NCBI GenBank assembly: GCA_956465555.1
Contig: OY101126.1
Coordinates: forward strand, 104,501-168,500
Length of the DNA stretch: 64,000 nt
DNA from: Nitzschia sp. pyKryTriq1
Taxonomy: Eukaryota; Bacillariophyta; Bacillariophyceae; Bacillariales; Bacillariaceae
Direction of reading: 5' to 3'
Shown one piece after another: positions 1 through 64,000 of the stretch. Every line of letters starts with the position of its first letter. Positions within the stretch are counted from its first letter, which is position 1. A program made the position numbers and the translations under genes. The notes beneath the pieces were generated by a model. The model ran no database searches, was not told the DNA's origin, and saw only the letters and a program-made list of their open reading frames with translations.

Positions 1-1031
1 CAGCACCAGCAGCAGCACCAGCACCAGCAGCAGTACCACCGGTAGTAGTAACCGTATCATCCTCTTCTGCGGATCCGGAAACTCCTCCTCCATACTATTA
101 TTATCGCCCACTCCATTTGTCTACCAAATTGACGGAAGATCGCATTGCTCCCTTGTTTGATGGCACGCAATGGGCCGGAACGCGAGTGTGGAAGGCGGCC
201 ATTGTAGCATTGGAATATTTACTTGAACAAGAACAAGAAGAAGAACAACAAGAACAACAACAACAAGAACAACATGCAGATCATTTTAGTGGTTCGAGTT
301 TGTTGGAACTGGGATGTGGATTGGGCGTTCCGGCCATGTTGTGGCATTTAATACAGGAAAAGAAACAACAACAACAACAACAACAACACCAGCAAAAGCC
401 GAACATGATCTCGTCGTTACGACCTACACCTTCTACTACTACTACTGCTGCTGCTTCTGCTTCTTTTCCGCCACCACCACCACCACCACCACCACCACCA
501 CGAGTCGTCTTGACCGACATGCCGGATCTACTACCCCAATTAGAAGACAATGTGCGACGGAATTTTCCAGAATATTATGGACAATCGATTCAAGCCAAGG
601 CATTCGACTGGTCGGCCGAAGGATTGAGAGAATTATGGAAACAAGAACAAGAAGAACAACAAGAACAACAAGCAAAAGACGAAAGGAGGAACAACCACGA
701 CCACAATCATCCCAACGATAACGACGACGACAACGACAAGAAGAAGAATACAGTATTATTTGATATTTGTTTGAATTGCGATTGTATTTACGAACAGTTG
801 TATGGACGAGAGTCTTGGGAAGCCTTGGCCGATGTCTTGACCGAAGTGGCACGGGTATCGCCACGGACTCGGATTGTGACGAGCGTCGAACGTCGCAGTG
901 GAGACGGTTTGGAAGACTTTTTGGAACGACTGGAACGTACCGGGACGGTCCAACGACCCATCCAACGAGTATTACGGAATGATGATGATCCCCATCATGT
1001 GATTGAAATCTATGTGACACGAGGCATATAA
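1..1031 (+). CDS. METTL-type protein methyltransferase, 5' end outside the window
   Basis: Seven-beta-strand SAM-dependent methyltransferase of the Methyltransf_16 (METTL21/METTL22-like) group, which usually methylates lysines of other proteins. The frame is open from base 3 to the TAA at 1029-1031. The apparent start at 117 is a TTG, so the true start lies upstream of the window. Visible motifs are a pre-motif GTRVWKAA, SAM-binding motif I LLELGCGLGVP (about 298-330), an acidic post-I strand VVLTDMPDLL (about 505-535), and FDICLNCDCIYE (about 760-795), corresponding to the DxxY region of lysine methyltransferases. A Gln- and Pro-rich insertion of about 55 residues separates motif I from post-I, and a second charged insertion follows. 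Substrate cannot be predicted. Class is confident; the partial 5' end is certain. Confidence 0.85.
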   Translation, partial: APAAAPAPAAVPPVVVTVSSSSADPETPPPYYYYRPLHLSTKLTEDRIAPLFDGTQWAGTRVWKAAIVALEYLLEQEQEEEQQEQQQQEQHADHFSGSSLLELGCGLGVPAMLWHLIQEKKQQQQQQQHQQKPNMISSLRPTPSTTTTAAASASFPPPPPPPPPPPRVVLTDMPDLLPQLEDNVRRNFPEYYGQSIQAKAFDWSAEGLRELWKQEQEEQQEQQAKDERRNNHDHNHPNDNDDDNDKKKNTVLFDICLNCDCIYEQLYGRESWEALADVLTEVARVSPRTRIVTSVERRSGDGLEDFLERLERTGTVQRPIQRVLRNDDDPHHVIEIYVTRGI

Positions 1032-1608
1032 TTATAGTCGTAGTAGTAGTAGTATGACGATCCTATCCTCTTTTGTCTTTTGGGTATAGCAAGAGAATAT
1101 TAAATGATGGATTCATTTATTCACTGCTCCTCAGCCTGATGTCAGCATAATGAGCACTCTGAGAGTCTCTGTAAAGAGTTGCGCTCCCTTGTTTTGCGGA
1201 AGACTTTCAAGTCTAAAGAGTTGCGTGGCGCTTGTCTGACTGCACAAAGAGGAGAAGCATCTACTACCCTGCAGGAATGAATACTTCTCTACTGCATCTA
1301 CTGCAGGAGTAGATTCTTTGCTCACAGTCTGAGAAGCATTATTCATCCCGAGGACCTCGGCCTTCAGTGGCAGTTTTCCCAATTGGTGTACTACGTACTG
1401 TACTTTGATTGGCATAGTTTTTAAAAGAGGTCTGTTTTCATCTACTGTACTTCTTTCAGCGACATGATCATCATGATGTCCAGATGTCTATACTTTTTCA
1501 GGACTATGTAGTAGATGGCTAGCTAACAGTACAATCACCAGCGAAGAGGACGACGACTCATCATGGTTCCACCAACAACCAACAAGGATCTCATTATCAT
1601 TATTGTTA
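1032..1608. other. intergenic region, no gene seen
   Basis: Convergent 3' regions of the methyltransferase (+) and the FBPase (-). Only short frames without recognisable domains are present. A TATTAAA-like AT-rich stretch lies at about 1097-1110. No tRNA or repeat was recognised. Confidence 0.5.
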
Positions 1609-3297
1609 TCATCCTTCATGTACTGTGTTCTTGAGATATCCTTCGAGTTCTTCCATATCTTGTGGACTTCCCATGAAACAAGGAGACTTTTGATGGATTC
1701 GTTTTGGCTTTTTATCCAACAAATTCTGTCCTTCTTCGTCCATGGCCTTGCCACCCGCATGATGTACGACAAAGGCCATGGGGGCAGACTTGTACAAGAG
1801 TTGCAAATTCCCCTTTGGTTTTTCCATCGAGTCGGAAGGATAGGCAAAGATGCCTCCGTACAAGAGCGTTCGATGAATATCGCCGACCATACTTCCCACA
1901 TATCGATGGGCATAACGAGTTTTGGTTTCCCCTTGACCCAATTTGAGATTGCGCAAGTATCGTCTCCATGGAGCATTCCAACCTTCGCTATTGGCCTCAT
2001 TGCAACTGTAGACGGTACCACGGGGTGGAATGGTAAGATTGTTGTGCGTCAAGACGAATTCTTGGATTTGAGGATCCAACGTAAATCCATACACTCCATT
2101 CGCCAAGGTAAATACCAGAACCGTGGCCGAACTGTACAAGCAATATCCGGCGGCTCTCATATTCCGTCCCGGTTGTAGTACTGCCTCCAGCAAGTCCTTT
2201 TCATCATGAATATCCTTAATGGTCGTCTCCTCTTTGGCGTTCTTGTTGTTGTTGTTGTGGTTGGCCTTGCTGTTGGTACTACCAGCCGTTCCTTCTTCCG
2301 ATGATGATGATGATGATTCTTCTTGTTGTATATCATTATTTTTCTTCTCCTTGTTCTTCTTTTGACGCGCAAAGACTCCAAAGACCGTTCCCGTACAGAT
2401 ACTCGCATCGGCATTGCCGGATCCATCGAGTGGGTCCAAACAGGCGACAAAATTCTCATCGTACGCTACCAACACTCCCGGCTGATGCTGTTGCGGCACC
2501 TCATGGTCCATTTGCGCATCGGGAGCAATCATTTGGACCGTCCCCGTAAATTTCAAGGCATTCTTCAACACATTGGTCGATAACTTGTCCAATCGTTTCA
2601 TGGAATAATACCGTCCATCACTGTAATTGGCCTGTTGACGTCGACGCCGACTCGTACTGGATCGACTACTAACAATAGTCGTACTACTACTTTCGGAAGG
2701 ATCTTTCTTCTTTCCGTCACTCCCTGCACCTCCTTTATCATCCTCTTCCTCCTCTTCTTCGAAATCATTTTGAATACTGTAGACCAGTCCGGCTCGATTG
2801 ACGAGATTGGAAATGGTCTTACAGCTGAGTTCCAAGGCCAATAAAATGTTTTGCAAATCTTGAAATTCGGGATGTTCCTTGACTTGATTGGAAAGAAAGC
2901 GACTCAATGTCACTCGAGTATTGGCATTATTATTATTGTAGCTGCTGCTGCTGCTGCTACTGCTGGAAGTAGTAGTAGTACTTGCTGTAGTAGACGAAGA
3001 AGAAGAAGAGGAGGAGGAGGAGGATACCGACAATGTGGTAACTGATGGGGTCGCATAGATTCGTCGTCTTGTTTTTGTCGTGGAATGCCAAAATGGTTTG
3101 GATGATGCGGGGCCTCGATGCGATGTTGTCGTCGTCGCTTTCGTCAATAGAAACCCTTCCACTGCTGCTGGTTGTTCGGACATCAGTTCTTGCCCGGCAA
3201 AAAGACACCACCAAACAAGGAGAAAAAAGCGTTGCATTCTGGTAGCAGTAGTAGTAGCACTAGCAGTAGTGCTGATGGTACTTCTTCTTTGTGTCAT
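1609..3297 (-). CDS. FBP: fructose-1,6-bisphosphatase, probably plastid-targeted
   Basis: Hydrolyses fructose-1,6-bisphosphate to fructose-6-phosphate in the Calvin cycle or gluconeogenesis. Family motifs: the metal-binding LDPLDGSGNADA block, QPGRNMRAAGYCLYSS, VGSMVGDIHRTLLYGGIFAYP split over the active site, and PMAFVVHHAGGKA near the C terminus. An ATG at 3297 gives 562 aa; a second in-frame ATG at 3237 (542 aa) starts directly with a hydrophobic signal-like stretch (MQRFFLLVWWCLFAG) followed by AAVEGFLL, resembling the diatom ASAF plastid-targeting junction, so 3237 may be the functional start. The frame extends upstream to 3339 only through a TTG. A low-complexity insertion of about 60 residues sits where plant plastid FBPases carry the redox loop and contains no cysteine. 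No intron is needed. Confidence 0.93.
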   Translation of the reverse strand: MTQRRSTISTTASATTTATRMQRFFLLVWWCLFAGQELMSEQPAAVEGFLLTKATTTTSHRGPASSKPFWHSTTKTRRRIYATPSVTTLSVSSSSSSSSSSSTTASTTTTSSSSSSSSSYNNNNANTRVTLSRFLSNQVKEHPEFQDLQNILLALELSCKTISNLVNRAGLVYSIQNDFEEEEEEDDKGGAGSDGKKKDPSESSSTTIVSSRSSTSRRRRQQANYSDGRYYSMKRLDKLSTNVLKNALKFTGTVQMIAPDAQMDHEVPQQHQPGVLVAYDENFVACLDPLDGSGNADASICTGTVFGVFARQKKNKEKKNNDIQQEESSSSSSEEGTAGSTNSKANHNNNNKNAKEETTIKDIHDEKDLLEAVLQPGRNMRAAGYCLYSSATVLVFTLANGVYGFTLDPQIQEFVLTHNNLTIPPRGTVYSCNEANSEGWNAPWRRYLRNLKLGQGETKTRYAHRYVGSMVGDIHRTLLYGGIFAYPSDSMEKPKGNLQLLYKSAPMAFVVHHAGGKAMDEEGQNLLDKKPKRIHQKSPCFMGSPQDMEELEGYLKNTVHEG

Positions 3298-3447
3298 TTT
3301 ACTACGTACTACTCGCACGCAAATCGAGTAGAAGGTCAAGTTTATTAATACGATACAGTAGTAGATGATGTAGTCTACTCTCGTTTGCCGCCGACCTACC
3401 GGTAATGATGATGATGATGATGATGATGATAATGCCCATTTCGCCCA

Positions 3448-3735
3448 TCATCCATCAGCATCCGATCCCCATCGTGAGGCACGCATTTTGTTGAACGTTG
3501 ACACTGGATCTTCCTTTTCGCGCGCTTTGAAGCACGCGTTGGTGTCAAAAGTCAAAACGACAGAAACGACCATGGCCTTCCACGTGGATGCAATGAATTC
3601 CCGGAGCACGTAGTACTCGTACGCGCACAATAGTACGGTACAGGAGACGATGCGTTCGAATGAGTCGCCGAGGAGGCCCAACGCAAAACCTGCAAAAATC
3701 TGCACGGCCATAATTATGCTTCTTCGGTTCATCAT
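3448..3735 (-). CDS. small putative membrane protein, uncertain
   Basis: A 95-codon frame with ATG start and two moderately hydrophobic stretches (about residues 8-40 and 50-62). Composition is not low-complexity, unlike most chance frames nearby. It matches no family I recognise. It could be the last exon of a spliced gene or a chance frame. Confidence 0.25.
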   Translation of the reverse strand: MMNRRSIIMAVQIFAGFALGLLGDSFERIVSCTVLLCAYEYYVLREFIASTWKAMVVSVVLTFDTNACFKAREKEDPVSTFNKMRASRWGSDADG

Positions 3736-3850
3736 GCATGAAGGATGTGGAAGAGAACCAAGATCGAAAACGCATACTCTTGACTTGGCTGCCTACGAGT
3801 TCCACAAGAATCACTCCTGAAAGGAAGAAGGGCGGACCTGCCACCCGACC

Positions 3851-4246
3851 ATGGCGAGGGTCGTCGACCGCACATTGGAAGACATAGAAGCTGGAAGAAA
3901 TGGAGGTCCGCCCGACCATAAAACTGTGCAACACGGTCCGCCAGACCAGATAAATGCGCGACGACCAAATGCACCGACTTCACCGTCGCCCACCATACCA
4001 ACTGCACCGACTTCACCGTCGACCACCACACCCCCAAATGCACCACAACCTGCACCTCAAACTGCACCTCAAACTGCACATCGAACCGCTCCAGCAACAC
4101 CACACCAAACAGCACCTCAAATAACACATCGAACCGCCCCGACAACACCACCACCTGCCACCCACACTCCACCAACTGCCCGCAATGCCACCACCCACTC
4201 CGTCACATGGATGGCAGATCAATTGCAAGGCACCCCCAGAGGGTAG
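3851..4246 (+). CDS. Pro/Thr-rich hypothetical protein with internal repeats, uncertain
   Basis: 131 codons from an ATG. The middle consists of degenerate repeats rich in Thr-Ala-Pro and Pro-Gln-Thr. At DNA level a unit of about 33 bp (gcaccgacttcaccgtcg core) is repeated at about 3968 and 4001, followed by shorter CCTCAAACTGCA-type repeats. It could be a mucin-like secreted fragment, a decayed gag-like region or non-coding minisatellite DNA; there is no signal peptide. The overlapping frames downstream to 4560 show no domain. Confidence 0.25.
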   Translation: MARVVDRTLEDIEAGRNGGPPDHKTVQHGPPDQINARRPNAPTSPSPTIPTAPTSPSTTTPPNAPQPAPQTAPQTAHRTAPATPHQTAPQITHRTAPTTPPPATHTPPTARNATTHSVTWMADQLQGTPRG

Positions 4247-4807
4247 CCAAGCCAACAAGTCAACCTCGGTATCGCAAATCCCAACTTCGGAATTCTAGAT
4301 TAATTAGCTTTAAAAACCCGCCCGCCATCCCTTCACACCTTGACAAGGACGAGGCAAGGAGATGTACCCAAGGGTATCCCCGAGAGAGGACGATCCTGCT
4401 ACGCAAATCGGAATCGATCAGGGGCATAGGCCAACGAATTATTTCACTAACAGTACTATACCATCGGTCTACAGTGTCCGAGAGAGTTGAGGGTTTGTTG
4501 GCGCCTGCGCCACGCGCAGGGCCTTCTTCACAAGACAAAGTTCGAATGAGTCGGCGATGATTCTACTACGGTATACGTACAATACACTGTTGGTACAGTA
4601 CCGGTACGCACTCGAGAGTACTGTAGAGAGTACTGTAGAGAGTACGTACGACTGTATGTGCTGTACCGGTCAGATACCGGTCTGTAAACACAAAAGATAC
4701 GGAACCGGTATCGATGACGACGAGAAGCTCTTCGTACTACTAATACTGTATGTACTAGAGTATGAGGGCGGCCGAAGAAGCATTTCGAGTGGCCGCATAT
4801 TCCGCAG
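4247..4807. other. intergenic region upstream of the GGT gene
   Basis: No gene recognised. Contains a GC-rich palindromic stretch near 4500-4520 (gcgcctgcgccacgcgc) and a direct repeat of GAGAGTACTGTA at about 4613-4640. Confidence 0.4.
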
Positions 4808-6925
4808 ATGCAGCACAACAAATATTTCCTAACAACAAGCACAAAAATGGGTTCGAAAATGATAACAAAACTGTTGTTGAATGCCATCGCCTTGGCGGTC
4901 TTGGTCCATGACGACACTCACGCTGCTGCTGCTGCCGCCGCCAATGATTTGACTCAGTCCGTTGCTACCTGCCGTGCTGCTAGTAGCAGTGGTAGTAACA
5001 GTGGTGGTGCCGGTATGATATCAACTGCTAACCCCACAGCCACTCAAGTCGGTCTGGCGATTCTCGAGGCGGGTGGAACGGCCGTGGATGCCATGGTTGC
5101 GGTCCAAGCCGTGTTGGGACTCGTCGAACCTCAATCTTCGGGACTGGGCGGGGGGTCCTTTGCGGTATATTTTGACGCCGCCACCGGTCAAACAACGACC
5201 TTTGATGGACGTGAAAAGGCTCCCTCGGCGGCGACCGAGGATCGGTTTGCGTCGTTTCCTCCTGGAACTCCAGGATTTGTGGGTGCCTGGCAGAGTGGTC
5301 TGTCGGTGGGCGTCCCTGGCACTCCCATGCTTCTCGAGGAAATGCTCAACCGATACGGCAGCCTTTCCTTTGCGGAACTGTTTGCCCCCGCCATCGAGTT
5401 GGCTATGAATGGATTTCCACTGGAGGCACGAACACAAAGTCAAGTGGCTATGCTTGCGGGCTTTATCAATCAAGGAAGCTGCGACAATCGTCTCTTTTTG
5501 CGCGATCCCACCGCCTTTGAGTATTTCTATGACGTGGACGATGATGGTGGTGGTGCTGGCGGAGAAAATATCACTTCTTGCACCATGAAACCTCCTGGCA
5601 CCACCTTGACTAACTCCGACTATGCCGCCACTCTTCTAGCAATGGTGGATTCTGGCTCGGACGCCTTTTACCGCGGGGAGATTGCGGCCGATATTGTGGC
5701 AGCGGTCCAAGGTGACTTGAGCATTCCTGGCGACATGACCGTCGCCGACTTGATGGCCTATCAAGTGGTCGAACGCAATCCTGTTTGTATCCCCTACAAG
5801 AAGAATGACTTCACTATCTGTGGCATGGGGCCACCATCTTCGGGTGGATTAACCGTCGGTCAAATGATGGGCATTCTGGATCAAGTAGTAGCAGTAAACG
5901 CGACGGGTGACGGCGGAGGCGGTCCACTGGATGCCGCCAATGTCCATTTATTCACTCAAGCGGGCCGACTCGCCTTTGCCGATCGTAATCTATACATTGC
6001 CGATCCGGATTTTGTAACCGTCCCTTCCGACGGCATGTTGGACCTGGACTATTTGGCAGAACGAGCCACTCTTGTGGACCCGAATAAAGATATGGGGACA
6101 GCCTTGCCAGGGAGCCCTCCAGGATTGGGTGGTAGTACCACTCGTTTGGCGGCAGATATCACCGATAAGAACACTGGAACGAGTCATGTGTCCATTGTAG
6201 ATCAATATGGAAATGCCGTTTCCCTCACATCGTCCATTGAAGCACCCTTTGGAAATAGTGTCATGGTCCGAGGCTTCTTTTTGAATAACGAACTGACCGA
6301 TTTTTCCTTTGCGGCCGCTGACGCCGAAACAGGAACTCCCATTGCCAATCGAGTCGAGGGAAACAAGCGTCCTCGTAGTAGCATGTCCCCGACGATCGTA
6401 TTGGATTCGCAGGGACTGCCCAAACTCTTGAGTGGGTCCCCCGGCGGAGCTCGTATCATTGCCTACACGGCACAATCGCTTTGGAATATGTTGGAGTTTG
6501 GTTTGGATCCCCAAGAGGCCATCAACATCCCCCATTATATGAACAACAATGGCGGAACCGAGTTGGAAGATCCAGCCTCGGCGGAGCAGCTGGTGCAGTA
6601 TGACGCATCCGCACTTCAGGCAGAATTGACAACGTCCTTTGGACACGCTGAGGTATCTATTTCGGATGCATTGACCAGTGGCCTGGCGATGATTGAGGTA
6701 ACCGACGAGTACTGGATTGGTGGAGCTGATCCGCGAAGAGATGGAGCTGTCGGCCCCGGAGAGGGAGTGGAATGCGGTGCGACCATGGCTCCAGCATCTG
6801 GACCTGGAATGCCGACCGACAGTCCCACTTCATCGGAGTCAAGTAGTATTGGAAAAACCAAAGGAACCTTTTCCGGCTTGGGGGTGATGGCATTGCTACT
6901 AGCAGCAGCAGCACTACTATATTAG
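4808..6925 (+). CDS. GGT: gamma-glutamyltransferase (glutathione hydrolase), secreted and possibly GPI-anchored
   Basis: Cleaves the gamma-glutamyl bond of glutathione and transfers the glutamyl group to water or amino acids; made as a proenzyme that self-cleaves before a catalytic Thr. The 705-aa single-exon product has an N-terminal signal sequence (ATG at 4808, alternative ATG at 4847), the large-subunit motifs GLGGGSFAVYFD and GVPGTPMLLEEM, the GPPSSGGLTVGQ motif, and the autoprocessing nucleophile Thr458 in GTSHVSIVD, with SMSPTIVLD and LLSGSPGGARI later in the small subunit. After the enzyme domain comes a Ser/Thr/Pro-rich stretch and a C-terminal hydrophobic tail (GLGVMALLLAAAALLY) without a basic cytosolic end, which looks like a GPI-attachment signal. 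AATAAA follows at 6952. Confidence 0.95.
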   Translation: MQHNKYFLTTSTKMGSKMITKLLLNAIALAVLVHDDTHAAAAAAANDLTQSVATCRAASSSGSNSGGAGMISTANPTATQVGLAILEAGGTAVDAMVAVQAVLGLVEPQSSGLGGGSFAVYFDAATGQTTTFDGREKAPSAATEDRFASFPPGTPGFVGAWQSGLSVGVPGTPMLLEEMLNRYGSLSFAELFAPAIELAMNGFPLEARTQSQVAMLAGFINQGSCDNRLFLRDPTAFEYFYDVDDDGGGAGGENITSCTMKPPGTTLTNSDYAATLLAMVDSGSDAFYRGEIAADIVAAVQGDLSIPGDMTVADLMAYQVVERNPVCIPYKKNDFTICGMGPPSSGGLTVGQMMGILDQVVAVNATGDGGGGPLDAANVHLFTQAGRLAFADRNLYIADPDFVTVPSDGMLDLDYLAERATLVDPNKDMGTALPGSPPGLGGSTTRLAADITDKNTGTSHVSIVDQYGNAVSLTSSIEAPFGNSVMVRGFFLNNELTDFSFAAADAETGTPIANRVEGNKRPRSSMSPTIVLDSQGLPKLLSGSPGGARIIAYTAQSLWNMLEFGLDPQEAINIPHYMNNNGGTELEDPASAEQLVQYDASALQAELTTSFGHAEVSISDALTSGLAMIEVTDEYWIGGADPRRDGAVGPGEGVECGATMAPASGPGMPTDSPTSSESSSIGKTKGTFSGLGVMALLLAAAALLY

Positions 6926-7225
6926 AGCGATCGCCATAAGTGGCACTACATAATAAATCCATTGCGTCTTTTGTCGATCTTTCTTTTGACCTCTTGCTGC
7001 TGCTGCTGCTGCTACCCGCGGTGCAACTAACTTCCGAGAAGATCATTTTGCACGTGTTCCGCATGAGGCTTCCAACAATGGATGCATCAGAATGTGAATG
7101 AAGATGCCGAAGAGAAGGTGGATTTGTTGAGTTGTAACTACTACTACTACTACTACTAGACGTAGCCCAACTAGTAGTAGTCGAGAGAGATTTTACTCCC
7201 TACTCTAGTAGTAGGGCTCCTCTTG

Positions 7226-10200
7226 TCAAATGAGCGACTTGGCCATAAACTCTTCGTAGCTTCCTCGAAAGAGCCGTCGTACATCTCGTCGAATTTCGGC
7301 ACGAGTGGGCAACCATCCCGATTCCAGCGATTTGGTGTATTCTTCGATCAAGACCCGAGCAATGACCGCTCGAGAGTGCGGCCATTTGTACAAGAGTTGA
7401 TCGACGACCCGTGCGTCACTATGCTGTGCCATAAAGGCAGTCCCCAACATTTCCACTCGCATCGTCGTGATTTCATGAATGATACTGGGATTGTTACAAA
7501 ACCTGCGAGATCAATAGGAAGAAACCAAGAAAGAAAAACAATTATTAGAATATCAGTCAATGGATTGACGAGGGTTGAGCATCGTTCCAGCAGGCCGCAG
7601 TCCTCGTCGCGATGGCTAAGAATACGATCGTACGTACCACCAGCAACCATACAGGAACAGATTGGTAAATTTCGAGGCCAAGACGCACGCTTCGTGTTGA
7701 TTGTTTCGCGACAAAAACGTGGCTAGGAATCGGACCTTGGGAAAGCGAGTACACAAGCGTGCCAACATGGTTCCATCACAAAACGCTACGACGCCATCTC
7801 CTGCCGCTTGGAGACGGGGATTGACTCCTCGATGAGCTCCAATCTTGAGAGCAATGGGTAGATCCCGTTCTTCGCAAATTTTCATCAAGACTTGACTCAA
7901 AAAGTCGGAATGCTCGTCGATCACGCTAGGAGCTTCGTCTTCGGCGCCATCACAACTACTAGACACATGGTCGGCCCCTCCAACCGAAGACATGGTGGCA
8001 AATGCCCCAGGTTGTTTCATGGCCTCTTGATTGAGACCCATCTTATTCTTGGGCATATTCGTTTTCGACAAAGATCCTGCTTGTTGAGCTGGTAAGACGA
8101 AATCATGAGGAGTCGATGCCATCATGTACTCCGGCTTCATGGTATCACACCAATCTCGCAGATATTGACGCGCCCCTTCCAATGTCAAGTCGTATCCCGA
8201 GGCCCGTAGCGTGGCTTCAATGGTCTTGCGATCTCCCGCTAGGAGTGGATCGACCCGTAACGCCGATCGGAATCGTTTCGAGTATTCGGTCGGCTTGGGT
8301 CTCCAATAACTCGCTTCTTGGCTATCGAATGGGATATTGGTCATAATGGCATACTCGATTCCAGATTGTCGAAAGGCCAATTCACAAAAATCGTGGGCCC
8401 CGCCATCGGGCCGATCCCGAAAGGATTGGTAGAATCGCCGAATAGCGTGTAAATCACGTTGGCCTACTTCGGCCGCAAGTCCGAGTCGACACAGGGTGGT
8501 CAAGACGCCCCGACATGCTTCCGAGAGCGGTGATCGATCGATAAAGAGTGCCTTCCAAATGATATCGGCTTGGTCTTGTTTGGATTTGGCGTAGAATCCT
8601 TCGGGTGTCATGGATGGCGGTGCGGTCATGAAATATTCAGCCACCAAATAGTGCTGCGGCGAAAAAAGTGGGAATGAAGAGAAGCAACAATCAGAGCAGC
8701 AGCATATGAGATGATAATTCAATCGATTCATTCATTCATCGATTCTTTCTTTCTTCTTTCGAATAATATAGACTGCGTGTACCAGTATGGTATTACAGTA
8801 ATGTACTACAGGTACTTACATACGTCAAGAGCTCATCAATTCCCCACAGACAGAGTGGACCATGAGTCGGTGGCAAGAGATGCGTGTGAAGATCGACGGC
8901 CACGACACTTTGGACTTCGTTTTCCACAACCGACGCCAACGCGTCAATGTTGGTTACTGGAAAAGACATTAATCGACTCGTGTCAGGAATGGAACATGGT
9001 TGGTAGTGAAGTAAGCGTAGTATTCCTCGCCTACTACTACTAGTAGTAGAAGCGGAAGTTGAAGAACAAGAAGATGGACTTACCACTGACGACGCAGACA
9101 AGGCACTACACGGAGTGGTAAATCCAATTCCTGCTGCTCCTGATGATGATGACGACGATGATGATGAAGGACTATCCAATTCTTGTAGCAATGCCAAGAG
9201 TCCATCTCCGGCAATCAATCGAGCATACAAGACGGCAATCGCTTGGACGAGATCATCAAAGAAGGCCGGTCGTGTTGTTTGGTTCGTGGCAATGCCACTC
9301 AAATTTCCACCTTGTTCGTGCAACAAGTACGTTTGGACCGCTTGGATACAATCACAAGGTTGGGAAGGAGAAGAAGAAGAAGACACACAGGCTTGAAGTT
9401 GTTCCACCAGTTCGGGCAGGGGACACTTGAACTCGTACCAGCCTTGTGTCAAGTCGTACCGCAATCCATCGGCGTATTCGACAGTCGTGGTAAAAGTAGT
9501 ATCGTCGTCGTCGTCGTCGTCGCCGGTAGTAGTAGTAGTAGTAGTAGGAACGGTCTTGGGATTGGCTCCCTCGAGCCATCCTCGATAGATTCCAGTAGGA
9601 CTTGCAGTGGAAGATGGAAGTGGAGTCAACCATCGGAGCAAGATGGCATAGGCCATGGCCAGAGATACTTGTGGGGTCGTGGCAGTAGTATTAGAAGTAG
9701 TCGTTGCTGTTCCATTGTTTTGTTGTTGTTGTTGTTGCATCATCAAATCCACTACGGTCGGACCCCATCGAATCCCTCCCTTGGCCGTTCCATTTTGAGT
9801 AATAAAAAAGGTACTCAATCCAAAATGAGGATGAATCAATCGTCGTCTCCAATCGTCCCATACCTTGACGCCTTCTTCATAGTACAGTGCTGATGATGTG
9901 GATGTGGATGTGGATGTTCCTCCTTTCTTCAAGGACGCCAAGATTTGATCTTGCACCAAGGCATCCAAATATCTCATAAAAATGGCGTTCTCGCCAGTAC
10001 TCGTACTCAAAACATCCGTTTGCAAATGTCCCAACAAGGCCAGGGCATGAGCAATAGCGGTATGCGTTCCATTGGCGATCCGTAATTTCAAGGCAATATC
10101 CTCTTGCAGTTGTTCTTGGGTCGTCCGACCAATCACACCCGGCTGTTGTAGTAATGCTGCGGGAAGGACGCCGCCGCCGCCGCCGCCAGCTTGTGTAGAA

Positions 10201-11278
10201 GAAGTAGAAGGAGAATCATTGCATAATATCACCAACGCTTTCATGGGCAATGGTTCACAACGAGGAACCATTCCATCGCTTCCAGGACGTTGAGAAGTGA
10301 TCCGATCGACCATGGTATCGCAAAAGACGACGTGGTGTTGTAAAAAGTCAGTCATTTTTGTCATTTTGTTGGTAGCAGCTGTAGCAGCAGCAGCAGCAGC
10401 AGCATATTCATGCATGTACGATTGCATCAAACTCCCATTATTCGGTACATTGTCCATGTCCAAGACGACCAATTTATTGCTGCTGCTGCTGTTGTTGCTG
10501 CTTCGTTGTGGTTGTTGTTGTTGTTGTTGTTGTTGTTCTTGTTGGTTTTGTAATTCACAAAGTACCTCGAGCAATTGATACAAATCCTTCATGGCTTGTG
10601 TATCCTTGCTCGCCAATCCAGCTTCGGTAACACCGACTCCTAGAATTGAAATCCTACTCCTTTATATATATATATGATTATGAGTAGTATAGTATTATGA
10701 ATGAGCGGATGAATGAATGAGTGGATGGATCGATGGATGGATGGATGGATAAATGGATGGATGAGTGTATGAGTGGATGGATGGATACGCAAGAGCAGTG
10801 CCCAAAAGACAAGACGGCGCATAATAGAAACAATGTTGCGTGTTACGTACCGCCCTCCTTGCTGCTGCTGCTGCTTCGATGATAATAAGAAATCAAAACA
10901 CGCTTGTTTGTCTTGTTCTTGCCCCAATGAAAAGACGGCTTGGATCGGAACTTGGGCCGTATCAATGGATCCATCCGGAAGGACCGTGTCGACCTCGTAC
11001 GTATTACTACTACTACTACTACGTTCGTACATGTACTCCATCATGGACCGACCTCTGGTTTGAATCAACCCCACCTTCATTCCGGCACCCACCAAGGCCG
11101 GGACCAAGACGCTCCGCAAAAAGCGGCCCGTGCCCAAACACAGTGCATTCATGTCGGTACCGGTACCGGTACCGGTATTCGAGACGCCGGAAGAGGTGCT
11201 ACTGCCGGATGATGATGATGCTGCTGATGATGGAGCATCATCAGCTACCCAATAATGAGGATGAGGATTCGTCGACAT
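7226..11278 (-). CDS. bifunctional uronate pathway protein: fructuronate/tagaturonate-reductase-like domain fused to uronate-isomerase-like domain
   Basis: Four exons inferred: 11278-10851, 10653-8820, 8653-7638, 7502-7226 (1,184 aa). Introns are 197, 166 and 135 bp with donors GTACGT, GTAAGT and GTACGT; all joins keep the frame and restore family motifs (GGR|ISILGVGVTEAGL, LLTY|HYLVAE, CW|WFCNNPS). Residues about 43-570 form a mannitol dehydrogenase family reductase: dinucleotide-binding LGTGRF (49-53), DNVPNNG, FCDTMVDRI, and catalytic Lys332, Asn337, His340 in KLRIANGTH. A Ser-rich linker follows. Residues about 725-1184 resemble uronate isomerase: metal ligands His732 and His734 in DLHTHLLP, WGIDELLTY, KIGAHRGVNPRL, and Asp1122 in QHSDARV. 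Expected chemistry is glucuronate to fructuronate to mannonate, or the galacturonate equivalents. Start chosen at the ATG two bases after a hexamer repeat; upstream in-frame ATGs exist. Poly-Gln, Ser and Thr insertions interrupt the reductase half. Confidence 0.85.
10654..10850 (-). other. intron 1 of the uronate fusion gene, with GATG-type microsatellite
   Basis: Donor GTACGT at 10850, acceptor TAG at 10656-10654. Between about 10696 and 10786 it is almost entirely a degenerate GGAT/GAAT tetranucleotide repeat, and a TATATATA run lies near the acceptor. The alternative acceptor CTAG at about 10641 would break the frame. Confidence 0.75.
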
Positions 11279-11280
11279 TG

Positions 11281-11322
11281 TACAAGTACAAGTACAAGTA
11301 CAAGTACAAGTACAAGTACAAG
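11281..11322 (+). repeat. (TACAAG)7 hexamer repeat abutting a start codon
   Basis: Seven perfect copies of TACAAG, so CTTGTA on the coding strand of the uronate fusion gene, ending two bases before its chosen ATG at 11278. Upstream in-frame readthrough would encode alternating Cys-Thr, which argues that it is 5' UTR. Confidence 0.95.
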
Positions 11323-12476
11323 AGATGTTGACGTTGGCTATGCTGGAATGATAATAATGATAATGATAACAATGATACTCGTACTGTATGTAGATGGATA
11401 TCCGGGTAGATAGAGGAGGCGGACGCGCGGAGATTGCTGATGGCTGATGCTTCGTCATACAGTATTTTGGGATCTTATTCCGACCGACTTTTTTGTGGTG
11501 CTCTGCCGCTACACTGTAGTGTACTGGTGCCCAAAATGTGTGCAATTCGCAGGTACGGTAACAGGTACCAGTACCGTACCGTACGTGTTGCAGACTATCG
11601 GTACACGCGGAAGGACGGAATAGGCAAGTCAGTCAGTCATCAGTACCGGTACATTACGTGTAGAATATAAAATCACAAAACGGAATATAAAATCACAAAA
11701 CTACACGTCAAAAAGCGCCTTCTCAAGGCCATTGCACAAAAGCCTACAGTATGTACCGTACCACTAGGTATGTACGTACCGGTACTACAGTATGTATGTG
11801 TAGCATCAGGAGGCTCTTTTCGAGCCCGCCTTATTGTTGAATTATTTTAAAACTACATACCGGTATGGTACAGTACTTGTACGTTAGAGATAGCAAGTAG
11901 CCACGACACTTCGCCCCTAGTAGTAGCGATTACCGTAGAATGCAGTACCGGGCTCAAACTTTATCTTTTTTTGTGTTTTGATTGGCTCTTGGCGGTTTGT
12001 ACCAGAGTCTAGAGTAACCGTCTACGGTGTACGTGATCGAAGTGTCGTGAGCAAGCCTCAAGCCTCAAACGTCTGTCCTTCCATACGTACCTACGATCAT
12101 TCGCGCCAAAAAGATGATGATTCTTCTTCTGCCGTGCGTGGAATTCACAGTCTTTAGAGTACGAGTACGGTACGGTACGGTACGCTACTGTAGGAATCCA
12201 TACTGGAGGGGCATGCCTTGCGTGCGCGCGTGTAGAAAATGTACCAATTTTTACGTATCGCGAACCAATGCCGTGGCAACCAACAACAATCAATCATTGC
12301 ATCCATCTCATCTCATCTCTCTCTCTCCCTCCGACCTCCTCATATTCGCCCGACACTTGTTGTTGTTGTTGTTGCTGCTTTCGATCGATCTCTACTCTAG
12401 ACGACAAGTAATACTCGATAGTCAGTCATTTCATTCATTCATTCATTCATCCATCGATTCATCTACTTTTTTAGTC
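11323..12476. other. divergent intergenic region between the uronate fusion gene and the PDZ gene
   Basis: Probable shared promoter space. Rich in ACCGGTAC/GTACCGGT words. A perfect 18-19 bp tandem pair (gaatataaaatcacaaaac) lies at about 11664-11702. An ATTC tetranucleotide run sits at about 12430-12452, just upstream of the PDZ gene start. An open frame runs in from an ATG at 12114, but its first 121 codons have no protein-like features. Confidence 0.5.
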
Positions 12477-13882
12477 ATGGTGGTGATTGTGAATCCGTAC
12501 TTGAAGAAAAAGCCGACGACGGCGACGGCGGCGACAAAACCCAATAATACGGGCAGAAATTCCAATGCTGGTGGTGGTGGTGGTGGTGGGGCAGCCCTGG
12601 CGGGGATGACGCGGCCAATACCAACTAAGACAAGTATCAATACCAGTACCAGTATCAGTAGGGCTGCAGCGGGGGCTACCAAGCCATCCTTTGTAACGCC
12701 CGCCAAGAGCAAGAGTGTGGGTATGGGTATGAGTATGGGTACAAGTCGACCTACTACTAGTACTAGTACCGGTACTACTAGAAGTGTCGTTGCTGTGACT
12801 CCAGCAGCCGCTTCGTCGTCCACTCCCAAGAAGCCTCGCCCTACTACTACTACTACTGCTGCTTCTACCGCTACTAGTAGTAGTACTACTCGTACCACCA
12901 CCACCACTACTACTAGTAGTACTACTACTAACAAGCCTTGTTTGACGTTGAAACAAAAATTAAAACAAGAAATTGCCGCCTTGAAGAAACAAAAGCAGCT
13001 GATGCAACTTCAAAAGGAAGCCCAAGCCCGACGTCAAGTCGTCGCACAAGAACGGGCCGAAAAAGAACGACAACGTCAACAACTACTACAACAACAGCAA
13101 CAAGAACGACTACAGCAACAACAAGCCAAACAAGCCTTGTTGGAAGCTCAACGTCAACAACGACTGGAAGAAAAACTAGCGGCACAAGAAAAAAAACGAC
13201 AAATGCAACAAGAAAAGGAACGATTGGTGGCAGAACGTTTGCAACAAGAAAAGGAAGAATATCAACGAGCCTTGATTCAATATCAACAAGATACGGCCGC
13301 GTATCAAGTACGTCATGCGCAGTGGATCCAACAACGTCAAGCATGGATAATGCAGATGCAGCAGCAGCAGCATCATCAGATGCAAATGCAGCATCAGATG
13401 CAGATGATTCCAATGCAGATGCACATGCAACCAATGCAACCAATGCAACCAATGCAGATGCACATGCAACCAATGAGGTTGACGCAACCGCAACCGTTTG
13501 GTACTACTACTACTACCGGTACTACTAGCAGCGTACCAAGAAATCATCATCATCAGCAGCAGCAGCATGAGCAGCAGCAGATGCAGTACTCCTCGTATCA
13601 TCCACATCATCATGGCATTGACAGTAATGGTAGTGGTGGCAGCAGCGGGGGTGCCGGGCCTTGTTGGCAAGAAAGAGGACAAGGACAAGGACAAGGACAA
13701 GGACAAGGACAAGGACAAGGACAAGGACAAGGACAACCACCACCACCACCACCAAGTGTCGCCGCCAATACTGAAGATGTTACTCCTGCTCCAACTGATG
13801 GTGGTTCTGGTGCTGACAACGCTTCTTGTCTGCGGGAGGATACAAGTACCGGTAGTAGTACAAACCAGGATGTACCAAGACT

Positions 13883-13913
<31 letters not shown>

Positions 13914-16900
13914 GCCAGTATCTCATCCACACCAGAAGCAGCAGAAGGAGCAGCAACAGCAGCAGCAACAGCAGCAGCAGCCGCACCGATCGTGCCAAAG
14001 TTGGAGGAGGAGGAGGAGGAAAAGAATCGTCCAAGTACAACAGCAACACCAGCACCAGCAACAGCACCAGCAACAGCAACGCCAGCGCTGCCTACTGTGC
14101 TGCCTTCTTTCGATTCTTCTTCGATGCAGGTCGACGATGACGACGACGAAGCGGATCCAAACAAGAAGGACAATGCTGTGAACACGAATGATGAGGATCC
14201 AGACGCACTAGCACCAGCACCATCGACCGTTCCCTCGTCGGCTTGTTCAGCATTGGATGTTGGTGGCGGTGGTTCCGACGAGAAGAATACGGTCATGGTG
14301 GTGAATCAGCATCATCATCAAGAATCATCTTCGAGAGGAGCGCCGTCGGTGGATCCTCCCCAAGGCTTGATCCTAGTACCACCACCGCCACCATCTCCAT
14401 CCATTGTTGGTTCTTCTTCTTCTTCTCCTTCTTCGGCGCCAACACCACCCACAGTGGGTGACTTTGCTGGAGGGAAGAGCACCTTCAACAACAACCATCC
14501 TCCTCCAGCAGGAGCAGCATCAGCAATGCTGTCGGCTGGACCACCGCCCACGGTGACGTCCTACTACCCACCGCCACCACCACCACCACCACCACCACCA
14601 GCCATGATGACGCACCACCAACAGCAGCACCAGCAGCAGCAGCAGCAGCCGCAGCCGTACTTTTATTCTCAAGGACAACCGCCGGTGCCGGTACCGCCGC
14701 CGCCGCCGCCGCATCATCTGCTGCTTGCCAACAACAACAGCACCGTGGCGAGAATGATGCAGCTCATGGCGTACATGCCGCAGAGCTTGAAGATTCCACC
14801 GTTTCCTCCGATTCCACCCAAGATGCCCAAGAGTCTACGACCTTCCACGGCCAACAACAACAACAATAATAATAACAACAACAACAACAACAGGGCGCCC
14901 CCGAAACCCAAAGTAGTAGTACCAGCGACCATGGGGCATCCCTTGGAAGCACCTTCGCCGTATCGATCGACCCATGTCCTTGTGGCCCAACCCATTACGC
15001 TTATTCGACGAGCCAAGGATCAACCGTCATTTGGAGTCAATCTTCAAGCCATTACGACGAGTTTTTTGGTAGATCCTAATTCTTTTGACAAGAACAAGAA
15101 CAACAACAGCAACAGCAACAAGAAGAGTGATACTATTAACAAAAACAACAACATCAACACACACCACCATGCGGCCACTCCATCGGCTGAGGCTTCGACT
15201 GCGACGACGACGACGACTTCGTCTATGGCTCAAGAAACGACGGTTCCAAAAGAAGCAGCCACTCCTGGCGCCTCGAGTCCTCTTGCAGCAGCAGCAGGAG
15301 CAGCAGGAGGAGGAGGAGCACTTCCTTCCAGCCAGTCCGCGGCCAATCCTCCTACCAATGATGCCGATACTGCTACTGTCCTCCCCGAATCATCTCCATC
15401 ATCCAAGGATGCGGTTCCCGAGGAATCATCATCATCATCCTCCGCTCTGGTTATGAAGGACAAGGAGGTCGCAAGCAGTCCGCCGTCCGCTTATTCCGCA
15501 ACGCCAGTCGTTCTCTCCAACCAACAACAGCAGCAGCAACAACAGCAGCAACAGTCCATCATCACTGACGCTGCTATGCGTCGACGGCAACGTCGCCGTC
15601 GCATCAACTTTACGGTCATGATGGTGATGGATGCGGAAAAGCAAAATCGGCGTTGGGAGGAACGCAAGCAGCAGGCCGAGAACATCAGCAGCAAGGAAGA
15701 ATCATCGACAACGACAAGAACAACAGCAACAGCAACAGCAACAACAGCGGCGGTCGTCAAGACAGAAGAGGAGGTACCGCGTGACGATGCCGGATTTACA
15801 TCCGACGATAGCTCGACGGCGAGTCCTCGTAAGGTTCCTCCAGCAGTGGTAGCTCGCAAGACTTTCGAAAAGGACGAGGAACCTCCGATGCTACTGCAAC
15901 CTGGAGATATTGTCATTTCGATCGGTGGCGTCAGCGTTGCGGGTATGACGTTCTCTCAAGCCTGTCGTGTCTTTGCGGAAAAGTCTGTCATCAAGACGAT
16001 TGCTACTGGTACTGGCGATGCCAGCCAAGACGACGTTTCCGAGGTTCAAGCCACGTTGGTGATTGCCCGGAAGAAATCAGTCCCAGTATTTTCTTCAATG
16101 CTGATGCCGACGACCACCATTCCAAAGCAAGTCTCGGTCAAGAACGAACAATCATTGAACTCTTCAACTGCACTGGCTGGAGCAGTAGCAACAGGCCCTG
16201 ACGTTCCTCGTGCGTTGCTGTATCCAAGTATTCTGGCATTGCCTGCGAATGCTTCCTTGAGCTTTTCTCCCGCTGAAGTTGCTGTCCTTGCTGATTGTGT
16301 CATTCAAGCCGTCCACGATCATCCCAAAAGCCGATTGCTGGGGCAAACGCTTTCCGCGGCAGTGCTCGAAAATAGCACGTCCATCTTTCGCCGAGTGGCC
16401 AGTTTGAAGGAATGTGTCTTGAGCCACCGAAGCACTGACGTTCTCTTTGCAAAGTGGTCTCAACTTTGTCAGAGCCTGAGTCTTGGATTGGCCGAGCGCG
16501 GACGTGCCAGCTGGACCAAACAAGCATTGTTGCTGGAAGCAGCAGCCTCCTCGAAGCAGGACAGCGATGCCAGCAATAATATGGAAATGAATGCCCTTGC
16601 CTTTTCGTCGGATGCCGAACGCACGGCCTTGCGTCAACTTCCAAGACCTTCCAAGGGATGCCGATGCCAACGTCGTGACCACGAATTCCTTCATGATGTC
16701 CGATGTACCTTGTATCGTGATGTCAGCCGTTTCCTTCCCAAAGAGGAATTACAAGAACTACAGTATGATCCTACTCAAGTCGGCAACGGAAATGGTGGCA
16801 GCAAGTCCAAATCCAACAATAGCAACCACAAGGATCTGAATACTGTCGAGGCGGCGTTTAAAGATCGCATGGTCAAACTCAAGACGGCCGCCGAGATGGA

Positions 16901-18229
16901 ACAGGCCGAAGCTCGATTCGTCGCGGCAATGGAAGAGATTCAGGTGCAACGACTCCGAAAGGCTATCTTTGCGCCCAATCTGACTTCGATGGTCATGTCG
17001 ACGATTCTGGAATTGCAACGTGAATTCCCTGTATCAACCAAGAGTCGTCGTCACGCCATGGATGTAGATGGTGATGATTCGGATGATGAGGAGGAAGACG
17101 AAGACGAAGATGTGGCTGACAAAATGACTTTGTCGGGAAAGCGAAAGCATAATTCAGGAGCTGACAAGAAGTCTTCGAAAAAGTCCAAGGAAAAAGGAGT
17201 CCAAAACTTGAACTTCAAGTATCTTATGCGGATGGTGCAACATATTGGGAAGACATGGGGACATGTTTATCGGGAGCCTTCCCACGAAGATTACGCATGG
17301 TACGTTCAAGTCTAGGTTCGATTTTTTTTTGGGTTGCGGTAGGAACCTTGAGAATGAATCCCTCACTCGCCACTCACGTATTTCCGAATTCTTTATCGTC
17401 GTCTCTTTTGTCTCGTAGGCGCTGGGAATTGTTCCATGGCCACAACTCGGAAGGGGCCGAGTGGGAAGCTCATTCGACCAATCCTCGCGAGCCCGACGCA
17501 CTTTCCTTTGAGTACGTTCGTTATGGAATGAAGGCATTGGACAAGAGCTCGGCGTCGAAACTGGCGGCGGCCAGCAAGGCGATTGCCGACTTGGAAGATG
17601 CGCTCCAATCCGAGCTGCTAGAGCAACGGATGCCAGCACCAGGCGTAGTCAGCAAGCCTGCATCACCAGTCGACGACGGTTCTTCAAAGCCGATGGACGT
17701 AGACGAATCTAGTGCTCCAACAACACTTGGAACTGAAAATGATGATGCCAAGCCTTTGCCCTCCACAGATCCTTCCTCTATTGTCAGCAAGGCTCGCTTG
17801 GATGTTTCCGAGGAAACAGTCGAGCAATTGTGTCTTGCAGCCTACTTGTTGTCTCCGGCCTCGTCGGGTCTCTACGATGAATTGCTTGCTCTAGTTCACA
17901 TGGGAGTATTGGAAATTTCTTCAAGCACTGGAATTCCCTTGGTCGCCGAAGATTGGGCTTCCAAGATTGATTTTGTCGTTTTGGAAGATATGGATGGCGC
18001 TTGGGGCACCGAAGCGGACCCTGACGGTCGATTTTGTATCCATCCTGACATGCGGGATGCATTGGAAGAGGAGTGGGTCAAGACTTCCAATGGGGGCTGG
18101 GCGTTGGCCAGTGATCCGGAGGATGTTATTTTCGACCCCGATGTCTTGGAAGAGTGGCGTCAATTCTTCCAAGGGCAACTGGAAGAAAAGGCGAATATCT
18201 CTGAAGGCATTGGTCGTTTCGGATTGTAA
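12477..18229 (+). CDS. large Gln/Pro-rich protein with an interrupted PDZ domain
   Basis: Two exons, 12477-17299 and 17419-18229 (intron 119 bp, GTACGT...CGTAG), giving 1,877 aa; the join yields DYAW|RWELFHGHN. The ATG at 12477 is preferred over the in-frame 12114 because the extra stretch resembles UTR. Order: Thr/Ala-rich basic N terminus; Gln/Glu coiled coil (about 155-290); Met/Gln/His and (Gly-Gln)n repeats; Pro-rich middle; first half of a PDZ-like fold (PSFGVNLQ, about 845-860); about 270 residues of Asn/Ser/Gln low complexity; second half (LLQPGDIVISIGGVSVAGM to ATLVIARKK, about 1137-1200); then a conserved-looking non-repetitive C-terminal half with a Cys-containing segment (CRCQRRDHEFLHDVRC), an acidic stretch and basic NLS-like KRK/KKSSKKSKEK. 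Probably a nuclear or cytoplasmic scaffold; no enzyme motif. Function unknown. Confidence 0.8.
13675..13736 (+). repeat. (GGACAA)n coding hexamer repeat
   Basis: About ten near-perfect GGACAA units encoding Gly-Gln dipeptides inside the PDZ-protein gene. Likely length-variable. Confidence 0.95.
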
Positions 18230-18837
18230 AAATGTCGAGGAGGCGTGTCTCCCTCGTCTACTACTACTACTACTACTAGCTGTGCTAGTGATAGGTACCA
18301 TGTACTGTTTTCTACTACTAATAATGCGTTCTATTAAGTTGCTGAAGGATCTACTCTTTACTGGGAGAAGTCGTCGAGGCAACACAAATCCTTCCCGAGA
18401 GAGAATTCGTGAGCTATTAGTACTGCTACTAGTACCAGAGAGAGAGTATACTATCTCGAGTAGATACTAGTAGAGAGCTCGCGATTGCTACTGTAAACGA
18501 TGACACAATTTTTAAAGTGGAGAATCGCTAGGTTAATTTATCTTAGGCGCCTGCGCTATTAAAACATTGTCTCCGCGGTACTCAACGTACGTAGAACCGC
18601 CGTAGAACAGCCGCTCAACCAACCTCTCTCTACGAGACAAGTAGCAATGAAGATAGATCAGCATCGTGCCATTGGCAACCCAACAAAGAAAACATTGAAC
18701 ACCAATATGGATGAAGACGACGACAAGACCGTAAAAAGTGGAGGAAGCAACCAAAACGGTAAAGAATTCAAAGAATACAACGTGCAATGGTGCATCCCAG
18801 GCGTTAGCGACGAAAGTAAGGTAAAAGCATAACCAAC
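18230..18837. other. intergenic; short frame of 61 codons only
   Basis: Downstream of the PDZ gene. A 61-codon frame with ATG at 18647 (MKIDQHRAIGNPTKKTLNTN...) runs to 18832 and ends just before the structured repeat at 18838; it is hydrophilic and unrecognised, and may be the decayed coding part of the element. Confidence 0.35.
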
Positions 18838-18978
18838 CAAACCAGAATCAAAATCAAAGAGATGGGTTCTAACCGGACCCGAATACCCCGCGACGCTCCA
18901 GGAGAGCGCTGCTAGGGCCGGGTTGAGGACGAAACACATCCTCTGCCGGTAATAAATAGAATTCAATTTTTTTTACTG
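18838..18978 (+). repeat. dispersed repeat, copy 1: structured 3' terminus with T-run
   Basis: About 140 bp nearly identical to 63758-63890 in the same orientation. Contains a foldable core: AACCGGACCC pairs with GGGCCGGGTT (nine pairs, two bulges) around an inner CGCTC-CAGGA-GAGCG hairpin, then an AATAAA and an 8-T run. GGTTCTAACC resembles a pol III B box with one mismatch. Could be a SINE or the 3' end of a retroelement. Confidence 0.75.
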
Positions 18979-19618
18979 TAAACGATGACGATTGCCATCT
19001 GTGCAGCTCTACTCTACTAGTAGTAGACTACAAGTATGGAGTAGTCGACGACGATGAAAGATGGTGCCACCACCAGTACGCGTACAGTACATGACGGCTA
19101 CAGTTCTTGTGATTAGTAGTGAGGGTATTATTTATTACAGTACGTGTACGTGGAGAGAAGAAGAAGGTACCAGCAATCCAGTCGTCTGAGATTTATTTTT
19201 ACACCTTGTTTGGACCTGCCCCCGCTCTACTGCTTGGTTGGTTGGTTGGCTGGTTGGTTGGTTGGTTGGTTGTTGATGTTGACAGACGAAGACTACGACT
19301 CATTTGACCCACCCCAAATCACCGACCAAGCACGGACCACTCACCAAGTTGGATATGCCCCAAAGACGCCACGTATGTACAGTACTTGAAGAACCTGCTC
19401 GTCTGAGATAAAGCAACGCGTTAGTTGGCGAGCAGATTATAGAGCAGCCAGTCGCAGGTTGCTGTTGTTCCGATATTCGTGCTGCTGGCACAGTATTACC
19501 GGTATCGTACATTGACAATTGACATTGAGATCATCATCATCATCATTATCATTATCACCCTCTTGTTATCGACGTAGGATAGGCAGAAAGCAAGAAATAA
19601 TAAGAATAATCAATCATC

Positions 19619-21214
19619 ATGTTCGAAAAAGGGCTCATCATCATTGTTGGCCTAACAATAGTATTGTTGGTTACCATCACTAGTAGTAGCGGCATTACCG
19701 ATGCTCTGATGGTTCCTTATTCCGCCCCCAGCAAGGCTGCTGCTGCTGCTGGTGGTGGTCTCACCACCGGTACTTGTGCTTTTCTCGCGACGAGGACGAG
19801 GACGAGAGCGATCACCACGCAGCACAGCCGACTTTATAGTCAGCAAGGAAAGGACCAAGCCGCTCGTTCCGACTTGCCCGACTTGCCTGGCCCCAATGAA
19901 GTGTCGGAGGAGGATATTATCAGTTTGTTTTCTCTCTGGAACAATGCACTGGCGACTTGCGAGCCCAAGATTGTAGCGAAACGCTACGCCAAAGACGCTG
20001 TGTTGTTGCCCGCCAGTTCGGATGATTTACGGATGGATCCAGAATCCATCATTGATTACTATCAGACCTATCTTTTGAGAAAGCCGCGAAAGCGAGTCCT
20101 CGAACGACGCATCAAGATTGGTTACGGTTGGGCTCAAGATGTGGGGATTTGTGAGGTGACCTTTCGGGCTGAGAACAACGCCCACATGAGAGCCCGATAC
20201 TCGTTCATGTACGTTTGGGAAAACAATCAGTGGAGGATTCAGCATCATCACTCGTCCGTCATGCCCGAACATACTCCTCCCAGCGAAATGACGGTGGATC
20301 GGATCAAGAATCTCTTTCATTTGTGGAACGATGCGCTCGACACTCTCAACGCTGAAACCGTGGCGCGTCGGTTCACCAAGAATGCAGTCGTACTGCCCAC
20401 CATTTCCGATATTCCTCGTACCGACTACGAATCCATCAAGGCCTACTATGAAGAGTTCCTCCAATACAAACCACAAGCAAGGATTGTGGAAAGTCACGTG
20501 ACGATTGGATCCGACTGGGCGAAAGATGTTGGAATCTATGAAATCACGTTGGGTGTCGATGGTACCAAAACCATGGCTCGGTATTCTTTCGACTACGCCT
20601 TTGAAGGAGGCCACTGGCTGATTTCTCATCAGCATTCGTCGTCCATGCCCCAAAATACCTGGAAGATGACGGTTGGAAAAGGTTCGTCGCCGCCCCCCTC
20701 GTCCTACGTCGACACTACTAGCAGCAGCAGCAGCAGCAGTAGCAGCAGTACTAGTAGCAGTACTTCTCGATTGTCAGAGGAGGGCGTTCGGGAATTGTTT
20801 GGAAAATGGAAACAGGCCCTCGCTACGCAAAATGCCAATCAGATTGCCGAGCTCTATGCACAAGATGCAGTCTTGATGCCTACAGTCTCCGACACACCCT
20901 TGGTCGGTCGATCCGCCATTCAGGACTTTTACGGATCGTACGTCTTGAACAATCCTCAAGTGGAGATTCTTCAAAGTTTTGTGACGATCAACAATGACAG
21001 TACCTGGTGCAAGGATATGGGGGTGTACCAATTCACGTTGGGGAGAAAGAAGAAGAATACGTTTCAAATCCAAGAACGATATTCCTTCTTATATGTCATG
21101 GAGGATGGGGAGTGGAAGATTTCGCACCATCATTCTTCGGCGGTCCCCGAAGGGGTTCAAACGGCGGCACGCATGGCATCGGGACAAGATGGCGAAGACC
21201 CCAACTGGCAATAA
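19619..21214 (+). CDS. secreted or organellar protein with three SnoaL/CaMKII-AD-like domains
   Basis: 531-aa single-exon protein from an ATG at 19619. An N-terminal hydrophobic segment (about residues 5-24) followed by Ala-rich sequence suggests a signal peptide, perhaps with a plastid transit region. Three tandem copies of one NTF2-like domain follow at about 93-217, 224-344 and 384-510. Each has a helical start (LFxLWNxAL), an [AK]xxAVLxP strand, IxxYYxxxL and a terminal WxIxHHHSSxMPE motif. That His-rich end is typical of the SgcJ/EcaC and CaMKII association-domain groups. A Ser-rich linker separates domains 2 and 3. These domains often assemble as dimers or larger rings; whether they bind a ligand or catalyse anything here is unknown. 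Confidence 0.8.
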   Translation: MFEKGLIIIVGLTIVLLVTITSSSGITDALMVPYSAPSKAAAAAGGGLTTGTCAFLATRTRTRAITTQHSRLYSQQGKDQAARSDLPDLPGPNEVSEEDIISLFSLWNNALATCEPKIVAKRYAKDAVLLPASSDDLRMDPESIIDYYQTYLLRKPRKRVLERRIKIGYGWAQDVGICEVTFRAENNAHMRARYSFMYVWENNQWRIQHHHSSVMPEHTPPSEMTVDRIKNLFHLWNDALDTLNAETVARRFTKNAVVLPTISDIPRTDYESIKAYYEEFLQYKPQARIVESHVTIGSDWAKDVGIYEITLGVDGTKTMARYSFDYAFEGGHWLISHQHSSSMPQNTWKMTVGKGSSPPPSSYVDTTSSSSSSSSSSTSSSTSRLSEEGVRELFGKWKQALATQNANQIAELYAQDAVLMPTVSDTPLVGRSAIQDFYGSYVLNNPQVEILQSFVTINNDSTWCKDMGVYQFTLGRKKKNTFQIQERYSFLYVMEDGEWKISHHHSSAVPEGVQTAARMASGQDGEDPNWQ

Positions 21215-21951
21215 CGAATATGTCGAGCGACACTACTAGTAGTAGTAGTAGTAGTAGTAGAAGCTGATGCTGATGCTGATGATGCTTCCTCCTTTTTTCT
21301 TCTTACTAGTCTACTTTCAACAAGGCTGGGGGGCAGCCTCACGGGCCCACTGTTTGACGCCTTCATCTTTTATGATGATTTTTTGTTAGCGCTTTGCTGC
21401 TCACCAGAGTCAGCGCATCATGTTGGATCAACTCTTGTTGATTGTTCAGCAGCAAATTAGCACAAAAGTAGGCTACACCTTGGCTACACAGCATCCAGAT
21501 TCTTGAATCTTGTCGGAATAAGCAAGTCCCGAAAGCGACACATTTTAGACTGGTGCCTGCTATCGGTTGTAGTCGGGGTAGTAATACAAGATACGCGCGC
21601 TGGTACGTACCGTACGTCCCACACACCTCACAAGACGTTCGTACGACGTACGAACGCAGCTGTGGAATTTGCAGTTTGGCCGGCCAGCTCTCGGCTAAGC
21701 GCCGGCCCATTTCACTTTCATCGTTGATGTATTTTCTATTACGCAAGCCGAGCTTCTGTTTGTTGTTTTCGATGACGCTCTCTCTCGAAGATCGCAAATA
21801 ATAAAGCAACAACATGTTGATGCATGCGTCTTCTCATCGCATTCTTTCATTGTACACGCGTACTGTGCCAAATACCTTTTACCTGATACCGGAGTACGAG
21901 TACGCATCAACAACCCCATAGCATCGTAAAAAACAAGTTCCCCTTGGTAAA
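21215..21951. other. intergenic region, no gene seen
   Basis: Contains a (TAG)n run at about 21235-21262 after the stop codon and GTACGTACCGTACGT-type palindromic words near 21600-21660. No supported coding region. Confidence 0.45.
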
Positions 21952-23481
21952 ATGACTCAGAAGAGACGAAAGATGGTGCGAGAATCATCGTTTCAGCAGC
22001 AGCAGCAGCAGCAGCAGGGCGAGGAGGAACAAGAAGACACGACGGTCGTCGGCGTCGAGAACGTGCTTTCTTGTTCCTTCCATGATGCAGTCGACTATGA
22101 TCACGATGGCGGTGATGATGACGACGACGACCACAACTATTTTTGGGCAGTGGACGAAGTGACGACGACGACATCAACGACGACCAGAGCGAAAACATCG
22201 ACAGAGCCGCCTCTCCCTGGAATATTACGGAATTCGAGATTTGCCAGCAGCAAGAGAAATCGTTCATCATCATTATCATACTATTCATCCCAACCCGATT
22301 TGTTCCCGATACAAGCCATTTGGAAATGCTTCGTCCTGCTACTGATTCCAATGATTGGCTACGTCCTTTCTCAGCTATATCCATCGTCAATGCTCCTTCA
22401 TTTCATCTTTTTATGCTTTGTGTATGGAATGGTGGATTTGATGGAACACGATCCTTCCTTTTCCATCACGGCACCTATTCTCCTACCGCCGCCCAACCAC
22501 AAACGAAAACGACCAACAATGAATGCCAACAATACCAACAATACCAATACTTATGAGGATGGTCAGACCACCACAGCAACCACTTCGTTGTCGTCGATTG
22601 TTCAACAAGAGGAGCTCAGCCGTCGTCGACGAGTGGCTTTTGCCGAAGGAACCAAATTTTATCGCTTGCCCAAACCCTTGTCTCGCAAACAACAACAAGC
22701 TCTTCGAGAACAACGATTTCAACAAAGTTTTCGCATTGGTAGAAGTAGTAGCAGTAAAGCGCACAAAGATGATACTTCCGAGGATGCTGCTCCAACAATG
22801 ACTGCTCATAAAGACGACCCAACCAACAGCACTCGACTACCAGTACCCCCAATACATCACAGGATGCCACCAACATTCTCTTATGCTTCGACGACCATGA
22901 TGAATGCTGAGCCGAAACAACAACATAGTGACAACTGCTCGAATATGCCCCCACCAAGGACGACTCTTCCTGCCACTGCCACGACCACCACCACCACCCT
23001 TGATGATTGGGAAGCTACCAATCGATTACTCAAATCCATCATCAACCAAAATAAACGACGACCACTACTACAGCAACCAGAGCAGCAGGGTTGTCACAGG
23101 GAATTCCCAAATACCAAACAACCCTCGGAGGAAGCACAGGTGGTGCAAGTACTACAGATGATGGTAGTGGACAAAACTACCCGTACTACTACTAGTAGTA
23201 ACAGCATGTTCGTCGCCGATGATGATGCTGATGATGATGTTCCGGATGGGTCGGCAGCAGCATTGGAGAATGTAGAGCCAATCATCTCAACCAGCAATCC
23301 TGCCAACGCGTCAGCTCAATCGCATTATTCATTTTCGTCATCATCATCATCAACGTCTTCTTCTTCTTCTTCCTCCTCTTCGAAACTCTTGAGCTACAAC
23401 GACATGACGACACTTGCCCGACTCCGAATGGCTACCATCAACAACAATAAACAACCGCTACAAGAATCCAATAATCGATGA
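21952..23481 (+). CDS. hypothetical protein with two transmembrane segments
   Basis: 509 aa, single exon, ATG at 21952. N terminus has poly-Gln and a Glu/Asp-rich region; a hydrophobic hairpin lies at about residues 122-163 (FVLLLIPMIGYVLSQLY and LLHFIFLCFVYGMVDLM). After it come a basic segment with RRRRVAFAEGTKFYRLP, then Thr/Ser/Asn-rich low complexity. RVAF fits the RVxF docking consensus for protein phosphatase 1, and PGILRNSRF lies before the membrane hairpin; both are only suggestive. Long poly-Ser run near the C terminus. No family recognised. Confidence 0.65.
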   Translation: MTQKRRKMVRESSFQQQQQQQQGEEEQEDTTVVGVENVLSCSFHDAVDYDHDGGDDDDDDHNYFWAVDEVTTTTSTTTRAKTSTEPPLPGILRNSRFASSKRNRSSSLSYYSSQPDLFPIQAIWKCFVLLLIPMIGYVLSQLYPSSMLLHFIFLCFVYGMVDLMEHDPSFSITAPILLPPPNHKRKRPTMNANNTNNTNTYEDGQTTTATTSLSSIVQQEELSRRRRVAFAEGTKFYRLPKPLSRKQQQALREQRFQQSFRIGRSSSSKAHKDDTSEDAAPTMTAHKDDPTNSTRLPVPPIHHRMPPTFSYASTTMMNAEPKQQHSDNCSNMPPPRTTLPATATTTTTTLDDWEATNRLLKSIINQNKRRPLLQQPEQQGCHREFPNTKQPSEEAQVVQVLQMMVVDKTTRTTTSSNSMFVADDDADDDVPDGSAAALENVEPIISTSNPANASAQSHYSFSSSSSSTSSSSSSSSSKLLSYNDMTTLARLRMATINNNKQPLQESNNR

Positions 23482-25018
23482 GACTCAGCAGTGCACCACC
23501 AGCACAACAACAATGTAGCGCCTCCTGTTACTCCATCCGGCTTAATAATAATAGACCAGCCAGAATGAATTATTTGGAGTTCTACTCGTACTCAAAATGC
23601 AAAATAATGTGATAACTTATAGATGATTATTTTGCTACTCTACTTTACTCTTTAGCTAGTAGAATGGACCGATGAGAATTGAGCCTTTGGTTTCTTTCGT
23701 CTCCTCTCGAATGGTGGGAGACAACAATCGAAAAACGAAGTAGAAGACTCCTCGATAGGAATATAGTACTAAGAAGACTGACCACAAGCGCAGAGAAAAA
23801 TAGTCGATCATAGTCCACAACGTACGCAGTGTATAGAGCGCCGCGGGAGCAAACAAGAAACAGGGCGAGGATATCTCCCATCATGAAGGTAGTAAAGAAT
23901 ATAGTTACCGGGAACGAAATCTCTCTTCATCGTCATCCAAGCTGAACGAGGAGAGAACGCACGATTTCGGACTTTTTGTGGTGGGTTGTGGTGGAGACGC
24001 ACGAAGGATCTATAGTGCTCGTCTGGCTCATTTTGAGAACCACGTGTGGTGGTGGCTGCAGCTCGTTGCATGAGACAGGAGGAGCTTGTACATTGTAGAC
24101 TGCCCGAAAGGCCCTGATGTTCCCAATTGAGTGATGCTCCACAAGATCCCGCTTTTTTGGTGCAATGTTTCAAGGATGTGTGCTGACCTTGGAAGCCGTC
24201 ACGCGTTTCCTGCTGGAGGAGAGTCAGAACAAAAGCAGACAAAGAACACCAACGACCGTTGCAAGCAACAATGGAACTTGCAGCAAGTTCCGATAATTTC
24301 GTGACATGAAGCAACATGACCTTCAGACGGAATTACCCAGTCTCCATATTCTCTTGGTACGTAACTTGTATGCACGGTGGTCAACGGTGCCAGCCGTCGG
24401 CATCCTCGATCGTGATGTTCTTGTCTTTGTTCGTGCTTCGTCGCTCCGAGTGTCCCGTAGTATCTCCGGCGGTGCATTCAGTTTACTTCTGTCCTAGAGG
24501 TAAGCGAAAAATGTTGCACGAGCGAGGAAATCAGAGTAAATCGTATCTTGCCAGGTATTTTCGGATGATTCTTCCATTCGTTCGGAGCAGGATACGTCTT
24601 GCTTGCGAATGAAAAGATGAGACGACCTGCCGATGAGAATTACTGAGAATGACCGTCAAATGACCGCGGGACTCTGTCTCCAACGAATCAAACGGGTTAT
24701 GTGCTCTCGGCCAACGAAAATTTGGACCAACGGGCGCTTGAACAGAACACTCCGATGCCACGGAGTCGAATAACCCGTAACCGCACGTTATGTGACCATG
24801 TGAATGATAAATCCTTAGCGTGCCCGGCGGACATACGAACGAACTATGGGCGCTCATTTTTTTTCATTTCCAAGCCTTATAGAAGAAGCACAAAAAGCAA
24901 GAAGATACGAAGTAACGCGCACCGTATTTAGTAGTATAGTGCTGCAAGAGAGATAGCAAGAGGCAACGCATCATAAACAATAAGAAGCAAAAGAACGTCC
25001 GCATTATATCATAACAAC
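23482..25018. other. long intergenic region, no supported gene
   Basis: Only short, domain-free frames on both strands. The least implausible is on the minus strand at 23645-23884 (79 codons, ATG, two hydrophobic stretches), which could be an exon of a small membrane protein but has no supporting motif. No repeats recognised. Confidence 0.4.
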
Positions 25019-25444
25019 ATGGTCAATCGCGAAACATCTCAAGACAGCTTTGACGGAGCTTTTCTGCCACCCTCTTCATCGCAGACGCTGTTCGTCTCTC
25101 TTTCGAGTTCTTTGGAAGAGCAAGAGCATCAGCCGCCGATCCAACGGTTGGATCAAATGCTGCGTCTCGGTTCCTGGGGATCGGAAGGATCATCGTCTGT
25201 ATTGGCCTCTCGATCTCCTAGATCTGTGGCCGACTATAGCATCGATCATCATCCTACTGGATCAACATCCACCACGTTCGGCGGGCCCTCCTCGGTTTTA
25301 TCTAGTCGGTTCCAACTCAAGCCGCGAGAACCAGCGATCCACGATAGAGGTTCCTTCCCCAAAACTTGTTTCGAACCTACGGAACGTCACGAGAAAGATA
25401 CCAACCAACAGCTTCCGGAAGAGGTCTATCTTCCTATCTTCTAA
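25019..25444 (+). CDS. small Ser-rich hypothetical protein
   Basis: 141 aa, single exon, ATG at 25019 preceded by an A-rich leader (AACAAC). Ser/Pro-rich with an amphipathic start and the short stretches LDQMLRLGSWGSEGSS and FPKTCFEPT. No domain recognised. It is the first of four intronless, domain-free small genes on the plus strand between 25 and 35.5 kb. A relationship with the 26519 gene is hinted at only by a shared KTCF word and a C-terminal Pro/Ile-Phe, which is weak. Confidence 0.5.
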   Translation: MVNRETSQDSFDGAFLPPSSSQTLFVSLSSSLEEQEHQPPIQRLDQMLRLGSWGSEGSSSVLASRSPRSVADYSIDHHPTGSTSTTFGGPSSVLSSRFQLKPREPAIHDRGSFPKTCFEPTERHEKDTNQQLPEEVYLPIF

Positions 25445-26220
25445 AGACGAGAGCAGCACGATGATACTTTGACCCATTTCTTCAAAGCCAAACAGCACTC
25501 GTGGACGCTTCCAACGATGAAGGCGCACACGCCCGGCTGTTAATCTTGAGCTTGCATTTCGTAAGGTGGAACCATTCGATCTTAATAGCCAAGCATACTA
25601 CATAATATTCTTTAATTTTGTAAAGTCGTTGTTGTTGTTGTTGTTGTTGTTGTTTTGTGGTTTGTACCAGCACAACGCGGAGTTAGTCTCGAGTTGTCTA
25701 TCTACCCTTTTCCCACAATAAAAGGATCGATACGAAAAGCCTGAGCTGCACTCTACAAGTCTAGCTCTCTCTAGAGCTTTGCTATCCCACAACACCGCAA
25801 TTACATTCAAGTAGATATTGATCATTTCGTCACTGCGACGGCAGCCACTCTGTTGGTGCACCTTCTAGTACGACTACAACAAGTACTACAAAGGCTAGCA
25901 AGTAAGGACTAGGAGGACAACGGTATCTCTTTCCCGTACAGCCATTGAGATAGGAAAGAGTAACCTTGCTAAGAGGGGGTGTTCTAGTAATCCTACCGGT
26001 AGTAGTAGGGATGAGAACTATCTTGGAACCCTTCGCCTGGATCGTGCGAAGATATCCGTCGCCAACAAGAAAATAATGACCGAGCATACCGGTACCGGTA
26101 CACGTGCTGAACAGATTTACTGTACGGACAAGAAGACGGCGTGCTGTGGTTGCGGCTCCGAATGAGAATCATCAACCATCGGCTTATTCAAAAAATAGCA
26201 TTTCCAAAATATAAATTGCG
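25445..26220. other. intergenic region
   Basis: Contains (GTT)n at 25627-25656 and palindromic ACCGGTACCGGTAC near 26088-26102. No gene recognised. Confidence 0.4.
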
Positions 26221-26402
26221 TTGGTACTATGCCCCATGGGAAGAACCACAACGGAAGAAGGCCCTTCTCGGAAACTGATACTACGTCAATTCATTATCGG
26301 ACGAGCTCCGATGAAAAATTGTAGAGCACGCTTCTTTGTGCATTGCAGATTTATGGACAACGGTCGAAAAAGTGCGCAGGCGCGCACCACTCACAAAAAA
26401 AA
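26221..26402 (+). repeat. dispersed upstream repeat, copy A
   Basis: Shares ordered blocks with 34045-34230 and 34231-34370: GCCC...CTTCTCGGAAACTGATA, GATGAAAAATTGTAGAGCACGC, ATTTATGGACAACGGTCGAAAAA and AGGCGCGC. Lies about 120-300 bp upstream of the ATG at 26519. Confidence 0.6.
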
Positions 26403-26518
26403 TCATGCGAAACATGATCCAAATTGCGAAATTCGATTGATTCTTTCCACCACAGCTGCTTTCATACCCAGACGGCCTCAACAAAGTTTCACAAAACGCT
26501 AATTCAATTCGCAGAACC

Positions 26519-27277
26519 ATGACGAATTCAGGCTCGCGAGGATGCGACGATGAAACTCACGTGAAAAGTCACGACGAGGATATGAAGAACCATCATGATG
26601 CAGCCGTCGTCCTCGGCGGTGGTCGACGCCTCTACTTTGCGTCGGCTGAACGCCAGCGCGATTCACATTCCAATCTTATCTTTGGCAAGACTTGTTTTTG
26701 GGATAGTCCGACATTGCCACCCTACGCTTTTGGGGAAGAGCTGCTGGACCCGCGGCAAGGACGAGACGAGGAGGTATCAGTAGACGACGGCAGGAGCGGA
26801 ACTATTACTAGTAGTAATCAGTGGATCTGCCATGGCGACGAATACCAACGAGAACAAGTGGATATCTGCAAGGTCCGACTACAACCATCGATTTTATCAT
26901 TCGAGTTATTCTTGTTGCAAAGCGGAATCACGAATTTTCGGTGCGACGATTCTTCGTCGTTGGATCGCCAACAGCAACAACAAGCAGACGAGGAAGACCA
27001 AGAACAACAACAAAACACCAAGCATCATCAAGCTGCTGCTCCAACAGACGCCCTCGTTCCTTTCGATGAGTATCGTAAGGAGAAGGAGAGTATCGGTATA
27101 GTCATGACTCAAGGTGGTAATATCCATAGCCCTGGTATGAACTTCGACGGCGGCGACTGTGTGGATGAGCTTGCTGCACCGCCACCAGCGGCAAGAGATG
27201 TCACTTTCCCCTTGCCGGCAGCAGGGCAAATCCCCCCCGAGTTGGAATCTCCCAGCTTGCTTATTCCTCAGTTCTAA
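26519..27277 (+). CDS. hypothetical acidic, Gln-rich protein
   Basis: 252 aa, single exon from the ATG at 26519. Opens with a His/Asp-rich segment, then GRRLYFASAERQRDSH and FGKTCFWDSPTLPPYAFGEELLD, an internal poly-Gln/Glu tract, and a Pro-rich C terminus ending LLIPQF. No recognised domain and no signal peptide. AATAAA at 27347 is about 70 bp after the stop. It shares an upstream repeat with the 34517 gene, so the two may be co-regulated, but their proteins are not clearly homologous. Confidence 0.5.
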   Translation: MTNSGSRGCDDETHVKSHDEDMKNHHDAAVVLGGGRRLYFASAERQRDSHSNLIFGKTCFWDSPTLPPYAFGEELLDPRQGRDEEVSVDDGRSGTITSSNQWICHGDEYQREQVDICKVRLQPSILSFELFLLQSGITNFRCDDSSSLDRQQQQQADEEDQEQQQNTKHHQAAAPTDALVPFDEYRKEKESIGIVMTQGGNIHSPGMNFDGGDCVDELAAPPPAARDVTFPLPAAGQIPPELESPSLLIPQF

Positions 27278-27704
27278 GATTCAGTGTCAATTGATCGGTG
27301 TGTGCGCTAGATATTTGTATGTTAAAACTTCGTAAAGTAGCAACACAATAAAGTGTCGTTTCTTCGCACTGCTATCTTATTCTTGTTCTTTTCCGCACCT
27401 CGAGACGTAGAACTCGCGTCGTCGTCGTCGTCGTTGAAAACCTGCGCCGAAAAAATTGTTTGTTTGCGATCGATCTTGATTCATCTCTTGCGATTTTCAT
27501 TTCCATTCTAGCTGTATGTTCTTCTTGTTGACAAATCATACTGGTTTTCAGACAATCTATGACAAGAAAACAACAACAACAACAACACGATTTTTCAATT
27601 CTGTGAGTATCTACTCGCCTACGCGCTCTCAAAACCTCAAGCCCCAAATACCGCCAACTTTGTTCATGCCAACATGCTGCTTCCCAACGATTATATGCGA
27701 ATTC

Positions 27705-28260
27705 AGGCAGCACGTGCAAAATGCGAATACTACTAGTAGTATGAAGTTCGAAAATGTTGTTGCTGGACCCGAACTGCCGAGATCCTTTTGAGTCGTTGCT
27801 TATTGGTTTGTTAGATTGGACGAGAACTCATCTTAGTGGAAGCATCCTCAATGCGAACGTGGCGGTCAGCGGCCCATTGATATTAACTATGTGGTGGTGG
27901 CTGATCCGAACTGCGTGGAGCGAGATATCCGCCATCAGGCGGGCTGCATTTCTATTCGCCGCAGTGATGGTCACGGCGCGGTCCAGTACGCGTGTTATTT
28001 TATTATTTATGAAGGAATCTTTGCCGGCGCTCATTTTTTACTACGCGTTTATTCGAAAGTGTTTGCTACTAGTAGCTGTATGTGTGGGTGAAGGCAGCAC
28101 GTGCAAAATGCGATAACTATTAGGGTTCGAAAATGTTGCTGCTATGCCGCTGGACCCTGTAATAAACCCATTGATATTAGTACTGGTACTATGCCATTCC
28201 AGATTGTAATTAACCCCCCGACCCGAACAGTCGAGATCCTTTCGAGGCGGCGATGCGAAG
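27705..28260 (+). repeat. degenerate direct duplication upstream of the multi-TM gene
   Basis: Two segments share ordered blocks. 27705-27900: GGCAGCACGTGCAAAATGCGA, GTTCGAAAATGTTG, GCTGGACCC, CCGAGATCCTTT, CCCATTGATATTA. 28092-28260 carries the same words, partly reordered. Neither codes convincingly. Confidence 0.6.
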
Positions 28261-28421
28261 CAGCCTTTTGGAAGAATCATCAACTCATTGCGAACGGGGC
28301 TGGCGGTAGACCCGCCGTTGAAGGTACTGCTCGGTGCTGCAAGAACTCCGCAAAGAGCAACCCGCCCGGATCATCTCACAAAAAATCATCAGGAAAACAT
28401 CATACTAACGAACATAGCAAA

Positions 28422-30055
28422 ATGAAGACACAATTTCAAACTGGTCTATCCAGACTTTGGGTTGCGTGCGCTACCATCTGGCTGACCATTTCTTCTTCTT
28501 GTTGCCATCAGCATGTGGACGCTCTGGTCACAACTTTCGCAGGAGACGAGGAGGATCTAATCAAGTTCAGCGAGACTAGTAAGTGATCACCAACAACAAA
28601 AGGGAGAGAGGGGAAATCATCATGTTCGAGAAGTAGTACCTCACCTCCGCCTGTGCTGCTTCTTTTGTTGCACAATCGCCACCAGCAGTAATCCCTTTCG
28701 GGCACCGTCGATTGGATGACTATTATGGCGACTATTACGACGATGGGGACAATGAAACCAGTTGGGGGGGCGTCAGCTTGGTCATGATCGGTGCCATGCT
28801 ATTTGGAATATTGGTATGCACCTATGCAATGGCGTATTTCATGTTGGGCCCGTTGGCCAAGGAATACAAAACGCAAGGAAAACATATTGTTGGGCTGGTC
28901 ACAGGTGCCAAAAAGAAAGTTCGACAAGACTTCCACGGTAGTGCTACGCCCGGATTGTTCTATGGAAGCTACATCAATGGTACCACTACTGAAACTACAA
29001 CAAACCGCATTTTGGATGTTGAATATCCAGTTGTGGTGGATGGCGAGCGTAAAATTGTTCGCAAGATCTTTCGTTATTTGCACAAGAAAACGTTTGATCG
29101 GCCTTCCGAGACCGGCGAAGTCGAATTGTACATCTTACGAGAGCGAGGTATCTTCTCTGCCTACCCACGTGACGAGTTTCATCTATCTGCAGCAGATAAA
29201 TGCAAAGAAACGTCCCTGGGAATCTGCTGTTTTATCATGTTTGTGGTCCTATTGGTCCTTGGAGGTTTTGTCAAAACACCTTGGTACCTGTTCTTGGCCG
29301 TCTTTGCGATGGACATTGCTATCGCCTACGGCCTGTGCGTGATGGCTCGAAATTGCATGCTTAAAAGGGGCAAGGTTCTTCGCTTCGTCCCTGGTGAGGC
29401 TGGAGAGCGGGCCTTCAATTTCGATGTATATGATCATGATGAGACGAGTGGTGAGGAGTTTCACCACGATAAAGAAGATGGCTATCATCACCGCGAAGCA
29501 GAAGTATTGAAATCAGCTCCCCCCGCACCACGAGAACAAGCTGGAATTCCGTTTGCAACAGCTGTCGAGAGTGGACCAATTGCAAATGGAGAAGAAACGC
29601 CTCCTCCAAAGCCTGCCAGTCAGAAGAAGAAGAAGAAGAAGAAGAACCCCAGCAACAGTGGGACTCATTCCCCATGCCAGAGCCCGAAGAAGAGCAACAA
29701 GAATACTGCAAAGGACTTCGCTGTTGCTTTGCCTTCTCCCACCAAACCCGTCCCAATTGATGTCTGTTTTGGCGCCGAATCTCATCCTGGCACCATTGCC
29801 TGGCGTAAGGCGGTCAAGGAAGTCATGGACGACTTTGCAGACGACGAGTTTGGGCCTCCAGTCCATCTTGCAATCAAGAAGCGCCTCAAGGATTGCCACT
29901 TCTGGATCGAGGCAAAACATGGAGAACAAGAATGGAAAGTCGCGTCCAAGGGCGAAGTAGTACGCCAATTCCGAGATGCTTTCGATACTGAGCAAGCACT
30001 TTTCTTTCAAACGTCAGTGCGACTTTCGAGCGCGCCGATGGACGCATCCGTTTAA
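28422..30055 (+). CDS. multi-pass membrane protein with spliced signal peptide
   Basis: Two exons: 28422-28578 and 28689-30055 (about 507 aa). The second exon's long frame opens with TTG, so it cannot begin there; joining A|GTAAGT at 28579 to a CAGCAG acceptor (28683-28688) supplies an ATG and a signal peptide (LWVACATIWLTISSSCC). The mature protein is acidic/Tyr-rich (DDYYGDYYDDGD), then a TM helix at about 80-105, a soluble region with RKIFRYLHKK and VELYILRERG, a TM pair at about 228-272, and a cytosolic or lumenal tail with an 8-Lys run (about 364) and Ser/Pro segments. The tail ends in a non-repetitive region (AWRKAVKEVMDDFADDEF). No family recognised. Confidence 0.7.
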
Positions 30056-30634
30056 GGAGTAGTAGGGAAGCATCAGCACCAAGGATCCACCATCACCCAT
30101 TCATGTCATCTTTAAAGAAAGGTCAAATGATTATCATGATGTCCTAACAAACGAATCAAATTATATATATATATAACATATTCGTCATTATAACAGTAAA
30201 TGAGTCATTGCATCATTATTGGTACTTTTATTAGTCTAGACTTCTCTACTCTGCTAGTACTAGCTACTAGTACTCTACTGCTAGCAAGTAGATATTGTCT
30301 TTTGTCTCTACTACTCTAGGGGTTTTATTTTGATATTCCGGATACACGAGGAAATGCGCGCAGTGCCAGCGGCGGCGCGCTCGTGTGTCAGAATTTCCAT
30401 TATATGCCCTTTGATTGGGGCATATTAGAGTAGAGGAAGCCTCGAGCAAGAAAGTTCTTCATTCCACAAATTTTCTTTCTTCCTAAAGTTCGTACGATTG
30501 AATGTTGATGGAATATGAGATAAATGACGATGCTTGTTTTGCTCGACATACTATTCATTCAGTCGAAGTGGCTATAGACTACATGTAGTGAACCATTTGG
30601 CGGATACTCAAATCCAAAGATTTAAAAAATAACC
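30056..30634. other. intergenic region
   Basis: Contains a TATATATATATA run at 30162-30175 and CTAG-rich DNA at 30234-30320. From about 30480 it is homologous to the upstream region of the 34517 gene. Confidence 0.45.
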
Positions 30635-31540
30635 ATGACAGCGTTACACCGATACGGCTTCAAGAATTCATCTACTATGAAGGGCGACACGGTGAGAGAT
30701 ACCGAAGAGCAGAGAGACCAGCAAGAAGAGTGTAGTAGTACTAGTAGAACTACGAGAGGATGGTCAAATACTCCTCGAGAACAAGATCACTGCTGCGATC
30801 AGCATGAGCAGGTTGTTTGTTTGTCGGCTCGTTGTCACGATCTTTCAGCATCGGGGGGATACGATCGGGAGGACGCGATATCTTTCAACATTCAAGTTAC
30901 AGACTTTTCGACTCTGCCAATGGTACCATCATTCTCTGCTCCTTCTTATGAACAACAAGAAGTAGAGGAGTGGTTGTGTGAGGAGGAGGAGGAGGAGGAG
31001 GACGAGGACGAGACTCTGCCGGTCGGTGGCGTAATACTAGTCGATGACGAGAACCACCACCACCACCAGCAGCAGCAGCAGCTGCAGCAGCCCGAGCAAC
31101 AAACTCTTGCTGATACTATGAGCGACGAAGCTGACGCCATTTCGGTCTACTCCTCTCCGGAAGAATTAGAAACAGCAGATCAAGAAGAAGAGGAAATACC
31201 ACTACGACTACAACCCTCCGTTTCCTCGTTGGAACACTTTCCTGTTTCGGAAACATCTTTTTTATACGAGGAGGAAACAAGATGCCAGCATTCCCAAAGA
31301 GGATATGATTCTTCTTGTTCTAGTTCAGAAGAAGATAAAGAAGAAGATGAAGTCAAAACGCCCATGATGTACGCTCAACGACCATTATTGTTTCTTGAAG
31401 GTGATGCGGCGGCTGCGGCTGCTGGACGCCGCCGCAGCCGAGCTGGAAAGATGGTATTCTCTCTGCCCGGCGATGAGGACCAGCAGTTTGGCGCTCCATC
31501 ATCTTCACTTCCCCCATCACTCTTCATGCCGTGTTGGTGA
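30635..31540 (+). CDS. hypothetical acidic protein, duplicate copy 1
   Basis: 301 aa, single exon, ATG at 30635. Nearly identical to the 34517 gene over most of its length (from MKGDTVRDTEEQRDQQEE to the common C terminus PPSLFMPCW). Differences are mostly length changes in Glu, Gln, His/Asp and Ala runs; copy 1 uniquely has a segment with poly-His (TLPVGGVILVDDENHHHH). Acidic, Ser-rich, no membrane segment or domain. Short-sequence features: CCDQHEQVVCLSARCHD and SYEQQEVEEWLCEEEE. Function unknown, probably lineage-specific. Confidence 0.65.
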   Translation: MTALHRYGFKNSSTMKGDTVRDTEEQRDQQEECSSTSRTTRGWSNTPREQDHCCDQHEQVVCLSARCHDLSASGGYDREDAISFNIQVTDFSTLPMVPSFSAPSYEQQEVEEWLCEEEEEEEDEDETLPVGGVILVDDENHHHHQQQQQLQQPEQQTLADTMSDEADAISVYSSPEELETADQEEEEIPLRLQPSVSSLEHFPVSETSFLYEEETRCQHSQRGYDSSCSSSEEDKEEDEVKTPMMYAQRPLLFLEGDAAAAAAGRRRSRAGKMVFSLPGDEDQQFGAPSSSLPPSLFMPCW

Positions 31541-32077
31541 AAGCTTCCTTGTTGTGCACTACTTCTACTAGTACTCTTCTATAATAGCGATGCATAAACT
31601 CGGCCGATATTATTATTATTAGTACTAGTAGATAATTACATCTTTTATATTATTTTAACAGCAAAAGGAAGAACGACGGCGACGGCGACAATGATACTTC
31701 TTGGGCGGCGGGTTTACTCTAGTATACTGACAGTAAGTAGTCAATCAGAAGGGATTGCTTCTGACGTCGGAAGGCTATGTCTCATTTTATCTAAAAGGGG
31801 TGAGATGTCGTACTCTAGCTAGTAGTAGTCGTAGGAATAGTTCGGCCACCATCCGTTGCCGGTCTGGCCATCGCACGGATCCCCGGATGCTCGGGACAAT
31901 CTATCCGGGACACGTTTCTTTCGTGGTTGAAGTTTCAAATTTACAGAAAAACATGAAGATTGCGTGACCTTGAAAGCAGAAGAGGAGAGCAGCGATCTTT
32001 CTTCAAAAAAGAATAAGGGACGATCCTCTCTTTTGTATACGGGTGTATGTATTTCCTGTTGCTGAGGTTGGAGACCA
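31541..32077. other. intergenic; duplicated 3' flank then unique DNA
   Basis: 31541-31735 matches the downstream flank of the 34517 gene (GGCCGATATTATTATTATTA, AACAGCAAAAGGAAGAACG, CTTCTTGGGCGG). The remainder is unique, with no gene. Confidence 0.55.
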
Positions 32078-33700
32078 ATGACGACACGGCTCCGTTGGTA
32101 CCTGATAGTCTTGCTGTCCTTTTCGGGTGTCTCGCGCGTCGTCGTCGTCGTTGCTGACGATGATCCCTGGTGGAATGCTTTGCGCCGACGGCTCGAAAAG
32201 TCGTTTCAGCGACGTGATGGGCAAGAGCCCAAACCCATGATTTATGATGACTTTTTGACTGCTCAAGAAGCTGAGGCTCTCTTGGCGAGATATGAACCAC
32301 TCTTACGGAAATCCATGCATTATGGCGCCTCGGGAGCCAAACAAAGCCGCTACCGAACATCCCGAACCGTTCGATTGCCACCCATGGGCGATTCATTAGT
32401 GTTTGAAATCGAACAAAGAGCAGCAGCACTGGCCGGCTTGAATCACAGTCGAGTCGAAGACTTTCAGTTGGCTTGCTATGGAGTCGATAACCTCTATGGA
32501 CTTCATCGTGATGACGACGAGGGTCCCAACCGAGCTGATCGGTCCAGTACTGTATTGATTTATCTCCAAGCCCCAGAAAAAGGTGGGTCGACTCTATTCA
32601 CCCGGCGTCCACTGGAGAAGGAAAAAGATATGGACACTAAGCAGCCACTACGTACCGAAGCGGCGGCCCTCAAGCTTTTTCGGAGCTACTGTGACCGACC
32701 AAGACGAAACTTTGTGGTTGTGGAACCCAAACAGGGGCGGGCTGTCACTTGGCCAAACTGGTACGGGCCCAATTTAACCGAGTTTGCCAAGAGTAGTACG
32801 CACGGAGCTTGCCCCATTATCGAGGGTCGAAAATGTGTTATTCAACAATGGATCACTAAAGCTGAACCGCTTCCTCTTCGAGATGAAAGGGTAGCGGCCA
32901 TTTTTACTGCTGGGGCTGACATTTCATTTCGTCGTCATTTGGCTATTATTGATCAAGATGAGCGCTGCTTGGCAGATGCGAGTACTCAGCGGGGCGAGTA
33001 CATTACCCACCTTTGTCCAACCGACGGAACCAGATTCACGGTCCTTGATGAAGGTCCCTATGCGGATGTGGGCGGAATGAAAGTGACGGGTAGTATGACG
33101 GCAAATCTACCAATCGTGTTTTTCGAGGACGATGGCTTTTCTCTTTCGTTCTGGGCAAGAAATGTTACGACAGGGACCAAGCTGATTTCGTTAGGAAACA
33201 TGCTCTCGGTAGACTTCCGTTCGCTTGACAACGACGCGAGATCAGTGGTCGAGGTTATTCGTGGAGAAGAATCATCCGTGTTCGAGTGTCAGATTTCCGA
33301 AAGTGAATGGGTATGGTTGTCGCTGACTGTGGCGGGTCGGTCATTGGCGACAGACTTCAGCGTCTTTTCGGACAGGGGCGAGGTACTCGGAAAAGCTTCC
33401 ATTGCTCCGTTAGACGAGAATTCGTGTTTGCAAGAGTTAGAATCAATCGAATTGAATTTGTTCACCCCGTTGCAAGACGAAGCGACAACGGAGCCGTCGG
33501 GAGAGAGAACAGCCTTTGTCCCTTCGCAACAACAGCAGCAAGACAGCGATGATACCATTGCTTTTGTTCCTCGTTCATCAGGCACTGGTCCATCAAATTC
33601 GTTAGATGTATCGTTCATACTTTTTCACAAGAGTACGCTTGATCTTGACGAAGCAAGTGTTCTTCGCCTTCAAGCCAGACGGTACAATGTAAACACCTAA
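32078..33700 (+). CDS. prolyl-4-hydroxylase-like 2-oxoglutarate/Fe(II) oxygenase with a LamG-like tail
   Basis: 540-aa single-exon protein with an N-terminal signal peptide (LRWYLIVLLSFSGV), so probably in the ER or secretory path. The P4Hc domain spans about residues 50-260: iron ligands His143 and Asp145 in LHRDDDE, distal His242 in THGACP, and Lys252 in GRKCVIQQW as the 2-oxoglutarate anchor. This matches the prolyl-4-hydroxylase alpha pattern. Between the first and second halves lies an insertion of about 35 residues. The C-terminal 270 residues contain FSLSFWARN, a later WVWLSLTVAG and FSVFSDRGEVLGKA, reminiscent of a concanavalin/LamG beta-sandwich; that assignment is tentative. It sits between the two copies of the duplicated acidic gene. 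Confidence 0.85.
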   Translation: MTTRLRWYLIVLLSFSGVSRVVVVVADDDPWWNALRRRLEKSFQRRDGQEPKPMIYDDFLTAQEAEALLARYEPLLRKSMHYGASGAKQSRYRTSRTVRLPPMGDSLVFEIEQRAAALAGLNHSRVEDFQLACYGVDNLYGLHRDDDEGPNRADRSSTVLIYLQAPEKGGSTLFTRRPLEKEKDMDTKQPLRTEAAALKLFRSYCDRPRRNFVVVEPKQGRAVTWPNWYGPNLTEFAKSSTHGACPIIEGRKCVIQQWITKAEPLPLRDERVAAIFTAGADISFRRHLAIIDQDERCLADASTQRGEYITHLCPTDGTRFTVLDEGPYADVGGMKVTGSMTANLPIVFFEDDGFSLSFWARNVTTGTKLISLGNMLSVDFRSLDNDARSVVEVIRGEESSVFECQISESEWVWLSLTVAGRSLATDFSVFSDRGEVLGKASIAPLDENSCLQELESIELNLFTPLQDEATTEPSGERTAFVPSQQQQQDSDDTIAFVPRSSGTGPSNSLDVSFILFHKSTLDLDEASVLRLQARRYNVNT

Positions 33701-34044
33701 AAAGATATTAAGCGCACAAACCACCGACTTTGGAAGCCCAAGGCATGTTCCAAACGCGGGTTTTGTTTCTACTTGATAATAGAGGTACATGTTAGGAAAA
33801 GGGTGATTTCATGTTGGGCAGTAAGTTACATTAGTGTTGCTCTAATATTTTGGGCCTTTTGGCCTTGGTCGTCTCGCTCGCATACGCCGCGAGACTAAAT
33901 CATAGGTATCTGAAGTGGCCACACGATGCAACAAGGTCTTTTTTTCACGACATAGTCTCCCTTGATGCGATTCCCACCTTGTTGTCTCCCAGGAAGCGCT
34001 TCGTGGTGTTGGGGTAGTACTAGAGTAGCTAGTACATGAAACTG
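33701..34044. other. intergenic region
   Basis: No gene recognised; minus-strand frame 33842-34054 is short and featureless. Confidence 0.4.
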
Positions 34045-34370
34045 TGCGCCCCATAGTACGACAAAACTAACGGTCGACGGCCCCTCTTGAAAAACTGATA
34101 GTAGGTGTTTGCAATTATCAGCGAGATAGATGATGAAAAATTGGAGAGCACGCGCGCTTGTTTGGGCATATCAAAAGTATTTATGGACAATATGGTCGAA
34201 AAATAATTGCAAAGGCGCGCTTTTAGAGATGATGAAAATTGATTGTAGGGCACGCGTCTTTGGTATGGGTGCGCATCTCACTTTTTTTATGGACAAACGC
34301 GGTCGATGTACACTGCGTTGGATACTAGCACGGAACACGGCGCACTTCTCGAAAAGTGATAGCGAGGAGA
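34045..34370 (+). repeat. dispersed upstream repeat, copies B and C
   Basis: Two adjacent, diverged copies of the unit at 26221: B has GATGAAAAATTGGAGAGCACGC, ATTTATGGACAATATGGTCG and AAAGGCGCGC; C starts near 34231 (GATTGTAGGGCACGCG, TTTATGGACAAACGCGGTCG). A third start-like block is at about 34318-34365. Located about 150-470 bp upstream of the ATG at 34517. Confidence 0.6.
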
Positions 34371-34516
34371 AACTTCCTCAGCAAAACCGTACGATTGATG
34401 AGTTTCGATATATTACGGACAAAGCATAATATGATGAATGTGATGCTTCTTTTACTTGATGATACTCAACCGAAGTGGTAATAGACTACTCATAGTAGTG
34501 AAGCATTTGCTGGATC

Positions 34517-35461
34517 ATGCCTCCTCCAAAGATTAAAACATTCATGATGAAAGCGTCACACCGACACGACGACGACGGCTTCAAGAAGACTTCAGCAGCA
34601 TCTATGAAGGGCGACACGGTGAGAGATACCGAAGAGCAGAGAGACCAGCAAGAAGAGTGTAGTAGTACTAGTAGAACTACGAGAGGATGGTCAAATACTC
34701 CTCGAGAACAAGATCACTGCTGCGATCAGCAGGAGCAGGTTGTTTGTTTGTTGGCTCGTTGTCACGATCTTTCAGCATCGGGGGGATACGATCGGGAGGA
34801 CGCGATATCTTACAACATTCAAGTTACAGACTTTTCGACTCTGCCAATGGTACCATCATTCTCTGCTCCTTCTTATGAACAACAAGAAGTAGAGGAGTGG
34901 TTGTGTGAGGAGGAGGAGGAGGAGGAGGACGAGATGCAGCAGCTGCAGCAGCCCGAGCAACAACAAACTCTTGCTGATAGGAGCGACGAAGCTGACGACA
35001 TTTCGGTCTACTCCTCTCCGAAAGAATTAGAAACAGCAGATCAAGAACAAGAACAAGAGCAAGAAGAAGAACAAGAGCAAGAAGAAGAACAAGAGGAAAT
35101 ACCACTACGACTTCAACCCTCCGTTTCCTCGTTCTTGGAACACTTTCTTGTTTCGGAAACATCTTTTTTATACGAGGAGGAAACAAGTTATTGCCAGCAT
35201 TCTCAAAGAGGATATGATTCTTCTTGTTCTAGTTCAGAAGAAGATGAAGAAGAAGATGAAGTCAAAACGCCCATGATGTACGCTCAACGACCATTATTGT
35301 TTCTTGAAGATGCTACTGCTGCTGCTGCTGCTGCTGCTGGACTGCACCGCCGCCGCCGCCGAGCTGCAAAGATGGTATTCTCTCTGCCCGGCGATGAGGA
35401 CCAGCAGTTTGGCGCTCCATCGTCATCACTTCCCCCATCACTCTTCATGCCGTGTTGGTGA
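34517..35461 (+). CDS. hypothetical acidic protein, duplicate copy 2
   Basis: 314 aa, single exon. The first ATG is 34517; the ATG at 34547 aligns with the start of copy 1 (30635), so the extra ten residues may be absent in vivo. It lacks copy 1's poly-His/Asp segment but has longer Glu/Gln and Ala runs, which explains the different length. Flanks are also duplicated, from about 34395 to 35640. Same C terminus (PPSLFMPCW). Function unknown. Confidence 0.65.
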   Translation: MPPPKIKTFMMKASHRHDDDGFKKTSAASMKGDTVRDTEEQRDQQEECSSTSRTTRGWSNTPREQDHCCDQQEQVVCLLARCHDLSASGGYDREDAISYNIQVTDFSTLPMVPSFSAPSYEQQEVEEWLCEEEEEEEDEMQQLQQPEQQQTLADRSDEADDISVYSSPKELETADQEQEQEQEEEQEQEEEQEEIPLRLQPSVSSFLEHFLVSETSFLYEEETSYCQHSQRGYDSSCSSSEEDEEEDEVKTPMMYAQRPLLFLEDATAAAAAAAGLHRRRRRAAKMVFSLPGDEDQQFGAPSSSLPPSLFMPCW

Positions 35462-35670
35462 AAGCTTTCTTGTTGTTGTGTACTACAAGTACTCTAATAT
35501 AATAGCGGTGCATAAACTCGGCCGATATTATTATTATTATTAGATATCCATTACATCTTTTTTTTTAACAGCAAAAGGAAGAACGTCGTCGACGACGACA
35601 ATTCGATACTTCTTGGGCGGGTTTACTCGATGTAGTCTACTGTACTACTGTACTAATACTACTACTACTA

Positions 35671-37348
35671 TTAGGCCCAGATTTTGAGATTAAAATCCCA
35701 CGATCCCGTACACAATCCATCTCCATTGGGCGATACGCCCAGACAGGAAACGTGCGAATCATGAGCTTGATGCAAGGTAAAGGCCGGAGTCGTCGCCGCC
35801 CGATCACTGCTGCCACTACCGCCACTCAATAATACATCATAGGCCATGACGGTAGAGTCGGAATGTCCACAAAAGATGAGCCGTCCCGACTTGCTAAAAG
35901 CAATCGACGTGAAGCCTTCCCCGGTGGTGGTAGTACTGGTAGCGTTGGTGCCGTCTTCATTTTGATCGGCTGCTTGTTGCTGCTGTTGCTGCTGCTGCTG
36001 CTGTGCTTGTGGTTGTTTGAGTTGTCCAAACTTGGCCACTTCTTGATACGATCTCATATCCCATACCCGGGCCGTTCCATCTTCACTGCACGTACAAAAG
36101 GCATTGCCATCCGAGGGCATAAAGTCGACGCCGTTGACATCCCCCTTGTGCCCCACAAAGGTTTGTGCCGAACCTTCCTTGGCCGAGCTTCGAATATCCC
36201 ACACTTTGACCGTTCGGTCGACTGACGAACTGACAAAGACATTGGGATCATTCGGTCGGAGACTGAGAAACATGGCATCGGCTTCATGTTCGGCAAAGGT
36301 ATCCAGGACCCGTCCGGAGGCGATATCCCATCGAATACAAGTCGAATCGCCACTGGAGGTCAAAATGTGCTGTTCACTCAAAAAGCGACAGCAGGATAAA
36401 AATCCATCATGACTGGCCATTTCCATAGCCATGTGCGGCTTGTCGAGACGATAGACGGTACACAAATTGTCCAGTCCGCCACAGGCGACCATGTTGCCGT
36501 GGGATTGTTCCATGCCGACGCTCATCACGTAGGAGGATTTGAGGGAGATGGATTGTATTTTATTGGCAGTGACCGTGTTCCACAACAAGAGATTTCCATC
36601 CTGAGAGGCCGAAACCACCGAACGAGAATCTCCGGACCAGTGCTGATAATGAAAATAAGAAGAAGAAGAAGAAGGATGGTGGTGGTGGTGAGAATATGAT
36701 TTCTTGGAGAAAAAAGCGTCCAAGAACATCTATAATAAAGTATAGTATAGTATAGTATAGTACACTATTACTTACCAAGGCAGTAATCTTTCCAAAGTGT
36801 CCCTTGAGGATCCGACGGCATTTCGTGGCCGGAGGAGAACGGATCGGTGGGAGCGGGACCGACGTACGAATGGAATTCGTATCCTTCTTGGCGCTCAGAA
36901 CCTTGTCAATGCTGCTTTGGAGCGCCGAGATCTAATATATTAGTATAGTACAATATATTGTCGTGTAGTATGTTGTAGTATATTGTAGTATAGTGATGAT
37001 GATGATGGAAAGGACAAAACAAGAATGATGGGTGAGAAAGGAGGAAAATGAAGATTGAAGATTGTGATTATTGTTGCAATATCATTATTATTATCGTATT
37101 CCCCAACTCGTACAAGGGATGGATGAATCATCGATGCATAAATACGAATGTGCATATGAATATGCATCTTATGAGATCAGCCAACGCTTCCAGGAACAAC
37201 GCGGCGGGGAGTACTGTAGGGCCTCCCATGAAGAAAAATCGCGAAAAAATCGGCACCAAACCAAACCAAACCAACCAACCCAATCAATCAAACTATGAAA
37301 ACTCACCTCTCCTCGAGTCGTTTCGATGCGAGTCATTAAATCCGCCAT
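35671..37348 (-). CDS. GNB1-like: heterotrimeric G-protein beta subunit (WD40)
   Basis: Three exons: 37348-37307, 36931-36776, 36642-35671 (389 aa); introns 375 and 133 bp with donors GTGAGT and GTAAGT. The joins give RGE|ISALQSSID (N-terminal coiled coil that pairs with G gamma) and KGHFGKITAL|HWSGDSR. Seven WD40 blades follow: VSASQDGNLLLW, ACGGLDNLCTVY, SGDSTCIRWD, SSSVDRTVKVWD, CSEDGTARVWD, FCGHSDSTVMAYD, TGSWDFNLKIW. Poly-Gln and Thr insertion between blades 5 and 6. Acts at the plasma membrane with G alpha and G gamma. High confidence; the first exon of 14 codons is inferred from splice signals and family fit. Confidence 0.93.
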
Positions 37349-37581
37349 GATGAAATATAACAGTGTACGAGTAGTAGTAGTAGTAGTAGTAGCAGTAAAC
37401 AATCGTTGCAATATAATAGCAAGAGCAAGAGCAAGAGCACGGATACGATGGAAGATGCGAAAAGGCGGCGGGCGGCGGGTCTTTTTTCGTGTGTTGTGGT
37501 TGTTGCTGCATGTGCCGGTCGGGCCTCTTTTGCGAGCTTCTGCTTCCTTCGCGCGAGCTTTTCTTGGCGATATTATGACCG

Positions 37582-37616
37582 CCGCACTGGAGTTGTGGCC
37601 AGCGGATTGGTAGCGG
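37582..37616 (+). repeat. left terminal inverted repeat
   Basis: Starts CCGCACTGGAGTTGTGG and ends GATTGGTAGCGG; perfect inverted match to 39219-39253. The bases immediately outside and inside do not pair, so 35 bp is the exact match length. Confidence 0.9.
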
Positions 37617-38330
37617 ATTACCCCGGGTCATAGGCATATATATAGCCATCTGGCACAATGGCAAGAATCCGCCGTGAAACCGCAACTTCCCGCTAAGAAA
37701 CCCATATGATGCCGATTCCGTAGCTAACAATCCGCTATTCGAGTCACAATGACCCTGTTGACATTTCCATAATATCAATCAAAATCGCTCACTCGCGCGC
37801 ATTCGCGTGCACTAACCGCCACCCTCCCGCCACCATCCCTTCCCGAACCCGCCGAGGAACAGCGAACAACCCGCCAGCTCCGCCGCCACGAAACTGCTAA
37901 GAATCCTCCACGCATTCGCTACTCCCACCGCCAGCAATCCGCCACCGCGCAGCGATGTTCCCGCCATAACACTGCCAGGAAACCGCCACGCCAAACACGC
38001 TAGGAATACGCTGCGAATACGCCATGACACCATTAAAACAAGCTACGAATCCGCTACTACTGCTACCTGCTACTGTACTATTATTTTTCTCACTAAAACA
38101 CAACACACTATACATTCTCATCTCATCTACACTCCCCTCATCTCTACCCAGCTGAGAATGGAGGAGCAGATTGCACATTTGATCTCCTCCTCCTCCAGCA
38201 TGCTCACTTTGAAGTAATCTTTTGATACTTCAGTGAGCTCAGAAGCCTTGTGGGGTCGGTCCTTGCAGGAAGTGGCCTAGGATTCATCTGAGGCGCAGAA
38301 TCTCCAGGATGGCGGATCTGTTCTCCAGGG

Positions 38331-38366
38331 GATTCTCCAGGGGATTCTCCAGGGGATTCTCCATGG
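38331..38366 (+). repeat. short tandem repeat of GGGGATTCTCCA
   Basis: Three to four copies of a 13-bp unit (GGGGATTCTCCAG-like) inside the foldback-like element; related CTCCAGACAAATT pairs occur at about 38485-38510. Confidence 0.8.
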
Positions 38367-38529
38367 TCTCCTTAGAGATTCTCCTAGGAGAAAGGTCATA
38401 CGTTCTTCCTTTACATCCAATTGCCGAATTCACCTGCCGAATTCACCTGCCGAACCCACCTGACTGAATTTGCGCAGAAAAATTCTCCAGACAAATTCTC
38501 CAGACAAATTCTTCCTAAGAATTTGACGT

Positions 38530-38763
38530 GGCTTTCTCCAGACCCAATCTCCCCATTTGCTTTACATCGAGCATACATCTAAGACAACATTGGCCGATAG
38601 TACCCATCCAAACCGCTACTTATTATTATTATCACATTAGACTTGGGGCTTTCTCCAGACCCAATCACCCCATTTGCTTTACATCGAGCATACATCTAAG
38701 ACAACATTGGCAGATAATACCCATCCAAACCGCTACTTATTATTATTATCACATTAGACTTGG
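38530..38763 (+). repeat. two-copy 117-bp tandem duplication
   Basis: Unit starts GGCTTTCTCCAGACCCAATC; second copy from 38647. Only a few substitutions separate the copies, implying recent duplication. Each unit holds TTATTATTATTATCACATTAG near its end. Confidence 0.95.
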
Positions 38764-39218
38764 ACCATTTCCAAGGTAATTTTCCTCCCAGCTAACACGC
38801 ACATGGCAACCGACATTCTTCACAGTTTTGAGGAGGGAACAATTCCTCGTGTGCTGGAAGTATTCTACGGTCCCATGACCCCAACCACACAGGTGCGGGT
38901 GGACCGGTTGGTAGAATCAATGTTAGCCAAGAACAATAGCTCAACGCGAACCCGCTGGCAAACCGCTGGTAGCGGATTCCGAGCGGGCGTCAGGAATGAT
39001 AGGACGTCTGTCCGTTTTCCCGCTGGGCGCAAACCAGCTGAGATTCCGCTATCAGCGGGTTCGTCGCGGGTTTGCGCGGTGGCGTGGCGGATTCGTGGCG
39101 GGTACGAGTAGTGGCCGGTGTCCCTAATGACCCTGCAAATTTTAGAGCTCGAATAGCTCGTATTTAGCGGATTCATAGGGGAAGCGGGGGCGCAGAACCC
39201 GCCAGGAAACCGTGCCTC

Positions 39219-39253
39219 CCGCTACCAATCCGCTGGCCACAACTCCAGTGCGG
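39219..39253 (-). repeat. right terminal inverted repeat
   Basis: Perfect 35-bp reverse complement of 37582-37616; ends CTCCAGTGCGG. Confidence 0.9.
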
Positions 39254-40348
39254 GATGCATGCATGCGGAGCGAGATGCCGTGCGTTCGTACTTGTACAGT
39301 TAGTACTGGTATGTACCTGCGGTAGGGGTAATACTGTAATACTGTACCGTTACCCGAAGTGGGTACTGCCCGTATTACCGCTACAGTACCAGTATTACAT
39401 GGTACAGTACTACTGGTATCTGCTTTTCCTCATTTTGTAGAGATGATGATACTACTACTACTACTATCTATCGAACAATATCCATCATTGAACGAATATA
39501 ATACTAACCGTACTCTATACTACTAGTAGAGTAGGAGCTAGTAGTAGAGTAGTAGCGCACTAAGCACACTGCGACTGCTCTGCTACTGCTCTGCTACTCT
39601 AGTACCAGTCTCTATTGGTAGTACTAGTAGTAGTAGTAGAGAGTCTTGGAAGTGATAATAGGTAATAGTACTACCAGTATCACAGTCGTTGCTCAAAGGT
39701 GTTGGTGGTGTCGAACAAGAATAATTATTAGAGTACTACTACTTTGGTGTTCTACTACCGTACTACTACCATACCATATCGAAGGAAGTACCGGTATATT
39801 GGTAGCTAGAGTACTAGCTAGTAGTCTTGTGTCAGTCGATATATAGAGGAGAAGAGAGGATCACTATTATTTCTAGTAGTTAGTAGAAGTTGTTGTAGTT
39901 GTAGTATAGTACAAGTCGACCTATTTCATTCTCCAACATTACTACATGGGAGAGATCTACCAAAAAATCGACGACAATCGATGCAATAATAATGCATGCT
40001 TTGCGTTGCCAAGTAAGTGTGTGTGTGTGTGTGTGTTTCTTGTCTTGCGTATGTGCGTATGTATGATGTAGAATGGAATGGCAGGATATTGCGGGCGGCA
40101 CCAAAGAAAGACTGAGCTGTTGTTGTTGTTATAATCCAGCAGCAGCAACAGCAGCAGCATAGCAGTGGATAGGAAACGGTCGGGCTGTACGTACGAGTAC
40201 AGCACGCCTTTGGAGAGGAAAGCAAGGGCCTCCAAGGCCTCTCGCTCTCTTCTAATCCAAGGAGGTGTTCGTAGGGCAGGGTAGGATAATAGGGGCGGGT
40301 CGGGTACAGTAGGTAGCGGAGTAGCAGTAGAAGTAGTAGAACCGTGTT
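39254..40348. other. intergenic region, TAC/TAG-rich
   Basis: No coding region supported. Dense CTACTA/TAGTAG and CTAG words at 39440-39860, and a (GT)n run at 40017-40035. Confidence 0.45.
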
Positions 40349-40398
40349 CAGTGCAGTGCAGTGCAGTCCAGTGCAGTGGTGCAGTGCAGTGCAGTGCT
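40349..40398 (+). repeat. GCAGT pentamer minisatellite
   Basis: About nine copies of CAGTG/GCAGT with minor interruptions, just 3' of the ClpS stop codon (12 bp away). Confidence 0.9.
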
Positions 40399-40410
40399 CC
40401 TTCCGTACTA

Positions 40411-40932
40411 TTACTGAAAGTCGCCCACAGGAAACATGCGGACGACAATTCCTTGCTCTTGAAGACCTTCGGTATAGAGTTCGGCAATTTCCTTTTCAAA
40501 GAGACCCAAAAAGGCATCCCCTTCTTGATGCGCTTGCTTGGTCGTCAGATAGGCTTGCCATTCCGAAGCGCCCGTGACCACGACGAGGCATCGGGCGACC
40601 CACTCGTGCGTGTTGATTTCATCATTGTACACTCGGACTTCCCACAAATCTTCCGTCTTGTCACTGTGTTGCTTCCGTTGCTGTTTGGAAGGATCGATTT
40701 GGGCGGGAAGTGGGATGGCGGTAGGAGCTTCCGGAAGCAGCACCGATGCCGATGCCGATGCCGATACTGATGCTTGAAGAAAAGATACTCTACGCGTACC
40801 AGCAGTACTTGAACGAGAACTGATGGCGGAAGAACCGAGGCTTGGTGCAACCAACGCCTCGGTATTGGAAATGAAAAGGAAGACGAGAGCTGCAGCGAGG
40901 ATGAAAGCGATGGATGGAAATAACTTGGTCAT
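40411..40932 (-). CDS. CLPS: ClpS, plastid-targeted N-end-rule adaptor of Clp protease
   Basis: ClpS hands N-degron substrates to the Clp AAA+ chaperone. The 173-aa product has a signal sequence (SIAFILAAALVFLFI) followed by TEALVAPS and a Ser/Arg-rich region, consistent with bipartite plastid targeting. The C-terminal 85 residues form the ClpS core: WEVRVYNDEINTHEWV (the Asn-Asp-Glu of the substrate pocket), a helix with ARCLVVV, AHQEGDAF (pocket His), and LFEKEIAELYTEGLQ, ending MFPVGDFQ. ATG 40932 is chosen because it starts the signal peptide; the frame continues upstream without protein-like sequence. Confidence 0.85.
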   Translation of the reverse strand: MTKLFPSIAFILAAALVFLFISNTEALVAPSLGSSAISSRSSTAGTRRVSFLQASVSASASASVLLPEAPTAIPLPAQIDPSKQQRKQHSDKTEDLWEVRVYNDEINTHEWVARCLVVVTGASEWQAYLTTKQAHQEGDAFLGLFEKEIAELYTEGLQEQGIVVRMFPVGDFQ

Positions 40933-42202
40933 GATGGTGTTGCGTTGTGTTGTGTTGCTTTGTGTGTTGTGGTGGCTTGGTTGTCTTTTGTCTTTGAGGG
41001 ACGAAGTGTGGCACTTGTACTGTAGATGTGTTGTACTGTACGAGGATCGAGTGGTTGAACTGAGAAAGATAACGCAAAGATGGGATGATTTTTTTATGAT
41101 CTCTCTTGTGATGCGTTGCGTATGCGAGGAACCTTGTGCGCGGTGCTGCATGTTACTGTCTGCATGGTGCGGATAATCGGCGTTTTCTCGTCCTTCCAGA
41201 CGATCTCTGTGTAGACCACAGTACAACTTGTACGACGATTGAACTTCGAGGTATTGAATGGATGGATGGTCGTGCGTGGCTGGGCTGTTCGTAAGTACGT
41301 GTACAGGTAGTACATGTTGGGCAGTAGCCGGTCGTACTCGTGCTTTCATTCTTCGCTGCTACGTCAGTCAATAATCGAAGAATCTTCTAATTATTATGGG
41401 AACCGGGCGTGGAAGGGTTCCGCCAAGGTTCCGCGGTCGTTCTGTGCTTTGTGAATTTTCATCCGTCGCCCAATCAAGCAAGCAGGCAAGTTCAAGCAGC
41501 AAGGCAGGTCGGCCAGTGTGTCGCATCCGTGTCCGATTCGGATTTCGGAGAAACGGCTAAACTTTGTGGACCTTCGCGCTTTTCGCCTCCGGCGGAAGTT
41601 TGAAGTTGGTGTGTAGTAGTCGCAGTTGTACAGTAGCATGTTGTTGTAGTAGTAGTCTATGGAATCATCAATCGATCTATCAACAAGCACTTCCGGTAGT
41701 ACCAGAAAAAGTACCAGTCCTCGACTGTCTTCTCCTAACTACAGTAGTAGCAGTCATCTACTACTACTACTACTACTACTACGCACGTACTACAAGTACT
41801 CTAGTAGTACTACCAGTACTAAAGCAGCGAAAAAGTAGTACTAGTAGAGAGCTACCACTGCTAGTAGCAGAGCTACTAGAAACGTCCACAACAACAGTTA
41901 GTATACAAACAATCAGACCTTTTTTCAATTCCTCAAATATGTAGTGGTACTACTAACACACAGTAGTAGTAGTAGTATTTCTTATTATTAACGTTTTCAT
42001 TCAAGCAATAGTATGCTGGCCTCCTGTGTTGCTGGAAGCAAGATGGCTGGCTGGCTGGCTGGCTGGCTGATCATGATGATTCATCCATCATGAAAATAGA
42101 TACTCGTGGTACTGCTACTACTAGTAACTAGTAGTACAGGCAGTCAGTAGTAGCCAGTCATACGAGTACGAGTAGTACTGTACTAGTACTAGGACGTTGT
42201 GT
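40933..42202. other. intergenic region
   Basis: No gene supported. Contains (CTA/TAC)n runs at about 41755-41785, (GGCT)n at 42045-42069, and CTAG-rich DNA near 42110-42195. Confidence 0.45.
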
Positions 42203-43843
42203 CTATTGCCATGGCCCTCCCGAAGATATTTGAGGACAGGATGGCAGGGCGTGTCTCAGCATTTTGGTGGGTGCTGCTGCATTGGAACTGGATGTTTGTG
42301 TTGGTGGTGGTGCTTTGGCATTGGGTCCTGGTTGTTGTTGTTCATCATCTTCTGCTATGACTTCGTTTTTCAATTGTTGGAGAATGGAAGAGTTTTTGCG
42401 TAAGCCAGTGCGGGGTGGGGACCGAGAGGATGAATTTCGAAAGACGGCATTGCTCCGTCCTCCTCCTCCTGCCTTGGGAGATTTGCTGCGACGACGTTGT
42501 TGTTGTTGTTGTTGTTGCGGATCACTAGAATAAATTCCAGTAAAAGGAGCACTCTCCGATGATCCTGACGAAGATTCGGCAGTTGCTTCGGAAGCCTTTC
42601 CAAAACTGTTGCTACTCTTGAAACCCAACCGCAAGACACCCAGTCCACTGCTGGAAATACCACTGGTAAGTTTCTTGGCGGTCCAAGTCGCTGTACGCTT
42701 GAGATTGACACTGCTTCCAAATCCCTTGTTGGGGACGGCGGGAGCGGCGGCGGCTGCAGTACCACTACTAATACTCGTCGTCTTGTTCAAGGAGAGTTCG
42801 ACACGGAGCTTCTTGACAATTTGGGTAAAGGTGGGTCGCTTGGAAGAATCCGTCTGCCAACATTCCTTGATGAGTCGGCGCAAGGAAGTGGAAGGGATCT
42901 TGCTGGTCGTGTGTCGCCATTCTTCCATGACGACAATTTGCATAAAATCATCTCGAGAATTAATATGCTTGTACGGCTTGTCCAAAGTACAAATTTCCCA
43001 GAGCAAGATTCCAAAACTGTAAACATCCGACGCGAGTTCGGATCCAAAGCCGCGGGCAACCTCCGGTGCCATGTACCGAAGAGAACCTGCTACCTCGGTT
43101 GGCTTGATGGTATGGGCCTCTCGGGCAAATCCCAAATCAAAGATTTTAGGAACTCCGTGTTGGTCAAAGCCAATATTGTCCGGCTTGAGATCTCGGAGCG
43201 CCACTCCCTGCGAGTGCAAGTATTCCATTCCCTTGGCGACTCCCATGGCGACGCTGCTGACCCGTTCCAGAACTGCCGACTGGCTCATATGCTTGGCACT
43301 CGAGGAAGAGCTCGAACTCGCCGAAAGCCTCGTATTCCGACTGCTGGCCATCGTCTTGCTGCTCTTGTAAATCTGGCGATATTTTTCGAGCTTGTTTGAC
43401 AGCGTGTCGTCGAGCAGATCCAACACGATAAAGTACCCTCGGTCCGAGTCCACGTAGGCATTCAAAGAGCCGCCTCCGCAGATCCCATGAAGTCCAATCA
43501 CGTTTTCGTGTTCCAATCGCGACAAAATCTCTCCTTCAATGGCCAAATCGACCGCACCCGTTTTAAAGGTCTTGGTGTGCTGCTTGGTTTGCGGATTCAG
43601 ACATTTCAAGGCATAATCTCGGTCCGGACGATCATCGCCTCCGATCATTTGGACGCGAAAGACTTGCGAGAAACCTCCAAAGCCAATCGGCTGTTCAATT
43701 TGAATGTCATCCCACGTCAGATCGAACCGGCACTTTTCCGGATGCAGGCGCTCCAATCGACTGCGGCGGGCCAAACTGCCGGCTTCCTTGTCGGCAGACT
43801 CTCCTGCCATTTTTCGGCGCACATAATCGGAATTGTCCTCCAT
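42203..43843 (-). CDS. TKL-like protein kinase with LRD and DLG catalytic motifs
   Basis: 546 aa, single exon, ATG at 43843. Kinase domain about residues 45-350: glycine loop IGFGGFSQVF, Lys in YALKCL, catalytic ALRDLKPDNIGF (His of HRD replaced by Leu), Mg site FDLGFA (Phe of DFG replaced by Leu), RYMAPEVARG, SDVYSFGILLWEI and KRPTFTQIV. The invariant Lys and both Asp residues are kept, so activity is likely. The EICTLDKPY/SFGILLWE wording fits tyrosine-kinase-like serine/threonine kinases. A Ser-rich insertion lies in the middle of the N/C-lobe region before the catalytic loop. The C-terminal 200 residues are Ser/Gln/Pro-rich and basic, probably regulatory. Confidence 0.9.
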   Translation of the reverse strand: MEDNSDYVRRKMAGESADKEAGSLARRSRLERLHPEKCRFDLTWDDIQIEQPIGFGGFSQVFRVQMIGGDDRPDRDYALKCLNPQTKQHTKTFKTGAVDLAIEGEILSRLEHENVIGLHGICGGGSLNAYVDSDRGYFIVLDLLDDTLSNKLEKYRQIYKSSKTMASSRNTRLSASSSSSSSAKHMSQSAVLERVSSVAMGVAKGMEYLHSQGVALRDLKPDNIGFDQHGVPKIFDLGFAREAHTIKPTEVAGSLRYMAPEVARGFGSELASDVYSFGILLWEICTLDKPYKHINSRDDFMQIVVMEEWRHTTSKIPSTSLRRLIKECWQTDSSKRPTFTQIVKKLRVELSLNKTTSISSGTAAAAAPAVPNKGFGSSVNLKRTATWTAKKLTSGISSSGLGVLRLGFKSSNSFGKASEATAESSSGSSESAPFTGIYSSDPQQQQQQQRRRSKSPKAGGGGRSNAVFRNSSSRSPPRTGLRKNSSILQQLKNEVIAEDDEQQQPGPNAKAPPPTQTSSSNAAAPTKMLRHALPSCPQISSGGPWQ

Positions 43844-45746
43844 TGTTGTTGTTGTTGCTTTGTTGCTTTGCGTTTGGTTGTACTATATTATACGATAGTG
43901 TTCTGCAGTTGTTGTTGTTGTTGTTGTTGTTGATGCTGTATGTAATAGAGGTAGGAAGATGGGTAGAAAGGTAGAAAGTAATAGTGAAGAGAGACACAAC
44001 AATAAGAGAGAATAATACCTCGGTGCCGTCTTCCGTCTTCAACGGATGACCGACGAAAATGAAGACCACGACGACGAACCATACCAAGCAAGCAAGAAAT
44101 ACATTACGTGCACATGACGGTCTGTCTTTTCGGTGGTGGTCGTGAGTTCCTCTAGAGTTTATCCCCATGTATTTCATTATGACATCACGACCATTACTCG
44201 TTAACTCGTAATGTCTCTGATTTCTGACGCTTTCTAGGCCTTTTGGATACTTTGATCTATGCCCTAATCTCAAAGGATTCCCCGACATCTATTGATTTAA
44301 TGTGCCTTCGGAATCGGGAGTGTTTTTTCTGTCTTATTTATTAGGAGTACAAGAATTCCAGGGAGCAAAAAGTTTTACCGACGAAACGCTTTTCGTGACT
44401 CGAGACTGATGACAGCCTTCATCATTCAGGACTCATGGAAAGGAGAAGACAACTATTAGAACAGAATAGTAGAGGTACTTACTGTTCGACAGTTACACGT
44501 TGTAAAATAGTAATGACGTACGATGTTGTGTACGTCCGTATATGTTCGACAAGGTTTGATGACGACTGGCGTGTGACGTCATCAGTATGTCCTTCTGTCC
44601 TGATCGTGAAAATTACGCGCAAGAACCACGCGCGCGTTTCGAGCAATCCCAGCCACTAGCGCCCAAGCGAAATTACACGATCTAGCTCACTATTTACTGA
44701 TGTGGATAGATCAGACACTAGATCAAGTACTAGGACCTACATCCTTTTAGTTCCCAGTAGGAATAAAGAGATGCACATCCTGAGTCGGTGCCAATGATGT
44801 GGCAAGATGAAAGACAGTAGAATCCTGTGGATTTACTACTGGAAAATGCAATTACAAAAACTACTGGAAGTTTTTCTGGAAAATCAAGAGTAGCAAAAAC
44901 TATCAACTCCACTTTACAACCTTCCAGCCTGATCTCAACACACTACATACAAACAATTTTCCGGGTTCACGCCCAACTGCTCTCAGCCGGAGGGGTGTCC
45001 TAGACCGCCAGGGTGAGTACGCGAATATTCAGAGCGCAGTCATAAACTAGATATTTATTCGATTCATCTACAACACGTCGTGCTTCCAGGTGGAGCGGCG
45101 TGATACCAAGAAGAAAAGAATACCAGGTACTGTAATGGCAATTGCGATGTTCGCCACTTTTTTATTGGTAGCTGGGCCGATGTGTAGTCGCATCGGCAAA
45201 TCCACGCACGAGCGAGAAGGAAAGCAAGCGAAGGCGATAATATTGCTGGGGAATATGTGTCGCTGATCAAATCGGGTGCGTGCGTGGCGTGGGCAATTCT
45301 AGTGATGGTCGATGCCTCGCTCGCTCCCTCGCTAGCTCCCTCCCTCGATGCGATGATATCGGTGTGTTCTGCTTTCATGCGATGTCCTTCACGATTAAAT
45401 CGCCTCTGTGCTAGCACGGACATCCTTTCGTTGTATGTGGTGGCGGGGCAATTCAAGTGATGCTCGATCGTTCGCTTTGATTCTATCCGCCGGCGGGTAG
45501 ATGTGAGAAGCTACAAATATCGCATCCTAGTTGCATTGGTGGCGGAGATTTCGCACTCTCTCGTACTTGGTTGCTTCTGCCCTGTTCTCCTTCTGATGAG
45601 TGAGGCGCTTTGGTCCTTTAGAAACACTTTCATTGGTTAACTGTGGTGGTGTTTCGTTGTTTATCGAAATACATAAGCGTTCCAGCTGTTCGCTTCTAAC
45701 TATTCCAGCCGGTCATGTCACAATTCATTAAAGGCAGTTGTCAACA
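43844..45746. other. long intergenic region, no gene seen
   Basis: (GTT)n tracts at 43844-43860 and 43908-43932 upstream of the kinase. Remaining frames are short and featureless on both strands; a CGCTCGCTCCCTCGCTAG-type repeat lies at about 45318-45342. Confidence 0.4.
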
Positions 45747-45978
45747 ATGACAGAGAACCAGCGAACAGGCATCAACTGGTGTCAGAAACATCAACATTCG
45801 ATTGCCAAGATTCGTCCTCAACCCCACGAAATCGTCCAAGTCCGGCAAAGTCGGAATAAATCTCTATGCGCTCATCACTCCTACCTACAGTTAGTATGCG
45901 AAAAGAGAGAAACAAGGAGTCTCACACTTACTTTACGTTCCTGCTCTCAACATCTATAATTATTTCTCTTCTCTGAAG

Positions 45979-46530
45979 ATGATGCTAAAGCAACCCCACG
46001 GTTCCTCTTCAATATCTGTAAATCAACCGAAAACGAGCTGCTCGTCCTCCGAGGGATTTGTCACAATGAGAAGTCAAAGCATCCCGATCTCCAGCATCCA
46101 TTTCCATCGGACAGCATCGGAGATACAACTCTGCTTGGATGAACAGATCGCTGAGCACCGCGACAACATCTTTTTCACCAGGGTGGTGAAAGGGATCCAA
46201 CAGAGCCAACTGGCTGGCAAAAACCGATATCTCCAGATGCAAAACCAAGTGTGCTTGGCTCACATTCTGCAAACTCGAAAGGAATCCAACCACCAGCAAA
46301 GTCAACAACGGCCTACAACCATGCCTGGGTTCATTCCAATGCCGGAACAACAACAACAACAACAACAAGATGAGTGGTCCTCCGGAGTTGGTTTATCCAT
46401 CGATGCTCCTTCCTCCTCTTCTCTTCCTCCTCCGCCGTATTTCAATAGGCGTGATTTGAACTCCATCACTGCGGATGCTATTGCTATCGCGGACAACGTT
46501 GATGATATGATCTTTGATTTGGAGCTATAA
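45979..46530 (+). CDS. small paralogous protein A (RTASE...RVVxGI...FDLEL family)
   Basis: 183 aa from the ATG at 45979. Shares an ordered set of motifs with the gene at 50653: SIPISS, RTASEIQ, AEHRDNIFFTRVVKGI, NRYLQMQNQVCLAHI, a TRxE motif and a terminal IFDLEL. Poly-Gln near the C-terminal third. No known domain. An optional upstream exon exists: ATG 45747 to 45893, joined by a possible 85-bp intron (GTATGC...CTGAAG) in frame to 45979; the paralog has no counterpart, so I prefer the 45979 start. Function unknown; I infer a diatom-type lineage-specific family. Confidence 0.65.
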   Translation: MMLKQPHGSSSISVNQPKTSCSSSEGFVTMRSQSIPISSIHFHRTASEIQLCLDEQIAEHRDNIFFTRVVKGIQQSQLAGKNRYLQMQNQVCLAHILQTRKESNHQQSQQRPTTMPGFIPMPEQQQQQQQDEWSSGVGLSIDAPSSSSLPPPPYFNRRDLNSITADAIAIADNVDDMIFDLEL

Positions 46531-46679
46531 CGAAAAAGAGCCCAGAAATCGAACGTCCTCGCTACTATCTATGAGCTACTTCTTATTATCTTTGTTTTGG
46601 GAAGAGAGACATCTGATATTGTTATTACGCTATTTACATTCCTTTTCCACACGCTCGATTCATGTTTGATACCAACACC

Positions 46680-47740
46680 ACCCAACACCACATAGACCAA
46701 CCAAAAGCCAACTGCAACAACTATTAGACCTTTTTTTAGATGCAAACCCTCCTATCTCTATTATCAGTACTGTCCAGCCAAGCGCATCCTCGACGTCTAG
46801 AGTAGTATTCCAGCAGCCTTATAGAACAAGAAGTGCACGTCCGGCGGTCTACAAGGAACATTAGTTCGCTCTGTCGAAAACTCTCTGGTGCACTATGGCA
46901 TTGTCCGCTTGGAAAGGCCAGAGTGTATTATCATGTGATAGGCTAGCAGCATGAACTAGCTAGAGAACGGAGGAGGACTTCTTCACTTTCGAGGACAGTC
47001 CTCGGACTGAGCTGAAGTCCTCCTCCTGCCTACTGCTGCATACCAGTGGTTCGTCCGTGTAGAGGAACTCTCATCCTTCTTCTTGCCACTCTACTACTAG
47101 CCGATGAGGCTTGCAGATACGGCATGAATCTTCATTATCTGCTTGACAAGACCAACCAAGGCGCAATTCCGCTTCCTCACTTGCAACAGTAGGGCTGAAC
47201 TGGTAGTACCGGTAATGGTGTCCTTCTTCCCAAGAGCACCCTCAGTTCTTCTTTTGTTCGTCCGTGTAGCGACCGAGACGTTCTCATCTTTCTTACGAAT
47301 CTTGCTGATGGGACGAGGGAGATACTACACGAATCTTCATTCTCTGCTTGATACCGAAATAGCATGTGCTTTTTTGTTGAGATGCGAACACCCCGCCTTT
47401 CTCTAGTATCAGTATTACTGTCCAGCACTCGAGCGCATTCTCGACGTCGTCTACAAGCTAGAGTAGAGTACTTTACCAGCCATAACAAGAAGTAGTAGTA
47501 CACGCCCGGCGGTCTACAGTGCAAGTACCGGTAGTTCGCTCTGTGTAAAGCTCTCTACTAGGACAACTCTAGTAGCATTTTGTCCGCCTGGAAACGCCAC
47601 AGAATGTACTATCATGTGCTAGACTAGCAGCAAGAACTAGCTAATAGAGAACAAAGGACTTCACTTTCGAGGACAGTCGGACGGAACTGAAGTCCTCCTG
47701 CCTATACTGCAAGCAGTGGTTCGTCCGTGTAGAGGAACTC
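46680..47740 (+). repeat. duplicated non-coding block containing hairpins
   Basis: Segment 46735-47075 recurs at 47375-47740 (offset about 640-685 bp) as shared words in the same order: AGATGC(A/G)A, CAGTA..CTGTCCAG, GCGCAT.CTCGACGTC, CCGGCGGTCTACA, TTAGTTCGCTCTGT, GTCCGC.TGGAAA, TATCATGTG.TAG, CACTTTCGAGGACAGTC, GTGGTTCGTCCGTGTAG. A partial third copy of the last motif lies at 47255-47350. No coding potential. Confidence 0.8.
46970..47025 (+). other. long hairpin, 12-bp outer stem plus nested hairpin
   Basis: GAGGAGGACTTC (46970-46981) pairs exactly with GAAGTCCTCCTC (47014-47025); within the loop CGAGGA (46990-46995) pairs with TCCTCG (46999-47004). The copy near 47652-47705 keeps an 8-bp outer stem. 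Could be a structured RNA or a remnant of an inverted-repeat element. Confidence 0.7.
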
Positions 47741-48097
47741 TACTAGGTACTGTACCGCCGTGCATTGCTACTTCATCGTCAAAGTACAGAACGCCTCCGC
47801 GGAATATAGTAATGGCAAAGTTCTTGATGCAACCTAATGTTTGTGGAAGATGTGAACGCGATACTAATATGCATATGATACGAAGTTATAATATACATGC
47901 AGTTGTATTTTAATATTTGTGAAATATAGTCGGCCCCTTCATCGAAACAGAGTGGACGACCTGTCACTCCTATTCATCGTCGATATCCACTCGAAGAACA
48001 TTCGTCCCATACAAAATGAACGCTTTCTTTAATCGTTCTTCTCACCGAGTAGTAGCTAGAAGAAATATAATATAAACTCTTCCCCTTTGCAGACTTA
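47741..48097. other. intergenic region
   Basis: AT-rich, no gene or repeat recognised. Confidence 0.4.
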
Positions 48098-49462
48098 TTA
48101 GCGCCAAGTCTCGGGATAGGCGGCAACCCGGTCGGGATACTGATTCATGTGCGTATCCGCTCGGACTACCCCCTGATTCCAACGTCCTCGTCCATTGCGA
48201 TATTCCGGAAGGGCCCACATGGAACGGACAGGACGGTCCATGCCATACCGAGCGGATCTTCCATATCGCCGAGGACGATAGGCTTCTTCCTCCTCCTCCT
48301 CCCAGTCCTCTTCCACCAAATCCTCTTCGAGATCATCTGGAAATTCTGCGCGGGAAAGTGGCAACCTATACGAAGAATCCCTGTTTGTGATGGCTCGACC
48401 AAGGAGGTTCCTTACACTGTTCACGAAAGAATCCATTTGATTTTCCATGCGGTAGTTGTTGTCGTTCGTTTCACGACGCACGTCTTGCTGTTCCCTTCGT
48501 TGGTCCACTGTGAATTCACCGATCGAGTCTTCTAGAGAGGCCATGCGAGCTTCTAGCCGTTCGATCTCGTCTTCCAGAACTTGATTAGTGGTCGCTTCGT
48601 CGAGTCTACGTCCTCGGAGCCTCTCAAGTTCTTCTTCGAGCTCATCGTTCTCGTCTTGGAGCTCTTCGAGCCTTCTTCGGCGGAGTCGTTCTTGGTCAGA
48701 ACGATACGAATTTGATCGAAATCTAGACCTAAAGGGATTCCTAGGAAGAAAGCCAAAGAGGCCCTCTTCTTCTTCTTCTTCTGGGACGTAGTCGTCGACA
48801 AAGTCCTCTTCGAGGTCTCGGACTTCATCGCGACGGATTCTTGGGCGTGCGACATCTCTGACGTAATCCATCTCACGGTCCAGAAGGGGTTCCTCTCGTC
48901 GAGCAAAGTACCTCTCCCGACGGGAATGAATGTCTTGAATATCTGGTGCGACGGGCCGACTCGTCCTCCAGTTGTTCCTGCCACCAACACCAACACCACC
49001 AGGTGGTCGAGGAGGACCACGATAGTCACCATAATCCTCCATCCTTCTACGCCTTCCCAGCGTCGAAAGATTATCAATCACGCCTCCCGTCTGTGAGTAT
49101 CGCATCAACGTCTCACCATCGTCCCAGTTTCCCGGAGAAACCGATCGAGACGAGAATCCTCCTACTGCCCTGCGATCCACGTCCTCGTCGCGATAGTATC
49201 TTCGATCGCCTCCTCGGCGTTCGGACGAGTAATATCGGCGATCACCGCCATAGCCGCGGTCGTCGTAGTCACCACGGTTATAGGCGAGGTCATCCGAGTA
49301 GGCATACTCGTCCTCGCTCCATGGACGCGCTTGTCGTCGCTGCAACGACGGCGGCGTTGTTTGTTGGAGTCTGCTGCTGTTGGGAGTAAAACCATAGGAA
49401 GGATGATTTGCCAATTGAACCCAGAGCACCAGCAACAGGCAATGCTGATTAAACTTCATCAT
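48098..49462 (-). CDS. acidic/Arg-rich coiled-coil protein with plastid-type presequence
   Basis: 454 aa from the ATG at 49462 (the frame upstream opens only with a TTG). Signal peptide MMKFNQHCLLLVLWVQLA is followed by HPSYGFTPNSS, similar to the ASAF-type junction, so plastid import is plausible. The middle is rich in Arg, Tyr, Asp and Gly (RRYYSSERRGGDRRYY). A coiled coil with heptad-like Leu spacing lies at about residues 260-330 (LEELQDENDELEEELERL), then acidic clusters and a Tyr/Arg-rich C terminus (VAAYPETWR). No known domain; perhaps structural. Confidence 0.65.
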   Translation of the reverse strand: MMKFNQHCLLLVLWVQLANHPSYGFTPNSSRLQQTTPPSLQRRQARPWSEDEYAYSDDLAYNRGDYDDRGYGGDRRYYSSERRGGDRRYYRDEDVDRRAVGGFSSRSVSPGNWDDGETLMRYSQTGGVIDNLSTLGRRRRMEDYGDYRGPPRPPGGVGVGGRNNWRTSRPVAPDIQDIHSRRERYFARREEPLLDREMDYVRDVARPRIRRDEVRDLEEDFVDDYVPEEEEEEGLFGFLPRNPFRSRFRSNSYRSDQERLRRRRLEELQDENDELEEELERLRGRRLDEATTNQVLEDEIERLEARMASLEDSIGEFTVDQRREQQDVRRETNDNNYRMENQMDSFVNSVRNLLGRAITNRDSSYRLPLSRAEFPDDLEEDLVEEDWEEEEEEAYRPRRYGRSARYGMDRPVRSMWALPEYRNGRGRWNQGVVRADTHMNQYPDRVAAYPETWR

Positions 49463-50652
49463 GATGATATCTCTTTTTTGTTCTTCGACAACGTAGAAGA
49501 GGAGGAGCTTCCTCGACAAGATAATAGAACGTACACTTACTTGTACTCTTACCGAAATTCTGTGCCGTTGCTTGGCGTTTTCAGTAGTTAGTGGTGACGG
49601 ACGAAGCCGTCGCGAAACAGACGTACTTGCTTGCTTGCTTTTTGTTGATGGATTCCGTCTGTTGGTTTTACAGCACTACCAATCGCTGATGATCCTGACC
49701 TCACCCAACCTCTGCTCTGACAGATGCTGATTGTTCCTCGCGCCGCCGGACCACTTTCTTCAAGTCCAAAGAACGATTGATTTTACGCGGGAACTTCGCG
49801 AACGAATAGAAATAATCGCGACGCTTTCGTATCTTGGAGCATTTATCATTACAGTATTTTTTATTGGGAATTTCATACCGACGCCCATCCATCGCGTGAA
49901 GTGCTTGCCACGCATGCATCTTAGGGTGACGTGGTTCTAAACAAAGATTTGATTGGTCAACAGAACGGGGGAAACAAAGAGCTTTGGGAATCAATCGCGG
50001 TATCCAGCCCTTCCCCCTTTTGGGTTATCCGTCTTATAATCAAAGTAGTCAATCGTGTCACCTAACTAACTACGGTACCGCTCTTCCCAAAAAATCCAAG
50101 GAAGTTTTGATAGTCTTCTTTCGGCTTCTTCTAGCAGTTGGAGCTGACTTAATTAATCAACGAAGAGAACGATGACCTTCCATGCGTATTTATGAATGGT
50201 GGTACGGAATTGTGGAGTCGACAACCAAAGCACGGCGTCGCCGCCCTAATCTTGCCCATATCAGAAAATGCCAATCAAAAACTGCCGTAATTGGAAAGAG
50301 AGCTTATATCATATCAACACCTGAATGCCATCATCATCATCCATCTATCGCCAATCAAGTGCCGTAAAAAGGAGAGCCGCTTGCAGCCACCCGATCGTTG
50401 AGAGAACAGAGAACCAAGAGTGCGCACGCGCAATTTAGTACGGCAAGAATCAAGCGACCTCTCAAAACGAATCTCACATACCGGTATGCCGGTAACTGGT
50501 AGACCGTTCCTTCCTTGAAGCCATCGATCGGAACCCACGGACAAAAGCGATACGTACAGCGGTTGATGAGAGCCACAAATTTCACATCAGCGAGCCAATT
50601 TTTGCATTTCGTCTACTACGAGTAGTCTACAATAGTAATACCAATTTTGACC
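49463..50652. other. intergenic region
   Basis: No gene supported. Frames are short. GT(A/C)-type palindromes near 50480 (TACCGGTATGCCGGTA). Confidence 0.4.
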
Positions 50653-51189
50653 ATGGATCGATTCCTTTCTTCATCACGGTATTCCAGTCAGAACAGCTGT
50701 GGCACGGTGACCACGCCAGAGTCTTCATTGGCCTGCACGCCAGAAGCAAGGCGGCACTACCCTCGCCTCCAACAACACTCGAATTCCCTGCCCAACACGG
50801 TCGGCCGAGGCAACAAAACCACCCCCAGTATCCCCATCTCATCAACTTCGATGCGGAGAACGGCGTCGGAGACTCAAATGTCTCAAGAGGAGGCGGAAGC
50901 CGAGTACAAAGACTACCTTTTCTACTCGCGGGTAGTCCAGGGCATCAGCAGTAAACAGGAGCAGTACCAGGACGGCTACCTCAAGTACGAGAACCAAATC
51001 TCCTTGAATAACATCGTGCGCACGCGGAACGAAGCCATGTACGATATGGGTCTCAACGATGGTGGATACGATAACAACATCATTACCGGATACGATGCTC
51101 ACGGACGACCTGTCCTCTACAATCCTTTCCCGGTGGACCCGGCGGAGCATGATGCGCTGGAAGCCGGCATCTTCGACCTGGACCTATAA
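50653..51189 (+). CDS. small paralogous protein B (RTASE...RVVxGI...FDLDL family)
   Basis: 178 aa from the ATG at 50653; the frame opens two codons earlier with a TTG that is not used. Paralog of the gene at 45979: SIPISSTSMRRTASETQ, EYKDYLFYSRVVQGI, YLKYENQISLNNIVRTRNE and C-terminal IFDLDL. The pair differ in the Gln-rich versus Gly/Tyr-rich spacer before the C terminus. Both are intronless or nearly so and on the same strand 4.7 kb apart. No known function; the amphipathic core may be a protein-interaction helix. Confidence 0.7.
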   Translation: MDRFLSSSRYSSQNSCGTVTTPESSLACTPEARRHYPRLQQHSNSLPNTVGRGNKTTPSIPISSTSMRRTASETQMSQEEAEAEYKDYLFYSRVVQGISSKQEQYQDGYLKYENQISLNNIVRTRNEAMYDMGLNDGGYDNNIITGYDAHGRPVLYNPFPVDPAEHDALEAGIFDLDL

Positions 51190-52978
51190 GTTTTCTTCCC
51201 GTTCCTGCAATTCATTTCATTTCAGTTCATTGGCACAAGTAACGCTACGGCCAGCTTTTTTGCTATGCTATGTTCAACCTCTTTTGTTTCAATTCAATTC
51301 AATTCATCAGTGGGCTGCCTGCTGCGCATCAACTTCTTCTGATGGATGATTTGCTGCTTGCGGCCGGGCCCCACCACATTTTTCCTCACACGACTACGAA
51401 TCTATACGCTTTTGACTCTTGTGCTTTTGTAACTTAGATTTCCCAATTTTACTTCTATGATAACTCTTATCTCATGGAGCTACACTCTACTCTTCGTACT
51501 ACAGTAGCATCATGATGGAGAGCCAGTCTATTAGCTACTAGTAGTGGTACGTCTGTACTAGAAACTCCTTGCCTTTGGGCGCGTACGACTGACTCCGCGG
51601 CTATCCTTTTCGAGATGTTGTGATGATTCACGCACGGCAGATTGCTCAGTATGACGAACCGGTACAGTACTGACGGTACGAAGGAGCCTCGTAGAATAAT
51701 CGATAGAAGAACGAAGAACAAACTCGAAATCCCTTTTGGATGTAGAGTAAAAGCATGGTAAAATTGCCCTGCGCTTTGCGCGTAGTGCTTGCTTCACGCA
51801 CGAAGCAAGCATTTTTTATTCTATTATTATTTCTCAAGTTTTTAGGTACAGGTAGTTAGTTAGTGCGTCAGCGTACGTTCGTTCAGCCATCATGCATCGA
51901 TCGAGAACTTCCACTTTTTTACTAGGAAGATGGGCAAAACAGCTGCGGCAGAGCTCTCTTTGTTAAATAAAACGAAATTCCGATTCCTCAAACAACGTGT
52001 CAGAACATCATCCTACGAGTACGTACTAAACAAGCCCTCTACCGGTAGCATAGTGTCCAGTACGAGTGAAAACCGTACCAGTAAGTACCGACATCCCCTT
52101 GCCACCACACGCAGACACGCACAATTTCGGCGCGTCCATCGCCAATCGTCGAAATGCCGATGCCATCTACTACTAGTATCATACTCATACGTACCAGACA
52201 ACAAAACAATAATGTACGTACTCAGGGATCTGATGAGCATGGATTGCAATGCCGGAAGATGGTCATTGGCGAGGAGAAAACCGCTCCTTTCCGCATGGTT
52301 TGTTCTCCAATAATTACCTGCTGTTGATCATAAGAGAGGAACTTTTACGAAGAACTTCAAGAAGTCTTTGAGCGCCATCAGTCACCATGAGCGAGTCAGT
52401 CAGTCAGTCAGTCAGTCAGTCAGCGCCGTCAGCAGAGGAGCAAGCAATAGGAATGAATCATCATCATTTGCATGCATGGACAATGATTCATCATCATGAA
52501 TCATCATCATCATCATGACCAACGCCATCAGCCTTGAATCATCATCGTTGTGGAGGAAATGGTGGAGTGTGTCGCGGCTATCCCGTTGTGCAGTTCCTTG
52601 CTTTCCCTGATTTTACTACACATGCAAGACCACTGGCGCTGCTGCTGCTGGTGATGCATCCAACAAGTGCCACACTTGCTGGCCTTCCTGAGATAAAGCT
52701 GCACTGGACTACAGTTTTCAACAATCAATCGTCGAGCAGTGCAGTCAATTCCTGTTTGGTCGTCGTCTTGAAAGTCTGAAAGTAGTAGTAGTAGTAGTAG
52801 TAGAGCTGCATGCGCTACTGAAAAGATGACATGATACACGCATCGTCGTCGGGTGACGATGGCGTACTATACTGTATGCGTGGGAAGCACCAGCGTACCT
52901 CTCTAAAAGTGCTACTACTACATAAAGAAAGAAACTAGTACAAATAATGGTCTAGAGAGTATAGAGCTCATTCATACC
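51190..52978. other. long intergenic region
   Basis: Contains a (GTCA)n run at 52395-52423, ATC/CAT runs at 52455-52520, and TAG-triplets at 52780-52803. A 127-codon plus-strand frame at 51930 has an ATG but no domain and abnormal composition; I do not call it. Confidence 0.4.

Positions 52979-53008
<30 letters not shown>
52979..53008 (+). repeat. (CT)n microsatellite at the P450 stop codon
   Basis: About 14 CT units; the last bases form part of the TAG stop (complement CTA at 53007-53009) of the P450. Length change would alter only the 3' UTR. Confidence 0.95.
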
Positions 53009-53010
<2 letters not shown>

Positions 53011-54884
53011 GAATCGACTACTAGTTTTGTCAATTTGAATTCGTTCAATAGCTGCTTGGTAGGAAAGGTGTGGGTTCGTTCGTTTCGAATTTCCAGCTTG
53101 TAGGACTGAAACAATCTTGCCAACACGATGCGGACTTCGAGTTTGGCAAAATGGGCTCCCAGACACATGTGTGGACCATGGTTGAAGGTACGAAACTTGC
53201 TCGACATGACATTGTAATCAATCTCCGTAGTGTTGGCCTTGGTCGGATCGTACAGTTTGTGATCTTTCGGCAACCACCGTTCAAAGCAAAAATGTTCGGC
53301 TCCTGGATAGAGTCCGTCGTTCATTTTCGCATGGGCTTGATGATCAATGGCGATAAAGGTACCCTTGGGAATGACGTAGCCTTTGTATTCCAACTCTTCA
53401 ATGGCTACTGTGGAATGATTTGTGAGGGGTGCTGTGAGACGCCAGGATTCTGCCAGGACGGCATTGAGAATTGGCGCATTGTTCTTGAGTTGATCGACCA
53501 AATCCAATGTAGCAGTAGTAGTAGTACTAGAAGTGCTACTACTAGTAGTATCACCATCACCGGCATCACCACATGGAAAAAAGTTTTTGTTTTGCACTTC
53601 TTCCACCAACAATGCTTCCACGTATGGATTCTGTTTCAAGTAGTGCGATATCCCTCCAAAGCTTGCTTTGGTCGTATCAAATCCGGCAAATAAAAAAAAT
53701 CGCAAATTGTCCACGAGGACTGTATCGGAGGGGAATTTCCCATCTTCGTCAACGGCATAACATAGACGTCCCAAGACACTGGTTTTCGCGGCGGGACTAC
53801 TATTGGGAGGATTCTTGCTTCTGAATTCGTCCACCATTTCTTTCAAGACATTTCCCAATTCCTCTTTATATCCATGAGCTCTGGCGAGAAGAGTTCCCGG
53901 AATCTTCATTGGAATCGGCGCATTGAATCCATCGACCCAATTCTCAAACAAATACGCGAGTCTGACCATTCGTTCTTCATCGTCCGCTGCTGCTTCTCCA
54001 AACGCACATACGAAAAAGATTCGCATGGCCAATAGCGCCCATTCCCGAGGTTCCTGAAACTCTCCCGATTCGCTCCACTGGGCCAGCTTCTTTTGGGCTT
54101 CGGAATCAATCGCCGAGGCATAATCTCGAATGGCTGTAGGTGTAAAGGCAGGTTCAAATGCCTTGCGTAGACGTTTGTGTTCTTCTCCCGCCTTGACAAA
54201 GATGGATTCTTCTCCCAACAAACTTTGAAAGTGGGGCAAAATCAGAGCCTTGACCTTTCCCCTACGTTCTTGCATCATGGCCCAACGAACATCCTCCTCC
54301 TCGGTCACCACGACCGTAGGATTCATGAGTAGATTGTGGGTAAAGATGGGACCATACTTTCGAAAACTGGAAATGTAAAAGGACTCGGCATCGTGCATAA
54401 TGGCCGGCAAGTGGCCTACGATGAACAGACCACTGTCTCCCGGCGGCAATCGTCGTCGTTTTCGCATATACTCCAATTCACTTTTCAAGCAGTACGCTGC
54501 GATTCCCGCAATGATACAATTCACCGCCAGTCGTGCCGTCATTGCGATACTACTGCTGCTACTGCTACCGCCGCTTTTAGTATCACTGCTAGTAGTAATG
54601 CTAATAGTACGACTGCTAGTACTGCCTTTCCAACACAGAGCAATGACACTGACGTAGACGGACGAGTGAAGAACATGATTTCGCCAAGTATCGTACCAAT
54701 AGTAGATTCGTCCCGACGACGACGACGATGATGATGATGATGCTGTTGATGCTGATGCTGATGCTGAAGCAGACGAGGGCAACTCCTCCGCTTTCTTTTG
54801 ATGCTGCTGGCCTTCTTCCATCATCACGCTGCCGCTGATGCTTGCTTGATGGCTAATACTATTACCGGTAGTTGGACCACTCAT
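53007..54884 (-). CDS. cytochrome P450 monooxygenase
   Basis: 625 aa, single exon, ATG at 54884. Diagnostic motifs: Pro-rich hinge RRRLPPGDSG, I-helix FAGFDTTKAS, ExxR as ESWR, the PERF-like FERW, and the heme-binding loop FNHGPHMCLGAHFAKLE with the axial Cys. A membrane segment at about 115-137 is preceded by an unusual 110-residue Ser/Ala/Thr-rich N-terminal extension. Resembles the CYP26/CYP120-like microsomal or cyanobacterial type in the I-helix and heme loop, but subfamily and substrate (sterol, carotenoid-derived or fatty acid) cannot be named from sequence alone. A short Ser/Thr/Gly insertion occurs before the K helix. Confidence 0.95.
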
Positions 54885-55668
54885 CTTCCAGTATTATATG
54901 ATATGATTGTACTCGTATGGTACTTGAAGAATCTCGTACAGTATGTTCAGTACAGTATGTGCAGTGTGTTCACTTGTTCACTTGATATATGATGAGAAAA
55001 GAAAGATATGAAAAGAAAAGAAAGACGAGTGCTGCGCATATGATGCGAGGAGATATTATGCGGGATATGATCCCAAAAGAAAAAGAGAAAATAAGCGAGA
55101 CCGCCGCACCGCGCGGACGTGAGAGAACCCACCGCCGCCGGCCGAGCGTGCGTGCGGAGATCGCGCTGAACGAACACGTCAGCACAGTCGGTCTCATCTA
55201 TCAGTCAGTCAGTCGTCAGCAACCAACGCACAGCGTACAGACAGAACCCAATCCCTGACGGAGAAGAGTCCTTGTTCTTGTTGGATTGGAGGAGTACTAC
55301 TGCTCCCTCTCACCTCCCCACTACCACCGAGCATATTCGTACTACTAAAGCAGCAAAGAAGTGCACCATCTACCCAGTACATTCCAACTACAGTCGTACG
55401 ACACTACTGCCTTATTGTTCTTGACACCATAGTACTACCAGCAGTAGGCCGCGAGAGGGGGGAACAATATTGTTGGAGCGACAGACAGTCCTCCTCTTCA
55501 CCATGGTAGTACTAGTAGACACGACCGGCAGATGTGATCGAACAAAGAGCATCAGGTGTGTATAATTTTACAGTGTCTTTTACTACAAAAAGTCGTTAGT
55601 AGTAGTCTAGCGGCAAAACTTTGCTTCAAAGAAGAAGCACCAGCGTAGCTACTACTACTGCGGTACAA
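54885..55668. other. intergenic region
   Basis: Divergent from the P450, convergent to the AGC kinase 3' end. No coding region supported; GTCAGTCAGTC at 55201-55212. Confidence 0.4.
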
Positions 55669-58600
55669 CTAGAGATTGAAACTGGAAAACATTGATGGCA
55701 CGCTTCCACCCATCTTTTCCTTTGCCTTGGCCATGGACAATCGTTTTGCCACGAGACCTTTTCCAATAGATCTATTCAGCTCTTCTTGTACACGAGGACT
55801 GTAAAGATTCTTGGGTGAAGTTCCTTCCAGGCCACCCGTGACTACCTTCTTCACAAGTCCGTCAGGGACCGGGCTCAAATCCGACACATTTCTGCGGTAA
55901 CCCTTCTTCGTCGGCGACATGGCAGCTTCGTTCCAGTTCCCTTCTAAATTTGCTATACGTTGCGGCTGGAAGACATCGTCAAGACTGAGCTCTCCTTCTT
56001 CTTCGGTGAAAGCTTCTTGTTGTGCTTCTTGTCTCTGTCGATCTAGTTCCATTTCCAGCTCTATGCCTCGTTGTTTCTCCAGTTCCTTTTGCTTGAGGCG
56101 CTCTTCTTTTAGACGACGAGCCTTTTCTTTTTCTTTCTCCTCCGTCTCGAGTCGCTTCTGCTCTTCCTCCTCACGCTTCTTTTGTAGACGAAGTTCCTCT
56201 TTTTCTTTCCTCTTCTTTTCGAGTCTTTTGCGCTTCTTTTCCGCCTCTTCTTCTTCTTTTTGGAGCCGCTTCCGTTCCTTTTCTTCGTTTTCTAGTTGCA
56301 GTTGACGCTCCTTTTCCAGTCGGAGGCGTTCTCGCTCTTCTTTGCGTCTTTGCTTTTCCTCCTCTTTTAACCGTAAGCGCTCTTCTTCGGCCTCTTTTTC
56401 TAGGCGCAATTCTTCGTCCTCTTGGCGTTGACGTTCGGCCTCTTCTTGTATTCGCAGACGTTCCCGTTCTTCTTCCGCTTCTTTTTCAAGTCGGACCCGC
56501 TCTTTTTCTTTTTCTTCTTCTTCTTGGCGTCTGCGTTCCTTTTCTTCCTCTTCTTGTAGACGCTGTTGACGCAGCTCTTCTTGGCGCTGGCGTTCTGCGG
56601 CCTCTTGCTCTTCTAGACGCTGGCGCTCCTCTTCTTCCTGTAGACGTTGTAGGCGGAGTTCCTCTTGATGTTTTCGTTCTGCCGCCGCTTCCTTTTCTTG
56701 GCGTTTACGCTCGGCTTCTTCGGCGCGTCGTTCCTGCTCCTCTGCTTCTAACCGTTTTCGTTCTTCTTCTTCTTCTTGCTCACGTTTCTTCGCTTCTTGC
56801 TGCTGTTGCTGACGCTTGAGTTCCTGCTGTTCTGCATATACTCGCGCTTCTTCCTCGGCTTGTCGGATCGCCTCTTCTTGTTCAGCCTGACGCTTCGAGT
56901 CGGCTTGCACACGAGCTTCCTCCTCCAGGGCGACTTGACGTTCTTTTTCAAGCTCGGCTTCGTACTCCTTGCGATTGGCCTCTTCATCTTGGCCTGGAAT
57001 CCAGGGTGCCTTGATTTTCTTGAGACGTAGCCGTTTCAGATTCAATCCGGTGTAAAAGACATGGTTCAATACTTCCTTGCCCTTCTTTTTGCCGGATCCC
57101 AATCGTTTGGTAGGATCCTTGATGAGTAGCTTGTCAATCAGATCTACCATGGACTTGCTGAATCCTTCCTTGAGCGGTTCGGGCTTGTCGTCACAAATAG
57201 CCTGATACAAGTCCATTTGTTCCAATCCATCGTAGTAAAATGGATTTTCTCCCGAAATCATTTCATAGAGGACCACTCCCAACGCCCACCAATCGACGGG
57301 GGCTCCGTGGCCTTGATTCTTGATAATTTCGGGTGCCACATAGTTGGGTGTGCCACAAAAGGTAAAAGTTTTATGGGGACACTTTTTAGCAAATCCAAAA
57401 TCGACAATGATGGGATATCCCTTGGCATCGATCATGATATTTTCCATTTTCAAATCGCGAAAGATAAATTCCTGACTGTGCATGTAGTTCAAGGTATCCG
57501 CGACGACCATGGAATAGAATTGGGCATGCGTTTCGGGAATGCCCGACAGCCATTCTCCCGTTTCTTCATTTTCCTTGTGAACGACATCCCACAATTCTCC
57601 ACCAGGAATCAGTCCCAATAACATATCAATCGAATCCTCATCCTCATACGTCGTGTACATGGAGGAAACAAAGGGATGGGAGAGTTCTTCCATTACCTTG
57701 ATTTCTCCACGAATGTTGGCAATCATCTTTTCATCGCCACCCAATTTGTTTTGAATCTTGAGCGCAAATTCGTGTTGCGTCTTTCCCTTTGGAACGGCCA
57801 CCCCCGGAAGATCCGTCATAGCGACGAGCCATACCTCTCCAAATTGGCCTTCTCCCAGAACCTTGATGCGTTCCAAATCGGCAGCCGTCTTCTTTTTCAG
57901 AGCCGCCTTGATGGCATTCATTTCATTGACGGCCTTGGAATTGACCAACCATGCATTTTCGTCTTCAACAACGACGGATGGTGTTTTGAATTTCGGTGGC
58001 GGCGGGGGTGGTTTCTTGGCTTCTTCGGTTGTTTGCATAATTCCTCGATATGCGTTATGGTGCAATCTCAAGAGTTTGATGGGAGATGCGCCCTCCTTTG
58101 CCTTGATGGTTTGATTCCATGGTGCTTGATAGAGCAAGTTGCGATCCCCAAACGTCGATCCGACTCCCGCCGTTCGGACCGTCACATGATCGACTTGAAA
58201 TTCGACTTCTCCCGATTCCACGACAAAATAATGATCGCCTTGATCACCCTGCTCGACGATATTCTTTCCATTTTCGACTTCGACCGATTCAAAGGCCTTG
58301 ACGAGTTTGCGAATATCGGTTTTGGCGCCCGTATTCACAAAATCTTTGAGAATAAAATTCTTCTTGGCCGTTTCTTTCAGTAAGGTCTTTTGTTCCACAT
58401 TCTTTTTATAGGACGGAGCTTCGAATTTGGAAATATCAATTTTGAGCGGCCGGGCTCGGACATTGGGCAACACGATGGGTTTACTTTCACGTTCCTTTTG
58501 TTGATGCGCCTGTTCCAACAATTTGGCGACGAGGCCTTGCTTGATCACACCATTCGAGTCTTGAAGTTCCTTGGCGTATTTGTCACGGAACATTTGAACT

Positions 58601-59208
58601 TGTTCATTCCGGCGTTGAATTTCTTCCGGAGTTAATAATAATTTCTGCTGCTGCTGCTTGTTATTATTGTCTTCATCATCCGAATCGTTTTGCAAAAACA
58701 AGAGGGCCGCATCGTCCAAATTCCACCAACTGGGCCTATCTTGTTTATCTTTGGAGGTTGCCGACGAGCGTCGTTTCGATTTGACTTTACTACTACTAGG
58801 CGATTTGTTTTGGTGGTGGGCTCGAGCCGGGGCGGATAACGGAGCTTCGAGTAGCAACTTGGCAGACTTTCGTTTGCTGGGCGTCTTGGGCGTTTTGGGC
58901 GTCTTGGGCGATTTGAGAGATATTTTTTCTTTGGACGTCGAGGGCGTCTTGGGGGACTCCAGTAAACTCGTATCCGCCACCGCAGCAGCAGCAGCAGCAG
59001 CAGCAGCATCGCTTCCGTTTCCGCCGTTCACACTCATTTTTCGTTTCACCGTCAGCTTATTCTTTTTGGTTGGCGACGTGAAGGGAGACTTCAATTCCAT
59101 TTCACCATCTCCTCCCGTACCGGTAGGGGACGACGTCTTGAGCTTCGATGACACTTTCAGCTTGGGTTTGCTGTTCGACGACTTGGGAGTCTTGAGAACG
59201 TCCGACAT
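55669..59208 (-). CDS. AGC-type kinase with degenerate cyclic-nucleotide domain and long charged helix
   Basis: 1,179 aa, single exon, ATG at 59208. Order: Ser/Lys/Pro-rich N terminus with TPK repeats (residues 1-150); one cyclic-nucleotide-binding fold at about 283-390 (VENGKNIVEQGDQGDHYFVVESGEVEF); kinase domain about 446-720 with GEGQFGEVWLV, FALKIQNK, FRDLKMENIMID, VDFGFAKK, activation loop TFTFCGTPNYVAPE, WWALGVVLYEM; then about 340 residues of Glu/Lys/Arg-rich uninterrupted helix (about 736-1075), and a short Ser-rich tail. The kinase resembles PKA/PKG. The phosphate-binding cassette reads FGDRNLLYQAPWNQT: the canonical FGE and Arg are changed, so cyclic-nucleotide response is doubtful. 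Confidence 0.92.
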   Translation of the reverse strand: MSDVLKTPKSSNSKPKLKVSSKLKTSSPTGTGGDGEMELKSPFTSPTKKNKLTVKRKMSVNGGNGSDAAAAAAAAAVADTSLLESPKTPSTSKEKISLKSPKTPKTPKTPSKRKSAKLLLEAPLSAPARAHHQNKSPSSSKVKSKRRSSATSKDKQDRPSWWNLDDAALLFLQNDSDDEDNNNKQQQQKLLLTPEEIQRRNEQVQMFRDKYAKELQDSNGVIKQGLVAKLLEQAHQQKERESKPIVLPNVRARPLKIDISKFEAPSYKKNVEQKTLLKETAKKNFILKDFVNTGAKTDIRKLVKAFESVEVENGKNIVEQGDQGDHYFVVESGEVEFQVDHVTVRTAGVGSTFGDRNLLYQAPWNQTIKAKEGASPIKLLRLHHNAYRGIMQTTEEAKKPPPPPPKFKTPSVVVEDENAWLVNSKAVNEMNAIKAALKKKTAADLERIKVLGEGQFGEVWLVAMTDLPGVAVPKGKTQHEFALKIQNKLGGDEKMIANIRGEIKVMEELSHPFVSSMYTTYEDEDSIDMLLGLIPGGELWDVVHKENEETGEWLSGIPETHAQFYSMVVADTLNYMHSQEFIFRDLKMENIMIDAKGYPIIVDFGFAKKCPHKTFTFCGTPNYVAPEIIKNQGHGAPVDWWALGVVLYEMISGENPFYYDGLEQMDLYQAICDDKPEPLKEGFSKSMVDLIDKLLIKDPTKRLGSGKKKGKEVLNHVFYTGLNLKRLRLKKIKAPWIPGQDEEANRKEYEAELEKERQVALEEEARVQADSKRQAEQEEAIRQAEEEARVYAEQQELKRQQQQQEAKKREQEEEEERKRLEAEEQERRAEEAERKRQEKEAAAERKHQEELRLQRLQEEEERQRLEEQEAAERQRQEELRQQRLQEEEEKERRRQEEEEKEKERVRLEKEAEEERERLRIQEEAERQRQEDEELRLEKEAEEERLRLKEEEKQRRKEERERLRLEKERQLQLENEEKERKRLQKEEEEAEKKRKRLEKKRKEKEELRLQKKREEEEQKRLETEEKEKEKARRLKEERLKQKELEKQRGIELEMELDRQRQEAQQEAFTEEEGELSLDDVFQPQRIANLEGNWNEAAMSPTKKGYRRNVSDLSPVPDGLVKKVVTGGLEGTSPKNLYSPRVQEELNRSIGKGLVAKRLSMAKAKEKMGGSVPSMFSSFNL

Positions 59209-60278
59209 GATAATATGTTTTTCTTGATGCGCTGATGTTCACTAACTGACTCTCCACTACTAGGCTGGAGCGATATGATGCAATACAACACTGACACTAT
59301 ACTGTAGCTACTACTACTAGTAGTTGAAAAGATGCGGAGGTGGATGATGGAGTGAATACAGCAGCCAGCAACAGCAACATCATCATCATCAAGAAGAAAA
59401 GCAGGCTCGTCCAAAAATCTTCTTCTTTTTAGTCGACGTTCGACACAAAAAGCGGCAGAAACAACACGCGGATAATGATTCTTCGAGGAAAACAATGGAT
59501 CCTACGTGACGTCACAAATCCATAACTAAAAATGCCATGCCAATCTTGGAGCGAGAGCCGGCCGGCGTGCAACGAATGACACGATGACCGAAAACCGAAA
59601 CATGCTTCTGCGTCTGGCCGTCTGTTCATTCATTCTGCCCCAGGCATCGAGTGATTCGTCAGTCGTCTCGTCAGTCCCGACCCTGTCGTAGTCGACTAGT
59701 AGAGTCTATCAAGTCGTTTCGACGCCTCGCCGCTACTAGTACCGGTACTCTAGTAGTAGATCACCGCTCGCTCTGCCTACTTGTACCGACCAGTCTACTA
59801 TCGGTACAGATATCGTATAAGTGCCGACTGGACTCTCTACTACTAGACTCTCTACTAGAGTAGAGACTACTAGTAGACTACAGAGCCAGTGCTGCAAGAA
59901 GAAGGAGAGCTATGCAGTTCTTGCACTAGTTTTAACAGGGCGACGTCATGCTCTTTTCTTCCTGCCTTTCATGCTGGCGCTTGTTTCGTGCTCTATTCGT
60001 ACGTACGTACATGCGAGATAATGGAGATACGAGGACGTATTCGTATTCGTATTCTCTCTACTAGTAGTACTACCGGTACCGGTGGTGACAAGAGCAGGAG
60101 TAGACAACGAGTAGTACGTAGTAGTATAGTATGCTCGTCGTGACTGACTGTTCTTTCTTCTTCAAATTGACACTTCTTATGGTTCGTTGCGAGGATCATA
60201 CTGCTCCACCAGCACCACCACCACGTCCTCTACTAGTAGTACTAGCCTGTGCCTCTGCTGCTGCCTGTGCTGCTAGTA
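59209..60278. other. intergenic region
   Basis: CTAGTAGT-rich around 59690-59880. No gene supported. Confidence 0.4.
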
Positions 60279-62889
60279 TTACAGTAGCATTGGATCGCAC
60301 TCTTCTTCCGAAACATGTCGAGCGCCTCCAAATTCCTCATCTCCTTCGAGATCGACGCCACTTCGGACATTGCATTGGGCATTCTTTTGCAAACCAATAA
60401 TGTAATGAAACCTGGCGTATCAAGAAAAAGAAGAAGAAGAAGAAGAAAAAGATAAACAGCAAGAACGACAACAAAAGGAACGAGTGGTGGTGAGTTTGGG
60501 TGGGTGGGGCGGCAAAGAAGCAGCAACAACAACAAGCATGGATTATCAGATTTCTTATCGATCGACAATGCATTTGTGATGGTTGTTGACGCTTTTGATT
60601 TCGTACGTACCAGTGCGATGGAATGTATAGAATTTCTCCTGCTTTTAAGACGGTTTCCACTGCTTGACTGTCCGCGGCACGTTCCAGCCAGGCCCGTTCT
60701 TCCTGGGACATGATCATGCTGCTGCTGCTGCTGCTGCTGCTGATATCGCTGATGTCGCTGATATCGTCTTCTTCCTTGGTATTCTGTAGCAGAAGCAGAG
60801 ACGAAGTAGTATCGTATCTTCCAAAATTCAAGAGCGAATGTCGAAACAGGGCACTGTGACGGGACGTGACAATTCCCAGTTTGGGACATTCTCGAGGAGG
60901 ATGCAAAATATAGCGTTTGGCACCGGTAATCATCCCGATCATGTTTTGTCCCGCATCGTAATGTGTCGCAGTCGTCACACCTCGTTCTCCAAATCGACAT
61001 TGGATTCCTTTTTGTTCGGAAGGGTCCCAACAGACAAAGGTCGGATCGGGACTACTAAAACTGGGCAAATCGCGGCTGACAAAGGACCAAGAAGAAGAAG
61101 AAGAAGAAGACGAAGACGAAGACGAATTCTTTGACGGTGGTACTTGTCGTTCTTCCTTGGGAACTCCGGCTTGCCAATAAAAGTGTGGTTTATGAGGATC
61201 CAATTGCGTCGCATCGGCATATCGAGCATGTTGGGACCAGCATTCTCGAAAGGTCAAGTCATTGTTTCGCGTTGGTGGCAATCCCATCGTTTCGACATTC
61301 CAACCGGCGGGTATAAAAAAGGCAAAAAAGGAATGGGGAGATTCTTGACACTTTCCTTGTACCGTATTCTTACTTCTGGATGCCGTTGTTGTTGCCGTGC
61401 CCGTACTACTAGTACTAGTACTAGTACTAGTACCATCAAACTGTTGAGACACATAGTCGTCCGTCCACTTTTTGTTGGCGGCAAGTAATTCCGGAACATG
61501 AGTAAGCTTGAAGGGGAGCTTTCGTTTTCGATACAAGAGGGCGGCATTGAGTTCGGTGGCATTGGTAAAATCAAAATGTTGCAATGTTTCTTGAATTCTT
61601 TTTTTTTTTGGGATGGTGGTGGTGGTGGTGGTGGTGGGCTGCTGGTGTTGTTGTGATAATGGATGATGATGATGCGGACGAGGATCATCATCATCATCAT
61701 CATCATCATCAATGGCGTCATCAATGGCATCTTGGGGCCAAGCTTGGAAGATTTCCAAAAGTGGTCGGAGAGCAGGATATCCACGGATGGGCGGTTCCAG
61801 TAGTTTGTGGGTAGGATATTCGTAGAGATGATCTTGAGTATAGTCGACTTTGGGTCCCAATGATGATTCTATATTGTTGTTGCCTGTTGCTGTTGCTGTT
61901 GTTGTTGCTGTTGCTATGAGTTGATCCCATTCGTCTTGCCACACCATTCGTTTTGGTTTCTGATCGTAATTATTATTATTCTGATTATTATTGTTGTTGT
62001 TGTTGTTGTTGTTTGGAAGATGCCGAGAGGTACGAAAGAATTGTCCATGCATACTGAATTTTGGAGTATTCGATTTGGGTTGGGCTTGAGTCAAGAGAGG
62101 ATTTTGCTGCTGCTGCTGCTGCTGCATAATACTACTTCCTTCTTCTTCTCCTCCTTCTTCTCCTTGTTGTTGTTGTTGTTGTGGGAAACGTACCAACAAG
62201 TGGGAAGGAATGCGATTATCGGAGGGTAGATTTAGTTGTATGGCCTCGTCCAACTTGGCGAGGGCCACAAAGGCGGGATGATTCTTCCAATTGTTGTTGT
62301 TGTTTTTGTTGTTGTTGTATTTTTGTTCATCCTTTTCATTCGTTCTAGAATAATAATAATGAGCGGATGATGATACTGATGATACGGATCGAAGTCGCTG
62401 CTGCGCCGAACGAGGAAGATTTGCATTGTTGTTGGATCCGTGCGGGAATATCCCCCCGGACGTTAATGATGATGATGATGAGGAGGAGGAGGAGTACGAC
62501 GATGACGCCGTCGAAGAAAAGAGATACCATAATAACACCAGCAGCAGCAGCAGACACAATAACGCGAGCAAACCCAAAAGACTCATCCAAACAATGACAA
62601 TCAAGAATCGCTGCTCTTGTTGCTTTTTTTGACGTTTTCGTTTGTCATATTTCAAATCCCTTGCTGCTGCTGCTGCTGCTGCTGTTGCTGCTGCTTCTAT
62701 CGCTGTATTACACATTCTCCTCGTTCTCTTGGTATTATTGGTATGGGTACTGGTATTGGTATTATGGTTGACTCTATTACCACCACCAGCAGCAGCAGCA
62801 GCAGTACCACCAGAGGTCGAGTGATGCTGCTTGGCATTGTTGCTGTTGCCGTTGCTGCTTCTACTGCCTCTTGATTTGATCATCATCAT
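60279..62889 (-). CDS. membrane-anchored JmjC/cupin-8 2-oxoglutarate oxygenase
   Basis: Two exons, 62889-60611 and 60411-60279, 803 aa; intron 199 bp, GTACGT...GCCAG. The join completes the signature IPSHW|FHYIIGLQKNAQCNVRSG, without which the last JmjC strand would be missing; the frame instead continues to a different, poor C terminus if unspliced. A single TM helix at about residues 94-125 (FLIVIVWMSLLGLLALLCLL) makes it type II. Iron ligands are His643 and Asp645 in THYDAGQN, with His762 in WFHYI; Lys in KRYILHPP. The N-terminal arm is Ala/Gln/Asn-rich. Family members hydroxylate protein side chains in the ER/Golgi lumen; substrate unknown. Confidence 0.88.
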
Positions 62890-63057
62890 TATTATTATGC
62901 GGCTGATGTGGTACTGTACTATTATTCTTATTAGACGACGACGATGTTGATGTTGATGATGTTGATGTGGCCTTTCTGTATAAGCAGTCGTTGCATCGCG
63001 TTTTTAATAGTACCGGTAATAATACAGTACTGTAGAACGAATTCAATTATTGGTGTT
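62890..63057. other. intergenic, low-complexity
   Basis: TATTAT/GATGTT triplet-like repeats; no gene. Confidence 0.4.
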
Positions 63058-63121
63058 GTTATTGTTGTTGTTGTTGTAAAACTCAGCGCTTCTCATAATC
63101 GACAGGTTACCTACGGATCGG

Positions 63122-63786
63122 TTGAGTCGGAAAGTCCAGCTTTCGACCGAGTGGACTCCTACTGGAACGATTGACGATCCCGAAGTCTCTAGATTCTATA
63201 ACCCGGTACAACCCGAATGGCCCAGAAGGATAGCATACCAAACACGAACTCTGAAAAGAGGAGGAAGAAGGAAACGAGGAAGAAACAAGCTCAGAAATTT
63301 CAAAGAGACACGATCTGCAACTAGCAGCTCGACTACCAACAACAACGACAACAATCGAGACAACTACTAACTATTTTAACTCTCCCACCCGCCCACCCGG
63401 TCTTCCAACATGACTACCGAAGGTTCGAAGCCCTTTGAGTTCAATTCGACGGGTCGTCTCGCACGGCCTCAAGAACGAGCCCAATAGGACCAAAGACCTA
63501 TGGCTGTCTGTCAGATTTCCGTGGCCGTCGGGTGGTCGTGCAACTAGATGCAGACACCCATATGCAACAACGCCCTAATCTAGACGGATTGGAGGACTGG
63601 ATCCAGATGTTCCAACCAGCGGTCGCCGATAGTATACGCCAAGTCAAAACCCGTGAGGCCGCAGCAGCCGCAAACCGAGACCAACACCAGAATCAACCAA
63701 ACCAACATCAACCCCAGAATCAAACACACCAGCACCATAATCCACCAAACCAGAATTACAATCAAAATCAACGAGATGGGTTCTAA
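63122..63786 (+). pseudogene. decayed repeat-associated coding region (gag-like?), frameshifted
   Basis: Two successive frames: 63122-63370 (82 codons, basic, RRKRGRNK; the true ATG is not seen since it opens with a non-ATG) and 63532-63786, where a frame reads SDFRGRRVVVQLDADTHMQQ and then Asn/Gln/His-rich repeats (QNQPNQHQPQNQTHQ). A stop at 63485 and a frame change separate the stretches. The nearby structured terminus suggests a transposable element remnant rather than a gene. No RT or integrase motif within the window. Confidence 0.35.
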
Positions 63787-63890
63787 CCGGACCCGAATAC
63801 CCTGCGACGCTCCAGGAGAGCGCTGATAGGGCCGGGTTGAGGACGTAACACATCCTCTGCCGGTAATAAATAGAATTCAATTTTTTTTTT
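63758..63890 (+). repeat. dispersed repeat, copy 2: structured 3' terminus with T-run
   Basis: About 90-95% identical to 18838-18978, with the same AACCGGACCC/GGGCCGGGTT stem, inner CGCTC-GAGCG hairpin, AATAAA and a T10-T11 run. Substitutions such as CCCC to CCCT and GCTGC to GCTGA fall in loops or unpaired spacers as far as I can fold by eye. Confidence 0.75.
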
Positions 63891-64000
63891 TAGTAGAGTA
63901 AGTGGTGCTTTGCCCCTGCCTTCGAGCATATTATTATGACGCACATAAAAAATAATCGCCGCACGATGTGCTTTTTTGCTTGGCTTTTCGCAATTATGCT
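63891..64000. other. window end, no feature
   Basis: AT-rich, no gene recognised. Confidence 0.3.

Follow-up and report, generated by a model that had tools for sequence, protein, structure and literature searches.

Bh0493 of Bacillus halodurans, a uronate isomerase of solved structure, reportedly isomerises D-galacturonate to D-tagaturonate, as the title of a 2008 paper by Nguyen et al. states. In the accessible part of a 2019 review, the isomerase route of hexuronate breakdown is described as bacterial, and uronate handling in fungi, animals and plants starts with reduction of the aldehyde (PMC6353982). Diatoms are known to fuse enzymes that act consecutively, and the part of PMC2173943 available to us names TPI–GAPC3, UGP/PGM and G6PDH/6PGDH. 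Here we describe a gene in a window of 64,000 nt (the whole stretch of DNA that was analysed, from Nitzschia sp. pyKryTriq1) that joins a predicted reductase to a predicted uronate isomerase, enzymes that ordinarily occur apart and in bacteria. No report of a reductase–isomerase fusion was found in the open-licence literature, among the matches listed.

Splice-site and frame analysis yielded one four-exon frame on the minus strand (11278–7226) that encodes 1184 amino acids (Table 1). Exon 2 alone joins the halves: it leads without a stop out of the reductase, across a Ser-rich linker and into the isomerase; the other two frames of the same strand contain 22 and 25 stops, and none of 20000 first-order Markov sequences of exon 2 length was open. 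The linker by itself was open in 7.6% of 20000 simulated sequences. At intron 1, three usable AGs spaced 3 nt apart place the start of exon 2 at 10659, 10656 or 10653, so that the protein would be 1184–1186 amino acids long; the start at 10653 reproduces exactly the numbering of an earlier note on this DNA (LGTGRF at 48, K332, N337, H340, H732, H734 and D1122). That note had proposed a single-gene fusion in the order reductase then isomerase, and the frame confirms this design at the level of sequence. Bacterial contamination was ruled out by the three modelled introns, the homopolymer insertions (many of which lie in the reductase half), the 1.65 Mb contig and the presence of silicon transporters in the same assembly, which also bear out the diatom host that had been suggested.

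Table 1. Features of the fusion gene (positions in the window).
Feature	Position	Strand	Description
Exon 1	10851..11278	-	Met1, Ser/Thr-rich N-terminus, Rossmann start LGTGRF (residues 48–53); PF01232 match from residue 43
Intron 1	10654..10850	-	197 nt; donor GTACGT; three in-frame AG acceptors
Exon 2	8820..10653	-	Remaining reductase, Ser-rich linker and first part of the isomerase, including metal motif H732-x-H734; free of in-frame stops
K332-N337-H340 motif (KLRIANGTH)	10062..10088	-	Long-chain polyol/uronate dehydrogenase motif; by alignment
Linker, residues 645–702	8976..9149	-	Ser-rich, open frame; candidate cryptic donor GTAAGT at 9083
Start of isomerase half	8820..8969	-	Met705 aligned with residue 1 of Bh0493 chain 2qee, then H732-T-H734
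Intron 2	8654..8819	-	166 nt; donor GTAAGT
Exon 3	7638..8653	-	Bulk of isomerase; H755-Y756; >50-residue insertion relative to Bh0493
Intron 3	7503..7637	-	135 nt; donor GTACGT
Exon 4	7226..7502	-	FCNNP stretch, H-S-D1122-A-R1124 motif, C-terminus, TGA stop

The linker could also be the point at which one locus yields two products, a reductase ended there by cryptic splicing or polyadenylation and an isomerase whose own, internal promoter would let it begin at Met705. In the alignment, residue 1 of the Bh0493 chain 2qee falls on Met705. The GTAAGT donor at 9083 could pair with a pyrimidine-rich AG that ends at 8957; the resulting cryptic intron, at 127 nt, is similar in size to those modelled (135–197 nt) and would bring in a stop at residue 667. 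However, because no in-frame stop separates the halves, a separate reductase would need such a cryptic event or early polyadenylation, and the 9083–8957 splice would itself delete Met705 and shift the isomerase frame; we regard two products as quite improbable and one fused protein as the probable product.

The C-terminal half resembles Bh0493 over its full length (phmmer E = 3.7e-100, residues 1–235 and 243–416 of 2qee), with 45% identity in the alignment. H26, H28, H49, Y50, D355 and R357 of Bh0493, its metal and catalytic residues, correspond to H732, H734, H755, Y756, D1122 and R1124 of the fusion, all of them present. The motifs D-x-H-T-H, Y-H-Y and H-S-D-x-R are invariant in all 80 bacterial relatives kept, and the fusion has the same residues. 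The Pfam UxaC family (PF02614) had no match over its cut-off in the fusion or in the genome, nor did it match any of the four bacterial relatives of the isomerase half that were tested. Because PF02614 misses these relatives too, its failure does not refute the isomerase identity, and we took the solved Bh0493 as the membership reference in its place. Measured against this reference, the sequence supports assignment of the C-terminal half to the Bh0493 group of uronate isomerases, as the earlier note had held for a uronate-type isomerase. Its end branch in the tree is long (1.74), plasmids gave no match at 1e-5 and viral contigs no confirmed relative; a second copy of either half was not found in the genome at E<=0.001.

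Among the 80 bacterial isomerase loci, 9 have UxaB, UxaA or UxaE-like genes near the isomerase and 71 lack a uxa-type neighbour. A superfamily reductase lies near the isomerase in only three loci, each time over the UxaB cut-off, and locus L023, from a Bacillota MAG, carries uxaB, uxaA, uxaE and the isomerase in a row. None of the 80 bacterial relatives kept is a fused reductase–isomerase.

The N-terminal half is more divergent. PF01232 matched it marginally (28.1 bits; cut-off, 27) and PF08125 was not reported in the fusion at E<=10, although K-x4-N-x2-H and blocks downstream align; of the HMM matches that had been expected across the two halves, only that to PF01232 thus appeared, PF08125 and PF02614 leaving the fusion unmatched. 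A superfamily profile built from nine sequences gave the reductase half 45.7 bits, compared with 12.5 for the best of 2001 shuffled, block-permuted or reversed copies. K332, N337 and H340, the motif that is catalytic in long-chain polyol/uronate dehydrogenases, align with all 10 sequences compared, and G-x-G-x-F, TE-x-G and VDRI are retained as well. Judged by sequence, the reductase half is therefore a true but divergent member of the mannitol/uronate dehydrogenase superfamily. Close kin were found in none of the isomerase loci, 12 genomes, plasmids and solved structures searched: plasmids gave no match at E<=10, the best solved structure (E = 0.17) was chance-like, and PF08125, run over the genomes behind 12 isomerase loci from the set of 80, matched in 2 of them (L106–L108), none of the hits being close to the diatom half (best 5.8 bits). 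An AlphaFold model of residues 144–660 with three relatives reached a pLDDT of 34.5 and was set aside.

The narrower name of uronate reductase, which the earlier note had used, is supported in part. The best NCBIfam models fell far under their curated cut-offs (DalD, 31 bits against 600; the tagaturonate reductase UxaB, 26.6 against 359), the fructuronate reductase (UxuB) model was not reported, and the half is about equally distant from all subgroups compared. Its low, even identity (17.6–20.0% to each of nine superfamily members and 16.5% to MtlD, or 21–23% to three UxaBs for the exon-2 part) leaves the name as one that we infer. The same figures would suit a protein in which the isomerase half works on uronates and the reductase half on another polyol or ketose of the mannitol or arabinitol type, or serves as an inactive structural partner. 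The top NCBIfam model is that of D-arabinitol dehydrogenase, a mannitol dehydrogenase-like diatom frame scored highest of the single relatives in a small comparison (13.1 bits), and LDMDNVPNNG is nearer to the MDH/UxuB/YeiQ form than to that of UxaB. We nevertheless consider this unlikely: every signature motif named above is kept, a ketouronate is the substrate to expect from the fusion to a uronate isomerase and from the presence of uxaB next to the isomerase in 3 of the 80 bacterial loci, and three further loci with strong Mannitol_dh_C matches are available in the genome for polyol work.

In a diatom that carries myo-inositol oxygenase (MIOX; E = 3.7e-72) and KDPG aldolase (E = 6.8e-29), a single open frame joins both families with their active-site residues intact. 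We propose that this nuclear gene probably encodes a bifunctional uronate-to-aldonate enzyme, a Bh0493-type isomerase and a divergent dehydrogenase that would pass a ketouronate between linked domains. The C-terminal isomerase would produce D-fructuronate from D-glucuronate, or D-tagaturonate from D-galacturonate; the ketouronate would be handed across to the N-terminal dehydrogenase, which with NAD(P)H would reduce it to an aldonate, either D-mannonate or D-altronate. We infer the activity, the substrate, the stereochemistry of the product, channelling, localisation and every downstream step. D-Glucuronate made by MIOX is a plausible substrate and offers an internal source, as an alternative to the glucuronomannan or alginate envisaged earlier.

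The route from the aldonate may finish with 2-keto-3-deoxygluconate and KDPG aldolase. Neither UxuA (mannonate dehydratase, PF03786) nor UxaA (altronate dehydratase, PF04295) was found in the genome at E<=0.001, leaving the aldonate without a recognised next enzyme. The sole enolase-superfamily match over the Pfam cut-off (L089) was rejected, since on inspection by eye it looks like a glycolytic enolase, as was L091, an enolase by eye and under the cut-off. A further enolase-superfamily match, L090, scored 26.4 bits, under the cut-off, and the one ILVD/EDD locus, whose match is broken into three pieces, may be DHAD or EDD. The part of PMC10847513 available to us reports that KDPG was not found in the eukaryotes tested, which counts against a KDPG route, although no diatom is among the organisms named there; it also argues that the Entner–Doudoroff dehydratase is absent from eukaryotes, and does not settle what their KDPG aldolase does.

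The fate of the ketouronate could also be biosynthetic. Bacteria interconvert L-galactonate and tagaturonate, and L-gulonate and fructuronate, a precedent for reduction of the ketouronate to L-galactonate or L-gulonate en route to ascorbate, but they rely on other dehydrogenase families to do so. The missing UxuA and UxaA would fit such a role, and stramenopile algae are thought, in the accessible part of PMC4396506, to make ascorbate via D-galacturonate; direct D-galacturonate reductases would be a simpler route, and we hold the ascorbate role to be very improbable. The prospect that the divergent reductase yields an L-aldonate (L-galactonate or L-gulonate) in place of D-altronate or D-mannonate is similarly slim; if it did, the fusion would add a step not known before to the diatom uronate-to-ascorbate route, and the lack of a recognisable mannonate or altronate dehydratase in the genome would be explained.

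The bifunctional uronate-to-aldonate reading hints at an isomerase-type uronate pathway in a eukaryote, one that the accessible part of PMC6353982 does not describe, and a diatom enzyme joining the first two steps would bring that route to a photosynthetic eukaryote. The fusion would also be a testable supply line for the diatom KDPG aldolase, an enzyme whose role in eukaryotes is left open in the part of PMC10847513 available to us.

Compared with the Bh0493-type isomerases (PDB 2q08, 2qee, 3hk5 and others), the diatom half shares full-length homology and the metal and active-site motifs, but it is eukaryotic, has modelled introns, sits behind a reductase and carries the >50-residue insertion. 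The reductase half shares signature motifs, including K-x4-N-x2-H, along the fold with UxaB, UxuB and other long-chain mannitol/uronate dehydrogenases (PF01232/PF08125); unlike them, it has many homopolymer insertions, an undetected PF08125 and scores below every NCBIfam cut-off. The L023 run encodes the same two activities together, but in separate genes. The diatom fusions TPI–GAPC3, UGP/PGM and G6PDH/6PGDH place two successive steps in one protein, as the single open frame would here; they concern central-carbon enzymes, and no uronate pair is named in the available part of PMC2173943. Taken together with those fusions of consecutive enzymes, the uronate fusion would extend an established type of diatom fusion.

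Four minus-strand exons joined at GT–AG sites form a single 1184-residue frame that carries a reductase half followed by an isomerase half. Intron 1 ends in three AGs, 3 bases apart, allowing a protein of 1184 to 1186 residues (the 1185-residue form provided the search queries), and with exon 2 beginning at 10653 all residue numbers in the earlier note were recovered. Unbroken from end to end, exon 2 takes in the bulk of the reductase, then a Ser-rich linker and 50 residues of the isomerase's N-terminus; it has no in-frame stops, whereas the remaining same-strand frames have 22 and 25, and 0 of 20,000 simulated sequences of its length stayed open. The claim that one spliced frame unites both halves thus holds at sequence level, as exon 2 crosses the linker without a stop. 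Because the linker by itself (174 bases) is open in 7.6% of simulations, its open frame supports the fusion but is not proof on its own.

Features of the fusion locus, its flanks and related loci (window coordinates unless a locus or contig is named)
Feature	Coordinates	Strand	Details
Exon 1	11278-10851	-	GT–AG joined model
Exon 2	10653-8820	-	GT–AG joined model; 1834 bases
Exon 3	8653-7638	-	GT–AG joined model
Exon 4	7502-7226	-	GT–AG joined model
Intron-like stretch	8957-9083	-	GTAAGT ... TGTCTTTTCCAG, 127 nt; linker into isomerase start
719-aa open frame	4766-6925	+	Converges on fusion, ~300 bases between stops; resembles a gamma-glutamyltranspeptidase
1754-aa open frame	12051-17315	+	Divergent from fusion; Gln/Pro/Ser/Thr/Asn runs resembling those within fusion
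uxaB-uxaA-uxaE-Bh0493-type isomerase run	L023 1314-7245		Bacillota MAG; neighbour clustering
Myo-inositol oxygenase (L088)	Own genome C5:2104414-2105061		

A candidate cryptic intron runs from the linker into the isomerase start, with GTAAGT at 9083 as donor and, as acceptor, a pyrimidine-rich AG ending at 8957. Since excising these 127 bases would end the protein at residue 667 and delete Met705, which aligns with residue 1 of 2qee (a chain of Bh0493, the solved Bacillus halodurans uronate isomerase), a reductase-only isoform is possible, whereas an intact isomerase from the transcript so spliced is not. That the locus yields two separate products, for which this candidate intron speaks, we consider improbable; the open frame through the linker supports the fusion.

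Among solved structures, the isomerase half matches Bh0493 along its length (E = 3.7e-100; 45% identity), followed by a weak match to the amidohydrolase 4i6v (E = 5.4e-10). Bacterial and archaeal genomes, when scanned, yielded 311 relatives, and counts here use the best 80 of them. In all 80, the D-x-H-T-H, Y-H-Y and H-S-D-x-R columns are the same as the window's; we take these residues to be catalytic in the Bh0493-type isomerase. A 2008 paper, by its title, reportedly assigned galacturonate isomerization to Bh0493. PF02614, the Pfam UxaC model, had no match in the fusion or elsewhere in the diatom genome, and because it also misses all four bacterial Bh0493-type relatives tried, the group seems on sequence grounds to lie outside that model. 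The proposed uronate-isomerase type is therefore backed by Bh0493 similarity and the kept motifs, but not by PF02614. Bh0493-type isomerases from four bacterial loci (L020, L041, L024 and L004; 4/4 tested) had no Pfam match and 2/2 tested had no NCBIfam match, so automatic annotation may overlook this family.

The reductase half is more divergent from known proteins: nothing significant emerged among solved structures (best E = 0.17), the superfamily member 4im7 appearing at E = 0.52. However, a profile of nine superfamily members (Escherichia coli UxaB, UxuB and YeiQ, three UxaBs neighbouring bacterial isomerases and three diatom frames) gave the half 45.7 bits, whereas 1000 shuffled and as many block-permuted copies reached at most 12.5 bits and the reversed copy -2.9. 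The motifs GxGxF-R, TE-x-G, DN-x-P-x-NG (the MDH/UxuB/YeiQ form), VDRI and K-x4-N-x2-H align. Identity to the nine members is 17.6–20.0% and that to MtlD 16.5%, so no subgroup clearly stands out; over the exon-2 part it is 21–23% to three UxaBs. These data place the reductase half in the superfamily but leave its subgroup uncertain. The earlier note had called it a uronate reductase; superfamily membership survives, but the NCBIfam models fell below cut-off (D-arabinitol dehydrogenase, 31 bits versus 600; tagaturonate reductase, 26.6 versus 359), and of the two domains it named PF01232 was marginal (28.1 versus 27) and PF08125 was not reported in the Pfam search. We infer ketouronate reduction from the fusion itself and a few bacterial operons.

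Those operons came from clustering neighbour frames within 5 kb of the isomerase at the 80 loci; family checks covered a single UxaE, a single UxaA and the full set of three UxaB neighbours. A UxaE-like gene adjoins the isomerase at six loci, and a UxaA-like gene lies near it at four and UxaB at three; combined, at least 9/80 loci have such a neighbour (71 show none), a lower bound because only 47/80 have 3-kb flanks on both sides. The L023 run is a compact galacturonate-type gene set with an isomerase of the type that Pfam does not match. None of these best 80 of 311 relatives is a reductase–isomerase fusion, since stop-to-stop isomerase frames are shorter than 500 residues in 75 and the metal motif begins at most 217 residues into the other five; some of the frames reach a contig end. 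In an 82-row tree, the window's isomerase clusters with six planctomycete rows (support 100/99), on the longest end branch (1.74; next, 1.05) and with its placement flagged as unsure by the tool. The isomerase half was likely acquired by bacterial transfer, judging from a tree in which the window is the sole eukaryotic row.

We take the assembly to be a diatom's because it holds eight silicon-transporter loci (seven with E ≤ 3.7e-262) of a family that marks diatoms. No second copy of either half was found in the genome at E ≤ 0.001, and three other loci match Mannitol_dh_C (PF08125) strongly. Two strong Mannitol_dh_C frames, L085 and L087, lie on one strand less than 3 kb apart (C11:264573-267440), possibly as a tandem pair. 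The myo-inositol oxygenase could be a source of D-glucuronate inside the cell, and a KDPG aldolase was found. Six-frame searches at E ≤ 0.001 found neither UxuA nor UxaA in the genome (each matched in 5/14 control genomes); as multi-exon genes can escape such searches, this absence is provisional. The genome has one ILVD/EDD locus and three enolase-superfamily matches, one above cut-off; two of the three read by eye as enolases, and the third (L090) falls under cut-off.

Most likely, the fusion is a bifunctional uronate-to-aldonate enzyme. Its C-terminal domain would convert a uronate to a ketouronate and its N-terminal domain would reduce this to an aldonate using NAD(P)H; the fusion would help to hand over the ketouronate, by putative channelling, and pull the reversible isomerization forward. 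The putative KDPG route would need a dehydratase and a KDG kinase. PMC10847513 argues that eukaryotes lack the Entner–Doudoroff dehydratase, looks for alternative functions of their KDPG aldolase and reports KDPG undetected in the eukaryotes tested, green algae included, with no diatom named there. This counts against a KDPG route generally, and uronate supply in diatoms stays testable. That result and the candidate cryptic intron slightly weaken the bifunctional reading and slightly strengthen that of two products.

The isomerase route is described as bacterial and eukaryotic uronate routes as reductive in PMC6353982. In PMC2173943, three fusions of consecutive enzymes are reported in Phaeodactylum, some perhaps cleaved after translation; the architecture is therefore already known in diatoms. 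Those proteins join consecutive enzymes, as the Nitzschia fusion would, and what is new here, within the open-licence PMC literature, is the putative application to uronate substrates.
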